Below, in pieces: positions 1 through 64,000 of a DNA stretch of 64,000 nt. Under the pieces are notes generated by a model. The model did not search any database, had not been told where the DNA came from, and saw only the letters and a list, made by a program, of their open reading frames with translations. Where the stretch lies: contig NZ_BMJA01000005.1 of NCBI RefSeq assembly GCF_014642835.1, forward strand, positions 248,001 through 312,000, read 5' to 3'. The position numbers were made by a program, and so were the translations under genes. Every line of letters starts with the position of its first letter. Positions within the stretch are counted from its first letter, which is position 1. This DNA comes from Dyella nitratireducens. GTDB taxonomy: Bacteria; Pseudomonadota; Gammaproteobacteria; Xanthomonadales; Rhodanobacteraceae.

Positions 1-738
1 AACATCCATCTGATCGAAACGCGCCTGCTGGTACGGCGCAAAGATGGTTGGGTGGCCATTCCCTATGTCTGGAACGCCGACCAGACTGACGCGATGCTCG
101 CTCGCACTGGCGACGTGCAGGCCTTGACCCTGGTCGGCGACGATGGCGAACGCGAGAACTTCAATTACGTGGTACCGGATCAAAGCCAATGCGTCAGTTG
201 TCACGCACACGACTGGACCACGCGTGCACTGCAGCCGATCGGCCCGAAAGCGCGTCATCTCAATCGTAGTTACCCCTATGCCGATGGCGATGAAAACGAA
301 CTTGTCCATCTTACGCGCGTGGGTTACCTCACCGGCGCACCGGCGCCTGCAGATGCACCGCGCAATGCGAACTGGATGGATACGCATGCTTCGTTTGACG
401 CACGTGCCCGCGCTTATCTGGACATCAACTGCGGCCATTGCCACAACCCGAAGGGTGCAGCGAATACCACTGGGCTGACGCTGGATATCAGTACGCCCGA
501 AGATCGCCATATCGGCATCTGCAAACCGCCGACGGCGGCAGGACAAGGCACCGGCGATCACCTGTTCGACATCGTGCCTGGCCATCCGGACGATTCGATT
601 GTGCCTTACCGCCTTGGCTCGGCCGAGCCCGGCACGATGATGCCGGAGATCGGGCGCAGCACCGTGCATAAGGAAGGGCTTGCGTTGATCAAGGCGTGGA
701 TCGCCGCGCAATCGGGGGATTGCGTGGTCTTGCATTAG
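1..738 (+). CDS. Diheme c-type cytochrome, SO2930-like (5' end missing)
   Basis: The reading frame is open from the first base of the window, so the start codon lies upstream and only the C-terminal 245 or so residues are present. Two haem-attachment motifs are visible: QCVSCH (Cys codons at 190 and 199) and INCGHCH (430 and 439). The pattern of two CxxCH motifs, a conserved GLTLD stretch, PGHPDDSI and a closing TMMPEIGRSTVH segment resembles the SO2930 family of periplasmic diheme cytochromes. The product should be exported and take part in electron transfer, but its partner is unknown. A different cytochrome subfamily is possible because the N-terminal half is not visible. Confidence 0.75.
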   Translation, partial: NIHLIETRLLVRRKDGWVAIPYVWNADQTDAMLARTGDVQALTLVGDDGERENFNYVVPDQSQCVSCHAHDWTTRALQPIGPKARHLNRSYPYADGDENELVHLTRVGYLTGAPAPADAPRNANWMDTHASFDARARAYLDINCGHCHNPKGAANTTGLTLDISTPEDRHIGICKPPTAAGQGTGDHLFDIVPGHPDDSIVPYRLGSAEPGTMMPEIGRSTVHKEGLALIKAWIAAQSGDCVVLH

Positions 739-816
739 CACCAAGGATTTCGTCACACCGTATGCCACCATGACGCCACCGCACACCCATGGCGTGGCAT
801 TGCGAGCGAAACTCTG

Positions 817-2232
817 ATGAACCAGCCTGACCGACTCGATCTCGCCACTGAACTGCAGCGCCTGCGCACCGTACAGGCGCGCGATCCGCTGCCGGACTGG
901 CCGACCCGCGCGCGTCGTCTGCGCGCACTGGAAGCGGTTATCAGCCAGCACCGCGAAGAAATCGCCCTCGCGATCAACGTGGATTTCGGTTGCCGGCCGC
1001 GCGAAGAAACCGACATGCTGGAAGTGTTTCCCAGTCTGTCTGCGATTCGCCATGCACTACGCCATGGGCGCCGCTGGATGAAGGCCAGGCGCGGCATGGC
1101 GAGCCTGGCCTTTCTGCCGGCGGGCATCGAATTACGTCCGCAGCCGCTGGGTGTGGTGGGCATCATCGTGCCCTGGAACTATCCATTGTTTCTCGCTGCA
1201 GGTCCGCTGATCGATGCGCTCGCCGCCGGCAATCGCGCGATGATCAAGATGAGCGAATACACGCCGCGCTTTTCGCAGCTTTTCGCAGAGCTGATCGCAC
1301 GCCACTTCCAGCCCGATGAGGTCATGGTGGTCAATGGTGATGCGGCGGTGGCGCAAACGTTCGCGGCACTGCCGTTCGATCATCTGCTGTTTACCGGCTC
1401 GACCACCGTCGGCCATCACGTGATGCGTTCGGCCGCTGCCAATCTCACGCCGGTCACGCTGGAACTCGGCGGCAAGTCGCCCGCCATCATCGGGCCTGGT
1501 GCGCGTTTCGAACATGCGGTGGAACGCATCGTGCTGGGCAAGCTGATCAACGCCGGACAAACCTGCATCGCGCCCGACTATGTGCTGCTACCGCGCGCAG
1601 ACGTGGCGCGTTTCAGCGCTGCCGCACGGGAGATCACCGCACGCCTGTATCCTGATCTCGCCAACAACCGGCAATACGCCAGCATTGCTACCGATCGCCA
1701 CTATCGCCGCCTGGTGGATCTGCGTGATCGCGCCGTGAACGCCGGTGCGCGCAGCGAAGTGCTGAGCGGCGCCGCGGATCGTCCTGAGCGACGCATGCTC
1801 ACACCCACCTTGCTGATCGGCGTGAATGACGACATGCCGGTCATGCAGGAGGAAATCTTCGGCCCGCTGTTGCCGCTAGTGCCTTACGACACGCTGGACC
1901 AAGCCATTGATTATGTCGCCGGTCATCCTCGCCCACTCGCGCTGTACTTGTTCGAGCAGGATCAGGCACGTATCAATCAAGTGCTTACCCGTACGCATGC
2001 GGGCGGCGTCACGCTCAACGACACGATCTATCACATCGCCCAGCATCAGTTGCCCTTCGGGGGCGTGGGGCCTTCCGGCATGGGCGGTTATCACGGCGAA
2101 GCGGGTTTCCGCACGTTCTCGCACATGAAGCCTGTGTTCCGGCAAGCCCGCCTCAATGGTGTAAAGCTGTTCAATCCACCGTATGGCAAGCGCTTTCGGC
2201 AATTGCTGGAGATTTTGCTGCGCAGGGGCTAG
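817..2232 (+). CDS. Aldehyde dehydrogenase, coniferyl aldehyde dehydrogenase type
   Basis: The 471-residue protein is an NAD(P)-dependent aldehyde dehydrogenase that oxidises an aldehyde to the acid in the cytoplasm. The NAD-binding PWNYPL segment lies near residue 126. The general-base glutamate is in LELGGKSP (about Glu216) and the nucleophile is in GQTCIAPDY (about Cys250). The short form, starting directly with the Rossmann region, and the GQTCIAPDY signature match the coniferyl aldehyde dehydrogenase (CalB) branch rather than the betaine or succinate semialdehyde types. The C-terminal arm beyond the catalytic domain is basic. The true substrate could be a fatty or aromatic aldehyde. It follows the cytochrome by 78 bases on the same strand. 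A single REP-like half-arm follows its stop codon. Confidence 0.85.
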   Translation: MNQPDRLDLATELQRLRTVQARDPLPDWPTRARRLRALEAVISQHREEIALAINVDFGCRPREETDMLEVFPSLSAIRHALRHGRRWMKARRGMASLAFLPAGIELRPQPLGVVGIIVPWNYPLFLAAGPLIDALAAGNRAMIKMSEYTPRFSQLFAELIARHFQPDEVMVVNGDAAVAQTFAALPFDHLLFTGSTTVGHHVMRSAAANLTPVTLELGGKSPAIIGPGARFEHAVERIVLGKLINAGQTCIAPDYVLLPRADVARFSAAAREITARLYPDLANNRQYASIATDRHYRRLVDLRDRAVNAGARSEVLSGAADRPERRMLTPTLLIGVNDDMPVMQEEIFGPLLPLVPYDTLDQAIDYVAGHPRPLALYLFEQDQARINQVLTRTHAGGVTLNDTIYHIAQHQLPFGGVGPSGMGGYHGEAGFRTFSHMKPVFRQARLNGVKLFNPPYGKRFRQLLEILLRRG

Positions 2233-2238
2233 ACGCAT

Positions 2239-2265
2239 GGTCGGGTTGCACGCCAACCCAACCTA
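2239..2265. repeat. Solitary REP-like half-arm (family 1)
   Basis: A diverged single copy of the family-1 arm (GGGTTGCA...CCAACCTAC) begins 7 bases after the stop codon of the aldehyde dehydrogenase gene. No inverted partner was found within 150 bases. It matches the arms of the complete elements at 9119, 13164, 21081 and 38570, with several substitutions. Confidence 0.6.
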
Positions 2266-2371
2266 CACGACGTAACGGTTGAATAAAAATTCAAACTGTC
2301 ACGTCGCTTGCCTCGACGGAGTCATGTAGCTCGGATAGGGTATGTGTACGCGTTGACGCTTTCCTGGGTGT

Positions 2372-3505
2372 ATGTGCATGCCGTACGAGCAACCCAACGT
2401 TCAATCGGCCGTCGTGATCGCGATGCATCTGGTCGATATGGCTGATGCTATCGACTTGTCGAGCGCAGAAGCGCTGTGGCATCAACAACAGCGTCCTGCT
2501 GCGATACGCAGCAAACTTGCCAGCACGCCTCCGAAAGCGATGGCCTTTGGCGTTCCTCCGGTTGTGCTGCGGCTGGACCCGCTCGATCTCCCACTGCTTG
2601 GCACGACCTACCGGGCCGATGCCACCGTGCGGCTCTACGATTTCGGTGCAGTGGCCTTTTCGGTACAGATTCCGGTCACGTCCTGCAGTTGGATTTCGTT
2701 CTCGCAATTGGTGAACGCGGTAGATGCACTATTGGGCCCCGGGGCCGACAGCGCGGTATGGACGCAATTGCTGGAGCACGTTCGCGCAGCACTGCTTCCC
2801 GCGTTGACGAAACCCAGCCCCGCCTCCCTGCACGAAGATTATCTGCTGGGTATCGTGCACGCCTTCGACGAGACGATACCGGTGAGCGCGATGCATGAAC
2901 GTATCGATCTGGTACCGCTGCTCTCGGGCGAGCAGCGTCCTCTGTCGGAGCAGGCGCGCAGGGATTTATTGCAGCAACGGTTCTCTTATTACGCGGATGA
3001 CCTGGTCGTCATTACCTGGGACCGCGCTTTCATCTACGAACCGCGTGGCGATTCTGACGTAACCGACATTCTTGAGGTCGCCAACGCGCAGCTGCTGGAA
3101 ATGCGCTTCTACGACGAGTTGCTCGATGCCGAGTTGCCGCGCATGTACGACATGGTCGAGGCTGCTTACCATGCCGGCAATCCGTTAGGAGCTGGGGCAC
3201 GTCACTTCGCCGATCTGGCGCGCAAGCTGTACACCCTGGTGGCGGAAGTCACCGAGATTACCGAAAAGGTCGATAACGCCCTGCAGGTCACCGAGGATGT
3301 CTATCTGGCTCGCGTCTACGCCGCGGCACTGGATCTGTTCCGCGTGCGCCATGTCAGTGCTGCGGTGGATCGCAAGCTGGCGATCATCCGGGATACGTAT
3401 GCCGCGCTTTACGAAGAAGCGTCGGGAAAACGCGCAGAACTGCTGGAGCTGGCGATCATCGTATTGATCGTGGTGGAAATCGTGATTGCGATTATTCGCC
3501 ACTGA
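2372..3505 (+). CDS. RMD1/YagE-family (DUF155) membrane protein
   Basis: The C-terminal 180 residues carry the RMD1/DUF155 pattern. It begins with a strand-rich ADDLVVITWDRAFIYEP segment, followed by EVANAQLLEMRFYDELLD. A helical part then reads TEDVYLARVYAAALDLFRVRHV...SAAVDRKLAIIRDTYAALYE, and the chain ends in one hydrophobic helix (ELAIIVLIVVEIVIAIIRH). The N-terminal 200 residues are not recognised beyond a possible two-domain alpha/beta fold. The family includes yeast Rmd1 and mitochondrial RMND1; its biochemical role in bacteria is not known. The single C-terminal helix predicts a tail-anchored inner-membrane protein with its bulk in the cytoplasm. A second in-frame ATG at 2378 is an alternative start. 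A strong hairpin terminator follows. Confidence 0.75.
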   Translation: MCMPYEQPNVQSAVVIAMHLVDMADAIDLSSAEALWHQQQRPAAIRSKLASTPPKAMAFGVPPVVLRLDPLDLPLLGTTYRADATVRLYDFGAVAFSVQIPVTSCSWISFSQLVNAVDALLGPGADSAVWTQLLEHVRAALLPALTKPSPASLHEDYLLGIVHAFDETIPVSAMHERIDLVPLLSGEQRPLSEQARRDLLQQRFSYYADDLVVITWDRAFIYEPRGDSDVTDILEVANAQLLEMRFYDELLDAELPRMYDMVEAAYHAGNPLGAGARHFADLARKLYTLVAEVTEITEKVDNALQVTEDVYLARVYAAALDLFRVRHVSAAVDRKLAIIRDTYAALYEEASGKRAELLELAIIVLIVVEIVIAIIRH

Positions 3506-3519
3506 CCACCATCAAAACA

Positions 3520-3551
3520 AAAGCGCCGGGAGCCTGGGCTCCCGGCGCTTT
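3520..3551. terminator. Bidirectional rho-independent terminator
   Basis: A perfect 15-bp stem (AAAGCGCCGGGAGCC and its complement) with a minimal TG-centred loop has A residues on one side and T residues on the other. It lies between the convergent RMD1-family gene and the FadL-family gene and can end transcription from both. Confidence 0.9.
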
Positions 3552-3566
3552 ATGCACACAAGCGGA

Positions 3567-4982
3567 TCAGAACTTGTAGATCGCCGACAAGGCAAACAGA
3601 TTGCCTTCATCATCAGACGAACCCGTGAGCACATCATCGGTCGCGCTAACCGCGCCATTGATCGCCGCCCGATTGACAAAGATATGCGCGTACGAGGCAT
3701 TGATCGAGAAGTGCTCGGTGGCCTTGTAGCCCAGACCCACCGACAGCAGCTTGCGGGTTTCATCCGGCACGCGCGGCTCGCGATAGGCAGCCGTCGTCGG
3801 CGTGGTGTCGTAGCCCAAGCCGGCGCGCAGGGTCAGCTTGTCGGTGAGGTAGTAGTCGCCACCGACTGCGAAGTACCAGGAGTTATGCCAATTAAATTCC
3901 TGCGTGGTGGACGGCTGCGACGGGTTGCCGTAATTCACCGTGAGGTTCTTGAACACATCCCACCCGGTCCACGACACATCGGCGCCGAAACCGAATTTGT
4001 CTTCCTGGTGCCAATAGCTGGCGGTGGCTTCGGCCGGCGTGGTGAATTCGGCCGTGCCGCTGGTGTGCTGGAACGGCAGCTGGCTGGCGCTCAGGCCCAG
4101 TGCCGGCGCAAGTTCGCCAACCAGTACCTGCACGTTCTGCGGTACATCGAAATTGGCCGTGCCCTGCAAGCGATGGCTGATCTTGGAGCGATAGTTGAAC
4201 GAGAAGCGGTCCTGCGGATCAAGCTTCCAATAGGCGCCCAGCTGCCAGCCCCACGCCCAGCTGCTGCCGGTAATGCGCGCCTGGCCGTCGGTACCTGGCG
4301 GCACCAGTCCATAAACCTCGTTGACCGGCAGGTTCGAGGCCGTGCCAGGGCCGATCAAACCGAGTGCCACGCTGGAGAAGTTGATGGCATTGGTCAACGT
4401 CGCGGTGGTGCGCTGGGCAATGGCGCTGGCACCAACACTGAAGTTGTCGGTGACATCGAACGAGGCAGACATGGTGCCGTCCAGCGACTCGAACTTGGAG
4501 TAGATCGAGTTGTAACGGCCGACCCAGTTATTGTCATAGGTGGTCTTGAAGCCGAACGGCACGGTCACCGCGGCACCGAGGTGCAGACGGTCGGTGACCT
4601 GGGTGGCGAAGAAGAACGAAGGCACCGGTAAAGTGGTGCCGGCGTCGCCGCCGTTGCCGCCGCTGATCGGGCTGCCCAGCACGTCATGGGCGCTGCCAGT
4701 GAAGGTGGTGCTGAAATTGATAGCAGTGACGTCGGCTTCGAAATAGGTACCCTTCAGATCGCTCATCGCTGCCGGTGCATTGGCCACCACGGAAACGTCA
4801 CCGCCAGCCGTCGCGGAACCGGCGTAGGCACGGCCCATCGACTGCGCACTGTCTTCCTTCAGTTGGAACGAACTGGCGTGGGCCTGCTGCGGCGCTGCCA
4901 GGGCGCCGGCAATAGCCAGCCCCAGCGCGGCCAGTGCGAACGGACGGCCACCATGGACGGTGTTACGAAAGGACATGTGCAT
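3567..4982 (-). CDS. FadL/OmpP1-family outer membrane hydrocarbon or fatty acid channel
   Basis: The protein is about 471 residues from the chosen start, an ATG at 4982 preceded by an AGGAG ribosome site six bases away. The longer open frame to 5051 lacks such a site. A signal peptide (AALGLAIAGALAAPQQAHA) is followed by SSFQLKEDSAQSMGRAYAG, typical of the FadL N-terminal plug. Alternating amphipathic strands follow, and the chain ends in LFALSAIYKF with the terminal phenylalanine of an outer-membrane barrel. FadL-family proteins let hydrophobic molecules such as long-chain fatty acids or aromatic hydrocarbons cross the outer membrane. The substrate here cannot be read from the sequence. Confidence 0.88.
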   Translation of the reverse strand: MHMSFRNTVHGGRPFALAALGLAIAGALAAPQQAHASSFQLKEDSAQSMGRAYAGSATAGGDVSVVANAPAAMSDLKGTYFEADVTAINFSTTFTGSAHDVLGSPISGGNGGDAGTTLPVPSFFFATQVTDRLHLGAAVTVPFGFKTTYDNNWVGRYNSIYSKFESLDGTMSASFDVTDNFSVGASAIAQRTTATLTNAINFSSVALGLIGPGTASNLPVNEVYGLVPPGTDGQARITGSSWAWGWQLGAYWKLDPQDRFSFNYRSKISHRLQGTANFDVPQNVQVLVGELAPALGLSASQLPFQHTSGTAEFTTPAEATASYWHQEDKFGFGADVSWTGWDVFKNLTVNYGNPSQPSTTQEFNWHNSWYFAVGGDYYLTDKLTLRAGLGYDTTPTTAAYREPRVPDETRKLLSVGLGYKATEHFSINASYAHIFVNRAAINGAVSATDDVLTGSSDDEGNLFALSAIYKF

Positions 4983-5309
4983 CGTTTGCTCCTGCTTTTC
5001 TTTTGGTGACGAGTCCGGCCCGGAAGGCCGGGTCTTGCCGGAAGGCTGCACGCCCCCTCGGCTCGGGTCATAGCGGGGCCGAACAGAAATTCATACGCGC
5101 GTTTGATACCCCTGGCGGGCACTCTGCCGGCTCAGGCACGGGCACGCAAGTGCGGTTGCAGCATGGGCTGGCAGGGGCACCGGGATGGAAAGATCGAAGG
5201 ACAAGCATGCAAGACTGAAAGCTAGCGCAATGCGCTGTTCCTTATTCGCCATTCCCGATTCCCGCCCTGCTAACCTTCCTGCCCCTTACGACTTTTCGCG
5301 GGCATAGCC
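4983..5309. other. Intergenic region between FadL-family gene and ycgL
   Basis: This 327-base stretch separates two divergent genes. It must hold both promoters, but I found no hexamer pair good enough to call. The open frames here overlap one another on both strands and show no family resemblance. Confidence 0.4.
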
Positions 5310-5603
5310 ATGCATTGCTTCGTCTACGCCAGCCAGCGCAAGGCCGATACGTACGTATGGCTGGATCGCAGAGACCACTTCGACATACTGCCGGCGTCCC
5401 TGGCGCTGCTGCTGGGCGATCTGCGTTTCGTACTCGAAGTGGAACTGCATCCGGAGCGCCGCCTCCCGCACGAAGACGCAGAGGTGGTGATGCAGCACCT
5501 GCGCACGCAAGGCTGGCATCTGCAGTTGCCGCCACAAGAAACACTGGCCGCTCCCCCGGGCACCCCGGAGCAGTTGATGGAACCCAAGCGTCAGGACGAA
5601 TAA
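5310..5603 (+). CDS. YcgL-domain protein
   Basis: This 97-residue protein opens with MHCFVYASQRKADTYVWL and continues with DHFDILPASLALLLGDLRFVLEVEL, the pattern of the small YcgL (DUF709) family of gammaproteobacteria. The family has a compact alpha/beta fold and no established biochemical function. Length and start agree with the family. It is the first gene of a pair with the ankyrin protein 69 bases downstream, although that gene may have its own promoter. Confidence 0.85.
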   Translation: MHCFVYASQRKADTYVWLDRRDHFDILPASLALLLGDLRFVLEVELHPERRLPHEDAEVVMQHLRTQGWHLQLPPQETLAAPPGTPEQLMEPKRQDE

Positions 5604-5659
5604 CGACGCCATCGGATGATTGTTAACAACAGATTACCGTCTGACGCTTTTCCGGTTTC

Positions 5660-5672
5660 TATACTCCCCCGC
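5660..5672 (+). promoter_or_regulatory. Possible -10 element for a leaderless ankyrin-gene transcript
   Basis: TATACT at 5660-5665 lies seven bases before the ATG at 5673, so transcription would begin at or next to the start codon. No Shine-Dalgarno sequence is present before this ATG, which fits a leaderless mRNA. The -35 region is weak. Confidence 0.35.
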
Positions 5673-8600
5673 ATGCCTACAAATAAACCGCGCCGCCCCT
5701 CCTCGTTGTTCATCTCGCTCGTCTGGTTTCTGCCTGGGTGGCTGTGCGCAGGCATCGCCGCACTGGGTGCGCATCCGATTACGCTGATTCCTCTGCTGCT
5801 GGCCAATACGCTGACCATGGCGGCGGTGTGCCACGCGATCGGTTTCGATCCGGAACCGGATTTCCTGCGTACCGTGATGCGCCGGGGTGCGGCCCATCTG
5901 ACCATGTTCACCTGCTACGTCGCGCTGGTGTTTCTGCTGGTGGCGTGGCCGATGCTGAGGCTTACACAGTATCCCACCCTGGGCGGCAGCCTGATGCTGG
6001 CGGCGGCCTTGGTGGTGGCGTTGGTGGCGCTATGGCGCCTGTGGCCGGCTTTTGCATTGGTTTATGTGTGGGATGACGCCTACCCTGCGCACGGCCAGGG
6101 CGAAGGCTCCTGGCTGTTCACCGCCACCGCGCGCAGCGTGGCTTTCGGCCGGCATCTTTCGCGCGAAGAGCAATTTTTCAGCCATTTTTTGCCTAGCGCA
6201 CTCGCGTTGTTGATCCTCGCATTCGCCGCGATTGCATTGAGCGGTCTTTACGGCGTGCTGCCATCGGAAATGCGTACGGCCGCGCTGGTGCTGTATGCGG
6301 TGCTGCTGGTGCCGCTTGGCTGCCTGGTCATCGCCAACCGCACATTGCGCGTGATGCTCTGCGAAAGCCGTCGGCCACGCCGGCAAGAACGGAGCAGCGG
6401 GGAGAAGGTGGAACCCATCCTCGCTCCAGCACCGTTGAGCGAACAGGAGCGCACCGCCGGCACACCCGAACAGGCGCAAGCCGTGCTTGCCGCCGCACGC
6501 AGCGGTGATGCGGCACGTGCGCTCGCATTGGTGGAAGCCGGCGCGGATCCAAATACCACGCCTGATGCCGGCGATCGCGACCAACGCCCGGTATTGATGC
6601 TGGCCGCGCTGCTGCCGGATACCCGCCTGCTGCGCGCCTTGATTGCCAAGGGTGCCGACGTGAATCGCGCCAGCGGCGGTCTTACGCCCTTGCTCGCCGC
6701 GACACGCGACAGCTGGCATGGCCGCGCCGAAGCCGTGATGACATTGCTTACCAATGGCGCCAACCCGCTGGCCACGGATGCCGATGGCAACACGTCATTG
6801 CACGGCGCCGTGCTCAGCGGCGAACCCAACGTGGCAGCCATGCTGCTGGATGCCGGCGCCGCCATCGATGCACTCAACAAGCATGGCGAAACGCCACTCT
6901 CGATCGCCTGTCGCGCTGCCAACTGGCCGCTGGTGCGCTTCCTGCTCGAACGCGGTGCCAAGACCGCACTGGCCAACGGCGAGCCGGCACTGGTCGCCGC
7001 GGCCGGCATTGCCGATGACGACGTCACCGGCGTGAAAATGCTGCTGAAACACCGCGCCACGGTGAATGCGGTGGACGCGCGCCAGCGCAGCGCGCTGATG
7101 ATGGCTGCCGCCGAAGGGCATCAGCAGATTGCACGCGCACTATGTGCTGCCGGTGCCGACGTCAACCTGGCCGATCACCACGGCAGCACCGCCTTGATGG
7201 AAGCCGCACGCGCAGGCGCCGCGGGCGTGATGGAACTGCTCGCCGATGCACAAGCGGATGCCAATGCCCGCGACAAACATGGTCGCGACGCACTCACGCT
7301 CGCCTGCCAGTCGCCGCATGCACAGGTGGAAACGGTGCGTGCCTTGCTTGCGCTTGGCGCGGACCCCAAGGCCCCGGGCAGCGATGGCCGCAGTGCGCTT
7401 GACCACGCCGCCGCCAGCGGGCGCTGGGACCTGGTCGCGCTGCTTGATCCGGATACGCCGCTGCCCGCCAGCCTCGATCTGGCAGCCATTTCTGAAGGCG
7501 CAGACACACCTGCACATCTGCTTGACGCTTTGCGTTTCGGGCACTGGGCGATCGTATCCAGCTTTGCCGCACGGATACGCGACTGGCCGCAGGAGCAGCT
7601 TGCTCCGTTATTTCTGGAACTGACCGAACCTGGCTTGCGCACCGCGCGGCGCTGGCTGCTCGACCATGGATTGCCGGCGGAGGCCCGCTTGCAACCTCAA
7701 CTGATTGATGAGCTCGACAGCGAGCATCCCACGCTGCCACCGCTCGGCCAGCGTCTGTTCGATGCCTCGATCGCACGGCTGCCGGAAAGTGCCGAAGCGA
7801 TCGAAGATCTGCTCGATGCGGGCGCAAGCCCAGCCGGCGCAGGCTTGCTCGCGCAGGTGCTGAGCCGCTTGCAGCAGCCCTCTTCCACGTTGGCACTCGC
7901 CCTGCTCGAACGCGGTGCCGATCCGTTTGGCACAGACGAGCGCGAACGCACGCCGCTGCATCTGGCCACGGCCAATGGCCAGCTCAACGTGCTGCAGGCA
8001 CTGCTCGCGCGCGGCTGCGATCCGAACCATCGCGACACCAATGGCCGCACGCCGCTGTTCGCCGCACTGGAACATGGCGCCGATGCACTGCCGCTGGTTC
8101 GTGCACTGGTCGCCCATGGCGCCGATGCCGAAGCGATGGATGCAAACGGTGAAACGCCGCTCGGCCTCGCATTGGAACATCCGGAGCTGGAGCGCTGGCT
8201 CGACTGGAACGGCTGGCAGCGTCCACATCGCCCACTGCGAGACGATGATTTGATCCAGGCCGCCAAGCAGGGGGCCGATACGGCGGTACGCCGCCTGTTG
8301 GAACTGGGTTTCCCCGTGGATGCCCACGATGCGCAGGGCGCCACACCGCTGCTGCACGCTTGCGGTGCTGGCCACCGCAACGTCGCCGCGGCGCTGATCG
8401 AGGCAGGTGCAGACATTGCCGCCAGCGCCAGCAACGGTATGACGCCGCTCGCTGCAGCCGTCGCAGCGCGGCGCGAAGCGCTGGTAGCGCTGCTGCTCGA
8501 ACGCGGCGCCGTGGTGGATCAGCGTCTGCCGAACGATGCCACGGCACTGATGATCGCTGCCGTACAGGGTTATCCCGACATCGCCGAACGATTGCTCGAT

Positions 8601-9113
8601 GCCGGCGCCGATGCCAATGCAGTCGACGCACGTGGACACAGCGCGCTACACGCTGCCTCGCAGTTTGGTTTCGAGCAGAACGACAGTTTGCGCGCACGCC
8701 GCCTGTTCGACGTGTTGTTGAAGCGCAAGGCCGATCCGAATCTGGCCGACGGCGAAGGCAAGACGGCATTGCTGTTGCTGCTCGGTGCGCATCTGCGTCC
8801 CGGCAGCGAGTGCGATGCCACGCATATCGGCGCACTCTTGCCGGTATTGCTCGACGCTGGTGCGCGCATCGAGCACGCCGATCAGCGCGGTGTCACGGCC
8901 CTGCATGCTTGCGCCATGCACGCCTTGCTGCCGCCCGCGCGCTTGCTGCTCGCGCGCGGCGCAGATCGCAATGCTGCGGACGCTTTTGGCCGCACCGCCG
9001 CGGACGTGGCAAGGCATCTGGGCCTGATCGATATTGCGCATGAGCTGGCTGCGCGTCATAGCGTGATTCCCAGCGTGCGGCAAACGCTGCGGCAGCCGGC
9101 GCAGCCGGATTGA
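5673..9113 (+). CDS. Large membrane-anchored ankyrin-repeat protein
   Basis: From ATG 5673 the protein is about 1146 residues; an in-frame ATG at 5616 is the alternative. The first 230 residues hold about six hydrophobic helices, for example LFISLVWFLPGWLCAGIAAL, LTMFTCYVALVFLLVAW and AALVLYAVLLVPLGCLVIA. A short polar linker leads to roughly twenty ankyrin repeats filling the rest. Their consensus residues recur about every 33 positions (G.TPL..A...G......LL..GAD.N..D). A degenerate stretch near residues 600-750 divides the array into two blocks. The ankyrin domain should be cytoplasmic and bind proteins. Similar proteins are common in Xanthomonadales, but the partner and function are unknown to me. 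Confidence 0.85.
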   Translation: MPTNKPRRPSSLFISLVWFLPGWLCAGIAALGAHPITLIPLLLANTLTMAAVCHAIGFDPEPDFLRTVMRRGAAHLTMFTCYVALVFLLVAWPMLRLTQYPTLGGSLMLAAALVVALVALWRLWPAFALVYVWDDAYPAHGQGEGSWLFTATARSVAFGRHLSREEQFFSHFLPSALALLILAFAAIALSGLYGVLPSEMRTAALVLYAVLLVPLGCLVIANRTLRVMLCESRRPRRQERSSGEKVEPILAPAPLSEQERTAGTPEQAQAVLAAARSGDAARALALVEAGADPNTTPDAGDRDQRPVLMLAALLPDTRLLRALIAKGADVNRASGGLTPLLAATRDSWHGRAEAVMTLLTNGANPLATDADGNTSLHGAVLSGEPNVAAMLLDAGAAIDALNKHGETPLSIACRAANWPLVRFLLERGAKTALANGEPALVAAAGIADDDVTGVKMLLKHRATVNAVDARQRSALMMAAAEGHQQIARALCAAGADVNLADHHGSTALMEAARAGAAGVMELLADAQADANARDKHGRDALTLACQSPHAQVETVRALLALGADPKAPGSDGRSALDHAAASGRWDLVALLDPDTPLPASLDLAAISEGADTPAHLLDALRFGHWAIVSSFAARIRDWPQEQLAPLFLELTEPGLRTARRWLLDHGLPAEARLQPQLIDELDSEHPTLPPLGQRLFDASIARLPESAEAIEDLLDAGASPAGAGLLAQVLSRLQQPSSTLALALLERGADPFGTDERERTPLHLATANGQLNVLQALLARGCDPNHRDTNGRTPLFAALEHGADALPLVRALVAHGADAEAMDANGETPLGLALEHPELERWLDWNGWQRPHRPLRDDDLIQAAKQGADTAVRRLLELGFPVDAHDAQGATPLLHACGAGHRNVAAALIEAGADIAASASNGMTPLAAAVAARREALVALLLERGAVVDQRLPNDATALMIAAVQGYPDIAERLLDAGADANAVDARGHSALHAASQFGFEQNDSLRARRLFDVLLKRKADPNLADGEGKTALLLLLGAHLRPGSECDATHIGALLPVLLDAGARIEHADQRGVTALHACAMHALLPPARLLLARGADRNAADAFGRTAADVARHLGLIDIAHELAARHSVIPSVRQTLRQPAQPD

Positions 9114-9118
9114 ATCAT

Positions 9119-9200
9119 GAGTATGGCGATGTTGGGGTTTGCACCCCAACCTACCGATGCTGACGTAGGTTGGGGTGCAAACCCCAACATCGCCATACTC
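9119..9200. repeat. REP-like paired inverted repeat, copy A (family 1)
   Basis: Two perfectly complementary 36-base arms (9119-9154 and 9165-9200) flank a 10-base spacer. Each arm contains the family core GTTGGGG-TTTGCA-CCCCAAC, which is itself a small palindrome, plus GAGTATGGCGAT outside it. The element fills the gap between the convergent ankyrin and GT9 genes and reaches into the GT9 stop codon at 9199. Confidence 0.92.
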
Positions 9201-10293
9201 ATCGCAATGAAGTAGGTTCCAACACTTGCGCCGCAGCCTTCTCTGCACGCAACTGCAACGCTAGCCACGCATCAATGACCTGCACCGGCGTGATCGCATC
9301 GACACGCGTACTCACCGGTGGGCCACCTAACACCTGCACCGCTTCCGGCACACGGCTGCGCGGCCGCCAATGCCCGGGCGATACGGAACCAAACATCACC
9401 ACCAGCGGACATCCCATCGCCGCCGCAAGATGCGCAGGCCCGGTATCGACGGAAATCATGCTGTGTGCCACCGCCAGCAGGGCACGCATGCGCGGCAACG
9501 GCAGTTCTTTGGCGACGACCTCCACATCGGGCTGTGCCATCGCTTTGCGAATGTTTTCCAGGTAGCCGTATTCCGCGGATGATCCGCACAGGAGCACGCG
9601 CGCCTGCGGCAGTTGGATGCGAATGGCCGCAACGACGCCTGCCCAGTTTTCAATCGGCCACGACTTGTCATCGTCACTCGCCTTGCGCACACCGCTCCAA
9701 CGGAGGGTGCGCTTGTTGGCAGGCTGCAGCAGCACGAGCGGACGGCCGGCGAGGCCACGCGCTGCCAGCCACCGATCGCATTCGGCACGTTCGGATGCAC
9801 TGACGACGAACTCGGGCACGACACTGGTGGCACACGCCACATTCGCAAAACGATCGGCAAACGCGGTCGGCGTGGCATCAGCGAGTTCCAGCAGATGCTC
9901 GATCCAGTGGCCACCGGGTGTCAGCGGAATATCGTTGAGAAATACGCAATGGCTACGGGGAATGCCTGCCAGCTTCAACAGCGAATCAATGCGCTCCAAG
10001 GAGCGCGGTTGGGGTTCGCATACGTAAACCGGCACATGCCGCATGCGCCGCAGCGCAGCGATCGCACGCCATTGTTCGGGGCTCAGTGGCAGCGGCCGAT
10101 GATGGGATCGCAGGGCGATCACTTCCGCGACATCAGGCTGCTCGCGATAGAGATCGATCGCATAACCACCGGCCGCCAACAGCGTGCAGGGTTGGCCATA
10201 GCGGGCATGCAGACGGCGCAACAACGGTTGCAGCAACAGCGTATCGCCGAGGCGGCCGAAGCGGATGACGAGCGGACGGAAAGGTATCGACAT
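9199..10293 (-). CDS. Glycosyltransferase family 9 (heptosyltransferase-like)
   Basis: The 364-residue protein has the GT9 N-terminal motif IRFGRLGDTLLLQPLLRRL and a C-terminal nucleotide-sugar domain with LLQPANKRTLRWSG, PIENWAGVV and the conserved SVDTGPAHLAAAMGCPLVVMFG segment. GT9 enzymes such as WaaC, WaaF and WaaQ transfer ADP-heptose onto the inner core of lipopolysaccharide at the cytoplasmic face of the inner membrane. No other lipopolysaccharide genes are near, so the acceptor cannot be named. It lies 116 bases downstream of the Kef-type antiporter gene on the same strand. Its stop codon overlaps REP copy A by two bases. Confidence 0.85.
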   Translation of the reverse strand: MSIPFRPLVIRFGRLGDTLLLQPLLRRLHARYGQPCTLLAAGGYAIDLYREQPDVAEVIALRSHHRPLPLSPEQWRAIAALRRMRHVPVYVCEPQPRSLERIDSLLKLAGIPRSHCVFLNDIPLTPGGHWIEHLLELADATPTAFADRFANVACATSVVPEFVVSASERAECDRWLAARGLAGRPLVLLQPANKRTLRWSGVRKASDDDKSWPIENWAGVVAAIRIQLPQARVLLCGSSAEYGYLENIRKAMAQPDVEVVAKELPLPRMRALLAVAHSMISVDTGPAHLAAAMGCPLVVMFGSVSPGHWRPRSRVPEAVQVLGGPPVSTRVDAITPVQVIDAWLALQLRAEKAAAQVLEPTSLR

Positions 10294-10409
10294 GCGGAGA
10301 AGCAGCGAGCACTCGTCATGATTTCACATCCGGCAAGCATGCGTGCCGTGCGCTTACGGGAAACTTACCGTATTTTCTTGCTATGAAATGGCGGACAGGT
10401 GCGCGCGAT

Positions 10410-12269
10410 TCACGCGCCTCCCGTTCCCCGCTCCTCGTTGCCTGCCAGCAGTGGCGTATCGGCATCCGGCCCTTTTTCTGGCGGTGCCGGGGTCTGCGCA
10501 TCCGCTTCGAACAGCCGGTCCAGGTCTTCCAACGCCTCGCGCGTGGTCTGCACCAGCTTGGCTTCGTCGTCGTAGACCAGATACTGCGCCTTGAGCAGCT
10601 CGGCATCCTTGCGGCGGAAGCGCTCGATCTCTTCCGTCGCTTCCTCGGCGCTCAAACCCAGCGCCTCGAGCGTTTTGCGGCTCATCTTCAAGCTGGAGAA
10701 AAACGTTTCGCGTACCGGTTCTTCTATCCCCAAATCCATCAAACGCCATACGTGCTGGCGATTGCGTGCACGGGCGATGATCTTCAAATGCGGATACTGG
10801 CGGCGTACCACGCGTGCCACGCGCAGGGCCGATTCCGCTTCATCCGTGGCAAGCACGAACACCTCGGCCTTGTCAGCCTGCGCTGCGCGCAATAGTTCGG
10901 GGCGTGCGGGATCGCCATAGAAAATATCCCCGCTGGTGCCGAAGCGATTGGCCAAGTCGAGCTGTTCCACCGATTGGTCCAGCGCCACGAAGGGAATTTT
11001 CCGCGTGCGCAAGATGCGCGCGACGATCTGGCCCATGCGGCCGTAGCCGGCGATGATCACGCGCGGATGATCCACGGTGATGGTGTCGAAGGGCCGCTGC
11101 GGTGCCTGTTTTTTCTTGGCGCCGATCAGTTTGGCGGTGGCCGCCACCAGCAGTGGCGTCAAGCCCATCGAGAGAGTGATAGCGAGTACGAGCACAGCGC
11201 CTTGCTGGTCGGCGATCAAATGCCGCTCCATCGCCTGACGCAGCACCACGAAAGCAAATTCGCCACCGCTAGCCAACAGTACCGCGAGCCGCAAGGCATC
11301 CACGCGGTTGAGGCCGCCAAGCACACGGCCAAGCGGCCACAGCAACACGCCTTTCACCAGCAAGAGGCCGAAGGTAAGGCCCAGCACGATCAGCGGCATT
11401 TGCAGCAGCAGATTGATCTGCATCGACATGCCGACGCTGATGAAGAACAGACCCAGCAACAGGCCCTTGAACGGCTCGAGGTTGGATTCCAGCTCGTGGC
11501 GGTATTCCGAGTCGGCCAGCAATACACCAGCAAGGAACGCGCCGAGCGTTACCGAGACGTTGAGGTTTTCCATCAATAAGGCCGTGCCCAGCACCACCAG
11601 CAACGCCGTCGCGGTGGATACCTCGGTCGATTTGGCGCGCGCCACGAAGCGGAACACGGGGCGCAGCAGATAGCGGCCGCCGATCACCACCGCCACGATC
11701 ACCGCAGCCGTACGCGCCACCGCCATCGGATCGACGCCATGATGCGATGACGTTGAAGCCAGCAGCGGTACGGCCGCAATCAACGGAATCGCCGCCAGAT
11801 CCTGGAACAGCAGAATGGCGAAGGATTGCCGGCCATAGGCCGTCGACGCTTCCTTGCGCTCAGCGAGAATCTGCAAGCCGAACGCGGTGGACGACAGCGC
11901 CAGGCTGCCGCCGACGATCGCCGCCGCGTTCGGCGCGAGGCCGAAAGCGTAAGCGATGCTCCCCACGGCCAAACCGCACACCAGCACTTGCAGCAATCCG
12001 GTACCGAATACGGCATGGCGCATCACCCACAGGCGCCGTGGCGACAGCTCCAGGCCGATCACGAACAACATCAGTACCACGCCGAACTCGGCGATATCGC
12101 TGGCACGACTGGGCTCGGCAACCAGATGCAGCTCCGCTGGGCCGATCACGACGCCCGCGAGCAGATAACCAAGCACGGCACCCAGGCGAAAACGCTTTGT
12201 GATCGGTACCGCAATCACCGTAGCGAGCAAGAAGATGACCGCCGTTTCCAGAAAGTGTTGGCTGCTCAC
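10410..12269 (-). CDS. Kef-type cation:proton antiporter with TrkA-N domain (CPA2 family)
   Basis: The 619-residue protein has about twelve membrane helices in residues 1-380, including the CPA2 hallmarks GYLLAGVVIGP and LALSSTAFGLQIL. A Rossmann domain of TrkA-N type follows, with the nucleotide loop VIIAGYGRMGQIVARIL near residue 405. The last 90 residues are polar, with a charged EEATEEIERFRRKDAELLKAQ stretch. The layout matches KefB/KefC, which export potassium in exchange for protons in the inner membrane and are gated by glutathione adducts and NAD(H). No KefF/KefG-type oxidoreductase gene is adjacent, so glutathione control is not shown. It is divergent from the glutaminyl cyclase gene. 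Confidence 0.88.
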   Translation of the reverse strand: MSSQHFLETAVIFLLATVIAVPITKRFRLGAVLGYLLAGVVIGPAELHLVAEPSRASDIAEFGVVLMLFVIGLELSPRRLWVMRHAVFGTGLLQVLVCGLAVGSIAYAFGLAPNAAAIVGGSLALSSTAFGLQILAERKEASTAYGRQSFAILLFQDLAAIPLIAAVPLLASTSSHHGVDPMAVARTAAVIVAVVIGGRYLLRPVFRFVARAKSTEVSTATALLVVLGTALLMENLNVSVTLGAFLAGVLLADSEYRHELESNLEPFKGLLLGLFFISVGMSMQINLLLQMPLIVLGLTFGLLLVKGVLLWPLGRVLGGLNRVDALRLAVLLASGGEFAFVVLRQAMERHLIADQQGAVLVLAITLSMGLTPLLVAATAKLIGAKKKQAPQRPFDTITVDHPRVIIAGYGRMGQIVARILRTRKIPFVALDQSVEQLDLANRFGTSGDIFYGDPARPELLRAAQADKAEVFVLATDEAESALRVARVVRRQYPHLKIIARARNRQHVWRLMDLGIEEPVRETFFSSLKMSRKTLEALGLSAEEATEEIERFRRKDAELLKAQYLVYDDEAKLVQTTREALEDLDRLFEADAQTPAPPEKGPDADTPLLAGNEERGTGGA

Positions 12270-12376
12270 GCGTCCTCCGCCTGCAAGTTCCTGCGAAACA
12301 TTATTTCACGCACTGGTCCATGGATGGGGAGTACGCGGCTGACGCCCTCATATCTCGCATGCGATCATCCGGCCCC

Positions 12377-13162
12377 ATGAAACCGATCACTCGCTTGCTC
12401 GTCCTTCTCGCGCTGATGCTGGCGTCGTCCGTTTATGCGCAAAACAGCATTCCCATCTACGGCTACCAAGTGCTGCACACCTATCCGCATAGCACCAAGG
12501 CGTATACGGAAGGCTTGTTCTATCTCGACGGCTATCTCTACGAGAGCACCGGCACGACGGGCGAATCGTTCATCCACAAGCTGGACCTCAACACCGGCAA
12601 AGTGCTGCAGCAAGTGGAGCTGTCGCCACCCGATTACGGCGAAGGCATCGTGGCGTTCAAGAACCGCCTGATTCAGCTCACCTGGCAATCGCAGCGCGGT
12701 TATATCTACGACTTGAAGAGCTTCAAGAAGATCGGCCAGTTCAGTTATCCCGGCGAGGGTTGGGCGCTCACGACGGACGGACATCGCATCTACATGAGCG
12801 ACGGCACCGCAACGATCCGCGTGCTCGATCCGGAAACGCTCAAGCAGGTCGGCAAGATCGACGTGACGGCATTGGGCCGCCCGCTGGTCAATCTCAACGA
12901 GCTGGAATGGGTGAAAGGGAAAATCTACGCGAATGTGTGGCTGACCCAGAACATCGTGCAGATCGATCCGAATAGCGGCAAGGTGGTTGGCGTGATCAAC
13001 CTCACCGGGCTCGCTCCTGATCCGAGTGCCTTGGCCGATCCCAGCAACGATGTGCTCAACGGTATTGCCTACGACGAGAAGCAGGATCGGCTGTTTGTCA
13101 CCGGCAAGCGCTGGCCGTCGATCTATGAGATCAAGCTGACGCCGCCGAAGTCCGATCATTGA
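12377..13162 (+). CDS. Glutaminyl-peptide cyclotransferase, plant/bacterial type
   Basis: The chosen ATG at 12377 gives a 261-residue protein with a signal peptide (LLVLLALMLASSVYAQ), so it acts in the periplasm. The mature part is a five-bladed propeller of the plant/bacterial QC type: YTEGLFYLDGYLYESTG, YGEGIVAF, GEGWALTTDG, LNELEWV...ANVWLTQ and DVLNGIAYD are the recurring blade motifs. These enzymes close N-terminal glutamine to pyroglutamate on peptides and are described from Xanthomonas. The longer frame upstream from 12320 would destroy the signal peptide. REP copy B begins two bases after the stop. Confidence 0.9.
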   Translation: MKPITRLLVLLALMLASSVYAQNSIPIYGYQVLHTYPHSTKAYTEGLFYLDGYLYESTGTTGESFIHKLDLNTGKVLQQVELSPPDYGEGIVAFKNRLIQLTWQSQRGYIYDLKSFKKIGQFSYPGEGWALTTDGHRIYMSDGTATIRVLDPETLKQVGKIDVTALGRPLVNLNELEWVKGKIYANVWLTQNIVQIDPNSGKVVGVINLTGLAPDPSALADPSNDVLNGIAYDEKQDRLFVTGKRWPSIYEIKLTPPKSDH

Positions 13163-13163
13163 T

Positions 13164-13236
13164 GTAGGTTGGGGTGCAAACCCCAACATCCGGCATGCTC
13201 ATGTTTCTCGATGTTGGGGTTTGCACCCCAACCTAC
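13164..13236. repeat. REP-like paired inverted repeat, copy B (family 1)
   Basis: Arms at 13164-13190 and 13210-13236 are inverted copies of the 27-base family-1 arm (GTAGGTTGGGGTGCA...CCAACATC) with a 19-base spacer. The left arm starts directly behind the glutaminyl cyclase stop. The right arm contains the TAG stop codon (13233-13235) of the convergent LysR gene. Confidence 0.92.
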
Positions 13237-14105
13237 GTAGTAGCCAGTCGCTGCAGGATAAGCTCGGCCAATCGCATCACCGCGGGTGTCGATTCCGCTT
13301 CGCTGCGATAAAGCGCCAGTCCAAGCTGCGGCAATGCCGGCAAAGCGGCTTCTTTCGCCTCCATCGTGCGCAGATCGGCAGGCACACCAAGCGGCGTGCG
13401 CACGCTGATACCCAATCCCGCTTTCACCGCCGCCCAGGTTCCGGCCAGGCTCGCGCTGGTGAAAGCAATGCGCCAAGCGAGACCTGCGCGGTCCAATGCA
13501 TCGATAGCCGCCGTGCGCATCAGGCACGGCGCATCCAGCATCACCAGCGGAATCGGTTCGCCAGGCTCATAGGGAAGCTGCTCGGCAGCTACGCCGATCC
13601 AGCGCATCGGCAAGGTTTGAATATGCTGCCTGTGTGGCGTGCGCGTATCCGTTTCCCAGGCCAGTGCAAGATCGAGACGGCCGGCCTCCAGTGACTGCAG
13701 CAACACGGTATTGCGTGCGATGTGCACTTCCACACGCAACCTGGGGTGCGCGCGCTTGAAGCGTCCCAGCACTTCGGGCAGCACGTTTTCGCCAAAATCT
13801 TCCTGCATGCCCAGTCGCACGCGTCCTTCCAGTTGCACACCGCGCACGGCGCTGACCGCTTCATCGTTCAGTTCCAACAGTCGACGCGCATACCCGAGCA
13901 TCACCTCGCCCGCCTCGGTCAGCACCATGCCGCGCCCGGCTTTGCGCAACAGTGGCGTGCCAGCCTGGTCCTCCAGCTTTTTCAGTTGCGCGCTGACGGC
14001 GGAAGTGGAACGGCTTAGGCGATCGGCGGCCTTGGCAAAACTGCCCAGCTCGATGCCCGTGACGAAGCTGCGCATGACGTCCAGATCGAGGTGAAGGCGG
14101 TTCAT
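13233..14105 (-). CDS. LysR-family transcriptional regulator
   Basis: The 290-residue protein has the LysR N-terminal winged helix-turn-helix (residues 5-65: MRSFVTGIELGSFAKAADRLSR...SAVSAQLKKLEDQAGTPLLRK). A two-lobed effector-binding domain with VRLGMQEDFGENVLPEVL follows. It is divergent from the DUF4865 and tautomerase genes, and that three-gene arrangement recurs in many proteobacteria, so it most likely controls them and itself. The 104-base gap contains an AT-rich inverted repeat suitable as its operator. The last codons run into REP copy B, which supplies the stop codon, so the original C-terminus may have differed by a few residues. Confidence 0.9.
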   Translation of the reverse strand: MNRLHLDLDVMRSFVTGIELGSFAKAADRLSRSTSAVSAQLKKLEDQAGTPLLRKAGRGMVLTEAGEVMLGYARRLLELNDEAVSAVRGVQLEGRVRLGMQEDFGENVLPEVLGRFKRAHPRLRVEVHIARNTVLLQSLEAGRLDLALAWETDTRTPHRQHIQTLPMRWIGVAAEQLPYEPGEPIPLVMLDAPCLMRTAAIDALDRAGLAWRIAFTSASLAGTWAAVKAGLGISVRTPLGVPADLRTMEAKEAALPALPQLGLALYRSEAESTPAVMRLAELILQRLATT

Positions 14106-14121
14106 GGAATCATCCAGTTTT

Positions 14122-14167
14122 TCAGGATTATTAGTTCATAAATTCCCGATTTTAAGGATTATCCTGA
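14122..14167. promoter_or_regulatory. Imperfect inverted repeat, candidate LysR operator
   Basis: TCAGGAT at 14122-14128 is mirrored by ATCCTGA at 14161-14167 around an AT-rich centre. It lies between the divergent LysR regulator and the DUF4865 gene, where an autoregulating LysR protein would bind. Confidence 0.5.
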
Positions 14168-14209
14168 GCCAGTAGTCTGATGCTCGTCAAGCCTGCCAAG
14201 GAGATCGCC

Positions 14210-14779
14210 GTGATCACCATGCAGTACCGCATCACCCTGCCCGCCGATTACGACATGACGATCATCCGCAAGCGCATCGCCGATCGCGGGCATCTCACCG
14301 ACGACTTTCCGCAACTTGCGTTCAAGGCCTATCTCTATGCCGACCGCAACGAGCCCTACGCCACAGGCCGGGAGAACCGTTACGCGCCGTTTTATCTGTG
14401 GCATGACACGGAAGGCATGAACGCCTTTCTCGGCGGCGCAGGCTTTGGTGCCGTTATCGACTCGTTTGGACGGCCAGTGGTGCGCACGTGGTCGGTGTGG
14501 CATGCGGAAACGGCACCTGATCTTTCCATCGCCACTTATGCAACCTGCGAAACCGCGTCAATCACCGAGCCTATGGCGCTGGGTGCCTTGCGCGATGCAG
14601 AGCTGGCGAGCGTTCGCGCCGATGTCGCTGGCGGCGCACTTGCCGCGGTCAGCGCCTTCGACCCCACCGGCTGGACGATGATGCGCTTTCGTCTGTGGCG
14701 CGACGCCATCCATGCTTCCAGCGACGCTGTAGACGTTTATCGAGTCGGCCACGTGTCGCAACCTTCCTCAAAACACTAA
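14210..14779 (+). CDS. DUF4865-family protein
   Basis: A GTG start at 14210 is chosen because AAGGAG lies six bases upstream. It gives the N-terminus MITMQYRITLPADYDMTIIR, which matches the usual start of this family. The 189-residue protein has an alpha-beta barrel character with RYAPFYLWHDTEGMNAFLGG in the middle. DUF4865 proteins are nearly always found beside a tautomerase and under a LysR regulator, but no reaction has been established that I know of. No signal peptide is visible. The tautomerase gene follows after 18 bases, so the two are probably co-transcribed. Confidence 0.85.
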   Translation: MITMQYRITLPADYDMTIIRKRIADRGHLTDDFPQLAFKAYLYADRNEPYATGRENRYAPFYLWHDTEGMNAFLGGAGFGAVIDSFGRPVVRTWSVWHAETAPDLSIATYATCETASITEPMALGALRDAELASVRADVAGGALAAVSAFDPTGWTMMRFRLWRDAIHASSDAVDVYRVGHVSQPSSKH

Positions 14780-14797
14780 GCCATCAAGGAGCATCCC

Positions 14798-15178
14798 ATG
14801 CCTCTCGTTCGCATCGCTCTACGCCGCGGCAAGTCGCCTGCGTATATCGCCGCACTACGCAACGGCATCTATGCTGCCATGCGCGAAAGCTTCAACGTAC
14901 CGGAAAACGATCGCTTCATCCTGGTCAGCCAGCATGATGCCGATGAGTTCGATTACGACCCGAATTATCTTGGTATCGCGCGCACCGACGATCTGGTCAT
15001 CGTGCAGATTGCATGCAACAACACGCGCACGGTGGAGCAGAAGCAGGGGTTTTATCGGAGTGTGGTGGAGAAGCTGACGGCCGATCCCGGCTTACGGCCG
15101 GAGGATGTATTTATCAATTTATTGGAAACGGCCAAGGAAAATTGGTCGTTTGGAAATGGAGTTGCACAGTACGCGTGA
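14798..15178 (+). CDS. Tautomerase-family protein
   Basis: This 126-residue protein begins MPLVRIALRRGKSPAYIAALRNGIYAAM. The proline after the initiator methionine is the catalytic base of the tautomerase (4-oxalocrotonate tautomerase/MIF) superfamily once methionine is removed. RFILVSQHD, IVQIACNNTRT and DVFINLLET match the long tautomerase subfamily that pairs with DUF4865. AAGGAG precedes the ATG. The natural substrate is unknown. A degraded REP-like half-arm follows the stop codon by a few bases. Confidence 0.87.
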   Translation: MPLVRIALRRGKSPAYIAALRNGIYAAMRESFNVPENDRFILVSQHDADEFDYDPNYLGIARTDDLVIVQIACNNTRTVEQKQGFYRSVVEKLTADPGLRPEDVFINLLETAKENWSFGNGVAQYA

Positions 15179-15181
15179 TTG

Positions 15182-15421
15182 CGTAGGCTTGGGTGCAATC
15201 TTTATATTTTTTGACCTGCGAAGCGTCGTTCGCGGAGAAAAAAGCCAGTCTTGCCTCAACGTCATTCCGGCGAAGGCCGGAATCCATCGCGAATACGAAG
15301 CATGGATTCCGGCCTTCGCCGGAATGACGACTCGCTCTGAAACGGTATTAACGCGAACTTCGGTTCTTTCCGGAATGACGAAAAACGTGGGGATACATCA
15401 GGGTGCAACCCACAACCTACG
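15182..15421. repeat. Two degraded family-1 REP halves flanking a family-2 element
   Basis: A diverged family-1 arm (GTAGGCTTGGGTGCAA) lies at 15183-15198 and an inverted partner (GGGTGCAACCC...CCTACGG) near 15403-15421. Between them is the family-2 inverted repeat described separately. The remaining bases show no gene. Confidence 0.55.
15260..15330. repeat. Family-2 inverted repeat
   Basis: Inverted arms of about 28 bases (15260-15287 and 15302-15329) begin CGTCATTCCGGCGAAGG and are separated by about 14 bases. Each arm contains the subpalindrome TTCCGGC-GAAG-GCCGGAA. A further partial copy (TTTCCGGAATGACG) lies near 15368-15381. The family also occurs at 18204 and 19414. Confidence 0.88.
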
Positions 15422-15433
15422 GTAGCGTGATCG

Positions 15434-16546
<1,113 letters not shown>

Positions 16547-16634
16547 TTAAACGCCGAACTGTTTATGCGCAAGTTCGACACATGTTGTGTGCCATCTTTG
16601 ATGGCGCATGTCCCCTCTCATTAGGAGCTGCGTC

Positions 16635-18158
16635 ATGATCCAGCATGCCAAGCGTCCGTCGCACTGGACCTCCCCCGAAGGCATGAAGTACCTGGGCCCG
16701 CACGAGGGCACCGAACCGCTTGATGTCACTGTTGTATTGCGCCGCCGCTCAGATACCGCACCCACGCCGGCCGAATGGCCCAAATCACCGCGCTTTCCTC
16801 GTGGACAGTTCGGCGATCACTACGGTGCCAATCCTGCCGATATTGAAAATGTGCGTGGTTTTGCGCACACGCATGGCCTTACCGAAACCGGCTGTGAGGC
16901 ACATCGCCGCGTCTTGCACCTGCGTGGCACACCGACACAGTTGGAGCAGGCATTTGGGGTGACGCTAGGCAAATACCAGATCGACGATCGCCAATTCGTG
17001 GGATGCGGCCATGCGCCTACGCTGCCACCCGCGGCCATCGCCGTGCTGGGCTTGGATCGGCGGCCGGTAGCGCGGCCGCATGTCCGCGTGCCGAATGCGC
17101 AGCCGAATACGTATTACACCCCGCTGCAGCTCGGGCAGCTGTACAACTTTCCTGCCGGCACGGATGGCACGGGGCAGACCATTGGCATCATCGAGTTGGG
17201 TGGCGGCTATACCAGCACCGATCTCAGCCAGTACTTTTCGAACCTGGGGATCAGCAAGCCGCCGAATGTCGTGGCTGTTTCAGTGGCCGGCGGACAGAAC
17301 CAGCCCGGCGGCGGCGATGCCGATATCGAAGTGACGCTGGATATCGAGGTGTCCGGTGCGCTCGCACCCGGCGCGACCATCGCCATGTATTTCGCGCCGA
17401 ATACGGATCAGGGTTTTTACGAAGCCATTTCGCAAGCCGCGCACGACACGACGAACAAGCCGTCGGTAATTTCGATCAGCTGGGGCGGCCCCGAAGACAG
17501 CTGGAGCAGCCAGTCGCGTGATGCCATGGAAACGGCCTTGCAGGATGCGGCGGCGCTTGGCGTGACGGTGGTTACCGCGGCGGGCGACAACGGCTCCAGC
17601 GATGGTGCAACCGACGGCCAGCCGCATGTCGACTTTCCTTCTTCCAGTCCTTACGCACTGGGCTGCGGCGGCACCACGCTGACGGCCAACGGCCAGACCA
17701 TCCAGAGCGAGGTGGTGTGGAACGAGACCGCCAGCAATGACGGTGCAACGGGTGGCGGCGTCAGCATCGAATATCCCCTGCCAACTTGGCAGCAAAACGC
17801 GAAGGTACCCAACGCCCCCAGCGGCAGCACCGGGCGTGGCGTGCCGGACGTTTCCGCTAACGCCGACCCCTTGACCGGCTACGAAATACTGGTCGGCGGC
17901 CAGACGCAGGCTGTCGGCGGCACCAGCGCCGCGGCACCGCTGTGGGCAGCCTTGCTGGCGCGGATCAACCAGCAACTGGGCAAGCCGGTGGGCGACGTGC
18001 ATGCGGCGCTGTACCAGATCGATGAATCGGCGTTCCGCGATATCACGCAGGGTAATAACGGGACGTATCAGGCGGGCCCGGGGTGGGATGCGTGCACGGG
18101 GTTGGGTAGTCCAAATGGGCAGGCGTTGCTGAGTGCGTTGTCGGCGCAGCAAGGTTGA
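16635..18158 (+). CDS. Sedolisin-type serine-carboxyl peptidase (S53) with pro-domain
   Basis: The ATG at 16635 has AGGAG seven bases upstream, giving 507 residues. Residues 30-150 form the pro-kumamolisin activation domain (VVLRRRSD...TQLEQAFGVTL). The catalytic domain contains Glu232 and Asp236 (EVTLD), the oxyanion-hole Asp318 (AAGDNGSSDG) and Ser431 in GGTSAAAPLWAA. The C-terminal calcium loop is DITQGNNGTYQ...GPGWDACTGLGSP. S53 peptidases cleave proteins at acid pH after removal of the pro-domain. No classical signal peptide is seen at either possible start, so the export route is unclear. The gene is transcribed alone. Confidence 0.92.
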   Translation: MIQHAKRPSHWTSPEGMKYLGPHEGTEPLDVTVVLRRRSDTAPTPAEWPKSPRFPRGQFGDHYGANPADIENVRGFAHTHGLTETGCEAHRRVLHLRGTPTQLEQAFGVTLGKYQIDDRQFVGCGHAPTLPPAAIAVLGLDRRPVARPHVRVPNAQPNTYYTPLQLGQLYNFPAGTDGTGQTIGIIELGGGYTSTDLSQYFSNLGISKPPNVVAVSVAGGQNQPGGGDADIEVTLDIEVSGALAPGATIAMYFAPNTDQGFYEAISQAAHDTTNKPSVISISWGGPEDSWSSQSRDAMETALQDAAALGVTVVTAAGDNGSSDGATDGQPHVDFPSSSPYALGCGGTTLTANGQTIQSEVVWNETASNDGATGGGVSIEYPLPTWQQNAKVPNAPSGSTGRGVPDVSANADPLTGYEILVGGQTQAVGGTSAAAPLWAALLARINQQLGKPVGDVHAALYQIDESAFRDITQGNNGTYQAGPGWDACTGLGSPNGQALLSALSAQQG

Positions 18159-18203
18159 TGGCATAGCAACGCCTGCCGGAGAAGCTGCAGAAAGACTCAA
18201 AGC

Positions 18204-18287
18204 TGTCGTCCCGGCGCACGCCGGGACCCAGTGACTTCGCTTGCGAATCAACACGCTGGGCCCGGGCTTTCGTCGGGGCGACGATAG
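18204..18287. repeat. Family-2 inverted repeat, diverged
   Basis: GTCGTCCCGGCGCACGCC begins one arm at 18205. The inverted partner, ending GGGGCGACGATAG, closes near 18286. The arms are imperfect. The element lies 46 bases behind the sedolisin stop and before the glucokinase start. Confidence 0.6.
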
Positions 18288-18387
18288 TGAATTTTTTCAC
18301 AAGCTTGGGGAGAGGAAGCCGCTCGCGATGCTGGACGAATCCGATGACAACGGGCAGTCTTGTCAGGTTCGCTACCCTGGATTCCCC

Positions 18388-19401
18388 ATGGATCGCTCCA
18401 TCACCTCACCCACTCTGCTGGCCGATCTCGGCGGCACCAACGTCCGTTTCGCCCTTGCCGATGCCGCATCATCCTCGCCGCTGCTGCTGGACAGCGTGCG
18501 GCGTTATCGCGTGAAGGATTTCGACACGCTGGCCGATGCCATGCGCCAGTACTTCGCCGACACCGGCCATACCGCCACGCAGTCGATCATCGCCGCTGCC
18601 GGCCGCATCGCCAACGGCGAGACGGTGAAGATCACCAACAATCCCTGGGCGGTGTCTGCGCATGGCCTGGAGGCGGAACTGGGCTTCGAGCGCGTGCGGT
18701 TGGTGAACGATTTCGCGGCGCAGGGCATGTCGATTCCGCTGCTCAAAAGAGATGAGCTGCAAGCCGTCGGTACGGTGATGCCACCGGAGCACAACCACAA
18801 ATCCACGCAGACGTTTGTCGTGATGGGTCCAGGCACGGGCCTCGGTGTGGCCGGCCTGCTGCTCCGCCACGGCCACTGGATCGTGCTGGAAACCGAGGGC
18901 GGCCATTCCGGCTTTGCGGCGCATACCGCCGAAGATGTGGAGATTCTGCATCGCTTGAACGCGCGCTTCGGCCGCGTCTCGAATGAACGCATGATCTGCG
19001 GCAACGGCCTGGTGAATCTCTACCTTGCCCTGGCCGATATCGCCGGCCAGCCCGCCGAGGAATACACACCCGAGGACATCACCGCGCGCGCCACCGACAG
19101 CAGCGACCCGCTGTGCGTGCGCACGGTGGAAACGCTGGCCGGCATTTTCGGCAGCGTGGCCGGCGATCTGGTGCTGAGCCTGGGTGGCTGGGATGGCGTG
19201 TACCTGACCGGCGGCGTGCTGAAAATTCTGATGCCCTGGCTGCAGCGCGGCGGCTTCCGCGAGCGCTTCGAAGCCAAGGGCCGCTTCCGCGACACGATGG
19301 AACATGTGCCGACTATCGCCATCATGCATCCGGAACCGGGTTTGCTCGGTGCGGCGGCGCTGGCTGTGCTGGAATCGGGGCGTAGCTTGCCAAATATGTA
19401 A
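18388..19401 (+). CDS. glk: Glucokinase
   Basis: From ATG 18388 the protein is 337 residues, close to the usual bacterial glucokinase length. The frame opens upstream from 18241, but that part runs through a repeat and is not coding. The phosphate loop is LLADLGGTNVRFAL near the N-terminus. Further marks are NNPWAVS, the catalytic VNDFAAQ, the ATP loop VMGPGTGLGVAGL and the sugar-binding ETEGGHSGFA. It phosphorylates glucose with ATP in the cytoplasm. A HAD phosphatase follows after 143 bases with a repeat between them. Confidence 0.93.
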   Translation: MDRSITSPTLLADLGGTNVRFALADAASSSPLLLDSVRRYRVKDFDTLADAMRQYFADTGHTATQSIIAAAGRIANGETVKITNNPWAVSAHGLEAELGFERVRLVNDFAAQGMSIPLLKRDELQAVGTVMPPEHNHKSTQTFVVMGPGTGLGVAGLLLRHGHWIVLETEGGHSGFAAHTAEDVEILHRLNARFGRVSNERMICGNGLVNLYLALADIAGQPAEEYTPEDITARATDSSDPLCVRTVETLAGIFGSVAGDLVLSLGGWDGVYLTGGVLKILMPWLQRGGFRERFEAKGRFRDTMEHVPTIAIMHPEPGLLGAAALAVLESGRSLPNM

Positions 19402-19413
19402 ATCCCCCACATT

Positions 19414-19520
19414 CGTCATTCCCGCGAGAGCGGGAATCCAATGTGATCTGATGCAGAAACAAAGATGGATTGACCGGCATTCGCCGTTGTAAAGCGCCTC
19501 CGCTTTCGCGGGAATGACGG
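19414..19520. repeat. Family-2 inverted repeat
   Basis: CGTCATTCCCGCGAGAGCGGG begins at 19414. Its inverted partner, ending CTTTCGCGGGAATGACGG, closes near 19520. The central 50 bases are unrelated. It starts 12 bases after the glucokinase stop codon. Confidence 0.75.
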
Positions 19521-19544
19521 CCTCAGGCAGTTATGAGGATCACC

Positions 19545-20228
19545 ATGCCCCGCTCGAATACCGCATTTCTGTTTGACCTCGACGGCACCCTGATCGACAG
19601 CGTGTACCAGCACGTGCTGGCCTGGAAGGAAGCACTGGATGAGGAAGGCGTCGTGCTGCCGGTATGGAACATTCACCGCAAGATCGGCATGAGTGGCGGC
19701 CTGTTCACCAACATCCTGCTGCGCGAAACCGGCCTGGACATCACGCCGGAACGCATCGAGCGCCTGCAACAGCGGCATGCGGAAGCCTTCAATCGCCATC
19801 ACACCCAGGGCTCGGTGCGGCCGCTGCCGGGTGCACGCGAGCTGCTTGAGTTTCTCACCAAGGAAAAGATTCCCTGGGCGATCGCCACCAGCGGCCGCAT
19901 GCGTACCGCCGCGCACAACCTCGCGGCGCTAGGCGTCGATCCCAACCAGGTGCCGGTGGTCACGCGCGACATGGTGCGCCACGCCAAGCCCGATCCGGAC
20001 TTGTTCATCGCTGCCGCCGAACGGCTGGGTGTGGATATTCATCACTCGCTGGTGATTGGCGACAGTATCTGGGACATGCTGGCGGCCCAGCGTGCGCGAG
20101 CTTTAGGCGTGGGGCTGCTTTCGGGTGGCTACGGCCAGGATGAGCTGCAACGCTCCGGTGCGTTCCGTGTCTATGACGATCCGGCCGACCTGCTCAAACA
20201 TATCGACGAAGTGGCTGCCCGCGACTGA
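19545..20228 (+). CDS. HAD-superfamily phosphatase, subfamily IA
   Basis: The 227-residue protein carries the HAD motifs FLFDLDGTLIDS (nucleophile aspartate near residue 9), IATSG (motif II), a lysine in RHAKPDPDLF (motif III) and VIGDSIWDMLAA (motif IV). A helical cap lies between motifs I and II. The ATG at 19545 follows GAGG by six bases; an earlier ATG at 19533 has no ribosome site. Such enzymes hydrolyse small phosphomonoesters, for example sugar phosphates or phosphoglycolate. The cap gives no clear substrate. Confidence 0.88.
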   Translation: MPRSNTAFLFDLDGTLIDSVYQHVLAWKEALDEEGVVLPVWNIHRKIGMSGGLFTNILLRETGLDITPERIERLQQRHAEAFNRHHTQGSVRPLPGARELLEFLTKEKIPWAIATSGRMRTAAHNLAALGVDPNQVPVVTRDMVRHAKPDPDLFIAAAERLGVDIHHSLVIGDSIWDMLAAQRARALGVGLLSGGYGQDELQRSGAFRVYDDPADLLKHIDEVAARD

Positions 20229-20298
20229 TCGCAACGATGTCATCGAAAACCGCCCCGGGCCGTTATGGCTCTTTGGGGAAAATGATTCAGGTAGGGGT

Positions 20299-21078
20299 AT
20301 GTTCAAACCATCGTTATTGGCTTTAAGCACGCTCGCCGCAGGCCTCTTGTTCACTGCGGCCGCGTCGGCGCAATCCTCGGCGCCGGGTATCACGATCAAT
20401 GGCGCGAAGCCCGATGCTGCGCAATACCAGCCCGCTCAGGACAATTCGAATTCGCCCGTCTCGGACAAGGATATCTATTGTCCCACCGCGCTCGAGCCGA
20501 TCCTGCCCGCCGATTACTATGCCTGCGAAGCGCGTTCCGCCTCCGGGCATGAGAATTACAGAAAGATGGCGGACATGCTGGAGGAATCCGCCTATTGGGC
20601 CAACAAGGACGCGCAGTACGTGCTCGGCCTGATGTACTTCAACGGCGATACCCCGGACGTGCCGCAGAATCGTCCGCTGGGCCTCGCCTGGCTGGCACTC
20701 GCGGCGGAGCGCAAAAAGCCGCAATACCAGCTGGCCTATGCCACGGCTCGCAGCAAAGCCACGCCGCAGGAGATCCGGCAGGCCCGCACGGTTTATTTGA
20801 AGTTGCGCCAGAAGTACGCCGATCACATTGCCGCGCCGCGTGCGATCCAGCATTTCAATCATGCCATCCAGTCGATCGACGATGCCGCGCGCAGTGGCGG
20901 CATTGTTTATCTGCACGGGTTCTCACCTTTTCCGCAAAGTGCGTTTGCCATCGCCAACAAATTGCATGACCAGGCAGACACTGATTTCAGCGACGTGCAT
21001 GGCACGGTGGTGGTCGGCAAACCGGAGTGGGTGCAAGCGAAGCCATTGGATACACCGCAAGGAAGTGATGCGAAATAG
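20299..21078 (+). CDS. Secreted Sel1-repeat protein
   Basis: From ATG 20299 (AGGGG four bases upstream) the 259-residue protein starts with a signal peptide (LLALSTLAAGLLFTAAASAQ). A Sel1-like repeat, AYWANKDAQYVLGLMYFNG...NRPLGLAWLALAAE, lies near residues 95-140. The rest is predicted helical. Sel1 repeats form solenoids that bind other proteins, here in the periplasm. No partner is encoded nearby. The upstream open frame from 20125 overlaps the HAD gene in another frame and is not supported. REP copy C begins two bases after the stop. Confidence 0.8.
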   Translation: MFKPSLLALSTLAAGLLFTAAASAQSSAPGITINGAKPDAAQYQPAQDNSNSPVSDKDIYCPTALEPILPADYYACEARSASGHENYRKMADMLEESAYWANKDAQYVLGLMYFNGDTPDVPQNRPLGLAWLALAAERKKPQYQLAYATARSKATPQEIRQARTVYLKLRQKYADHIAAPRAIQHFNHAIQSIDDAARSGGIVYLHGFSPFPQSAFAIANKLHDQADTDFSDVHGTVVVGKPEWVQAKPLDTPQGSDAK

Positions 21079-21080
21079 CC

Positions 21081-21154
21081 GTAGCTTGGGGTGCAAACCC
21101 CAACATTGCCATGCATCCATGGAGCGCGATGTTGGGGTTTACACCCCAACCTAC
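21081..21154. repeat. REP-like paired inverted repeat, copy C (family 1)
   Basis: Arms at 21081-21107 and 21128-21154 are inverted family-1 copies with one or two substitutions each and a 20-base spacer. They fill the gap between the Sel1 gene stop (21078) and the stop of the convergent helicase gene (21163). Confidence 0.9.
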
Positions 21155-21162
21155 CTAGCTAC

Positions 21163-24100
21163 TTAGCCGGGCGCCAGCAGTGCATCCAGATCAGCCTGAT
21201 CGAAACTCAGCTTCTCGCGCGTACCGCCACCTTCCAGCACTGCTTCGGCAAGCTCCGCCTTGCGTGCTTTCAGTTCTTCGATGCGCTCTTCCACGGTGCC
21301 CGACGTAATCAGGCGGAACACGAACACCGGCTTGTCTTGCCCGATGCGATGCGCACGATCGCTGGCCTGCGCCTCGGCCGCGGGGTTCCACCACGGGTCG
21401 TAGTGAATGACCGTATCAGCGGCGGTGAGGTTGAGACCGACGCCGCCAGCTTTTAGCGAGAGCAGAAACAAGGGCACATCGCCTTCCTGGAAGCGCTGCA
21501 CCGGCTCAGCGCGATCACGCGTTTCGCCTGTAAGCATCACGTAGCGGATGCGGCGCCGCTCCAAATCATTCGCGATCAGCTTGAGCATCTCGGTGAACTG
21601 CGAGAACAGCAGCACTTTGCGGCCTTCGGCGAGCAATGCGGGCAGCATGTCCATCAGCAATTCAAACTTGGCGGAATCGCGCACGCCGCGCGCGGCCTCC
21701 AGCTTGACCAAGCGCGGATCGCAGCAAACCTGACGCAGCTTGAGCAAGGCATCGAGCACCACGATGCCGCTGTGGGCGATGCCGCGCTGGGCAATCACTT
21801 CACGCAGTTCATCGGCCAGCGACAGGCGCAAGCTTTCGTACAGCTCGCGCTGGCGGCCGTCGAGCACCACGCGGCGGGTGATTTCGGTTTTGGATGGCAG
21901 TTCTGCCGCGACCTGTGCCTTCGTCCGGCGCAGAATGAACGGTGCGAGCCGACGGTTGAGGCGCGCCTGACAATCTTCGTCGCGCTGCTTTTCGATCGGC
22001 ACGCGGTAGTGGCGGCGGAATGCACCTTCGTCGCCCAGCAGACCCGGTACGGCGAGATCCACCTGCGACCAGAGTTCGCCCAGATGATTTTCCAACGGCG
22101 TGCCGGTGAGACAGATGCAGCGTGGCGCGCGCAAAGTGAGTGCGGCGCGGCGTGCTTGCGTGCGCGGATTCTTCACCTGCTGCGCCTCGTCGAACACGAT
22201 CAGCGAGAACGGCTGCTTGCGCAGCGTCACCACGTCGCGCGGCAGCAAGGCGTAGCTGGTGAGGATGATGTCCTGGGCGGCGATTTGCGAAAAATCGCCG
22301 CTGCGTTGCGGACCATGCAGCGCCAGCGCGCGCAGGGACGGTGCGAAGCGCCCGATTTCCGCCAGCCAGTTTGGAATCAGGCTGGTGGGCACCACGATCA
22401 GCGCGGGCTGCTGCAAGGCGCCGCGTTCTTTCAGCGCCAGCAAATGCGTGATCAGTTGCAGCGTTTTGCCCAGGCCCATGTCATCGGCCAGCACGCCGCC
22501 GACACCGGCTTCGGCCAATGCGTTCAACCAGCGCAAACCTTCGCGTTGATAGGGGCGCAATTCAACGGTGAGGCCTTCGGGAATGGCATCGCTTGCACGT
22601 TCGGCCGCATCGCGCAGGCGCGCGGTGAACCCTCGCAATTGCTCCGGCGCCTGCAGCTCACCGCCAGCCGGCAACGCTTCAACGATTTCCTCCAGGCGAC
22701 CGGCCTGAACGCGCGGCAGATGCAGTTTTTTCTTCGGCTTTTCGAGGTATTCGGCGAGCGGCGCCAGCAGACCGCGCAGTTCTTTCAGGCGCACCGGCAC
22801 ACGACGGCGCTCATCGACCGGCGCGTACCACACGGCATCCTCGGGCTCATTCGGCGCGGGGCTGAGATTGAGCTGATGCTCGGCTAGCGCCTGTGCTACG
22901 GCGGGCAACAGATTGCGACGCTTGCCTTCCACTTCGATGCCGATTTCCAGATCGAAGGCATGGTCGTCGGCATCTTCCACCGCGTTGCCGTACCAACGCA
23001 CCGGGCCTTCGAGCACTTCGAACGGAAAACTTGGCGCGTACTCGAGCAGAAAACCTTCCGCTTCGAGTTTCGGACGCAGCGCAAGCCAGCGTGCCGGCGT
23101 GTTCACTTCGAGTGCGCCAGCGTGGCCCTTGCCGGGGAACAGCCAGGCGTCCTCCGGCAGCGTGTCGGCCAGATCCCAGGGCAGACCTTCGGTATCCACA
23201 CCCAGCGTCAGGCCGGCGCGCTCCAATTGCTCCATCGTGGACAGTTCTTCGGCGCGCTTGCGGGTGATTTCCACCAATTGGCCGTTACGCACGCGGCGCA
23301 CCAGTGGCTCACCGCCGCGTCCGGGCAGGCGCTCCCCGGCGTAGTCGAAGGCCAGGCGTGCGTAGGCCAACGGCGGTGTGCCGGCGGCCAGACGTGCATG
23401 CCGCGTCAGTGCGTGCAAGGTCAGCACCGGCTTGGGCGCGAGTTCGGCACGACGCAGCTCGTCGAACACCTGCGGCTGCGGGATGCGGTGCGCCAGGCGG
23501 CTGGACGGCAATGCGCCGCGCAAGAGACGACTGTATTCGTGCTTGAGCGGCGGCAGATCCAGCCAGTGTGTTTCTTCCGGATCGGCTTCCAGATGGCCCA
23601 GTTCGGCCCGCTCTGCATCCAGGTACCACAACCCGTCAATGCGCAGCAGGCGCTGGCTATGCGGCAACGCCGGCAACAAGCGCTGGCTGCCGTCCTGTTC
23701 CAGTTGCCAATGCCAGTTCAGTTGATGCGATCTACCGCGTGACAAGCGCAGGCCGGCGAGGCCGCCGAGGAAGCAGGGCGCGGTATCCAGCATCTCGGCC
23801 AAGAGTGCGTTGCCTACATGGCCAGACAGACGCGCGTAACTGCGCGACTTGCGCAACGCCTGCGGCAGGCCGAGCACGGTGGTGGCCAGCCGTTGCTCGT
23901 GCAGCGTCAGTATGGAATGGGAAAGCATCTTGCTTTCCAACGGAGCCGGCCGTGTGAAACGGCCGTGCTCGCCAGGCGCCAGCAGTACCGGGGCTGAGTC
24001 CAGTCGCGCAAAAGGAGCGCCATCTTCCGGCATCACCTCGAAGAAGAAACCGAGCACGACATGCTCGTGCGCTCCGGCAACAGCAGGTTTGCCGAGCAGC

Positions 24101-24189
24101 TTGCGCCACACGCCGGGTAGGCTTTCCTCGCGCTCCTCATGGGCGGAAGGATCGCCGTGCTGGTTCTCGTCCGGTAGGTGCATGCGCAT
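21163..24189 (-). CDS. SNF2-family DNA/RNA helicase-like ATPase
   Basis: The 1008-residue protein has a C-terminal SWI2/SNF2 engine. Motif I is VLADDMGLGKTLQL near residue 570, with IVVPTSLIPNW, the Walker B variant IVFDEAQQVKNP and LTGTPLENHLGELW. The second lobe has KVLLFSQFTEMLKLI, LLSLKAGGVGLNLT and DRAHRIGQDKPVFVFRLI. The first 550 residues resemble the N-terminal region of long bacterial Snf2 proteins, but I see no SWIM zinc-binding cysteines. Family members translocate on double-stranded DNA and remodel protein-DNA complexes. The gene lies 79 bases behind gpsA on the same strand and may be read through from secB-gpsA. Confidence 0.9.
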   Translation of the reverse strand: MRMHLPDENQHGDPSAHEEREESLPGVWRKLLGKPAVAGAHEHVVLGFFFEVMPEDGAPFARLDSAPVLLAPGEHGRFTRPAPLESKMLSHSILTLHEQRLATTVLGLPQALRKSRSYARLSGHVGNALLAEMLDTAPCFLGGLAGLRLSRGRSHQLNWHWQLEQDGSQRLLPALPHSQRLLRIDGLWYLDAERAELGHLEADPEETHWLDLPPLKHEYSRLLRGALPSSRLAHRIPQPQVFDELRRAELAPKPVLTLHALTRHARLAAGTPPLAYARLAFDYAGERLPGRGGEPLVRRVRNGQLVEITRKRAEELSTMEQLERAGLTLGVDTEGLPWDLADTLPEDAWLFPGKGHAGALEVNTPARWLALRPKLEAEGFLLEYAPSFPFEVLEGPVRWYGNAVEDADDHAFDLEIGIEVEGKRRNLLPAVAQALAEHQLNLSPAPNEPEDAVWYAPVDERRRVPVRLKELRGLLAPLAEYLEKPKKKLHLPRVQAGRLEEIVEALPAGGELQAPEQLRGFTARLRDAAERASDAIPEGLTVELRPYQREGLRWLNALAEAGVGGVLADDMGLGKTLQLITHLLALKERGALQQPALIVVPTSLIPNWLAEIGRFAPSLRALALHGPQRSGDFSQIAAQDIILTSYALLPRDVVTLRKQPFSLIVFDEAQQVKNPRTQARRAALTLRAPRCICLTGTPLENHLGELWSQVDLAVPGLLGDEGAFRRHYRVPIEKQRDEDCQARLNRRLAPFILRRTKAQVAAELPSKTEITRRVVLDGRQRELYESLRLSLADELREVIAQRGIAHSGIVVLDALLKLRQVCCDPRLVKLEAARGVRDSAKFELLMDMLPALLAEGRKVLLFSQFTEMLKLIANDLERRRIRYVMLTGETRDRAEPVQRFQEGDVPLFLLSLKAGGVGLNLTAADTVIHYDPWWNPAAEAQASDRAHRIGQDKPVFVFRLITSGTVEERIEELKARKAELAEAVLEGGGTREKLSFDQADLDALLAPG

Positions 24190-24268
24190 GCGATCCCTGG
24201 GGCGATCAAAACCTTGAGCTTAGCAGCGATTCGGGTGCGCGCGGGTACGCGTATGCATCACAAAAAGC

Positions 24269-25294
24269 TCAATGCGTTCCGAACAAGCCTTGCGGGTATT
24301 CCGGCTTTTGCTCGCGCGCCATCAGCGCCTTCATGCCTTCGACCGGCGTCACTTCGCCGTGCAGCACGGCACGCACGCCTTTGCTGATCGGCAAATCCAG
24401 GCCGTGCTTGTCGGCCAGACGCACGACTTCATTGGCCGTGACCACGCTTTCGACCACTTGGCCGATCTGCGCCACCGCCTCATGAATGCCGATGCCCTGT
24501 CCCAGCGCCAGACCGAGGCGCCGGTTGCGCGAGAGATCCCCGGTGCAAGTCAGCACCAGATCGCCCAGGCCGGACAGGCCCATCAGCGTTTCCGGCTTTG
24601 CGCCCAGAGCTACGCCCAAGCGCAGCATTTCGTTCATGCCGCGAGTGATGAGACCTGCGCGGGCATTCAGGCCGAGCTGCATGCCATCGGCTACGCCGGT
24701 AGCGACCGCCAGCACATTCTTCATCGCACCACCCAGTTCCGCGCCCAGCACGTCCTTGCCGGTATAGACACGGAAGTTCGGCGCATGCAGCAAGTTGGCG
24801 AGATGTTGTGCGAAGGCTTCGTTCTCGGCATGCACCGTGACCGCGCTGGGCTGGCCGGCGGCCACCTCACGTGCAAACGAAGGACCGGTGAGCACGGCTG
24901 CCGCCCGTCCCGGCAGCCTTTCGGCCACCAGTTCATGCAGGAACCGCCCGGTCCCCGGTTCAAAGCCCTTGGTGGCCCAGGCGATGCTGGTGCCTGGATC
25001 GAGCAACGGCGCGATCTCGTTCAGCATTTCTGCAAAGGCATGACTGGGCACCACGATCAACAGCGCGGTGGCGCCACGCACTGCCTTGGCCAGATCGGGC
25101 TCAAAAGCGAGCCCCGATGGCAACTCCAGATCCGGGAGGTAGCGCTGGTTGCGATGGTTGGCAGCCATCGACGCCAAAGCCGCCGCATCGCGTCCCCACA
25201 GGCGAGTGGGCACGCCGTTGCGCGCGGCCAACGTGGCCAGAGCGGTGCCCCAGGAGCCAGCCCCGAGGACAGCCAGGATCGGCTGGTCGGTCAT
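24269..25294 (-). CDS. gpsA: Glycerol-3-phosphate dehydrogenase [NAD(P)+]
   Basis: GpsA reduces dihydroxyacetone phosphate to glycerol 3-phosphate for phospholipid synthesis. The 341-residue chain begins with the dinucleotide loop [19 protein letters not shown]. It contains [18 protein letters not shown] and the catalytic-lysine segment [15 protein letters not shown] near residue 190, then [19 protein letters not shown]. Length and motifs are complete. It follows secB by 23 bases, an arrangement common in this order. Its product feeds PlsB, which is encoded at 41945 in this window. Confidence 0.97.
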
Positions 25295-25317
25295 GTCAGG
25301 ACCTGTTCGCTAGACTT

Positions 25318-25821
25318 TCAGCTGTTGAGCGTCGGCGCTTCGCCACCGCTGCCCATGCGGCGCTGCTGTTCGGCGTACAGGGCCTCGAAATTGATCGGCT
25401 GCAGCAGGAACGGCGGGAAGCCGCCTTCTTGCACCAGTGAGGAAATCACCTGGCGGGCATAGGGGAACAGCAGGTTCGGGCAGTAGCTGCCGATGATGCC
25501 GGCCTGGTCGGCCTCGGTGAAGCCCGCGATACCGAACAGGCCCGCCTGCTGCACTTCCGCCAGATAGGCGGTGCGCTCGTTGATGGTGCAGGTAAGGGTC
25601 AGGGTGAGCACCACTTCATACAGGTCGCTGCCCAAGCCGGTCGCGCGCTGCGACAGGTTGAGCTGCACCTGGGGAGCCTCGGTGATTTCACCGATTTCCT
25701 GGAAAATCTGCGGCGCATTGGGCGCCTCGAAGGACACGTCCTTGACGTAGATCTTCTGCAGCATGAGCTGCGGCTGATTGGCCTGACCAGCACCCTGGCC
25801 GTTGGCGGTGATATCTACCAT
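25318..25821 (-). CDS. secB: Protein-export chaperone SecB
   Basis: SecB holds preproteins unfolded in the cytoplasm and delivers them to SecA. The ATG at 25821 ([12 protein letters not shown]) gives 167 residues, the usual length; the frame further upstream is not supported. Recognisable blocks are [77 protein letters not shown] and the C-terminal tail with QQRRMG. It heads a secB-gpsA operon and is divergent from rpmB. Confidence 0.97.
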
Positions 25822-25932
25822 GGGTATCCCTCGATTCAATAAGGCAAAGCGCGCGCGGCGCAAAGGAGGGGAATTGTTCCATACATCCCCGTCTGTCGCC
25901 ATGTCGGCGAAAGCCGCAAAAGTGGTGACAGA

Positions 25933-25962
25933 TTGCACACTCGCCTGTTTTTACGGGATAAT
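25933..25962 (+). promoter_or_regulatory. Candidate promoter for rpmB-rpmG
   Basis: TTGCAC (25933-25938) and GATAAT (25957-25962) are separated by 18 bases and point towards rpmB. The start would leave a leader of about 160 bases. The 307-base gap between secB and rpmB holds this and presumably the secB promoter; I see no other gene in it. Confidence 0.55.
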
Positions 25963-26128
25963 GCACGGCTCGCCCCTGTCGACCCGGCCTACCGGGCATG
26001 TCCGCAACGCGATGCGGACCTTACGACCAAGCGACCCGCAACACCCTCCAGCATCGCGTGGCGCACAGCGCCGCTGGGCCGATGTCGCCCTGGCCAACGG
26101 GCGGTTTACAGAATCTACGGAGGTCATC

Positions 26129-26365
26129 ATGGCCCGTGTATGCCAAGTCACCGGAAAGGGTGTGCAGACCGGCAATAACGTCTCGCACGCCAACAACAAG
26201 ACCCGCCGCCGCTGGTTGCCCAACCTGCATGAGCGCCGGTTCTGGGTTGCCAGCGAAAACCGCTGGGTAAAACTGCGCGTCTCCAACCAGGCGCTGCGCA
26301 CCATCGACAAGAAGGGCATCGAGGCCGTGATCGCCGACCTGCGTGCCCGTGGCGAAAAGATCTAA
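26129..26365 (+). CDS. rpmB: 50S ribosomal protein L28
   Basis: The ATG at 26129, preceded by GGAGG, gives the 78-residue L28: [38 protein letters not shown] and [18 protein letters not shown]. It is part of the large ribosomal subunit. rpmG follows after 12 bases, the standard rpmB-rpmG operon. The open frame continues far upstream of the real start, but that part has no family match. Confidence 0.98.
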
Positions 26366-26377
26366 GGAGCTTAAGTC

Positions 26378-26545
26378 ATGTCCAAGAGCAAGAGCGACAA
26401 GATCCGTTTGATCTCTTCGGCCGGTACCGGCCACTTCTACACCACGCAGAAGAACAAGAAGAACACTCCGGACAAATTTGAATTCAAGAAATACGATCCG
26501 GTCGTGCGCAAGCACGTGATTTACAAGGAAGGCAAGATCAAGTGA
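26378..26545 (+). CDS. rpmG: 50S ribosomal protein L33
   Basis: This short gene encodes 55 residues beginning [20 protein letters not shown] and ending in [13 protein letters not shown], a complete L33. No cysteines are present, so it is the zinc-free type usual in gammaproteobacteria. AAGGAG lies seven bases before the ATG. It is co-transcribed with rpmB and followed by a terminator. Confidence 0.97.
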
Positions 26546-26589
26546 TCCACCGTCAGGTGAATCCTTCCGGTGAAAACCAGGATCTATTG

Positions 26590-26617
26590 AAAACCCGTCC
26601 TCAAGGCGGGTTTTCTT
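26590..26617 (+). terminator. Rho-independent terminator after rpmG
   Basis: AAAACCCGTC pairs with GGCGGGTTTT (one T-G pair) around a five-base loop and is followed by CTTTT. It lies 45 bases past rpmG. Confidence 0.88.
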
Positions 26618-26661
26618 TTGCCCGCTTGCGCATGCAAAGAACGTTTCAGCATGATCGCGGC

Positions 26662-27210
26662 ATGGAAACAAGCGACGCACTTTTTCCGGCCCTGCTCAAA
26701 AATGCCTGGCATGACTTGCCTGGACCGGTGCGCTCCATGCACGGCTCAGCACCTCGCATCCTGGCGCGCGGCAAGGCCGATGTAGAGGGTGATGGCAACG
26801 CCGTGGTGCGCGCCTTGCGATGCCTTCTAAAACTTCCCTCTCCTGGTCCAGAACAAACCCTGGAAGTGTGCATCGAACGTCGAGGCAATCATGAAACGTG
26901 GACACGGCGTTTTGCGCATGGCCGGATGCAATCCACCCTGCGCCACGATGCAAGCGCTACACATCTGTTGGAACAGCTTGGCCCAGTGACGCTTCGCTTC
27001 ACATTGTGTCCAGATGCCCACGGCATAGCTTGGCACTTGAACGGCGCACGCATGCTTGGCATGCCTTTGCCGCGCCGTTGGCTGGGCACCGTGCTTTCGC
27101 ACAGCGGTGAGCATAACGGCCGTTACGCATTCACCATCGATACTCGATTGCCATGGATAGGCAGACTGGTTGCCTACCGTGGCTGGCTGGAGATCAGCAC
27201 CGATGACTGA
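26662..27210 (+). CDS. DUF4166-domain protein
   Basis: From ATG 26662 the 182-residue protein reads METSDALFPALLKNAWHDLPGPVRSMHG, then repeated short strands with RGKADVEGDGN, WTRRFAHGRMQSTL and LGMPLPRRWLG. This is the DUF4166 pattern. In other bacteria the domain is often fused behind a saccharopine-dehydrogenase-like domain. Here that domain is encoded separately by the convergent gene ending at 27609. The function is unknown. The last codons overlap the start of the DCC gene (ATG 27203), so the two are translationally coupled. Confidence 0.8.
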   Translation: METSDALFPALLKNAWHDLPGPVRSMHGSAPRILARGKADVEGDGNAVVRALRCLLKLPSPGPEQTLEVCIERRGNHETWTRRFAHGRMQSTLRHDASATHLLEQLGPVTLRFTLCPDAHGIAWHLNGARMLGMPLPRRWLGTVLSHSGEHNGRYAFTIDTRLPWIGRLVAYRGWLEISTDD

Positions 27211-27619
27211 GAGCATCTCGTCACCTGTGGTTGTGTATGACGGCGTCTGTCTTTTGTGCAGCCGCTGGGTGCGCTTTCTGCTGGAGCGCGATACGGAAGG
27301 TCGCTATCGATTTGCTTCGATGCAATCGGAGAATGGCAGGCACCTGTTGCAGGCACATGGCCTCGATCCCGACTCGCCACTCTCGATGCTGCTGGTTGAA
27401 GATGGCCACGGTTATACCGACGCCACTGCCATCGCACGGGTGTTGCGCGGATTGCCCTATCGGCGCTGGCGGTGGTTGAGCGCGATGATGTTGTCAGTTC
27501 CCCATTCGATTCGAGATGTCGCCTACCGCATTGTTGCCCGTCACCGCTATCGGCTGTTCGGGCGCAGCGAGCAATGTTTCGTACCCACGCCAGAACAACG
27601 CTCACGATTCATGTCGTGA
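27203..27619 (+). CDS. DCC-family thiol-disulfide oxidoreductase-like protein
   Basis: The 138-residue protein has the family signature VVVYDGVCLLCSRWVRFLL near the N-terminus, where the DxxCxxC motif gives the family its name. RYRFASMQSENGRHLL and the later DATAIARVLRGLPYRRW complete the thioredoxin-like pattern. The two cysteines suggest redox activity, though no substrate is known. Its ATG overlaps the stop of the DUF4166 gene. Its 3' end overlaps the convergent NADP-binding gene by 11 bases. Confidence 0.87.
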   Translation: MTESISSPVVVYDGVCLLCSRWVRFLLERDTEGRYRFASMQSENGRHLLQAHGLDPDSPLSMLLVEDGHGYTDATAIARVLRGLPYRRWRWLSAMMLSVPHSIRDVAYRIVARHRYRLFGRSEQCFVPTPEQRSRFMS

Positions 27620-28715
27620 GCGTTTCCAGTCTCGTGCTGATCTGATAATCGGAGAGCGCAGCCAGCGCTTCGTCCAGATTGAACAGCCCCATGCATGGCA
27701 TGGCGCCTCGGTCTTTAAGCAGACAGTCCGCCTTCTTCCGCGCCAACACCACGGCTGGCATGGCCGGGATATATGGTCCGTCACCAGCTGCCGCATGCAA
27801 TGACCAGCGCAGCGTCAATGGCTTCGCGTTCGCATCGAGGCCCCGCAACATCACCACCATGCCACCCTCATCGCTGCCCGCATGCAGGAACCACTCGCTG
27901 ATACGACGCAACCGGCGCGCGTGGCGCGCCAAGTTTTTCAAAACGCCCAGGCGCACCAGCCAAGCCAGCAGCCATACGCCGAAGTGAAGCCGGCGCAATT
28001 CCAGGCCGGCGCGAAACATCACCTGCTGCACGCCGTGATAGCGCTCCGGAAAAAGCGCGAGATCAGGTACGTCGCACAAACCGACCCAGCGCGGCCCCGA
28101 CATGAACCAGCTGCGCCTCGTCGAAAGCCAGCCATATCCGGCCTGCCACCTGCCGTTTCGCCAAACGGGTACGCGACGTCCGCAGTAGCCGAGTATCGCC
28201 GCTACGGTCGCGTCGCCGCGCGGTGTGCGGTTGCCGGGGCTGATGGCGTGTTCGATGGAGGCCAAGGCAGCAAATCTGTCACGCAAATGATCGACCACCG
28301 CGCTGCTTAGCGCCGGAACCGTCGACGCACCGCTAATCAGCAGACAGCCCGCCTTGCGCGCCTCGTCATCCAATACGCGAATGCCTGCTACAAACTCGCG
28401 CCCGTCGGCCAGGTCCACGTAATCGCTGCCGCAAGCAAGGGAGGCTCTCGCTACGCGGTAGTCCTGTGACTGAAACGGGCCTGCAGCATGGATCACCAGC
28501 TCGGGCGCATGACTGCGCAGCATGTCCTGCAAATCAACCGCCTCGACATCAATCACCGCCACCTGCACAGACGGATCGCCCAGATCGTTCCGCAAGCGCT
28601 CCAGCGCTGTTTGCGTGCGTCCCGCGATAATCAATTCGAACCGCGCATCATGCGCCAGGCGTGCGGCGATGCGCGCACCGAACACACCGGTTGCGCCGAT
28701 CAATAGCACTCGCAT
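27609..28715 (-). CDS. Saccharopine-dehydrogenase-like NAD(P)-binding protein
   Basis: The N-terminus VLLIGATGVFGARIAARLA is a Rossmann nucleotide loop. VIHAAGPFQSQDYRVARASLACGSDYVDLADGREF is the hallmark of the saccharopine-dehydrogenase-like Sccpdh_NADP family. The ATG at 28715 has GGAG ten bases upstream; the in-frame ATG at 28733 lies directly on a terminator hairpin and is less likely. The C-terminal half, with a hydrophobic LHFGVWLLAWLVRLG segment, is not recognised. True saccharopine dehydrogenase activity is unlikely without lysine-pathway context. Genes for DUF4166 and DCC proteins face it. Confidence 0.8.
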   Translation of the reverse strand: MRVLLIGATGVFGARIAARLAHDARFELIIAGRTQTALERLRNDLGDPSVQVAVIDVEAVDLQDMLRSHAPELVIHAAGPFQSQDYRVARASLACGSDYVDLADGREFVAGIRVLDDEARKAGCLLISGASTVPALSSAVVDHLRDRFAALASIEHAISPGNRTPRGDATVAAILGYCGRRVPVWRNGRWQAGYGWLSTRRSWFMSGPRWVGLCDVPDLALFPERYHGVQQVMFRAGLELRRLHFGVWLLAWLVRLGVLKNLARHARRLRRISEWFLHAGSDEGGMVVMLRGLDANAKPLTLRWSLHAAAGDGPYIPAMPAVVLARKKADCLLKDRGAMPCMGLFNLDEALAALSDYQISTRLETLTT

Positions 28716-28733
28716 CCCCGTGATGCTCCCCAT

Positions 28734-28768
28734 AAAAAAAGCCCGCCTTGAACGAGGCGGGCTTTCTT
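28734..28768. terminator. Rho-independent terminator after the desaturase gene
   Basis: AAAGCCCGCC (28738-28747) pairs perfectly with GGCGGGCTTT (28756-28765). On the minus strand a U run follows (complement of 28734-28740), so it ends the desaturase transcript just before the next minus-strand gene begins. Confidence 0.88.
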
Positions 28769-28788
28769 GTTGCGTTTAGCCGTCCAAA

Positions 28789-29982
28789 TCAACCAGCGGC
28801 CACTGAGTACCCTTTCAACCGCTGAGCAAATTCCTGCAGTGCGCGAATGCCGCTCTGCTCGGCTTCAACGATCCACTGCTGCAGGCCCTTCAGCGCCTGA
28901 TCGGCACCACGCTGCTCCATCAGCTCGGCCAGGCGGTTGCGGAACTCGCACACCGTCTTGAGCATGGGGCGCTTCGCCAACACGTCCTGCATGCGCTCGC
29001 GGTTTTCACCGTCGAGCCAGCGACCGCCATCGGCCAGAGCGCGACGCAGGCGACGCGGGATCGACTTGATGCCCTCGCCAGCGTGCTGCGCTTCATCGCG
29101 CAGGGTCGGGACGATGACGTTGCGGTAGTAGTCGGTCATCGCCTGGAAGCGGTGGGTAAGCACCGCCTTTAACGTCTCCGCGTCAGGCAGGTGCACGTTG
29201 GGGCGCGTGTCCAGCGTGGGCGCCACGCGCAGCACCTTGGCCAAGCCCAGCTTGCGCAGCACGCAGATGGCGGCCCAGCCGATGTCGAATTCCCACTTGC
29301 GCAACGCAAACTTGGCCGAGCTCGGGAATGCGTGATGGTTGTTGTGCAGTTCTTCGCCACCGATCCAGAAACCCCACGGGATGAGGTTGGTAGCGGTGTC
29401 GGAGCTTTCAAAATTGCGGTAGCCCCACCAGTGGCCGATGCCGTTGACGAACCCGGCCGCCCAGAACGGAATCCAGGCCATCTGCACCGCCCATACTGCC
29501 GCGCCGATAACGCCGAACAGCGTGAAGTCGATGATCAGCATCAGCGCCGGCCCCCAGTACGGATGACCGGTGTAGAGCTTGCGCTCGATCCAGTCGTCCG
29601 GCGTGCCGCGACCGTACTTTTCCAGATCTTCCTTCACGTAGCTCGCATCGCGATACAGCGACACGCCATCCCAGAACACCTTTTTGATGCCGTAGATCTG
29701 CGGGCTATGCGGGTCTTCTTCCGTCTCCACCTTGGCGTGGTGCTTGCGGTGCACAGCCACCCACTCCTTGGTGACCATGCCCGTGGTGAGCCAGCCCCAG
29801 AAACGGAAGAAATTCGCAATGACAGGATGCAGATCGATGCCGCGGTGCGTCTGGCAGCGGTGCAGGTAGAGGGTGACGGTGAAGATGGTGATCTGGGTGA
29901 CCACCAACAAGTAGACGAGGATCGTCACCCAACCGGCCTGGGCTACGCCGCCGGAAAGGAAATGCAGTACAGCGTCGAGCAT
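28789..29982 (-). CDS. Membrane fatty acid desaturase (acyl-CoA delta-9 type)
   Basis: The 397-residue protein has the three histidine boxes of the di-iron membrane desaturases: HRCQTHR (residues 41-47), HRKHHA (78-83) and EELHNNHHAFP (near 211). Four hydrophobic helices place the active site on the cytoplasmic face. It introduces a cis double bond into acyl chains, adjusting membrane fluidity. The C-terminal 110 residues form a polar helical extension, longer than in many homologues. It is divergent from the ABC transporter operon and is closed by the terminator at 28734. Confidence 0.92.
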   Translation of the reverse strand: MLDAVLHFLSGGVAQAGWVTILVYLLVVTQITIFTVTLYLHRCQTHRGIDLHPVIANFFRFWGWLTTGMVTKEWVAVHRKHHAKVETEEDPHSPQIYGIKKVFWDGVSLYRDASYVKEDLEKYGRGTPDDWIERKLYTGHPYWGPALMLIIDFTLFGVIGAAVWAVQMAWIPFWAAGFVNGIGHWWGYRNFESSDTATNLIPWGFWIGGEELHNNHHAFPSSAKFALRKWEFDIGWAAICVLRKLGLAKVLRVAPTLDTRPNVHLPDAETLKAVLTHRFQAMTDYYRNVIVPTLRDEAQHAGEGIKSIPRRLRRALADGGRWLDGENRERMQDVLAKRPMLKTVCEFRNRLAELMEQRGADQALKGLQQWIVEAEQSGIRALQEFAQRLKGYSVAAG

Positions 29983-30127
29983 TGTGGGAAAGTCCTGGGC
30001 AGGAAAAAGCAGTCTAGTCGAGGGCGTCCGTACCTACCAGCATGGTAGGACCCTATCCTTTCGACTTCCGTTAAATCGTGACAGCCAACGGTTGTCTGCG
30101 GGATGGGGTCACCCCGACAATCATGCA

Positions 30128-30880
30128 ATGAATGCGCCTACCTCCTCTTTAGTACCCGTACTAAAACTTGAAAGGGTCGCCCGAAGCCGGGCCAGCCGCC
30201 CGGCCGTGCGTGATCTCTCGCTAAGCCTTGAGACCGGCCAAATCCTTGGGCTGCTTGGGGTGAACGGGGCTGGCAAGTCCACCACCTTGAGCCTGATTGC
30301 CGGGGCGCTGATGCCCGATAGCGGCACGATCCACCTGCAAGGTCAGGACTTTCTGGAGCACCCCGAGCTGGCTCGGCAGACCATCGGCTGGCTGCCGGAA
30401 GCTGCCCCGCTGTGGCCGGAACTGACCATCCGCGAACACCTGGATGCACATGGTCGCCTGCGTGGCTTCTCCGGCGCCCGGCTCAAGCAAGCCGGCGATG
30501 CGGTGCTGGAACGGTTGGAATTGCAGGACCTGTCCCAACGCTTGGCGGGTGTGTTGTCCCAGGGACAGCGTCAACGGCTGGGACTTGCCTGCGCACTGCT
30601 GCACCGCCCCGCCCTGCTGGTGCTGGACGAACCGGCCAACGCGCTCGATCCGGTACAGGTGGTCGCGCTGCGCAAGCTGCTACGCGAACTGGCTGCCGAA
30701 GGCACCGCCGTGATCCTGTCCACACACCAGCTGACCGAAGTGACCGCCGTATGCGACCGCGTGGCGATCCTGCATGAAGGTGTGCTGCGCCACGACGCGC
30801 CGCTGCCGCCCGACCAGCATGCTGCTTTGGAAAAAACGTTCTTCGACATCGCCATGAACGGCAGGGCTCAAGCCGCATGA
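30128..30880 (+). CDS. ABC transporter ATP-binding protein (GldA-like)
   Basis: From ATG 30128 the 250-residue subunit has Walker A (GLLGVNGAGKSTTLSLIAGAL), the signature loop in variant form (GVLSQGQRQRLGLACALLHRP), Walker B (LLVLDEPANALDP) and the switch histidine in ILSTHQLTEV. It belongs to the GldA/CcmA-like exporters of COG1131. Together with the permease and the GldG-like protein it forms a complete transporter set. The open frame upstream to 29984 is not supported. Its stop overlaps the permease start (ATGA). Confidence 0.92.
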   Translation: MNAPTSSLVPVLKLERVARSRASRPAVRDLSLSLETGQILGLLGVNGAGKSTTLSLIAGALMPDSGTIHLQGQDFLEHPELARQTIGWLPEAAPLWPELTIREHLDAHGRLRGFSGARLKQAGDAVLERLELQDLSQRLAGVLSQGQRQRLGLACALLHRPALLVLDEPANALDPVQVVALRKLLRELAAEGTAVILSTHQLTEVTAVCDRVAILHEGVLRHDAPLPPDQHAALEKTFFDIAMNGRAQAA

Positions 30881-31662
30881 CCTTATTCGCTGTGACGCGG
30901 CTCGAATTGCGCCGCCTGTTCGTGCGTCCGCTCGGCTGGACCATCGGCGCTCTTGCGCTGGCGGAACTCGGCTGGCGCTTTGCGTTGCTATTGCAGTTGT
31001 TCCTGCTCAACCAGGTGAAACTCGCCGCGCTGCCGGATGGCCCCGGCTACACCGACCTGGTAGCGGTGCGGCTCTACAGCAGCTTGATCACCGGCAGTCC
31101 GTTGCCGTTCGGCGTGACCGAACTCGCGTTGCTGGTGGTTCCGCTACTGACCATGTCCACGCTGGCCAGCGAACGCAGTACCGGTACCTTGCCGCTGCTG
31201 TTTTCCACCGGCTTGTCCGCGTCGCGCATCCTGCTTGGCAAATATCTTGCTGTGCTGATCTGGCTGGCGTTGTGGCTATTGCTGGCCATCGCCGTGCCGG
31301 TGAGCCTTGCGCATGGTGTGACGCTGGATTGGGGCAAGCTCGCTGCCGCCACGCTGGGCACCTTTCTCGCACTCGCCGTGCTGGCCGCGGTCGGGGTGGC
31401 TTGCTCGGCATTCGCCTCGCATCCTGCCGTCGCAGCGGTAGCAGCCCTGATGATTGGCATCGCGCTTAATTGCATCAACCTCGGAGCACAGCTCGCGGGC
31501 GTCAGCAGCGGCTTCATCAATTGGCTGGCCATGAGCACGCACCAGGAAACCTTGCTGCGCGGCCTGGTATCGAGCGCAGACATCGTGTGGTTCCTGCTGG
31601 CGATTGCGGTGGCGCTGGCGCTGGGCACGCAACGCCTGGCCGCCGATCGGGAGCGCGGCTGA
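30877..31662 (+). CDS. ABC transporter permease (GldF-like)
   Basis: The 261-residue integral membrane protein has about six helices, including LALLVVPLLTMSTLASERSTGTLPLLF, whose ASERSTGTL segment is typical of ABC-2 permeases. Others are LAVLIWLALWLLLAIAVPV and AVAAVAALMIGIALNCINL. Both ends overlap neighbours by four bases or less (ATG 30877 inside the ATPase gene; stop at 31662 sharing the next ATG), so translation is coupled. The transported substrate is unknown. Confidence 0.88.
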   Translation: MTLFAVTRLELRRLFVRPLGWTIGALALAELGWRFALLLQLFLLNQVKLAALPDGPGYTDLVAVRLYSSLITGSPLPFGVTELALLVVPLLTMSTLASERSTGTLPLLFSTGLSASRILLGKYLAVLIWLALWLLLAIAVPVSLAHGVTLDWGKLAAATLGTFLALAVLAAVGVACSAFASHPAVAAVAALMIGIALNCINLGAQLAGVSSGFINWLAMSTHQETLLRGLVSSADIVWFLLAIAVALALGTQRLAADRERG

Positions 31663-32987
31663 TGAACAGGCACGTACTGCACCGTCTCAACGGCTGGGTG
31701 TTCGCGCTGCTGGTGTTGCTGGGCGCGGCGGCCATCGGATTTCTCACTGCGCGCCACGATCACATCGTCGACTGGACGTACAACAGCCGCGTCAGCATGT
31801 CGCCGGAAACGCGCGCCGTACTGGCGAAATTCGATGGTCCGGTGGATATCGTCAGTTATGCGAGCCCACAAGGCGACTTGCGCCAGACCATCGCTACCGC
31901 CCTGCTGCGCTATCAAAAGGCCAAGCCTGACCTACACCTCAGCTTCGTCGATCCACAACAAGATCCGGCGGCGATGCGCAATCTCGGCATTACGGTGGAT
32001 GGCGAACTGATCCTGCACTATCGCGATCGTCAGCAACGCCTCGACACGTTGACCGAGCGCAGCATGACCGATGCACTGGAGCGCCTGGTACGCGGCAACG
32101 ATCGCATCGTCGCCTTCGTCACCGGACATGGTGAGCGTCGTGCAGATGGCGTCGCCAACGCGGATCTCGGCACTTTCGCCTCGCAGCTCGAACAGAGCGG
32201 CATGCGTGCCGTGCCGCTGAATTTCTCGCAAGTGACCAGCGTACCCGGACAGACCGACCTGGTCGTGCTTGCCGGTCCGCAAACGCCGTTGACTCCAGGT
32301 GCCACAAAAGCGTTGACGGATTACCTTGCCAATGGCGGCAATCTGCTTTGGCTGGTCGATCCGGGCAATCTTGATGCAAGCCTGCAGCCCATCGCGGATA
32401 CACTGGGCATTCGCGTGCTGCCGGGTGAACTGATCGATGGCTCCTCGTCGGCGGTGGGATTGAAAGACCCACGCACGATCGTACTTGGCGATTACCTGCC
32501 CAGCATGATCACACGCGGCTTCACGCTCACCACGCTGTTCCCGGAAGTCGCACCGCTGGCGGAAACACGCCAGAGCGATTGGAAAATCGAGCCGTTTCTG
32601 CGCTCCAGCCCGCAAGCCACGACACAATCATTGGACGGCAACGCCGCTGCGCAGCTGAAAGGCCCGCTCGATTTCGGCTTTGCTTTCAGCCGTCTCTCGC
32701 CCAGTCCGGCCAAGAGCGAGCAACGCGTTGTCGTGATCGGCAATGGCGACTTTCTTTCCAACAGTTATCTCGGCAACGGTGGCAACCGCGCACTGGGCGA
32801 GCGCGTGTTCAACTGGCTGCTGGGCGATGACCAGCTGATCAGCATGCCGCCACGTGGTGCACCGGATCGCGTACTCAACGTATCGCAAGGTGAACTGAGC
32901 GCACTGACCATCGGCTTCATGCTGGTCATGCCTATAGCGCTGCTGGTGATCGGTGGTTGGATTGCCTGGCGCAGGCGGCGCGCATGA
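31662..32987 (+). CDS. GldG-like ABC auxiliary membrane protein
   Basis: The 441-residue protein has one N-terminal helix (GWVFALLVLLGAAAIGFLTA), a large periplasmic domain and a C-terminal helix (TIGFMLVMPIALLVIGGWIAW) followed by RRRRA. The soluble part carries FDGPVDIVSYASP, RIVAFVTGHGER and LVVLAGPQTPLTPG, the pattern of the ABC_transp_aux/GldG family known from gliding-motility ABC transporters. The start is the ATG shared with the permease stop. Gliding itself is not implied; many non-gliding bacteria carry this set. Confidence 0.85.
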   Translation: MNRHVLHRLNGWVFALLVLLGAAAIGFLTARHDHIVDWTYNSRVSMSPETRAVLAKFDGPVDIVSYASPQGDLRQTIATALLRYQKAKPDLHLSFVDPQQDPAAMRNLGITVDGELILHYRDRQQRLDTLTERSMTDALERLVRGNDRIVAFVTGHGERRADGVANADLGTFASQLEQSGMRAVPLNFSQVTSVPGQTDLVVLAGPQTPLTPGATKALTDYLANGGNLLWLVDPGNLDASLQPIADTLGIRVLPGELIDGSSSAVGLKDPRTIVLGDYLPSMITRGFTLTTLFPEVAPLAETRQSDWKIEPFLRSSPQATTQSLDGNAAAQLKGPLDFGFAFSRLSPSPAKSEQRVVVIGNGDFLSNSYLGNGGNRALGERVFNWLLGDDQLISMPPRGAPDRVLNVSQGELSALTIGFMLVMPIALLVIGGWIAWRRRRA

Positions 32988-33478
32988 AGCGTGGCCTGCA
33001 ACGCCAGTTGTGGTTATTGATCACCGTGATCGTGCTGCTCGTCGCGGCATGGTGGCAAGTCAGCAGCGATCGTGCTTCCGCCCCCGGCACGCTGCTGCCC
33101 ATCGCCCCCGACAAAATCACGCAGGTAACACTCGGCATGGGCAACGCACCGGCCGAGCACTACGTAAAGCGTGACGAGCATTGGTGGCGTGTCGACCAGG
33201 CAACGTCCACACGTGCCGACAACATGCGCCTGGCCGAATTGCTGCGCATTGCCGCCGCGCCGGTGCAAAGCTGGCAACCTGCCAACAGCTATGACCTTGC
33301 CAAAATCGGCTTGACGCCGCCGCAGGCCACGCTGGCATTGAACGATGAAACACTACGCTTCGGCACGATGACCGCCATCGGCCACAACGTCTACGTGCAA
33401 GTAGGCGAGCGCGTGGGTATCGTGTCATTACGCTACATGCCGCGCTCCGCACAAAGCGCATCCATCCAGGCGCAATGA
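32984..33478 (+). CDS. DUF4340-domain protein
   Basis: The 164-residue protein has one N-terminal helix ([18 protein letters not shown]) and a periplasmic beta-rich domain with [29 protein letters not shown]. The DUF4340 domain often lies beside GldG-like genes, as here, and is probably a further part of that transporter. The family is usually longer, so this is a short version. Its ATG overlaps the GldG-like stop, and mutM begins two bases after its own stop. Confidence 0.78.
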
Positions 33479-33479
33479 C

Positions 33480-34307
33480 ATGCCTGAGTTGCCTGAGGTC
33501 GAAACCACTCGACGCGGTATCGCCCCGTATCTGATCGGCCGGCGCATCGCCGGTGTAACGTTGCGTCGCGCAGATTTGCGCTGGCCGATTCCGCGCGAAA
33601 TCACCGAACTGCTGCCTGGCCAACGCATTGATGAAGTGGAGCGCCGCGCCAAGTACCTGCTGTTGCATACGCACGCTGGCAGCGCGCTGATGCATCTGGG
33701 CATGACTGGCGTGTTGCGCGTGCTACCACCCGACGTACAGCCGGGCCTTCATGACCACTTCGACATGGCGCTGGAACCGTTAAAGGGTGAACGCCCGCGC
33801 ATTCTTCGCTTCACCGATCCGCGCCGTTTCGGTTGTTTGTTATGGCAAGCGCCAGGCACCACGCACGAATTGCTGGCCGATCTCGGACCGGAACCGCTTA
33901 CCGATGCCTTCGATGGCGATCTGCTCTGGCAACGCTCGCGCGGCCGCAAAGCGGCCGTGAAATTGTTTCTGATGGACAACGCGATTGTCGTGGGCGTGGG
34001 CAATATCTACGCCAGCGAAGCCTTGTTCGCGGCCGGCATCGATCCACGCCGACCGGCAGGTACGGTGTCGCGTGCGCGCTATCAGCGCCTGGCAGGCGAA
34101 GTGAAGCGCATCCTGGCGTGGGCTATCGAACGCGGCGGCACGACGTTGCGTGACTTTCTCAACCCGGATGGTGCGCCAGGGTATTTCTTTCGCGAGCTGT
34201 TCGTGTACGGACGCGAAGGCGAGCCGTGCAAGGTCTGCGGCACGCCAATCCGTCAGCAAGTGATCGGGCAACGCTCCACGTTCTGGTGTCCGCGTTGCCA
34301 GAAATAG
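33480..34307 (+). CDS. mutM: Formamidopyrimidine-DNA glycosylase
   Basis: MutM removes oxidised purines such as 8-oxoguanine and cuts the DNA backbone. The 275-residue protein begins [18 protein letters not shown], where Pro2 is the Schiff-base nucleophile and Glu3 and Glu6 assist. It has the helix-two-turn-helix and ends in a zinc finger ([11 protein letters not shown]...FWCPRCQK) with four cysteines. It closes the ABC transporter run, two bases behind the DUF4340 gene, so it is probably co-transcribed despite an unrelated role. Confidence 0.97.
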
Positions 34308-34310
34308 CGA

Positions 34311-35084
34311 TCAACCTTCATCCGGCCAGTGGAAGGCCACATAAGTGTTGTTGAATTCCGGATTGTCGTATCCGCCACCTAGTTCGGCCACCAAGCCACC
34401 AAAGATACCGTCGACCTCCAGGTTCTGTCCTTGCACGAAGTGTGCGCCTAACGTTTCCAGTTCAATCAATCGCTGGCATAGCGCGCCGGCACGGTCGACA
34501 TCGCTCTCCGGCACATGGCGCAAGCTGATGTCGGGACGGCCGAACTTGCGCATGCCGCGCGTATGCACCCAATAGCGGCCAGCCTCATCTTCGTCACGCA
34601 GGATCAGCACGTGGCTGCGCAGGGGTGCACCATCCTTGATCAGATAGCGTCGGCGCCATTCGTCCGCATCGAACAAGCTGAGCATCTGCGGATCGAGAAT
34701 CGCCACACCGCCGATGTCGAGCAATCCGGCCAGCACGCCGAAGGTATCGCGCAAATAGCCGGTATCGGCTTGATCCTTGAAGCGGCCGTGCAACACCAGG
34801 ACTTGCGGCGTAGCCAGCGCTTTCTCGTATGTCTCCGGGGAATCGTGCTTGAACAAATCCCCCAGCGGCGCCTTCAGCGGGTAGCCTTCCCAATCGCGCA
34901 ACACATGATGATGATGGCTGGAAAGCTGCACTTCCTCCGGCAGACCGTCGCTGCCATAGGTGGCAGACGGCACGCGCGTCGGCTGGAAATTGCCGAACAC
35001 GTAGAACTGCAAAATGACCTCCTCGTCATTGGGCTGCCAATGCGGGCGCTGCCAGGCGGGGAAGTAGGTGACCGGATTGCTCAT
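34311..35084 (-). CDS. Uncharacterised protein, 257 residues
   Basis: I do not recognise the family with confidence. The sequence is polar, without signal peptide or membrane helices, and looks like a folded cytoplasmic protein. Notable stretches are SSHHHHVLRDWEGYPL, VLVLHGRFKDQADTGYLRDTFGVLAGLLDIGGVAILDPQ and the conserved-looking YWVHTRGMRKFGRPDISLRHV. The latter part faintly resembles DUF4261-type proteins, but this is a guess. The ATG at 35084 lies 28 bases behind tdk on the same strand, so the two are probably co-transcribed. It is convergent with mutM, three bases apart. Confidence 0.6.
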   Translation of the reverse strand: MSNPVTYFPAWQRPHWQPNDEEVILQFYVFGNFQPTRVPSATYGSDGLPEEVQLSSHHHHVLRDWEGYPLKAPLGDLFKHDSPETYEKALATPQVLVLHGRFKDQADTGYLRDTFGVLAGLLDIGGVAILDPQMLSLFDADEWRRRYLIKDGAPLRSHVLILRDEDEAGRYWVHTRGMRKFGRPDISLRHVPESDVDRAGALCQRLIELETLGAHFVQGQNLEVDGIFGGLVAELGGGYDNPEFNNTYVAFHWPDEG

Positions 35085-35112
35085 GGGTTTCCTTGATGTG
35101 ATCCAGACCGGA

Positions 35113-35745
35113 TCAGTGCTTTTCTTCCAGCGGCAGGCTGGGTTGCTTCAGTTCGATGCGGCCTTGTCCCTGGGTAATCTTCTTGAACTCGGCGCGGCTC
35201 ACCGAGACATAGCGTTCGTTGCCGCCGATCTCAACCTGCGGCCCTTCGGTGATCGCCCGCCCCTGCTCGTCCACCCGCACCACCATGGTGGCCTTGCGAC
35301 CCGTATGGCAGATGGTCTTGATTTCTTCCAGGGTGTCGGCCCAAGCCAGCAGATAACGGCTGCCTTCAAACAGCTCGCCGCGGAAATCCGTGCGTAATCC
35401 ATAGGCCAGCACCGGGATGGCGAGCTCATCGACCACGTCCGTAAGCTGCCATACCTGTGCCTTGGTCAGAAACTGTGCTTCATCGACGAACACGCAATGC
35501 AATGCGCCATGTTCTGCCATGTTTGCCCGCACGATGGCCAACAAATCCGTCTGAGCCGTGAAACGCTCCGCTTGCGAACGCAAGCCAATGCGCGAAGCCA
35601 CCACGCCCTCGCCGTAACGATTATCCAGCGCAGGCGTCAGGATCAGCGTGCGCATACCACGCTCGTAATAGTTGTACGCACTCTGCAGCAAGTTGGTGGT
35701 CTTGCCGGCATTCATCGATGAATAATAGAAATAGAGCTTGGCCAT
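35113..35745 (-). CDS. tdk: Thymidine kinase
   Basis: This type II thymidine kinase phosphorylates thymidine with ATP for salvage. From ATG 35745 it has 210 residues with the P-loop [20 protein letters not shown], the Walker [25 protein letters not shown] and the thymidine-binding lasso [13 protein letters not shown]. The zinc-ribbon cysteines seen in many homologues are mostly missing: only one cysteine is left in TICHTGRKA, and SVSR replaces the SVCR type. The open frame upstream to 35850 is not supported. Confidence 0.93.
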
Positions 35746-35888
35746 GCGGATCGACGGGCATGCGGAGGCGTGCATGGTAACCCGGCCCACTGCCACCGTG
35801 ACGGTTCGGTTGCAAGCCTGCTCGCGGGACCTGGGGTTTGCTACGATCATCCATCACGCTGCGCCCACCTGACCGATCCGACCGACGC

Positions 35889-37868
35889 ATGCTCAACCCC
35901 CAACAACTGGCCGCCGTCGAACACATCGACAGCCCGCTGCTGGTGCTCGCGGGCGCCGGCTCCGGCAAAACCTCCGTGATCACGCAGAAGATTGCGCACC
36001 TGGTGCAGCGCCGCAAACTGGCCGCGTCCCGGATTGCCGCCATCACCTTTACCAACAAAGCCGCGCGCGAGATGCGCGAGCGCGTCGGCAAGCTGGTGAG
36101 TGCGGACGACGCACAAGCACTGACCGTCTGCACCTTCCACGCCCTGGGTTTGAAATTCCTGCAGATGGAGCACGCGCGCGCCGGCTTGCGCCGCGGCTTT
36201 TCCGTGCTGGATGCGGACGACAGCGAAGGCATCGTCAAGGAATTGGCGCCCAAGGGTGCCAAACCCGATGTGCTGTTCGGCTTGCGTAACCTGCTGAGCC
36301 GCGCCAAGAACAGCGGCTTGTCGCCCGAGGAGGCACTGGCCGCCGCGCGCAGTCCGCGCGAGCTGGAAGCCGCGACGATCTACCAGCTCTACCAGCAACG
36401 CCTCGCCGCCTTCAACGCGGTCGATTTCGACGACCTGATCCGCCTGCCGCTGCGCATCCTCGAAAGCGACGAAGAATGCCGCGATACCTGGCGTGAACGC
36501 CTGCGCTATCTGCTGGTGGACGAATACCAGGACACCAATGACGCGCAGTATCGCTTGCTGAAAGTGCTGGCCGGCGACCGCGGCAGCTTCACTTGCGTGG
36601 GCGATGACGATCAGTCGATCTACGCATGGCGTGGCGCCAATCCCGAAAACATCGAACAGCTCGGCAAGGACTGGCCGAGCCTGCGGGTGATCAAGCTGGA
36701 GCAGAACTATCGCTGCGGCAAGCGCATCCTGCGCGCAGCCAACACCTTGATCGCCAACAACCCGCACGTACACACCAAGAAACTGTGGAGCGAGCATCCG
36801 GAAGGCGCAGCGATCCGCGTCATCGAATGCAAGGAAGCCGAGCACGAAGCCGAGCGTATCGCCGGCATGGCGTCGACGCTGGCGGAAAAGCACAAGGTGC
36901 GTTGGCACGATATGGCCATCCTGTATCGCGGCAATTTCCAGGCGCGTCCACTGGAAAAGGCGCTTCGGCTGGCGCGTGTGCCCTATCACCTCACCGGCGC
37001 GCTGTCCTTCCTGGATCGTGCGGAAGTGAAGGATCTGCTCTGCTATTTGCGCCTGCTTACCAATCCCAGCGACGACGCTGCGTTCCTGCGCGTGGTCAAC
37101 GTACCCAAGCGCGAGATCGGCGCGACGACGCTGGAGAAGCTTGGACAAATCGCCCAGACGAAACACTGCTCGCTACTCGAAGCGACACGCAGCGACAGCG
37201 TGTTGCGCCAGCTGAGCCCTCGCCCTGCTGCCGCGCTTGCGTCGTTCTCGGAACTGTTGGATGAACTGCGCAGCGCCTCGCTGCATGAAAGTGCGGCGGA
37301 CCTGGTCTCTCGTATATTGACCCGCACGCAGTACGCCGCACACATCGCTGCAAGCACGCAGGATGCGGCTTTGCGTGATCGCCGCATGGGTAATCTGCAA
37401 GAGCTGGCCGACTGGTTCCGTGCCATGCAGAAGGGCAACAGCGCTGGCGACCTCGCCGCGCAGCTGGCCCTACTCTCACACGCCGATCGCGACGAGCCCG
37501 GCAACGCGCTGCGCATGATGACGCTGCACGCCGCCAAGGGCCTGGAATTCCGCTTCGTTTTCATCGTTGGCTGCGAGGACGGCACGCTACCCAATGACGC
37601 AGCCATCGACGAAGGTCGCGTGGAAGAAGAGCGCCGCCTGATGTACGTGGGCATCACCCGTGCCAAGGAATTGCTCACCCTGTCGTGGTCGTCGAAAACC
37701 AAGCGCTACGGCGAAATCCACAGCAACCAGCCCAGCCGCTTCCTGCAGGAACTGCCGCAAGATGATCTGCACTGGGAGGGCAAGGACCCGGAAGCCGATA
37801 AGGAAATGGTGCGCGAAACGGCCGAGTCGCACATGGCAAAAATCGCCGCCATGCTTGCCGGCCCGTGA
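35889..37868 (+). CDS. rep: ATP-dependent DNA helicase Rep
   Basis: This superfamily 1A 3'-5' helicase helps replication forks past bound proteins. From ATG 35889 (MLNPQQLAAVEHIDSPLLVL) it has 659 residues, close to the E. coli Rep length. Motif I is AGAGSGKTSVIT, motif II LLVDEYQDTN, motif III VGDDDQSIYAWRGANPENI, motif IV EQNYRCGKRIL, motif V MMTLHAAKGLEF and motif VI MYVGITRAKELL. The preserved Rep-type C-terminus lacks the long UvrD tail. bluB follows after nine bases. Confidence 0.95.
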   Translation: MLNPQQLAAVEHIDSPLLVLAGAGSGKTSVITQKIAHLVQRRKLAASRIAAITFTNKAAREMRERVGKLVSADDAQALTVCTFHALGLKFLQMEHARAGLRRGFSVLDADDSEGIVKELAPKGAKPDVLFGLRNLLSRAKNSGLSPEEALAAARSPRELEAATIYQLYQQRLAAFNAVDFDDLIRLPLRILESDEECRDTWRERLRYLLVDEYQDTNDAQYRLLKVLAGDRGSFTCVGDDDQSIYAWRGANPENIEQLGKDWPSLRVIKLEQNYRCGKRILRAANTLIANNPHVHTKKLWSEHPEGAAIRVIECKEAEHEAERIAGMASTLAEKHKVRWHDMAILYRGNFQARPLEKALRLARVPYHLTGALSFLDRAEVKDLLCYLRLLTNPSDDAAFLRVVNVPKREIGATTLEKLGQIAQTKHCSLLEATRSDSVLRQLSPRPAAALASFSELLDELRSASLHESAADLVSRILTRTQYAAHIAASTQDAALRDRRMGNLQELADWFRAMQKGNSAGDLAAQLALLSHADRDEPGNALRMMTLHAAKGLEFRFVFIVGCEDGTLPNDAAIDEGRVEEERRLMYVGITRAKELLTLSWSSKTKRYGEIHSNQPSRFLQELPQDDLHWEGKDPEADKEMVRETAESHMAKIAAMLAGP

Positions 37869-37877
37869 GGTACCTGC

Positions 37878-38573
37878 ATGACCGATCATAGTTTTACCGA
37901 TGAGGAGCGCGCAGGCCTTTACCGCGCCATCCGCGAACGCCGTGACGTACGTTCGCAGTTCCTGCCCGACCCCATCGCACCGGATGTGCTTGCGCGCCTG
38001 CTCAAGGCTGCGCATCACGCGCCGTCGGTGGGTTTCATGCAACCGTGGGATTTCATCGTTATCGACAGTCTCGACGTGAAGCGCGCGGTGAAGGCGCTCT
38101 ACGAACAAGCCAATGCCGACGCGGCCAGCAACTACGACGGCGACCGTGCCACGCAATATCGCCGACTGAAGCTGGAAGGCATCGTCGACAGCCCGATCAA
38201 CCTGTGCATCACTTGCGATCGCCAACGTGGCGGCCCGCATGTACTCGGCCGCAACACGATGCTGGATACCGATCTGTTCAGCACTTGCCTGGCCGTGCAG
38301 AACCTGTGGCTGGCGGCGCGCGCCGAAGGTATCGGCGTGGGCTGGGTGAGCATCGTCGAGCCGGCACGGCTGGCGGAAACCTTGCAGTTACCTGCGCAGG
38401 TCTATCCGCTGGCTTATTTATGCCTCGGTTACGTCAGCGAATTCCTGCCGCGACCGGAACTGGAAATGGCAGGCTGGCGTTCGCGGTTGCCGCTGGAACA
38501 ACTGCTTCACGCGAATATGTGGGATAACCCCGTGGAAAACGACGCACTGCTGTCGGCCTTGCGCGACGTGTAG
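37878..38573 (+). CDS. bluB: 5,6-dimethylbenzimidazole synthase
   Basis: BluB cleaves FMNH2 with oxygen to make 5,6-dimethylbenzimidazole, the lower ligand of cobalamin. The 231-residue protein carries YRAIRERRDVRSQFLPDPI, APSVGFMQPWDFIVI and ITCDRQRGGPHVLGRNTMLDTDLFSTCLAVQNLWLAARAEGIGVGWVSI, all typical of BluB within the nitroreductase fold. It lies nine bases behind rep. No other cobalamin genes are in the window. The final TAG is part of REP copy D. Confidence 0.93.
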   Translation: MTDHSFTDEERAGLYRAIRERRDVRSQFLPDPIAPDVLARLLKAAHHAPSVGFMQPWDFIVIDSLDVKRAVKALYEQANADAASNYDGDRATQYRRLKLEGIVDSPINLCITCDRQRGGPHVLGRNTMLDTDLFSTCLAVQNLWLAARAEGIGVGWVSIVEPARLAETLQLPAQVYPLAYLCLGYVSEFLPRPELEMAGWRSRLPLEQLLHANMWDNPVENDALLSALRDV

Positions 38574-38643
38574 GCTGGGGTGCAAACCCCAGCATCGTCA
38601 TATCCATAGCGATAAGGATGTTGGGGTTTGTACCCCAACCTAC
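38570..38643. repeat. REP-like paired inverted repeat, copy D (family 1)
   Basis: Arms at 38570-38596 and 38617-38643 are inverted family-1 copies with a 20-base spacer. The first four bases, GTAG, include the TAG stop codon of bluB. It separates bluB from the convergent AI-2E-family transporter gene. Confidence 0.92.
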
Positions 38644-38667
38644 CGCGCGTAAATGCCCTGGGCAGTA

Positions 38668-39699
38668 TCAAATCAACCTTTGTTGCTCCAGCTCACGCTT
38701 CAGATACGCGTAGTAGATCGGCGCCGCAATCAAGCCGGCCAAACCGAACGCCGCCTCCATCACCAGCATCGCCACCAGCAGCTCCCACGCACGCGCACGG
38801 ATCTGTCCGCCGATGATGCGTGCATTGAGAAAATACTCCAGCTTGTGAATGACGATCAGGAAGCCGAGTGAGGCCGCCGCCACCCATATCGACACTGACA
38901 AACCTGCGATCGTCACCGCCGTGTTGGAGATGAGATTGCCGATCACCGGCAGGAGGCCGGCGAGAAAGGTCACCACCACCAGCGTTTTGGCCAGCGGCAC
39001 ATGGATGTCCATCAGCGGCAGTACGCCAAGCAGAAAGATGGCGGTAGCGATGGTGTTGATCAGCGAAATCTTGATTTGCGCAAACACAATGCTGCGGAAC
39101 GCTGCCGCCAGATGCTGGCAACGCTCCCCCAGCGTCGCCGCTAGAGGGCCCACTTGATGCGACGGGCGTGCGCGGTTCAGCGCCACCAGCGCACCCAGTA
39201 CCAAGCCAAGAATGATGTGCACCGATACGCGTGCCGTTTCCTTGCCCGCATTCTGCAAGCTCATCGCATGCTTGCGAGTGAGTTCCAGTGCCATCACGCG
39301 CAATTCGTCGACACTGTCCGGCAACCAGTTCGTGAGCGACGTCGGCAGTTGCGCGCGCGCCTTCTCTACCAACGGCATCAGTTGCTGTTCCCACAACATC
39401 GCGGGATTGTTGATCTCGTTGCGGAAGAAGCTGATCAACGCCACGATCAGCACGGTGATCAAGCCCACCACGATCACACCCAGCACCGTGACGACCACCA
39501 GGCGCGCGCGTTCACCGGAAATGCGCCGACCCAAGAGCGGCGTCATAGCGTGCACCAGTTCGTACACCAGCAAACCCGCAAGCAGCGCCGGCAGCAGATG
39601 CAGGCGCAACACCAGCACCAATGCCAAGGTGGCCAGGATGTAGCTGGTCGTGCGAATGCCGCGGGCGGAGGAAAGGGCTGCGTACACGGGGCGGTCCAT
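38668..39699 (-). CDS. AI-2E-family transporter (PerM/YdiK type)
   Basis: The 343-residue protein has about seven membrane helices in the family pattern: two near the N-terminus (YILATLALVLVLRLHLL, LVVVTVLGVIVVGLITVLIVAL) and a soluble region around residues 95-150. A C-terminal bundle follows, with FLAGLLPVIGNLISNTAVTI and LNARIIGGQIRARAWELLVAMLVMEAAFGLAGLIAAPIYYAYLK. Members export autoinducer-2 (TqsA) or act as permeases of unknown substrate or Na+/H+ antiporters. The sequence does not decide between these. Confidence 0.85.
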   Translation of the reverse strand: MDRPVYAALSSARGIRTTSYILATLALVLVLRLHLLPALLAGLLVYELVHAMTPLLGRRISGERARLVVVTVLGVIVVGLITVLIVALISFFRNEINNPAMLWEQQLMPLVEKARAQLPTSLTNWLPDSVDELRVMALELTRKHAMSLQNAGKETARVSVHIILGLVLGALVALNRARPSHQVGPLAATLGERCQHLAAAFRSIVFAQIKISLINTIATAIFLLGVLPLMDIHVPLAKTLVVVTFLAGLLPVIGNLISNTAVTIAGLSVSIWVAAASLGFLIVIHKLEYFLNARIIGGQIRARAWELLVAMLVMEAAFGLAGLIAAPIYYAYLKRELEQQRLI

Positions 39700-39778
39700 G
39701 GGAAAAACGCGATCCTGGCAAGTCTGTCATAAACTTGCGCGATCCTCGCGGAACATCTTCACGCCTACAGGGTGCTTC

Positions 39779-40669
39779 ATGACCAAGTTCCTGCCCACGC
39801 TGTTGGGCACGCTTCTGCTTGGCGCTTGCGCCAGCCAAGCCCCGCATTCCGCTACACCTCCATCCACCGCGGCTACGCCCGTCGCAGCGCCTGCCGTTCC
39901 TGCGGATGACAACCTCAATGCGGTGGCGTGGACGCAAACGGCGCTAGAGCATGACCTGATCTATCAGGAGACGTTCCGCAGCGCGCAATCTCAGCTGCTC
40001 GCCGCGCTGAAGGACAAGCACTGGGATGCGCTGCCTTCCGACGATCGCATCGCGCCGTACAAAAACCTGAAGCCAGCCGTGATCCTGGATATCGATGAAA
40101 CGGTGCTGGACAACTCGCCCTATCAGGCGCGCCTGATTCGCAAAGGCGGCGAGTTCAACGAGGCCGATTGGGCAGCATGGTGCAAGGAGGAACGCGCACG
40201 CGCCCTGCCGGGTGCCATGGCCTTCACCCAATTCGCAGCCCAGCACGGCATCGCGGTGATCTACATCTCCAACCGAGCGCAAGACCTGGACACCGCCACG
40301 ATCGACAATCTGCGCAAGGTCGGCCTGCCCGTGTCCGGGCCGGACGCCTTTCTGGGACTGGGCACCATCCTGCCGGGCTGCGACCAAGTCGGCACGGAAA
40401 AAAACTGCCGTCGCCAGCGAGTCAGTCAGCACTACCGCGTGCTCATGCAGTTCGGCGACCAGCTTGGCGATTTCGTCACCGTGCTGAGCAATACGCCAAC
40501 CGGCCGCGCCCAGGCCATGGCACCCTATAAGGACTGGATCGGCAGCCGCTGGTTCGTGCTTCCCAACCCAACGTACGGCTCGTGGGAACCGGCTCTGTTC
40601 AACAATGAGTGGAGCACGCCGCGCGATCAACGTCGCCAGCTCAAGATCCAAGCCCTGCATAGTGATTGA
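39779..40669 (+). CDS. Acid phosphatase lipoprotein, e(P4)/class C HAD family
   Basis: From ATG 39779 the 296-residue protein begins with a lipoprotein signal (FLPTLLGTLLLGACAS), with the lipidated cysteine in LGAC. The phosphatase core has the DDDD-type motif I AVILDIDETVLDNSPYQ and IAVIYISNRAQDLDTAT. Haemophilus e(P4) and related enzymes are outer-membrane lipoproteins that remove phosphate from nucleotides such as NMN. The protein is therefore expected in the periplasm, attached to the outer membrane. The frame upstream to 39650 is not supported. Confidence 0.9.
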   Translation: MTKFLPTLLGTLLLGACASQAPHSATPPSTAATPVAAPAVPADDNLNAVAWTQTALEHDLIYQETFRSAQSQLLAALKDKHWDALPSDDRIAPYKNLKPAVILDIDETVLDNSPYQARLIRKGGEFNEADWAAWCKEERARALPGAMAFTQFAAQHGIAVIYISNRAQDLDTATIDNLRKVGLPVSGPDAFLGLGTILPGCDQVGTEKNCRRQRVSQHYRVLMQFGDQLGDFVTVLSNTPTGRAQAMAPYKDWIGSRWFVLPNPTYGSWEPALFNNEWSTPRDQRRQLKIQALHSD

Positions 40670-40706
40670 CGTAAAATCAATTACTTATCCAATGCCACTT
40701 AAAGTA

Positions 40707-40735
40707 TTGCCTGAAGTGAAAAGGGGCCGTATCAT
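40707..40735 (+). promoter_or_regulatory. Candidate sigma-70 promoter
   Basis: TTGCCT (40707-40712) and TATCAT (40730-40735) are separated by 17 bases in an AT-rich stretch. Transcription would begin near 40742, just upstream of a structured GC-rich segment ending in a terminator. Confidence 0.5.
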
Positions 40736-40741
40736 GACCCC

Positions 40742-40842
40742 GCCGACCCTGCTGACCTCCAACTACTGCGGGCAAGGCCATTTCCCTTCCGGCGCTGCCG
40801 GCATGACCCTGCGAGGCCCAACGCCCGCGGGGTTTTCTTTTT
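40742..40842 (+). ncRNA. Possible short leader or small RNA with its own terminator
   Basis: About 100 bases lie between the candidate promoter and a terminator. They contain the perfect hairpin CCGGC-GCT-GCCGG (about 40787-40799) and then the terminator stem. An ATG at 40733 opens a 36-codon frame (MTPPTLLTSNYCGQGHFPSG...) that ends in the U-run, so a leader peptide with attenuation is an alternative. I cannot assign it to a known riboswitch or leader class. Confidence 0.35.
40806..40842 (+). terminator. Rho-independent terminator
   Basis: ACCCTGCG (40806-40813) pairs with CGCGGGGT (40826-40833) with one T-G pair around a 12-base loop, followed by TTTCTTTTT. It lies about 100 bases before the lipoprotein gene, so it either ends a small RNA or acts as an attenuator. 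Confidence 0.75.
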
Positions 40843-40939
40843 GAGATTTTAAGTAAGATGCACCGCGCCCCGCCGTTATGGCGCCGCCCTTTGCCCCTTG
40901 CCCGGACGGCAAGCTACCGCCCTCCACGTGAGAGAATTC

Positions 40940-41917
40940 ATGCGCTTTCAAACACTTAGGCATTGCCTACTGGTCCTGGCGCTGTTTGCGCTGGCCGCCT
41001 GTCATCAGAAAGAAGAAAACGCCGCGGCGCCCGGCGGCGCCACGCCCGAGGCAGCTGTGCAGGAATCCGTGACGCTGATCAAGGCTGGCGATTTCGCCGG
41101 CTTCTGGAAACACGCCCTACCCCCAGCCGATTACGACAACCTGCGCGTCGACTGGACGCATCCACGCCCCAACCAGCGCCCGATCACCGATGAAGATCGC
41201 GCCCGCTTCGACCAGGCTGTCAAGCAACTCACCGCTCCCAATGCGGAAACCACATTGTATGACCAGCTCAAACCCAAGCTGGCGCAGATGGAGCAGCAGT
41301 ATCACGACCAGCTGCCGGTGATGATCGGCATCGGCCAGGCCATCCTCACCACGGGCATCGCCCAGAACAAGGCGATGACGGAAGACCAGAAACAGCAGAT
41401 GCGCGATGCGCTCAACGTGCTGCTGCCGTGGGCGCAGCAGACGCCCTGGTTCGACCAGGACAAGGCCAAGCAAGCCGTGGGCGTCGTGGTGACCACGGCA
41501 CGCCAGCTTGACCTGAAGAGTCCGGACCAGATCCAGAACATGGATTTCGATACCGCCATGAAGAAGTACGCCACGACGTACCAAGGTCTCAAACAGCTGC
41601 TGTCGATCTACGGCCTTTCGGTCAACGACACGCTCGATTCGGTAAAAGTCAGCACCCTTGGCATCGACCATGGCCTGGCGCACGTGAAGATCGACTACAC
41701 CTTGCTAGGCAAGCCGCTGAGCGCCGACTCGCATTTGGAGCTGATAGATGGCCGCTGGTACAACAAGGATCTGATCGACGGCGAGCGTGCACAGCACGAA
41801 CAGCTCATGCATCCGCCCGCACCCGCCAGCAGCGGCACAGCACCAGCCCCCGCCAGCACAGCAAAGCCACCGGCCAGCAGCGGCTCCACCGGCACGACAT
41901 TGGCGGCGAAGCCCTAA
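40940..41917 (+). CDS. Uncharacterised lipoprotein
   Basis: From ATG 40940 the 325-residue protein starts with a lipoprotein signal (HCLLVLALFALAACHQ). The mature part has an N-terminal helical region (TPEAAVQESVTLIKAGDFAGFWKHALPPADYDNLRVDW), a long helical centre and a C-terminal segment rich in Pro, Ala and Ser (HPPAPASSGTAPAPASTAKP). I do not recognise a family. The Pro-rich tail could reach through the periplasm. It is followed by plsB after 27 bases and may share its transcript. Confidence 0.75.
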   Translation: MRFQTLRHCLLVLALFALAACHQKEENAAAPGGATPEAAVQESVTLIKAGDFAGFWKHALPPADYDNLRVDWTHPRPNQRPITDEDRARFDQAVKQLTAPNAETTLYDQLKPKLAQMEQQYHDQLPVMIGIGQAILTTGIAQNKAMTEDQKQQMRDALNVLLPWAQQTPWFDQDKAKQAVGVVVTTARQLDLKSPDQIQNMDFDTAMKKYATTYQGLKQLLSIYGLSVNDTLDSVKVSTLGIDHGLAHVKIDYTLLGKPLSADSHLELIDGRWYNKDLIDGERAQHEQLMHPPAPASSGTAPAPASTAKPPASSGSTGTTLAAKP

Positions 41918-41944
41918 GCCGCACCTAAGGCCCACCGCTACACT

Positions 41945-44593
41945 ATGCAGATGCCGATTATGACGACCGCGGAACCAAGCTACCGCAGCCGCGCCCCCTG
42001 GTGGTTCAACCTCGCCGGGCACCTGCTCGAGCCCTGGATGCGCATTCGCCGCGATCCAGCCGAACCTGCCAGCCTGCTGCAAGGCGATGCGCCCGTCTGC
42101 TACGTCATCGAGCGCGACGGATTTTCCGATGCGCTGATCCTGGACCGTGCCTGCCGCGAAGCCGGCCTGCCCAGCCCCATGCAGCCGCTGCCCTTCACCC
42201 GCCGCCGCCGCTCGGTATTCGCGCTCGCGCGTCGCGACGGCTGGCTGTTCGGCCGCAATCGCAAACGCTCGCCCACGGAGCCGTTCGGCCAGTTGGTGCG
42301 TGCGCTGGAAGGTTTTCCGGATCGCGACATCCAGATCGTGCCCGTTTCCATCTATGTCGGCCGCACACCCACGCGTGAGTCCGGCTGGTTCAGCGTGCTG
42401 TTTTCGGAAAACTGGGTGGTTGTCGGCCGCTTCCGCCGCATGCTGGCACTGCTGCTCAACGGCCGCGACACCGTGGTGCATTTCTCCGCACCGGTTTCGT
42501 TGCGCACGGTGTTGAACGAGGAAGGCGACGTACGTCCCGAGCGCTTTGCACGCAAGATGGCGCGCGTGATGCGCACGCACTTCCGCCGCATCCGCGCAGC
42601 GGTGATCGGGCCGGATCTTTCGCACCGCCGCACCGTGGTCGATGCCGTGCTCAACGCCGAGCCAGTACGCGCCGTCATCACCTCCACCGCCGCCAAGGAA
42701 AACATCACCTACGCGAAGTCGTGGGAGCGCGCGCACAAGATGATGATGGAAATCGCAGCGGACTATTCGCATCCGGTGGTGCGCTCCGCGTCGTTCCTGC
42801 TGCGCAACTTCTGGACCAAGCTCTACGACGGCATCACCATGCACCACTTCGACAAAGCCCGCGCTGCGGCGCCTGGCTACGAAGTGGTGTACGTACCCAG
42901 CCATCGCAGCCACGCTGATTACCTGCTGTTGTCATACCAACTACACGATTCCGGCGTAGTGGTGCCGCACATCGCCGCTGGCGTCAACCTCAACCTGCCC
43001 GTCATTGGCCCGATCCTGCGCCGCTGCGGCGCGTTCTTCCTGCGCCGCAGCTTCAAGGGCAACGCGCTATATTCGGTGGTGTTCAATGAATATGTCGCAC
43101 AGTTGATCGACCGCGGCGTGCCGATCGAATACTTCATCGAAGGCGGACGCTCACGCACCGGCCGACTGCTCGCGCCGCGCGCTGGCCTGCTGGCGATGAC
43201 CGTGCGCGCCTTCCTGCGTGCACCGCGTCGCCCGGTGCTGTTCCAGCCCGTGTACATCGGCTACGAAAAGCTGATGGAAGGCAAGAGCTACATCGGCGAA
43301 CTCTCCGGCAAGCCCAAGGAGAAAGAATCACTGCTCGGCCTGATCCGCGGTCTTGGCGTATTGCGTCAGCGCTATGGCCACGTCGCGCTGAACTTCGGCG
43401 AGCCGATCGAACTCACGCCCTTGCTCGATGCCGCCAGCAGCCACTGGCGCGAAACCACCAGCGACCCGAACACCAAGCCGGAATGGCTGAGTTCGGTCGT
43501 CGATCAGTTGGCCGAAAAAATCCAGGTCAACATCAATCGTGCGGCGGACGTCAATCCGATCAACTTGCTAGCGCTCGCGCTGCTGTCCACGCCCAAGCAC
43601 GCGATGGCGGAAAACGACCTGCTCGCCCAGCTGGAATTGCTCAAGGCGCTGCTGCAAGAACTGCCGTATTCGGATCGCATGACACTCACGCCACTGGCAC
43701 CCGATGCCATCATCGCCTATGGCGAGCAGATGAATTGGATCACGCGCGTGCGCCATCCACTCGGCGACGTGCTCACGCTGGAAGGCGACCAGGCGGTCCT
43801 ACTGAGCTACTTCCGCAACAACGTGCTGCACCTCACCGCTGCTGCTGCGTGGGTCGCCTGCTGCTTTCTCAACAACCGGCGCATGTCGCGGGCCTCGATC
43901 CTTCGGCTGGGGCGCATCATCTACCCCTTCATCCAGAGCGAGCTGTTCCTGCCGTGGGATGCCGAAGGCTTCGGTGCCCACTTGCAGGCCACCGTCGATT
44001 TCTTCGTGCGCCGCGGACTGCTGGAAGCCGTCGGCGAAGGCCGGGTGATTGAGCGCGGCCCAGGCCAGGACGATGCGGCCTATCAGCTGCGCGTGATTGC
44101 ACGCAGCCTGATCCAGGCGTTCGAGCGCTACTACATCACCATTGCCGCGCTGGCCAAGAATGGCCCGCACACCATCACCGGCGCGGAGCTGGAAAACGTC
44201 TGCACCCTCACTGCCCAGCGCCTGAGCCTGCTCAGCGAACCGCTCGCGCCGGAATTCTTCGACAAGGCCCTGTTCCGCGGTTTTATCCAGAAATTGCGCG
44301 AACGCCGCGTGGTGTGGACCGACGCTAATGGCAAGCTCGATTACGACAGCGCGCTGGAAGATATGGTGCGCGATGCACGCGTGATTCTCGCTCGCGAGAT
44401 GCGCCATGCGATTCTGAAGATCACCGGCAGCGAAGAAAAAGAAACGCCTCGTGCCGTGTCGGAAGCGGAGCAGACTCCGACAGCACCTGAGCAACCGCCT
44501 GAGTCATCCGAGCCGATGAATACCAGCGAAGAACTGCACGAGCGGCATGTAACCACTGAACATCACGAGCATGAGCGGGCTCACAAAGAGTGA
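41945..44593 (+). CDS. plsB: Glycerol-3-phosphate 1-O-acyltransferase
   Basis: PlsB transfers an acyl group to position 1 of glycerol 3-phosphate, the first step of phospholipid synthesis at the inner membrane. The 882-residue protein has the acyltransferase blocks VPSHRSHADYLLLSYQL (HX4D, catalytic histidine near residue 320), GAFFLRRSFKGN, YFIEGGRSRTGRLLAPRAGLL and VLFQPVYIGYEKL. It is longer than the roughly 800-residue E. coli enzyme because of a hydrophilic C-terminal tail rich in Glu, Pro and His (from about residue 835). A second in-frame ATG at 41951 or 41960 could also serve. Its substrate is made by GpsA, encoded at 24269. Confidence 0.95.
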   Translation: MQMPIMTTAEPSYRSRAPWWFNLAGHLLEPWMRIRRDPAEPASLLQGDAPVCYVIERDGFSDALILDRACREAGLPSPMQPLPFTRRRRSVFALARRDGWLFGRNRKRSPTEPFGQLVRALEGFPDRDIQIVPVSIYVGRTPTRESGWFSVLFSENWVVVGRFRRMLALLLNGRDTVVHFSAPVSLRTVLNEEGDVRPERFARKMARVMRTHFRRIRAAVIGPDLSHRRTVVDAVLNAEPVRAVITSTAAKENITYAKSWERAHKMMMEIAADYSHPVVRSASFLLRNFWTKLYDGITMHHFDKARAAAPGYEVVYVPSHRSHADYLLLSYQLHDSGVVVPHIAAGVNLNLPVIGPILRRCGAFFLRRSFKGNALYSVVFNEYVAQLIDRGVPIEYFIEGGRSRTGRLLAPRAGLLAMTVRAFLRAPRRPVLFQPVYIGYEKLMEGKSYIGELSGKPKEKESLLGLIRGLGVLRQRYGHVALNFGEPIELTPLLDAASSHWRETTSDPNTKPEWLSSVVDQLAEKIQVNINRAADVNPINLLALALLSTPKHAMAENDLLAQLELLKALLQELPYSDRMTLTPLAPDAIIAYGEQMNWITRVRHPLGDVLTLEGDQAVLLSYFRNNVLHLTAAAAWVACCFLNNRRMSRASILRLGRIIYPFIQSELFLPWDAEGFGAHLQATVDFFVRRGLLEAVGEGRVIERGPGQDDAAYQLRVIARSLIQAFERYYITIAALAKNGPHTITGAELENVCTLTAQRLSLLSEPLAPEFFDKALFRGFIQKLRERRVVWTDANGKLDYDSALEDMVRDARVILAREMRHAILKITGSEEKETPRAVSEAEQTPTAPEQPPESSEPMNTSEELHERHVTTEHHEHERAHKE

Positions 44594-44604
44594 CCGCGTC
44601 GCCC

Positions 44605-44628
44605 CGCACGAGTGGAGGCACTCGTGCG
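44605..44628 (+). terminator. Hairpin behind plsB
   Basis: CGCACGAGTG (44605-44614) pairs perfectly with CACTCGTGCG (44619-44628) around GAGG, 12 bases after the plsB stop. There is no clear U run, so termination efficiency is uncertain. Confidence 0.55.
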
Positions 44629-45603
44629 CGGGCTCATTGCATTAAATCAAAAACGATACCTTGCGCCAGCGCTGAACACCGCCGCCTTGGTACCACCGCC
44701 GGCGACTTGGCCATCCAGGTTGAGGAACCAAGACCATTGGTTGTCCAGCGAGGCATTCAAGCCCACGCCGAGCCAGCGTAGCGATCGAGATAGCGCTGCA
44801 CGAAGCTGAAAGCGTCGCTGTGTTCGCCGACGAGGCGAATCTGCTTCAATTCAAAGCACGGTGTCTCCGTCAGCAGTTCGGTGCTACGAAAATTGCAGCG
44901 GCGCGCTGGCCGATGCGCACATCCTGCGCTTGCGTGCGCATGGAACGTTCTTGCGCCTGCTGTTGCGTGCGCAGACGTTGTTGTTGCTCGTCGAGCGTGA
45001 GGCCTTTTCCTGCCCGAAAGCCACGGGCGAGAGCGTGGCGAACCCAGTAAGGGAGAGCCAATGCCAGCGTGATCGATGACGCCATGTGCGGCGATCATCC
45101 TTGGGTTGCTTCGACAGGCTGAGCGCCTGACCAACATCACACCATTAAGACGAGGCGTACAGGGGGGGCATAGGATAAATCGCATCTTGCCAACGTGTTC
45201 TTGAAGGCGAGACTTCCGCTTGGTCAGCGCGCGGCAGAGAAGTTTTGTACTGATGTACAAGAGAGAAGTGAAGTAGGTATGTTCATTTTTAAGCCGCAGC
45301 GCGCCGGGCCTCACGGCCGGGAGGAAGTGCGCATGCAGCGGCCAAGCGGAAGTGGTAGAGATGCTGGATGTTGGCCTTAAAAAACGGAATCGGCCCGTGG
45401 ACATAAACATTGCCAGCCTTCGCTGATAAATGATCGGCCCTCACCGACATATCGAAAGCCTACGTCGACAAGACGGCACCTCATGGGCGCCTTATGCTTG
45501 AAAAATGATCACAGCCCGTTCTGGCTGTGCCATCGCATGGTCCAAACACCATGCCGGGGGAGCACATCACACGTGACATGGCTTCGTTGGGGGCAAGGGA
45601 AAC
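44629..45603. other. Intergenic stretch with decayed coding sequence
   Basis: This roughly 1-kb stretch between plsB and the MASE1 gene contains the autotransporter remnant at 44647 and otherwise no credible gene. A 217-codon minus-strand frame (44757-45410) has an unnatural composition rich in Arg, Ala and Ser and no family pattern. It probably represents a region where one or more genes have been lost. Confidence 0.6.
44647..44777 (-). pseudogene. Autotransporter beta-barrel remnant (C-terminal end)
   Basis: On the minus strand one frame reads WLGVGLNASLDNQWSWFLNL followed by DGQVAGGGTKAAVFSAGARYRF and a stop (44647-44649). This is the typical last two strands of an autotransporter outer-membrane barrel, ending in the aromatic F. 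Upstream the frame is not continued by recognisable barrel sequence, so only about 43 codons remain of a protein that would normally be many hundred residues long. Confidence 0.65.
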
Positions 45604-47259
45604 ATGCTGAGCAGCGTTATCGAGGAAAAGTGGCAGAACCATCGTTGGCTCGTTCATATCGGGGTAGCAGTGGGTTACGCGTTGGCGTATCTGATCGTGA
45701 CGACAACGCTGGCGAACGCGCCCTGGTCGTTCGCGTCGGGGCTGCGTATCGCCTGTCTTCTGCTGGTGCCTTATCGCTATTGGCCTGCGTTGGTGGCGGG
45801 TGAACTGGTACCGCTCGCTTATCGCTGCCTTGCGCATGTGGACGATTTTGGATTGACGTGGGCGCTGCTCGCTTCGGTGCCACCAATCATGCTGGCCATG
45901 CCAGTGATATGGTGGTTCCGCGAGCGCGCCGTACTTTTCCCTCGCCCTGATTTGGTGGATATCAAAAAGCTTCTCTATTGCATAATTTTATTGTCTCTGC
46001 TGTGGGCAGCAGCAGGCTCTGCAATCGTCTCCACGGTTCATTTGCGAAGCGGTCAGTATCGCATTCCGACAGGCATCGCCTTTTCGCTCTTTATTGATTT
46101 CTATATGGCCTTGCTTATGGTGGCGCCATGGGTGGTCATAGCTCGGATTCATCCACGTGAAGCGTTACGTCCGTTGCCTTCATGGCGAGTAATCGCAACA
46201 AATTCGGCGATGCGGGATGTTGCCATCGCCGCCGCTTTGTTCGTGGTATTGACGATGCTGCATCGCGTTGTCGATGAAGCTATCAAACCTGCCGTGATGC
46301 TGGTGCTCTTTTTCCCAGCTCTGGGATTGACGCTCAAGCACGGATGGCGAGCCTGTGTATTTGGAGCAACGCTTTGTCTTATCAGTATCTGTTTGCTCGT
46401 GGAGTGGCGGCCAGATCCCGGCGTGCAACAGATCCAAGCGGTACTCGCTTTCGCTATCACCGGCCTCTACGTGTTTGGCGCGCGCCTGTCCACGCAAATG
46501 TGGATGTTCGAACAACTTCAGCACGAAACCCTGCAGACCCGACAGGTCGCGAAGAGGAGCCTGGCATCCGGTGAAGATCGCTTGCAGCAAACCTCGCAAG
46601 CCTTGGAGTGCGTCGTGGGCATCCTGCGTATGGATTACACCCGCATCATGCAGCGCTTTATCCCGGAAGCGCTGCGCGACGACTACAGCCAGGACTTCTG
46701 GAACGTGCAGCGGGAGGTCTACCAGCTTGCCGAAAGCATTCACCCCAGCGCATGGCGGGAGCGCGGGCTGGCGGCGGCCCTGGAGGAAACCATTGGCAAC
46801 GCGTTGCGTGAGGTGGGTATCTCCTATTCCTGCGACACGCCGGGGCGCCGGCTGCGTTTTCTGAGCGAAGCCTTGCAGGCCGTGTTATATCGCATGGCCT
46901 GCGAAGCGGCGGCGACGATGAGCGCCTCGCCTGCCTGCATCGGTGTCCATCTCGCCCTGCGCACGGGACGGCATCATGGCGCCCCGTGGGTGGCCTTGCG
47001 TATGGATGGCATGCTGGAGGCATCGCAAGCGGCGTATGGCATTCTGCAAGCGAGGGCGCGTCAAAACGTGGCGTCGAAACTGGGGGCTGGGATCAAAACC
47101 GATAGCGAGTTACGACTGTTGGCGCGTTTGTTCCACGGAGATGCACGTTTTCGTACGACGGCTTCAGGGGTCCGCTTTACCGCATTGCTGAGCGATATCA
47201 CCTCACGAGACTTGAGTCAGAGTGCCAAGATGGCACCCGTTCGACTGTGGGCCAGATGA
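45604..47259 (+). CDS. MASE1-domain membrane protein with degenerate histidine-kinase-like region
   Basis: The 551-residue protein has 8-9 membrane helices in residues 15-300 with the MASE1 look (LVHIGVAVGYALAYLIV, ASGLRIACLLLVPYRYWPALVAGELVPLA). A cytoplasmic part follows, with a helical segment (RLQQTSQALECVVGILRMDYTRIMQRFIPEALRDDY) and LAESIHPSAWRERGLAAALEETIGNAL. The latter resembles the dimerisation end of NarX-type kinases. No clear N, G1 or G2 ATP-binding boxes follow, and no phosphoacceptor histidine stands out. It may be a non-catalytic sensor. AAGGG lies before the ATG. No response regulator gene is adjacent. Confidence 0.7.
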   Translation: MLSSVIEEKWQNHRWLVHIGVAVGYALAYLIVTTTLANAPWSFASGLRIACLLLVPYRYWPALVAGELVPLAYRCLAHVDDFGLTWALLASVPPIMLAMPVIWWFRERAVLFPRPDLVDIKKLLYCIILLSLLWAAAGSAIVSTVHLRSGQYRIPTGIAFSLFIDFYMALLMVAPWVVIARIHPREALRPLPSWRVIATNSAMRDVAIAAALFVVLTMLHRVVDEAIKPAVMLVLFFPALGLTLKHGWRACVFGATLCLISICLLVEWRPDPGVQQIQAVLAFAITGLYVFGARLSTQMWMFEQLQHETLQTRQVAKRSLASGEDRLQQTSQALECVVGILRMDYTRIMQRFIPEALRDDYSQDFWNVQREVYQLAESIHPSAWRERGLAAALEETIGNALREVGISYSCDTPGRRLRFLSEALQAVLYRMACEAAATMSASPACIGVHLALRTGRHHGAPWVALRMDGMLEASQAAYGILQARARQNVASKLGAGIKTDSELRLLARLFHGDARFRTTASGVRFTALLSDITSRDLSQSAKMAPVRLWAR

Positions 47260-47287
47260 GGGGCATGAAGCGTTGTGCACCGGACCA

Positions 47288-47749
47288 TTACTGAGCCACC
47301 CGATTCAACGTGCACTGCCCAGGATCGGTACAGTCCGCCATCATCGCCATGATGCTTACGCTCCCATCCTCCTGAGGAACCGCTGCCACGGCCATATTGC
47401 TGTCCTGGTAAACCACTTGCGTTGAATCTTGCGGTGCAGGTTGGGTAAGGATGGTGACATGCTGAGCATCGGTGCCCACCGGTAATGCGAACATGGCGTC
47501 TTGGGTGATGGCGACGGCGGCACGTACCTGCCCTTGCAGATCGTTGACCTGGATGTACTTAACGCCATCGCGCTCAAACCGGTACACGTGATAGTGCGCA
47601 TTGGTGCTGACGTCAGTGGCATTCGGCCACGCTTGCCCCAGTCCGGTAGCAGGTGCAGCCTCTTGTGCGAAAGCGAGCGTGGTCATGCTCAAGGCCATTA
47701 CGGCAATGAGGATCGTTTTACGGGCAGGATGGCGGGAAAGAACAGACAT
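47288..47749 (-). CDS. Small secreted protein of unknown function
   Basis: From ATG 47749, preceded by GAGGA, the 153-residue protein has a signal peptide (ILIAVMALSMTTLAFAQ). Its mature domain is mainly beta strand: AHYHVYRFERDGVKYIQVNDLQGQVRAAVAITQDAMFALPVG, then DSTQVVYQDSNMAVAAVPQEDG. One cysteine pair (ADCTDPGQCT) near the C-terminus could form a disulfide. I do not recognise the family. It is convergent with the MASE1 gene, 28 bases away. Confidence 0.72.
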   Translation of the reverse strand: MSVLSRHPARKTILIAVMALSMTTLAFAQEAAPATGLGQAWPNATDVSTNAHYHVYRFERDGVKYIQVNDLQGQVRAAVAITQDAMFALPVGTDAQHVTILTQPAPQDSTQVVYQDSNMAVAAVPQEDGSVSIMAMMADCTDPGQCTLNRVAQ

Positions 47750-48203
47750 GGTGCGTCCTCGACAGAGTGGAAGGATTCCCCGCGACCAGATTGCGTCAAC
47801 ACACAAAAGCAACGAAAGACGATTTTTGCGCGCGCTTTCGTCGTATTTTGTTGTAAGTCTTTGCGCTATTTGCACTGCGCGACCAGTAGGCAAGCGTTAC
47901 TTATCTAATGCACGGCGAAGACGCCGGCGGATTCTTGATCGCAACCCGGGTTTCCAAGGTGACGCCGCACTGTCTTTGGATCCGTAGCGCGAGCGTCATA
48001 TTAGGTTTCCGTCGCAGCTTCGCTGGATCACTCATACGGACCATCGCCGGTGACCAGGCGCAAATTGCCAAAACGGGGGCAAATAGTTACAGCCACCACC
48101 ATAAATTGAATTTATATGATTCCATCCATCCAAATAGGCACAGGAATTAAAATAACGCTTATTAAATCAGATTAATTTTCAGCATTCTTACACGGATAAT
48201 ATT
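47750..48203. other. Intergenic region, AT-rich towards its right end
   Basis: No convincing gene lies in these 454 bases. From about 48080 the sequence becomes AT-rich (runs such as TTAAAATAACG and TTAAATCAGATTAATTTT) and leads into the AT-rich orphan gene, so the foreign segment probably begins here. Confidence 0.5.
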
Positions 48204-48824
48204 ATGCAAATCCCAGAAAACCCTCACATCGCCTCCCTTGTGGATACAACATTGCAACCGCCGTCGTCGACTAAGCAAGGCACCGGGTCTCCCGATACAA
48301 GATTAGAACCGCATAATCCGACCAATTTTACTCAAACAAATAATGACCAGTGGGGTGACAATCGTGACCCACGAAACTTCTGGGACTGGCTCACCGCGCC
48401 TATTATCAGAATTTTTGGTGGCGGCAGTTCTCAGGAAAGCCTTCCCGATTTCCAAAATGGCGAGTGGACGCGCCAAACAGACCATCCACCTTACGTTACC
48501 TATAGCAAAATGTCTGACCAACCTTATGGAGGCGAAGGAAAAATTGAGACTAAATACGATCTTATTAATGGTGAACCAAAGATATTAACCAGAACAGAAC
48601 TAGACAAAAATGGCAATCCAACCAAATCGTTGGCAGATTATTACAATGAATACCCCAATGTCGCGAAGGAAGAGACGATAACATATCGTGATGGAAAGCC
48701 TAGTTTACGCACTGACAATATTTTTTCAGTAACAGGAAACTGGGTTAGAGGTGAATCTTACGCAATGGGCGCGGATGGCGAATGGCATCTGCAGCATCCC
48801 GATGGTTCCACGCAAAATAGCTGA
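48204..48824 (+). CDS. AT-rich orphan protein of 206 residues
   Basis: I do not recognise this protein. It is polar, without signal peptide or clear membrane helices. The N-terminal 60 residues are rich in Thr, Pro, Asn and Gln (HNPTNFTQTNNDQWGDNRD). The C-terminal half has repeating short strands with GN/DG turns (YDLINGEPKILTRTELDKNGNPTKSLADYY, TYRDGKPSLRTDN, GADGEWHLQHPDG), like wall- or toxin-associated repeats. Base composition falls to 30-50 percent GC in individual lines, far below the neighbours, suggesting recent transfer. No strong ribosome site precedes the ATG. A perfect 10-bp hairpin follows the stop. Confidence 0.6.
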   Translation: MQIPENPHIASLVDTTLQPPSSTKQGTGSPDTRLEPHNPTNFTQTNNDQWGDNRDPRNFWDWLTAPIIRIFGGGSSQESLPDFQNGEWTRQTDHPPYVTYSKMSDQPYGGEGKIETKYDLINGEPKILTRTELDKNGNPTKSLADYYNEYPNVAKEETITYRDGKPSLRTDNIFSVTGNWVRGESYAMGADGEWHLQHPDGSTQNS

Positions 48825-48836
48825 CGCAAGAAGTCG

Positions 48837-48866
48837 AATCTCCTCGTACCTTGAGCCGAGGAGATT
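48837..48866 (+). terminator. Hairpin behind the orphan gene
   Basis: AATCTCCTCG (48837-48846) pairs perfectly with CGAGGAGATT (48857-48866) around a ten-base loop, 12 bases after the orphan gene stop. No strong U run follows. Confidence 0.5.
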
Positions 48867-48941
48867 CCATGAAAAGTCCCGTTTTCGCGACAGCCTGGTC
48901 TTCACGATGCTCAATCAGGCGGAGCAAACCGGAGTCCGGGA

Positions 48942-49856
48942 TCACTCGCCCAGCACCTTCCCGTTAACCGTCACGCCATACAGCGAATCCGGCGTGTCGT
49001 GATACGCCTTCCGCGTCTCCGTGACGGAACCCTTGAAGCGCGGGTCCTGCGGGCGCTCGTGCGCATTCATGAAATACGCCACGTCCCATGCATCCTGGTC
49101 GGTAAGCGTATTGCCACGGCCCAATGGCATGTTGGCCTTGATGAAGCCGGAAGCGTTGTCGAGCCGCTCCATGCCGGCACCCCAGTTGAACGATTGCGCG
49201 CCCCATAGCGGGGGGAAAACCGTGCGGTCTGCAACACGCTGGCCCTGGCCGTTGTCGCCGTGGCATAGCGCGCAATCGCGCTTGAATACCGCTTCGCCGC
49301 GTGCGTAATCGGGCGCTTGTGTTGGCCTGGGTAATTTCGGATAGCCGTGTCCCGGCGGTGCTACACCGATAGGTTCGTTTTTCGACATCCAATACGCATA
49401 CGCTTCCAGCGCAACCAGCACGTCATCGCCCAATGGTGGCGCCTTGCCGTTCATGCTGTACTGGAAGCAGCCCTGCAAGCGCTCGGCAAACGTGTTGACG
49501 TGGCGATTCTTGGCGCGATAGGCGGGATACATGGGATAGGCGCCCCACATCGGCGCGCTGTGTGCGAGACGGCCGGCATCGAGGTGGCAGTTTTCGCAGT
49601 TCAACGTGTTGCCGACATAGGCTTTGGCGTAGCGGCCGGTATCCGTGAAGATCTGCCGGCCCAGTGCTATCTGCTTGCCGAAATCATCTTGGGGAATCGA
49701 TGAATCCGGCGGCGGCTCGAAGTGGCTGGCCGCTTTTGGTGCGGAAGTTGCCGCGGCGGGTGGGTGAGACACGACGGGAGCCGCCTGTTGTTCCGGTTGA
49801 TGGCACGCCGCAAGTGCAAGCGATGCCGTAACCCATATCCATCGCCACCGCATCAT
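48942..49856 (-). CDS. tsdA: Thiosulfate dehydrogenase (tetrathionate-forming), TsdA-type diheme cytochrome
   Basis: TsdA couples two thiosulfates to tetrathionate. From ATG 49856 the 304-residue protein has a lipoprotein-like signal (WVTASLALAACHQ), so it may be membrane-anchored in the periplasm. Haem motifs are CENCH (87-91) and CALCH (195-199). The family's unusual Cys ligand of haem 1 is present at Cys130 (ERLQGCFQYSMNGK). Lys240 and Met243 (FIKANMPLG) fit the haem 2 ligand region. SAPMWGAYPMYPAYR and FPPLWGAQSFNWGAGM are further TsdA marks. It is the last gene of a four-gene operon, its start overlapping the previous stop. Confidence 0.9.
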   Translation of the reverse strand: MMRWRWIWVTASLALAACHQPEQQAAPVVSHPPAAATSAPKAASHFEPPPDSSIPQDDFGKQIALGRQIFTDTGRYAKAYVGNTLNCENCHLDAGRLAHSAPMWGAYPMYPAYRAKNRHVNTFAERLQGCFQYSMNGKAPPLGDDVLVALEAYAYWMSKNEPIGVAPPGHGYPKLPRPTQAPDYARGEAVFKRDCALCHGDNGQGQRVADRTVFPPLWGAQSFNWGAGMERLDNASGFIKANMPLGRGNTLTDQDAWDVAYFMNAHERPQDPRFKGSVTETRKAYHDTPDSLYGVTVNGKVLGE

Positions 49857-50515
49857 GGCTGCGGCTCCTTCATCAACGTTGCCGGTTGCGCGGCATACCA
49901 TGCACTGATCGCCGCGATGTCCGCATCATCCAATTTGCCGGCGACGGTTTGCATCAGTTGCAAGGGATCATTGCGCCGCGCGCCTTGCTGCCAGGCATGC
50001 AGCTGATTGCTGAGATAAAGCACCGACTGCCGGGCCAATGGCGGAAAGTGATCGCCGACGCCTATACCGCCAGGACCATGGCACTGCTCGCAGGCAGGCA
50101 TGTCTTTCGACCAGCGCCCACGGCTAGCGAGCGATTGCGCGAGCGTTGCGCTATCCCCCGATGGTGGTGTTGCTGGCGCTGCGGACGGCACCGGCAACTT
50201 GCTGTAATACACCGCGAGAGCATCGCGCTCGGCATCGCTCAATCCACTTGCAACCGGCTGCATGGTGGCGTTGACGCGCGAGCCATGGGCGAAATCATCC
50301 AGCTGCTTGCGCAAATAGGCCTGAGGCAATCCTGCCAGGCGCGGGAAACCAGCTGCCGCCTGTCCGCCGCCATCGGCAGCATGACAAGCCATGCATGGCG
50401 CAACACCGCGAGCATTCCCTTGCCTGGCGATGGCGGCGCCGTCCGGCGTATCCGCAAACGCGCTCTTCATCATTAGCGCGCAGCACGCAAACACAACCAT
50501 GCGAAACACGCTCAT
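49853..50515 (-). CDS. Diheme cytochrome c, c4/TsdB-like
   Basis: From ATG 50515 the 220-residue protein has a signal peptide (FRMVVFACCALMMKSAFA) and two similar cytochrome c domains with CMACH (41-45) and CEQCH (142-146). GFPRLAGLPQAYLRKQLDDFAHGSR and FPPLARQSVLYLSNQLHAWQQG mark the two halves of a c4-type fold. In other bacteria a diheme cytochrome TsdB accepts electrons from TsdA, and this gene is co-translated with tsdA (ATGA overlap). It is therefore the likely periplasmic electron acceptor. The start also overlaps the stop of the upstream binding-protein gene. Confidence 0.87.
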   Translation of the reverse strand: MSVFRMVVFACCALMMKSAFADTPDGAAIARQGNARGVAPCMACHAADGGGQAAAGFPRLAGLPQAYLRKQLDDFAHGSRVNATMQPVASGLSDAERDALAVYYSKLPVPSAAPATPPSGDSATLAQSLASRGRWSKDMPACEQCHGPGGIGVGDHFPPLARQSVLYLSNQLHAWQQGARRNDPLQLMQTVAGKLDDADIAAISAWYAAQPATLMKEPQP

Positions 50516-51450
50516 GGCTGCGGTGGCTGAAAGCCGTACTTGCGATAGATTCCCTGGACCTCGGCGGAAGCCATAAAGCTCAGAAAATCCCTGGCCGCCT
50601 GCGCATGCGGTGCGTCTTTCATGCGCGCCGCGGTGTAGGTGGCCGTGACATTCTGCTGCACCGGTATCGTGATCGTTTCCACCGGACGATGCAGGATTTG
50701 CTGCTGGAAATACGCTTCGGTCGACCACACCGGCGCGGCATCCGATTCGCCTTGCAGGATACGCAACGGCGATTCGCGATGATGGATGCGCGTGAGATAG
50801 GTGCTGCCGTCCTTCACTTTGTTAGCCATGATGGCTTGGTCCAACGCATCGCCACCGGCTTTGCGATAACTGGCTTCGATCTGTTTGGCAATGCCTTCCC
50901 ACTGCGGGTTGGGCATGCTGACGTGCACGTCGGCTCGGCCGAGATCCTTCAAGCCTTCGATATGTTTGGGATTGCCCTGCGCCACCATGATCGCCAGCGG
51001 ATTGCGCGCATAATCGACGGTATCGGCAAACCAATGGTGCTGCTTTTGCAATTCAGCAATCGAACCCTTGCCGTTGGTGAAGATATCCGGCTTCAGTGCA
51101 ATACGCAGATTGCCCATCACCAGCGAGCCGGTTTCGATCTGCTTGGCCAGAATGCCCGGTGGCAAGGTCTCCACGAATACACGCTGATACTGCGGATAGC
51201 GTTGCTTGAACGCTTCCACCAGATCGTGCACCACCATGAACTGGTTACCGGCAAAGAACACCGTCAACTGCGGATCGACGATGTCGCCATGCAGGTCGGC
51301 AATGGCGTCGAACGGCGGTACCGCGAATGAGACACCACCCGTCGGTGGTGGATTCCACGGTGGCAGGTAATCCGGCTGGGAGGCGTACACAACACCGCAG
51401 GCAACCGCCAGCAGCGCCGCCAGCGACAGCTTTCTGCAACACAACGACAT
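50512..51450 (-). CDS. Periplasmic substrate-binding protein (ModA-like)
   Basis: From ATG 51450 the 312-residue protein has a signal peptide (LSLAALLAVACGVVYA) and an extracellular solute-binding fold. Recognisable parts are DPQLTVFFAGNQFMVVHDLVEAFKQRYPQYQ, LPPGILAKQIETGSLVMGNLRIALKPDIFT, NPLAIMVAQGNPKHIEGLKDLGRADVHVSMPNPQWEGIAKQI and ARDFLSFMASAEVQGIYRKYGF. These resemble molybdate/tungstate-type binding proteins. There are no ABC permease or ATPase genes beside it, so it probably does not feed a transporter. Its place between a DsrE-like gene and cytochrome genes suggests binding of a sulfur anion, which is inference. Confidence 0.8.
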   Translation of the reverse strand: MSLCCRKLSLAALLAVACGVVYASQPDYLPPWNPPPTGGVSFAVPPFDAIADLHGDIVDPQLTVFFAGNQFMVVHDLVEAFKQRYPQYQRVFVETLPPGILAKQIETGSLVMGNLRIALKPDIFTNGKGSIAELQKQHHWFADTVDYARNPLAIMVAQGNPKHIEGLKDLGRADVHVSMPNPQWEGIAKQIEASYRKAGGDALDQAIMANKVKDGSTYLTRIHHRESPLRILQGESDAAPVWSTEAYFQQQILHRPVETITIPVQQNVTATYTAARMKDAPHAQAARDFLSFMASAEVQGIYRKYGFQPPQP

Positions 51451-51464
51451 ATCGATACCCCGGC

Positions 51465-52004
51465 TTAGAGCGGCATCAGGGCATAGCCCTGCTGTTCCAG
51501 CTCGGTAATCGTGGTGAGCGCAGAGAGGCTGACCGTCACGTCTTTCGCCGCCCACTCATTCGGATAGTGATGCTCGGCCATGGCCTGGCCGCACACCGCG
51601 ACGTCCACGCCTGCCTTGTGCAATTGCGCGATCACCGGAAGGTTGGGATTGGCCACGCCAAACTGGGCCTTGTAGTGATCGTCGTCGAGCACGATCGGCG
51701 TCGCCGGGCCATACGCCACCGCGACGAACTTCAGATGATCGAGCGGCACACCCGCTGAGGCGTAGAGGTTCACCGTGCGTGCGACGCGCTCCAGCGCCGG
51801 GTTGACCTCACCAGGCTTCTCGCTGCCCTTGGTCAGCGAGAACACCACCTTGTACGTATTGGCCGGATCGGGCTGATAGGCCGCCTTGGGCAATGGATGG
51901 TAATTACCGGCCGCGGTGATGACTTGCGGTGCTGCACCCTGAGCTACAACGGCAGTGCAAGCGAGCAGGCTGATGCTGCAGAACAGCGAAATCGAGGGCT
52001 TCAT
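51465..52004 (-). CDS. Secreted DsrE-family protein
   Basis: From ATG 52004 the 179-residue protein has a signal peptide ([18 protein letters not shown]) and a DsrE/DsrF-like domain. It reads [53 protein letters not shown], then [25 protein letters not shown]. Cys138 in AVCGQAM sits where the sulfur-carrying cysteine of DsrE lies. Cytoplasmic DsrE passes persulfide sulfur; an exported version is less common. It is the first gene of the operon, 14 bases before the binding protein gene. Confidence 0.82.
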
Positions 52005-52070
52005 GTTCTCGTCCTGTCGTGAAGTCGGCACGAAGGCTACGCCGGCCGGCGTCATCAGGCTACTTCATGT

Positions 52071-52083
52071 TGTCTATATGACA
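52071..52083. promoter_or_regulatory. Near-palindromic site between the tsd operon and ubiE
   Basis: TGTCTATATGACA has matching ends TGTC/GACA and lies in the 124-base divergent gap upstream of the DsrE-like gene. It could be a regulator site, but no regulator gene is adjacent. Confidence 0.3.
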
Positions 52084-52128
52084 GATAAGGCCGATTTATT
52101 CACTGCACGCATCCTGTACCATGCGCGC

Positions 52129-52878
52129 ATGAGCGAACAGCCCACTACCCATTTCGGTTTCCGCGACGTGCCGGTCACGGAAAAACAAAAGCTGGTCGGC
52201 CAGGTATTTACCTCGGTCGCCCGCAATTACGACCTGATGAACGACCTGATGTCGTTCGGCATCCATCGCGTGTGGAAGCGCTACTTCGTAAGCATCAGTG
52301 GCCTGCGCCCCGGCGACCGGGTGCTGGACCTGGCCGGCGGCACAGGCGACATCGCGGCACTGATCAAACCCGTCGTGGGTGACAAGGGCGATGTGGTCGT
52401 GGGCGACATCAACGCAGCCATGCTCAACGTCGGCCGCGACCGCCTGACCGACCGCGGCGTAGTCTCCGGTTTGCGCTGGGCACAGTTGAACGCCGAGGCA
52501 CTGCCCTTTCCCAACAACAGCTTCGACGCGGTGACCATGGCCTTCGGCCTGCGTAACGTCACCGACAAGGACAAGGCGCTGGCCGATATCTGCCGCGTAC
52601 TCAAACCCGGTGGTCGCGCACTGGTGCTGGAATTTTCCAAGGTACGCAACGAGCTTTTCAGCAAGCTGTACGACTTCCATTCCTTCCAGGTGCTGCCGCG
52701 GCTGGGCCAGTTGTTCGCCCGCGACGCGGACAGCTATCAATATCTGGCCGAGTCGATTCGCAAGCATCCGGATCAGGACACGCTCAAGGGCATGATGGAA
52801 AGCGCGGGTTTCGAACGCGTGGAAGTGCGCAATCTGAGCAATGGCATCGTGGCGATCCATCGCGGATACAAGTTCTAA
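52129..52878 (+). CDS. ubiE: Ubiquinone/menaquinone C-methyltransferase
   Basis: UbiE methylates the benzoquinol ring in ubiquinone synthesis using S-adenosylmethionine. From ATG 52129 the 249-residue protein has [35 protein letters not shown], the SAM-binding loop [49 protein letters not shown] and [21 protein letters not shown]. These are the complete UbiE signature blocks. The frame upstream to 51955 overlaps the DsrE-like gene in antisense and is not supported. It is divergent from the sulfur operon. Confidence 0.96.
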
Positions 52879-53042
52879 CAAAACGTAGCGCGGTCGTCAG
52901 GTGAGTGCTATCGACACGCGATAGTTTTGTTAGCTGCTCTAAGCACGTCGCTCAGATTAGAACGTCATACCGCCCACCAGCATCGTCTCTCCCTGATTGG
53001 GCAAATGCAGCGATGCATTAAATCAAGCCAAAACAGCGGACC

Positions 53043-53732
53043 TCACGCTGCGCGCAGATCTTCCAACAGTACGCCCTGCTGCAATGTTTCTCGCTCGTGA
53101 TCGGCATCGCGCCAGGTTTCTCCCAGCGCATCGTCGTACCAGCGGCGCATCGACGGCAAAGCGAGCATGCGCTGCACGTAAGCTCCGCAAACACCGTCGA
53201 TGGAAAGCTGATAACTCTGTATACGGAACGTCACCGGCGCATAGAACGCATCCACGGCGGTAAACGCATGGCCGGCGAGAAACGGCCCGCCAAAGCGCTG
53301 CAAACCCTCGTTCCACAACTCCTGCATGCGGTCGACATCACGCAACAACGCGGGTGATATCTCGCGCAAACGCATGCGGATGCCGCAGTTCATGGGGCAC
53401 TGCGAGCGCAATGACTGGAAGCCGGCATGCATCTCCGATGCCGCACTACGCGCCCAGGCTCTAGCGCGTGCATCAGACGGCCACACACGCGGGTGGCTTT
53501 CCGCGATGTACTCGGCAATAGCCAGCGATTCCCACACCACCGTATCGCCATCGTGCAGACACGGCACTTTGCCGGTGGGGGAAAAGTTGCGAAACGCATC
53601 CCAGCTTGACGAGGTGCCGCCCAGGAACGGCACCAGTTTTTCATCGAACGGAATGCCCAGCTCCGTCAGTAATACCCACGGGCGCAGAGACCAGGAGGAA
53701 TAATTCTTGTTGGCGATGTAGAGCGTATACAT
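53043..53732 (-). CDS. Glutathione S-transferase family protein
   Basis: The 229-residue protein begins MYTLYIANKNYSSWSLRPWVLLTELG, with the NKNYSSWSLRP active-site region where serine activates glutathione. TGKVPCLHDGDTVVWESLAIAEYIAE is the glutathione-binding segment of the thioredoxin-like domain. The helical C-terminal domain has SEMHAGFQSLRSQCPMN and FTAVDAFYAPVTFRI. This fits the GST_N_3 or YfcF-like cytosolic group. The substrate is unknown. It lies 61 bases downstream of the EamA gene on the same strand. Confidence 0.87.
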   Translation of the reverse strand: MYTLYIANKNYSSWSLRPWVLLTELGIPFDEKLVPFLGGTSSSWDAFRNFSPTGKVPCLHDGDTVVWESLAIAEYIAESHPRVWPSDARARAWARSAASEMHAGFQSLRSQCPMNCGIRMRLREISPALLRDVDRMQELWNEGLQRFGGPFLAGHAFTAVDAFYAPVTFRIQSYQLSIDGVCGAYVQRMLALPSMRRWYDDALGETWRDADHERETLQQGVLLEDLRAA

Positions 53733-53793
53733 CCTCTGTCTCCCGGAAGTGGTTCGATCAGGCGCCGATGATCCCTGCAGGATACGTCACGAT

Positions 53794-54708
53794 TCAACAC
53801 TCCTTGGCAGCGACCGGTATCGCGGCAACCGGTGCGCGACGCCTGGCATTGGCCAGTGCAACGCCGCCGATGGTGATCGCGCCGCCCAGCAAGGTCAGCC
53901 AACCGGGTTGCTCACCCAACCACACCCAGCCGATCAGCACCGCGATCGGTGGCGAAAAATAGATGAAACTGGTGACTTGCGAAGCCGGCGCGCGTTTCAG
54001 CGCGGCATTCCAAGTGAGATAGCCCACGAAGGTTGGTGCGATACCCAACCATATCAGCGCGGCAATGTGCGACCACGGTGCCACCACCAACGCGTGTGGC
54101 AATCCGAGACCAAACGGTACTGCACCCAGCGTGCCGGCAAGAAAACCGAATGTCGTCACGCCGATCATGTCGTTACGCGCAAACAGCGGCTTCTGTCCTA
54201 CAAACAGCACCGCCGAGGCAAGCACGCTGATCAGCACCAGCGCCGCCATCGGCTGGAAACGAACTTCCTTGCCACTGGTAAGCACCACCAGCACGACGCC
54301 AATCAGCGCCACACCCAGACCCATCGCGCTGCGTGCACTAATGCGCTCACCGATCCAGAACGCCGACAACGCAGCGGTTACCGCTGGCACCAATGAGATC
54401 AGGATCGACGCCGTACCGCTGGCGATGCGCGTTTCGGCATAGTTGAGGCACAGGTGATAAGCCGTAAGGCCGAATACACCGAGCACGGCCAGCTGCAGCC
54501 AATCGCTGCGCCGAGGCAGCGCGGCGCCCCGCATCCACAGCAGCGCGACGAAACAGAACGAACCGATGGCAAGTCGCGCGAGCGCTACCTCGCCCGGTGT
54601 AAAGGAAGCCAGCGCATACGCAATCGCCGCATAGGCGGACGACCAGGTAAGCAGCGCGATGGCAATGTAGACGAGCGCACGCCCATCAAGGCGTTCGGTA
54701 CTGTTCAT
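53794..54708 (-). CDS. EamA-family drug/metabolite transporter
   Basis: From ATG 54708 the 304-residue protein has ten membrane helices in two EamA repeats. The first starts LVYIAIALLTWSSAYAAIAYALASFTPGEVALARLAIGSF. The second contains LIWLGIAPTFVGYLTWNAALKRAPASQVTSFIYFSPPIAVLIGWVWLGEQPG. Members export amino acids or small metabolites through the inner membrane. It is divergent from an Lrp-family regulator gene, which suggests amino acid-responsive control; the substrate remains unknown. Confidence 0.9.
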   Translation of the reverse strand: MNSTERLDGRALVYIAIALLTWSSAYAAIAYALASFTPGEVALARLAIGSFCFVALLWMRGAALPRRSDWLQLAVLGVFGLTAYHLCLNYAETRIASGTASILISLVPAVTAALSAFWIGERISARSAMGLGVALIGVVLVVLTSGKEVRFQPMAALVLISVLASAVLFVGQKPLFARNDMIGVTTFGFLAGTLGAVPFGLGLPHALVVAPWSHIAALIWLGIAPTFVGYLTWNAALKRAPASQVTSFIYFSPPIAVLIGWVWLGEQPGWLTLLGGAITIGGVALANARRRAPVAAIPVAAKEC

Positions 54709-54834
54709 GGGTCGATCCGTGCATAAGGGGAGCAGGAATGGGATAAATCCTAGTCTTGGGCCGGCTGCTGATGAATAATGCATCCGAAGTCATCCCCCAT
54801 GTTTCGCCATCGATCAAAGTATCAATCCAGGCTT

Positions 54835-55335
54835 ATGACCTACGAATCGAAACCTGATTGGGACGCCAAGGATTGGCAGCTACTCGAAGCCTTGCAGCAC
54901 GATGCCCGCATGGGCTACGCCGAACTGGGCCGCAAGGTGCGGCTTTCCGCGCCAGCCGTGGCCGAGCGCATCAAGCGCATGGAGGAAGCCGGCATCATCG
55001 CCGGCTATCGTGCGGTGATCGAGCCCAAGCGCATGGGTTTTGGCATCGAAGCGATGGTGCGTGTGCGTTGCGATGGCGGTATCTGCTCGCGCATCGGCAA
55101 ACTCGTTACCGACATTCCGGAAGTATTGGATTGCCGCCGTCTTGCCGGCGAAGATTCCGCACTGCTGCGCGTGGTGGCCATGTCGATCACGCATCTGGAA
55201 TCCGTGCTCGACCGCTTGTTGAAAATTCACTCAAGCGTCAGCACTACCACGCTGATCGTTTTGCAGACACCGCACGCGAATCGCCCCATCACACGCGGCA
55301 TGTGGGATACGGCACGCGCGCTTTCGGCAGACTGA
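54835..55335 (+). CDS. Lrp/AsnC-family transcriptional regulator
   Basis: From ATG 54835 (MTYESKPDWDAKDWQLLEALQHDARMGYAELGRKVRLSAPAVAERIKRMEEAGIIAGY) the 166-residue protein has the AsnC winged helix. The ligand-sensing RAM domain follows, with FGIEAMVRVRC, VLDCRRLAGEDSALLRVVAMSI and STTTLIVLQT. It is divergent from the EamA exporter and probably controls it in response to an amino acid. The in-frame ATG at 54778 lies in the intergenic region and is less likely. The aminopeptidase gene follows after 31 bases. Confidence 0.9.
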   Translation: MTYESKPDWDAKDWQLLEALQHDARMGYAELGRKVRLSAPAVAERIKRMEEAGIIAGYRAVIEPKRMGFGIEAMVRVRCDGGICSRIGKLVTDIPEVLDCRRLAGEDSALLRVVAMSITHLESVLDRLLKIHSSVSTTTLIVLQTPHANRPITRGMWDTARALSAD

Positions 55336-55366
55336 GTGCCTCGCACTCCCAAGGACATTCCCCATC

Positions 55367-56317
55367 ATGCACACGATGTATCCCGAGATCGAACCCTATC
55401 GCACGCATCGCATCGCGGTGGATGGCCGGCATACGCTCTATGTCGAAGAATGCGGCAATCCGCAAGGCTTGCCAGTGATTTTTCTACATGGCGGTCCCGG
55501 TGCGGGATTGTCGCCGTATCACCGGCGCTTCTTCGATCCGCAACGCTATCGCATCGTGCTGTTCGATCAGCGCGGCGCGGGACGTTCCACGCCATTCGCC
55601 GACCTTACCGACAACACGACCTGGCATCTGGTGTCGGATATCGAGGCCATTCGCGAGCAGATGGGTATCGAACGCTGGGTGGTGTTCGGCGGCTCCTGGG
55701 GTTCCACGCTGGCGCTCGCCTACGCGCAAACGCATCCCGAGCGAGTGCTGGGCCTGGTATTGCGCGGTATTTTTCTGTGCCGTCCGGAAGAAGTCCGCTG
55801 GTATTACGAAGAGGGCGGCGCATCGTGGATCCTGCCGGAAAAATGGGCGCGTTATGCGGCGGCGATACCCGCCGAAGAACGCGGCCAGATGTTGGAAGCC
55901 TATTGGAAGCGGCTGACCAGCGGCGATGAAAAGGTAAGGCTCGAAGCGGCCAAGGCCTGGGGTGCATGGGAAGGCGGCGGCATCACATTGGAAGAAAGCC
56001 CGGAAACCGAAGCAAGCTTTGCCGCACCGGACGTTGCGCTGAGTCTCGCACGCATCGAAGCGCACTATTTCCGCCATCACGCGTTCCTCGAATCCGGCCA
56101 GCTGCTGCGTGACGTCGCCAAGCTGCGCCACATTCCCACCACCATCGTGCACGGCCGCTACGACATCATTTGCCCGGTAAAAAACGCCGTCGATCTGGCG
56201 GCAGTTTGGCCGGAAGCGGAGTTCCATATCGTCGTGGCCGGGCATGCGGCGTCGGAACCGGCCATTGTGGATGTCCTGGTGCAGGCGACGGATCGGCTGG
56301 CCGATCGCTATTGCTGA
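55367..56317 (+). CDS. pip: Prolyl aminopeptidase
   Basis: This alpha/beta-hydrolase releases N-terminal proline from peptides in the cytoplasm. The 316-residue protein has the oxyanion segment FLHGGPGAGLSPYHRRFFDP and FDQRGAGRSTP. The nucleophile elbow is FGGSWGSTLALAYAQTHP with Ser110. The acid is in IVHGRYDIICPV, and the catalytic histidine is in VAGHAASEP. All prolyl iminopeptidase signatures are complete. It is read in the same direction as the Lrp gene, 31 bases away. Confidence 0.93.
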   Translation: MHTMYPEIEPYRTHRIAVDGRHTLYVEECGNPQGLPVIFLHGGPGAGLSPYHRRFFDPQRYRIVLFDQRGAGRSTPFADLTDNTTWHLVSDIEAIREQMGIERWVVFGGSWGSTLALAYAQTHPERVLGLVLRGIFLCRPEEVRWYYEEGGASWILPEKWARYAAAIPAEERGQMLEAYWKRLTSGDEKVRLEAAKAWGAWEGGGITLEESPETEASFAAPDVALSLARIEAHYFRHHAFLESGQLLRDVAKLRHIPTTIVHGRYDIICPVKNAVDLAAVWPEAEFHIVVAGHAASEPAIVDVLVQATDRLADRYC

Positions 56318-56396
56318 TCGAAGCGAACAAGGAACGGATATTCGTCGCGAAAACTCTTCGACATAGTGGGTCGCTCCCCTTCAAAGGTCATGTTCG

Positions 56397-57038
56397 ATGC
56401 TCACCCTATTCGACTACGCACCTTCCGAAAACGCCTGGAAAGTACGCCAGCTGCTGCAGCACCTTCAGCGCCCCTATCTCACCGTGACGGTCAACATCTT
56501 TGAAGGCGAGGGCCGCAGCGAGGCATACCAGCGCATCAGCCCCACCGGCACCGTGCCGGCGATCCAGCTGGACGATGGACGCACGATGGCGGAATCGAAC
56601 GCCATTTTGTTTTATCTGGCGATGGATACGCCGTACCTGCCGCATGACGCTTTTGGCCGGGCAAAAGTGCTTCAATGGCTGAGTTTTGAGCAGGAGCGGG
56701 TGGAGTCGGTGATCGGCTCGCTGCGCTACTGGACACTCACAGGCAAACTGGAAAAACGTGCGCTGGTATTGGTGGAGATGAAGCGCAGCACGGGCGAACG
56801 TTCGCTGGATATTTTGAATCGCGAACTGGCAAGCCGCCCGTTCCTCACCGAACACGGTTACAGCATCGCGGACATCTCGGTGTTTGCCTATGGCAGCCGC
56901 GCGGAGGAGGCGGGCTTTTCGCTGCAAACCTATCCACACGTGCGTGCGTGGATCGAGCGGGTGAAATCGCAGCCCGGGCACCTGGCCACCATGCATCCTT
57001 ATTCGGAAGATCCGCATAGCGCCAAGGAATTGCCCTAA
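56397..57038 (+). CDS. Glutathione S-transferase family protein
   Basis: The 213-residue protein opens MLTLFDYAPSENAWKVRQLLQHLQRPY, with Ser in the position of the glutathione-activating residue. It carries RISPTGTVPAIQLDDGRTMAESNAILFYLA for glutathione binding. The helical domain includes GERSLDILNRELASRPFLTEHGYSIADISVFAY. It looks like a complete cytosolic beta- or theta-like transferase. It is unrelated in detail to the other transferase at 53043. The substrate is unknown. Confidence 0.88.
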   Translation: MLTLFDYAPSENAWKVRQLLQHLQRPYLTVTVNIFEGEGRSEAYQRISPTGTVPAIQLDDGRTMAESNAILFYLAMDTPYLPHDAFGRAKVLQWLSFEQERVESVIGSLRYWTLTGKLEKRALVLVEMKRSTGERSLDILNRELASRPFLTEHGYSIADISVFAYGSRAEEAGFSLQTYPHVRAWIERVKSQPGHLATMHPYSEDPHSAKELP

Positions 57039-57112
57039 CCAACCTCCGCCATGGGCCGGGACGGGGGAGCGGTGGCATACTCGCCGCTCCCGATTCCCCT
57101 GGAAGCCGCACG

Positions 57113-58963
57113 ATGTCTCCGCTTCGTACCCTGGCCCTTGGTGCGCTGGTCCTGCCGGTGGCCGCCTATGCCAACGACCCCTACTCCTATGCACAGCCGG
57201 ATGAGGTTCGCGTCACCCATCTCGACCTGAAGCTCAAGATCGAATTTCCGCAGCGCAAGCTGGAGGGCGAAGCCACGCTGACGTTGAATTGGAAGGATCC
57301 CAAGGCCGCCGTGCTGGTGCTGGATACGCGCGACTTGAGCATTGCCAGTGTTGAATCGGTCGATGCCGCCGGCAAGACGGCGCCGCTGACATACGCGCTG
57401 GCGCCACGCGACAAGCAGCTCGGCAGCAAGCTCACGATTCAAACGCCGCAACATCCGCACGAAATACGCATCGCGTACAGCACCTCACCGAATGCCAGCG
57501 GCCTGCAATGGTTGCCGCCCGCGCAAACCGCGGACAAGAAACTGCCTTTCATGTTCTCGCAATCCGAATCCATCCATGCGCGCTCCTGGGTGCCGCTGCA
57601 GGATTCGCCGGCCATCCGCTTTACTTACGATGCGCAAGTCACGGCACCGAAAGACATGCGCGTGGCGATGAGCGCGCCGAATGATCCGCAGCATCCATTG
57701 GATGGCGAGTTCACCTTCAAGCAAACGCATCCGATTCCTTCCTATTTGCTGGCGATTGCTGCCGGTGATCTTTCAGTCAAGGAAACCGGTCCACGTTCGG
57801 CGGTGTATGCGGAGCCTTCCGTGGTCGGCAAGGCTGCGCATGAATTCGAAGACACTGAAAAGATGATTGCCACGGCCGAGCAACTCTACGGTCCGTATCG
57901 CTGGGGCCGTTACGACCTGCTCGTGCTGCCACCGAGCTTTCCCTACGGCGGCATGGAAAATCCGAACATGACCTTCGCCACGCCGACCGTGCTGGTGGGC
58001 GACAAGAGCCTGGTCTCGCTGGTGGCGCACGAGCTGGCGCATTCCTGGTCCGGCAATCTGGTCACGGCGGCATCATGGCGCGACATCTGGCTCAACGAAG
58101 GTGTTACCACCTATGTCCAGGGCCGCATCACCGAAGCGCTGTACGGCAAGCGCCAGGCCGATGAAGAAGATTTGCTCAGCATCCATGCGCTGCAGCGCGA
58201 ACTCGGCGAGATGCCGGAGAATGCGCAGCGCCTGGCACCCAAGCCCGGCAACATTGATGCGGATGACACGCTTTCCGACGTGGCATACAGCAAGGGCTCA
58301 TGGTTCCTGCGCACGTTGGAGCAACGCTTTGGCCGCGAAACCTTCGACAACTATCTGAAGGGCTATTTCGATCACTTCGCTTTCCAGAGCATCACCACCG
58401 AGCAGATGCTCGACTATCTGAAGCCGAACTTGATCGACAAATACCCCGGCAAGATGAGCTGGGACGACGTGAAGGCATGGGTGTACGGCACCGGTGTGCC
58501 CAAGAACGCACCGATCCCCGACTCACCGCGCTTCGACACGATCGACAAGGAGCGCACCGCCTTCCTCGCCGGCACCCTGAGCGCGGACAAGCTCGATGCG
58601 AAGGACTGGAATACGCAGGAGTGGATGTACTTCCTGGATGGCCTGCCGGACACGCCGCCGCTCGCCAAGATGCAGGAACTCGATTCCGCCTGGCACCTCA
58701 CCGGCACGCCCAACGCCGAAATCGGCATGCGCTGGTACGTGCACGCCATCGCTGCCGGCGACAAAGCCACCTGGCCAGCTGCCGCGGAACATATGACACG
58801 CATCGGCCGCCTGTATCTCACCATGCCGGTCTACCGCGCGCTGAGCAAAACGCCGGATGGCCTGGCCTTTGCCGAGCAGGTGTATGCGAGGGCGAAGAAC
58901 GGTTACCACCCGCTGACGCAGCAGGCGGTGGAGGCATTGTTTGCGAAGGCTGGAAAACGCTAG
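57113..58963 (+). CDS. M1-family zinc aminopeptidase (leukotriene A4 hydrolase-like)
   Basis: The 616-residue protein has a signal peptide (LRTLALGALVLPVAAYA), so it works in the periplasm. The N-terminal beta domain is followed by the exopeptidase motif PYGGMENPNMTFATP and the zinc site HELAHSWSGN (His306, Glu307, His310), with the third ligand Glu in WLNEGVTTYVQGRI. A C-terminal helical domain of LTA4-hydrolase type ends the chain. It removes N-terminal residues from peptides. Both M1 signatures are intact. Confidence 0.93.
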   Translation: MSPLRTLALGALVLPVAAYANDPYSYAQPDEVRVTHLDLKLKIEFPQRKLEGEATLTLNWKDPKAAVLVLDTRDLSIASVESVDAAGKTAPLTYALAPRDKQLGSKLTIQTPQHPHEIRIAYSTSPNASGLQWLPPAQTADKKLPFMFSQSESIHARSWVPLQDSPAIRFTYDAQVTAPKDMRVAMSAPNDPQHPLDGEFTFKQTHPIPSYLLAIAAGDLSVKETGPRSAVYAEPSVVGKAAHEFEDTEKMIATAEQLYGPYRWGRYDLLVLPPSFPYGGMENPNMTFATPTVLVGDKSLVSLVAHELAHSWSGNLVTAASWRDIWLNEGVTTYVQGRITEALYGKRQADEEDLLSIHALQRELGEMPENAQRLAPKPGNIDADDTLSDVAYSKGSWFLRTLEQRFGRETFDNYLKGYFDHFAFQSITTEQMLDYLKPNLIDKYPGKMSWDDVKAWVYGTGVPKNAPIPDSPRFDTIDKERTAFLAGTLSADKLDAKDWNTQEWMYFLDGLPDTPPLAKMQELDSAWHLTGTPNAEIGMRWYVHAIAAGDKATWPAAAEHMTRIGRLYLTMPVYRALSKTPDGLAFAEQVYARAKNGYHPLTQQAVEALFAKAGKR

Positions 58964-59044
58964 CGCGTGCCTCAAACTTGCCGTGAATGGCTCCCTCCCC
59001 TGCCATGCAGGGGAAGGGGGTAATGTCTCTTGCATGGTTCGGAT

Positions 59045-60034
59045 ATGAGTCCAATGAGCACCAGCACCACCCGCCCCCTCTGGCAACGCCTGCTGATCCG
59101 TCGCCTGAAATTCATCGTCATCATCACGCTGCTTATCATCGTCGTGGGCGGCGGCAGCTATCTGTTTGCACCGCAATGGCTGGTGCAAGCCAACTTCTGG
59201 CGCCAAGCGACCGCGGCACAGCTGGAGAAGAAAGCCGTTCAAGCCGGCGACACGCGCTGGGTGTATTACGAAGGCGGCCAGGGTCCCACCATCGTGCTGC
59301 TACACGGGTTTGCGGCGAACAAGGAAGTATGGCTGCCCGTGGCGCCGTTGCTCACTGCGCATTTCCATGTGGTGATTCCGGACCTTCCTGGCTGGGGTGA
59401 GTCATCGCGCAATCCCGGTGCCAGCTACAACATCGACAACCAGGCCGAGCGCCTGAATGACTTCATTCAGACCCTGCATCTGCAGCACTCGCTGATCGTG
59501 GGCCATTCGATGGGCGGCGCCGTTGCCGGCGTGTATGCCGCCGAGCATCCGCAGGACGTTGCGGAGCTGGCACTGGTCGATTCGCTCGGCCTGAAGTTCA
59601 AGGAAAACGCATTCGCCAAGGAAGTGATGAGCGGCAAGAACATCTTCGACTACAACGACCGCGCCGGTTTCCTGAGCGCCAATGCGTGGGCATTCGAACA
59701 CGTACCGTCTATCCCGGGCCGATTCATCGACGTGTTCGTGCAGGAAAACATCAAGAACCGCGCCTTCATCGACAGCACTTTCAATGAACTGCGCGAGAAC
59801 TCGCAGGTACTGTCATTGCAGACGCGGCTCGACAAACTCACCATGCCGGTACTCGGCATGTGGTGCCACGACGACAAAATCATCGACATCTCCGCGCTCG
59901 AGAGCCTGCGCACCGGCCTTACCAATACGCCGTCGATCAGCACCAGCATCTTGAACGGCTGCAACCATATGCCGCAGATGGAAAAGCCGCAGGCCTTCGC
60001 GCAGGTGCTGACGAATTTCATGCTGGCGCATTAG
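59045..60034 (+). CDS. Membrane-anchored alpha/beta hydrolase
   Basis: The 329-residue protein (start at 59045; ATG 59054 is equally possible) has an N-terminal helix (FIVIITLLIIVVGGGSYLF) that anchors it or serves as signal. The hydrolase domain has IVLLHGFAANKEVW, VIPDLPGWGES, the nucleophile elbow VGHSMGGAVAGVYA, an acid in MWCHDDKIIDI and histidine in NGCNHMPQMEKP. Ester or lipid substrates are likely, but none is shown. A GFA-family gene starts three bases after the stop. Confidence 0.88.
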   Translation: MSPMSTSTTRPLWQRLLIRRLKFIVIITLLIIVVGGGSYLFAPQWLVQANFWRQATAAQLEKKAVQAGDTRWVYYEGGQGPTIVLLHGFAANKEVWLPVAPLLTAHFHVVIPDLPGWGESSRNPGASYNIDNQAERLNDFIQTLHLQHSLIVGHSMGGAVAGVYAAEHPQDVAELALVDSLGLKFKENAFAKEVMSGKNIFDYNDRAGFLSANAWAFEHVPSIPGRFIDVFVQENIKNRAFIDSTFNELRENSQVLSLQTRLDKLTMPVLGMWCHDDKIIDISALESLRTGLTNTPSISTSILNGCNHMPQMEKPQAFAQVLTNFMLAH

Positions 60035-60036
60035 CC

Positions 60037-60432
60037 ATGCAGACCTTCGAGGGCTCCTGTCATTGCGGCACAGTGCGATTCCGCGTGACGGCAACGGTCA
60101 CGGAACTCACGACCTGCGATTGCTCCTTGTGCAAGATGCGTAACGCGTTGATGCTCAAGGTGCCGGAACATGCATTGCTGATACGGCAAGGCGAGCAGGC
60201 GCTCACGCTGTACCAATGGAATACGCGGCGGGCGAAGCACTATTTCTGCAAGCATTGCGGCATTTACGTATTTCACCGCAAGCGCGCCGCGCCCGACCAC
60301 TATGGCGTCAACGTGTTTTGCCTGGAAGGCTTCGATCCAGCCGCGGTGTCCGTACGTGCCGCGGAGGGTGCCACGATGACGATCGAGGATGCGGAAGCCC
60401 GGCCGGAATGGCCAGGTCCACGAGCGATCTGA
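60037..60432 (+). CDS. GFA-family (glutathione-dependent formaldehyde-activating-like) protein
   Basis: This 131-residue protein has the paired-cysteine zinc pattern of the GFA family: GSCHCGTVRF, TTCDCSLCKMRNALM and YFCKHCGIYVFHRK. GFA-type proteins bind zinc, and one member condenses formaldehyde with glutathione; most have no proven reaction. It lies three bases behind the alpha/beta hydrolase gene, so the two are co-transcribed. It is convergent with the trehalase gene. Confidence 0.88.
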   Translation: MQTFEGSCHCGTVRFRVTATVTELTTCDCSLCKMRNALMLKVPEHALLIRQGEQALTLYQWNTRRAKHYFCKHCGIYVFHRKRAAPDHYGVNVFCLEGFDPAAVSVRAAEGATMTIEDAEARPEWPGPRAI

Positions 60433-60442
60433 GGCCAACCAA

Positions 60443-60470
60443 CATCGTTCTCGCATAAGCGGGAACGATG
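60443..60470. repeat. Short hairpin between convergent genes
   Basis: CATCGTTCTCGC and GCGGGAACGATG form an almost perfect 12-bp stem around ATAA. The sequence resembles half of a family-2 arm. It lies between the GFA gene and the trehalase gene and could also end transcription, though there is no U run. Confidence 0.5.
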
Positions 60471-60478
60471 TCAGGAAT

Positions 60479-62107
60479 CTACGCCGTCGCTGCGGCACAC
60501 GCTTCGTTTGCCGGATGCTCCGGCTTCTCATGCAGTAGACGTCGCGTGACGCCATTCGTCCAGCCAAAACCGTCCTGCAACGGATATTCGCCGCCTGTGC
60601 CGCCGACTGCACCGCCTGACGGCATCATCAGTACGTATTTTTCAACGATCTTGCTTTCGCGTTCGTACAAGCTGCCCACGGTTTGCAGCCAGCGATGCGC
60701 GATGTCTTCAGCCAGATCATGCAAGCCGTAACGGCGCAGGCCGCAAATCGCCAGCCATTGCAACGGCGCCCAGCCATTCGGCTTGTCCCATTGTTCGCCA
60801 GTTTCCTCCGCGGTCGCACCCAGGCCACCCTCCTCCAGCAGCTGACTGCGCAAGGCTTCTGCCACCTGCAGCGCCTGATCTGGGCTGGCAAGGCCGACGT
60901 ACAACGGCGCGCTCGCCGCCGCGTTGATCGCTTCGCGTGGCGCATGGCGCTGCCAGTCGTAATCGAGAAAACTGCCGGCGGCGCGGTTCCATAGCAGACG
61001 GTTGATCGCATCGTGACGGCGCTGTGCGCGCGCCTCGAAGGCATCGGCCTGTTTGCGTTGTCCATCGGCACGGCTGAGCACGGCAATCTGGCGCTCCAGG
61101 TAATAGATGAAGGCATTGAGATCAACCGGCAGGATCGCCGTGGTACGGATGGTTTCGAGCCTGCCTTCGTCGCACCAGCGCGAACTGAAATCCCAGCCTG
61201 ATGCGGCGCCGGCACGCAGTTCGCGATACACCTCCATGCTGGGTCGCGTACTGCGGCGTGCCGTCATCACATCTTCCAGATGCGCCTCTTCACGAGGCGT
61301 ATCGCGATCGTCCCAGTAGCGATTGAGAAGGCTGCCATCATCCAGGCGCACGCAATGGCGATACGCATCGTTGGGACGCAGTGCTTCGGCGCCTTCCATC
61401 CAATAGTCGTATTCCCTGCACAGTTGCGGCAGCCACTCGATCGCTTCGCTCACGCCATGCTGCTCGAACAGCCCCACCATCAAGGCGAACACCGGCGGCT
61501 GCGAGCGACTCAGGTAATAGGTACGGTTGCCGTTGGGAATGTGGCCATAGGCGTCGATCAAGTACGCAAAATTGTTCGCCATGTCATGGAGCAAATCGTG
61601 GCGCCCGCTTTCCGCCAGACCAAGCATGGTGAAATACGAGTCCCAGTAATACAGCTCGGTGAAACGTCCGCCCGGTACCACGTAGCAATTTGGCAAAGGC
61701 AACAACGAAGACTTGTGGGGGTGCAGGTTGGGATGCCGCGACAGCACGTCCCACAGGCCATCGATGTGTTCGCGCAATGATTGACCGGGCACGGACACAT
61801 AGTGGCTGGCGTGTATCACAGGCACTTCGAAGTGCTCATGGACGAAGGTGGCCAGATCGAAATCCGGCTGGCCGCGCTGTTCACGGTAGATCGCGAGAAT
61901 ATGTTCGGGCTCACCCACCGGTGCGCAGTCGACGAAGGTCTTGCTGTCGGCAAACACGTGGGTCATTTGCACATCGACGAACAATTCCTGATAGCGGTCC
62001 GCTGGCGTCAGCGTATCGGCAGGCGCGACGCCGGCAGGTCTGATACGCGGGCTTGCAAGTGTTTGCTTGTTCATCACCGGACTTTGCGTCGATGTGGCAT
62101 CCGCCAT
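60479..62107 (-). CDS. treF: Alpha,alpha-trehalase, cytosolic GH37 type
   Basis: The enzyme hydrolyses trehalose to two glucose molecules. The 542-residue protein has no signal peptide, as in cytosolic TreF. GH37 signatures are [21 protein letters not shown] near residue 145, GWDFSSRW with the catalytic Asp near residue 310, and [13 protein letters not shown] near 460. [16 protein letters not shown] near the C-terminus completes the pattern. The glucose released could be used by the glucokinase encoded at 18388. Confidence 0.93.
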
Positions 62108-62179
62108 GCAGACGAATCACCATTCAATGACGAAACGCTACGGATATAGCCGTGGAGCGAGGGTGAAGTTGCAAACGTG

Positions 62180-62758
62180 TCAAATCACCCAGGGCACGAG
62201 CGCTTTGACGTGCCGCATGTAGTTGCGATATTGCTCGCCAAATAATTCGCACAGCCAGCATTCTTCAAGCCGTAACTTGCGCCAGAACGCAACGGCGAGC
62301 AGGACCACGCCGATAAGCGCGTGCCACTCGCCGATCGCAAGCGCCGTGCCGAAAAACGCCAGCAGCAAACCGGTGTAGATCGGATGCCGCACCAAGCTGT
62401 ACGGCCCGCGCACGATCAGTTCGTGATCCTGCTTCAGCTGCACGATGCCGCTCCAGTTACGCCCCAATATCACGCGTGCCCAGCAGGCAAAGCCCAAACC
62501 CAGCACCGTCACGCCCAAACCCAGCCACGTTACCGACCATTGATCCGGTACGAAGCGTTGATTGAGCCATGTGCCATCCAGCGACGGGTATCGACGCAAC
62601 ATGAGCACGGCGAGGATCAGCCATAGCACATGCCTTCCCCAGCGTGAGCCGGTTGATTCGACACGTACGGCAGGTTTCACCCGCAGTGCACTGATGGCCC
62701 AATAGGCCAGCCATAGCACCCATGCAACATTGATCCATTGCGCGGGCGAGCTCGGCAT
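62180..62758 (-). CDS. Isoprenylcysteine-carboxyl-methyltransferase-family membrane protein
   Basis: The 192-residue protein has about five membrane helices and the SAM-binding end typical of the ICMT/PEMT group. This reads ILGRNWSGIVQLKQDHELIVRGPYSLVRHPIYTGLLLAFFGTALAIG, then KLRLEECWLCELFGEQYRNYMRHVKALVP. Bacterial members are probable methyltransferases of unknown substrate. It is the last gene of a three-gene minus-strand operon, six bases behind the YCII-domain gene. Confidence 0.83.
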   Translation of the reverse strand: MPSSPAQWINVAWVLWLAYWAISALRVKPAVRVESTGSRWGRHVLWLILAVLMLRRYPSLDGTWLNQRFVPDQWSVTWLGLGVTVLGLGFACWARVILGRNWSGIVQLKQDHELIVRGPYSLVRHPIYTGLLLAFFGTALAIGEWHALIGVVLLAVAFWRKLRLEECWLCELFGEQYRNYMRHVKALVPWVI

Positions 62759-62764
62759 CGCGCG

Positions 62765-63067
62765 TTATGCCGGCGGCGGAAGTACGGCATGCATCGGGTG
62801 GATTTCGAAGCGGAATCCGCGCTCGGCTTTCATCACTGGATCGCCATCGACCAGCGGCTCCGGCGCCATGTCGTCGGGCAGCTGCATGACGAGAATGCCG
62901 TACGCTCCTGCGGGGTCCATCACGGGACCGAAGACGACGGCATAGCCTTTGCTCATTTGTTCGCGCCAGTAATCGGCATGCTCTTTCATCAGCGCCCGTT
63001 CCTCGGGCGTGATGTCGGCGGGGAAGGTGGCGCGCGGGCCATGCAATTTGCAGAAGAAGTGGCGCAT
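62765..63067 (-). CDS. YCII-related domain protein
   Basis: From ATG 63067 (MRHFFCKLHGPRATFPADITPEERALMKEHADYWREQMSKGYAVVFGPV) the 100-residue protein has the YCII-related ferredoxin-like fold, with the conserved histidine in EHADYW. GAYGILVMQLPDD follows. Related proteins are dehydrochlorinase-like or of unknown role. It lies eight bases behind the YgjP-like gene, in the same operon. Confidence 0.85.
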   Translation of the reverse strand: MRHFFCKLHGPRATFPADITPEERALMKEHADYWREQMSKGYAVVFGPVMDPAGAYGILVMQLPDDMAPEPLVDGDPVMKAERGFRFEIHPMHAVLPPPA

Positions 63068-63075
63068 GGCCTTCC

Positions 63076-63843
63076 TCAGTCGGCGACGTCGGCGATCAGG
63101 CGATCCAGTTCCGCTTTCAACAAGGCGCCGTTCTGGCGCAGCCAATCACGCTGTTCGCGCCAGTCTGGAAAGATCGATTCCACATGCGCCCAGAAACGCG
63201 GCGAGTGATTGCGCACTTTCAGATGGCACAGCTCGTGCGCCAGCACGTAGCGCAACGCGGCGGGAGGTGCGAGGGCAAGCGCGAGATCCAGGTTGATGCG
63301 ATCACGCGTATCCAGGCTGCCCCACAGGCTCTTCATCGGACGGATGCGCAATGCCGTCGGCGCCAACCCGAGTTGCGGGACATAACCGGCAAGCCAGCGC
63401 GACACGTCGCGGCGGATCTGCGTTTCGAAATATGACGCCAGCAAGCCGCGCGCAACAGGTAACGCACGACTGTGCGGGCGCGGGATTTCCAGCGTGATGC
63501 CACCGTCATGGGCGACCACGCGCGGGTAGGCGCCTTCGGCCCAATCCAGCGCGGTTGCTTCGCCGCGGAACTGGAATTCGATCGGCGTGCCGACACGCAG
63601 TGGCGGCAACGGTTCGATCACAAGATTGAGTTCGCCGAGCTTCCGCTCCAGCCAGTCGGCGTTGTGACGCAAAAACGCATTGACCTGCGAGGGATGCGTA
63701 CCCTGCGGGTAAGTGATGCGTGCACCCTTCGTCGATACCGTCAAGCGCAGCCGCCGCGCCCGTGGATGCGAAGCTTTGAGCACACGAATAGTGTTGCCGC
63801 TGGGTGTCGCCAGCTCCAGCCAGTCGCCGTCGAGATACGCCAT
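63076..63843 (-). CDS. YgjP-like (M48-type, DUF45) metallopeptidase
   Basis: The 255-residue protein contains LRYVLAHELCHLKVRNHSPRFWAHVESIFPDWRE. HELCH is the zinc-binding HExxH, and the later histidine in NHSPRFW is the third ligand, as in the YgjP/DUF45 family related to Wss1/SprT. MKSLWGSLDTRDRINLDLALALAPP is the other family block. No signal peptide is visible. Related proteins cut DNA-linked or ubiquitin-like proteins in eukaryotes; the bacterial role is unclear. It starts the three-gene operon. Confidence 0.88.
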   Translation of the reverse strand: MAYLDGDWLELATPSGNTIRVLKASHPRARRLRLTVSTKGARITYPQGTHPSQVNAFLRHNADWLERKLGELNLVIEPLPPLRVGTPIEFQFRGEATALDWAEGAYPRVVAHDGGITLEIPRPHSRALPVARGLLASYFETQIRRDVSRWLAGYVPQLGLAPTALRIRPMKSLWGSLDTRDRINLDLALALAPPAALRYVLAHELCHLKVRNHSPRFWAHVESIFPDWREQRDWLRQNGALLKAELDRLIADVAD

Positions 63844-64000
63844 GATTTAAGCCTTTCAATACTGCCCCCGAGGCCAACGGGGAGGGCCTGGGTACAGCCA
63901 GAATGTGGGGTGCCGGGGCTGCGCGCAAGGGCTTTTTTGACCCATCGGCAGGAAGCGCGATCTGGCGCGCGTCTCAGGGGGTGTGGGACGGTCTTTACCC
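63844..64000. other. Window end, upstream of the YgjP-like gene
   Basis: No gene is visible in these 157 bases. The region must hold the promoter of the operon reading leftward, but no hexamer pair could be called. Confidence 0.4.

Follow-up and report, generated by a model that had tools for sequence, protein, structure and literature searches.

The operon dsrE-sbp-c4-tsdA, carried on contig C5 (genome size 5.68 Mb) within the 64,000-nucleotide stretch of DNA analyzed here (the window), is a real, conserved and extended thiosulfate dehydrogenase operon. The preferred reading, to which we give a probability of about 0.6, is that it encodes a periplasmic, tetrathionate-forming thiosulfate dehydrogenase to which a solute-binding protein (SBP) and a DsrE-like protein are added as a substrate-handling module. 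The most interesting part is the common DsrE/TSD-SBP module: TsdA, DoxDA and TSD, the enzymes to which the oxidation of thiosulfate to tetrathionate is attributed, are tied together by one SBP family and a cysteine protein of the DsrE fold, a fold that is predicted in the case of TSD. The genes of the operon are:

dsrE, 51465..52004, minus strand: 179 aa, predicted exported DsrE/DsrF-like protein (Pfam PF02635)
sbp, 50512..51450, minus strand: 312 aa, predicted periplasmic solute-binding protein (Pfam SBP_bac_11, PF13531)
c4, 49853..50515, minus strand: 220 aa, TsdB-like diheme cytochrome with two Cytochrom_C stretches
tsdA, 48942..49856, minus strand: 304 aa, predicted thiosulfate dehydrogenase (SoxA-TsdA_cyt-c, PF21342)

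As described in the first-pass annotation, these genes are co-directional and tightly packed, with a 14-base gap followed by two 4-base overlaps, and the identical gene order is seen again across the family, so the operon is not a chance arrangement. Export signals had been assigned to all four products; this holds, as DsrE, SBP and c4 have Sec-like N-termini (judged by eye) and TsdA bears a lipobox, LAAC with Cys18, which makes it a predicted lipoprotein. Of 25 TsdA ORFs from other loci, 22 show a lipobox by regular expression, and two of the 25 (L106 and L154) have an N-terminus like that of the window TsdA. Organism names among the closest protein matches, where given, are mostly Dyella. 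A scan for promoters and terminators returned one and three sites, respectively, not above shuffled sequences. Elsewhere in the window, positions 45604-47259 (plus strand) encode a MASE1-domain membrane protein (PF05231) with no visible tie to the operon, and a 206-aa ORF without Pfam match lies on the opposite strand just past tsdA (48204-48824, plus strand).

The identities proposed for TsdA and its cytochrome proved sound. TsdA scores 38.3 bits against PF21342 (cut-off 27) and matches 5lo9 (E 2.3e-81) and the thiosulfate dehydrogenase 4wqc (E 9.6e-53). Its heme motifs are CENCH (87-91) and CALCH (195-199), and Cys130 and Met243 align with the Cys and Met of 5lo9 and 4wqc/4v2k, Met243 being preceded by Asn, a residue found in 4wqc too but replaced by Lys in 4v2k. 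TsdA is described as having His/Cys and His/Met axial heme ligation (PMC9237845), and to form tetrathionate via a cysteine S-thiosulfonate on the heme-ligating cysteine (PMC4423706). With two hemes, a SoxA/TsdA domain and the aligned Cys and Met, the window protein is a TsdA as judged from its sequence. The c4 protein, with CXXCH motifs at 41 and 142, finds its best PDB match in the N-terminal part of 5lo9 (E 7.6e-41), described as the source of the TsdB structure of M. purpuratum (PMC9237845), followed by cytochrome c4 6q2u (E 2.6e-28), and the window TsdA aligns to the remainder of the same 5lo9 chain. As a diheme cytochrome of the c4 type that is nearest to TsdB and whose gene immediately precedes tsdA, it is a predicted TsdB. 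The same arrangement is found in TsdBA systems (Marichromatium purpuratum 5lo9, Halomonas titanicae tsdBA), where a c4-type TsdB likewise directly precedes a TsdA that has two hemes and the active-site Cys motif; the window operon differs by the dsrE and sbp genes added in front, as part of one overlapping operon, and by the lipobox of its TsdA.

The SBP belongs to PF13531 (150 bits), and its AF2 model (pLDDT 86.7) was matched by Foldseek to molybdate-, sulfate- and PEB3-type binding proteins; a profile match to SubI 6ddn was also obtained (E 1.9e-13). The periplasmic binding-protein fold is thus common to this SBP, ModA and the sulfate-binding proteins (SBP, SubI). The earlier label "ModA-like" stands at the level of fold only, as the score against the NCBIfam modA model (TIGR01256) is 22.7 bits where 62.5 are required. 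The claim that the binding protein has no ABC permease beside it was borne out: from 45500 to 57000 of the window no ORF shows ABC-ATPase motifs, a difference from ModA/SubI systems. A molybdate importer was rejected on this ground and on that of the modA score. The residues P180, N181, P182, E185, G186, H223, H224 and R225 are invariant in 42/42 alignment rows covering both the window subfamily and the DoxDA-linked subfamily. These subfamilies are separated by a long branch in the SBP tree and share 38-46% identity, so their ligands could differ.

DsrE scores 39.8 bits against PF02635 (cut-off 22.7). Its cysteines lie at positions 9, 16 and 138; Cys138, the only one outside the signal region, occupies a column that is Cys in 28/28 alignment rows. 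From this domain and conserved cysteine, the protein is a predicted member of the DsrE/DsrF-like family. A DsrEFH sulfurtransferase complex was rejected because the other genes of the operon are sbp, c4 and tsdA, with neither DsrF nor DsrH among them. Nine of 120 DsrE homologues listed (P0198, P0216, P0217, P0226, P0230, P0233, P0235, P0236 and P0239) carry an ArsR-type HTH within the same ORF, with a signal-like stretch between HTH and DsrE in P0198; these ORFs could be real fusions or gene-call artefacts.

Co-occurrence was surveyed in 117 genomes of the family, searched with SBP, TsdA, DsrE and Pfam DoxD within 6 kb, the doxD counts resting on 10 DoxD places above 70 bits. The 40 SBP places comprise, on the same strand, 30 with dsrE and tsdA, five with dsrE, tsdA and doxD, four with dsrE and doxD, and one with doxD only. 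Conversely, each of the 42 tsdA places has a dsrE at a distance of 6 kb or less, together with sbp at 35 of them and without it at seven. Both SBP and TsdA are present in 34 genomes, SBP only in four (all with doxD), TsdA only in six and neither in 73 (Fisher p 6e-19, calculated on related genomes that are not independent). Of the 62 DsrE places in these genomes, 15 have none of sbp, tsdA and doxD nearby. In G304, G278, G319, G333, G347 and G360, tsdA has no sbp beside it; a distant DsrE, 35-37% identical to that of the window, is encoded about 300 bases off, and the gene order is c4-tsdA-dsrE in the loci of the first two (L151 and L152).

At the level of the class, the window SBP found matches in 35 of 274 genomes. 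Besides the own genome, five class SBPs exceed 230 bits. Three of them adjoin doxDA (DoxD and DoxA confirmed by Pfam), with dsrE in front of two and TSD in front of the third; the other two (G263 and G156) have none of the query genes nearby. Among the 36 lower-scoring class SBP places, 15 were examined (L037-L051, some on short contigs), and dsrE, tsdA, c4 and doxDA are absent from all 15. TsdA occurs in 36 of the 274 genomes, and 35 of these 36 lack an adjoining SBP, the own genome alone having one within 8 kb. Since class TsdAs are almost all without SBP, the addition of the module to TsdA is limited by lineage.

A wider view was gained from named loci obtained by a contig scan with the SBP alignment, of which the best 79 of 498 confirmed matches were analyzed; being the best of 498, and found with a seven-row alignment that includes three doxDA-linked SBPs, these 79 loci are not a random sample. 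Partners were counted within 7.5 kb, centre to centre, on either strand. Among these best 79 of 498, the gene upstream of sbp is TSD in 44 loci, dsrE in 25 and neither in 10; L101, where a DsrE-Pfam ORF and TSD both lie upstream, is counted under TSD. In the same best 79 of 498, doxDA without tsdA accompanies sbp in 35 loci, tsdA without doxDA in 18 (in 15 of these as an SBP-TsdA fusion), both in seven and neither in 19, and 12 of these 19 oxidase-less loci have about 10 kb of contig downstream. The Thiomonas tsd-sbp pairs L060, L064, L066, L075 and L079 have neither doxDA nor tsdA in the available DNA; the contig ends less than 2.4 kb downstream in L064 and L079, and L075 was assigned by its place in the tree only. 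In seven loci, dsrE, sbp, c4, tsdA and doxDA follow in succession and form a bridge between the TsdA and DoxDA worlds.

SBP and TsdA are a single protein in 15 of the best 79 of 498 loci. Each fusion is one ORF, 593 to 649 aa long, in which the SBP part comes first and is followed by two CXXCH motifs, and each exceeds 225 bits to both the window SBP and the window TsdA; Pfam finds SBP_bac_11, then SoxA-TsdA and Cytochrom_C, in the fusions of L074 and L065. One family genome (L148) encodes SBP and c4 as a single ORF, for which an assembly error is possible given that its close relative L149 has the two apart.

These counts bear on the extended thiosulfate-oxidation system proposed in the first-pass annotation. 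The expected confinement of SBP and DsrE to tsdA was refuted, as dsrE and sbp stand with doxDA and no tsdA nearby in 16 of the best 79 of 498 loci and at four of the 40 family sbp places. The proposal is otherwise supported in part, by the place of SBP and the exported DsrE in thiosulfate-to-tetrathionate loci and by the SBP-TsdA and SBP-c4 fusions. Moreover, doxDA is described as encoding a thiosulfate:quinone oxidoreductase, so that the tsdA-less pairs strengthen the link with thiosulfate oxidation. The window genome has no full-length DoxD, and a DoxDA system was rejected for it: no DoxD match is found at E 1e-15, and the one match obtained (contig C1 rather than C5) covers model positions 74-148 of 167 at 22.6 bits, or 23.3 with its frame neighbours, marginally over the cut-off of 22.7. 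SoxY was matched neither in the own genome nor in any control genome.

A further known relative is the TQO/TSD cluster of Acidithiobacillus ferrooxidans, published as AFE_0042 tsd, 0043 sbp, 0044 doxDA and 0045 rhodanese. It likewise combines an sbp of the wide family, an exported protein of predicted DsrE fold encoded directly upstream, and an adjoining thiosulfate-to-tetrathionate enzyme. Its oxidase is DoxDA, whereas that of the window is TsdA, and upstream it encodes TSD, exported by Tat and about 270 aa long, where the window has a Sec-type DsrE of 179 aa. This likeness is by place, and by sequence in A. ferruginosus (L055); AFE_0042 is named as TSD from its place, its Tat signal, its size and the names given in databases. 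Background on TSD comes from two reviews, the original paper being Kikumoto 2013; TSD and TsdA are filed as two different kinds of enzyme in a review.

TSD is predicted to be a DsrE-fold protein. This prediction comes from a second look at the TSD model with VIA-align and not from hhalign; with Foldseek by itself no match falls below E 0.001, the best being MTH1491 (2.6e-3). By hhalign, which sets Cys on Cys, the DsrE and TSD alignments of 28 and 22 rows match at E 0.001 (probability 21), and those of 136 and 141 rows at E 0.012 (probability 3.5). With large alignments, controls gave E 0.1-0.59 for eight column-shuffled TSDs, 0.11 for SBP-TSD and 0.037 for DsrE-SBP. Because E rose from 0.001 to 0.012 with the larger alignments, hhalign was rejected as proof of homology. 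The window DsrE was likewise rejected as a TSD of the A. ferrooxidans type: the TSD family alignment (A3) has no match in its genome (G000) at E 1e-10, let alone a full-length one, and only place and predicted fold are common to the two. For TSD, the loci point to a possible fold and to a cysteine that is a candidate for catalysis. Our literature search, which covered few subscription papers, returned none that joins TsdA with SBP and DsrE and none that gives TSD the DsrE fold.

From the gene linkage, the single-protein fusions, the predicted TSD fold, the invariant cysteines and the sequence membership of TsdA and TsdB, we infer a ligand for SBP, its docking and a sulfur chemistry. At its Cys-ligated heme, TsdA, probably lipid-anchored, would oxidize thiosulfate to tetrathionate, and it would pass the electrons to the TsdB-like c4. 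SBP would catch thiosulfate (or tetrathionate) and dock on the oxidase instead of an ABC permease; the loci suggest a binding protein that docks on, or is part of, a redox enzyme rather than one that feeds a permease. Cys138 of DsrE may hold a thiosulfate-derived group as Cys-S-thiosulfonate, buffering it or swapping it with the oxidase. The unrelated quinone-reducing enzyme DoxDA would be served by related SBP-DsrE modules, with TSD likely taking the place of DsrE in the acidophile version. The occurrence of the SBP-DsrE pair beside two oxidases points to a common part of the microbial conversion of thiosulfate to tetrathionate. Against the preferred reading stand the sbp-less TsdAs, the oxidase-less loci (19 of the best 79 of 498), the weak DsrE-TSD comparison, the distance between the window SBP subfamily and the DoxDA-linked one, and the reported failure of a DsrE3A to react with thiosulfate.

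A bolder version, which we hold as tentative, makes DsrE/TSD plus SBP an ancestral thiosulfate-condensing unit with interchangeable electron exits. The DsrE-fold protein would form the S-S bond on its cysteine from thiosulfate brought by SBP, and electrons would leave through TsdA-TsdB to cytochrome c or through DoxDA to quinone. Such a unit would account for the reported failure of A. ferrooxidans TSD to reduce either ubiquinone or horse cytochrome c, and for the question mark that the legend of a figure in a 2024 review still sets on the acceptor of its electrons. The loci described here make the question of that acceptor testable.

Somewhat less probable is that the module acts on tetrathionate, which SBP would capture and from which the DsrE cysteine would be loaded, the operon then being a tetrathionate reductase or a branch point keeping thiosulfate groups protein-bound for other enzymes. 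A close precedent is the DsrE3A of Metallosphaera cuprina, a DsrE-family cysteine protein that likewise handles thiosulfate groups, described as paired with TusA and flanked by hdr-like genes, whereas the window DsrE is exported and encoded with sbp-c4-tsdA (PMC4175335). DsrE3A is reported to form Cys-S-thiosulfonates from tetrathionate and to be unreactive with thiosulfate (PMC4175335), so a DsrE loaded from thiosulfate would not follow the direction known so far, and TsdA enzymes are described as bidirectional (PMC6879331). This reading is at odds with the pairing of the window TsdA with a TsdB-like electron acceptor, with the description of DoxDA and TSD, the partners elsewhere, as thiosulfate oxidizers, and with that of Dyella thiooxydans as a thiosulfate oxidizer, an activity for which the note on its genome, in the part consulted, gives sulfite oxidase and rhodanese genes and makes no mention of tsdA. 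Further background was drawn from PMC2754497, PMC6335251, PMC4919399 and PMC10859504.

A sensory or regulatory role, with SBP and DsrE as a periplasmic sulfur-anion detector signalling to a regulator and taking no catalytic part, appears unlikely. It could account for the LysR-like ORFs near several dsrE-sbp loci (Pfam on one) and for the nine ArsR-type HTH-DsrE ORFs, ArsR-type SoxR and sHdrR being described as answering to sulfane sulfur in Hyphomicrobium (PMC12423496), but it fits poorly with the fusion of SBP to catalytic TsdA (15 of the best 79 of 498 loci) and, in one genome, to c4, and no regulator directly adjoins the window operon among the neighbouring ORFs annotated, which are not all of them. 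That SBP is an ordinary part of a molybdate or sulfate importer, in the operon by accident and with its permease elsewhere, is very improbable, since its fold and remote sequence likeness to ModA and sulfate-binding proteins are outweighed by the missed modA cut-off, by ABC-ATPase-motif ORFs within 5 kb in only seven of the best 79 of 498 loci and none at the window, and by its co-occurrence and fusion with thiosulfate genes.

Several sbp loci show variations. G353 and G368 have two SBP places each, one of the window subfamily (76-86% identical) and one of a distant subfamily (44-45%). A second, different SBP_bac_11 gene follows sbp in L154 (4149-4919) and L155 (4512-5486). Finally, in L153 (3430-4839; G380), a PQQ beta-propeller protein (PF13360, 148 bits) replaces sbp between dsrE and c4-tsdA.
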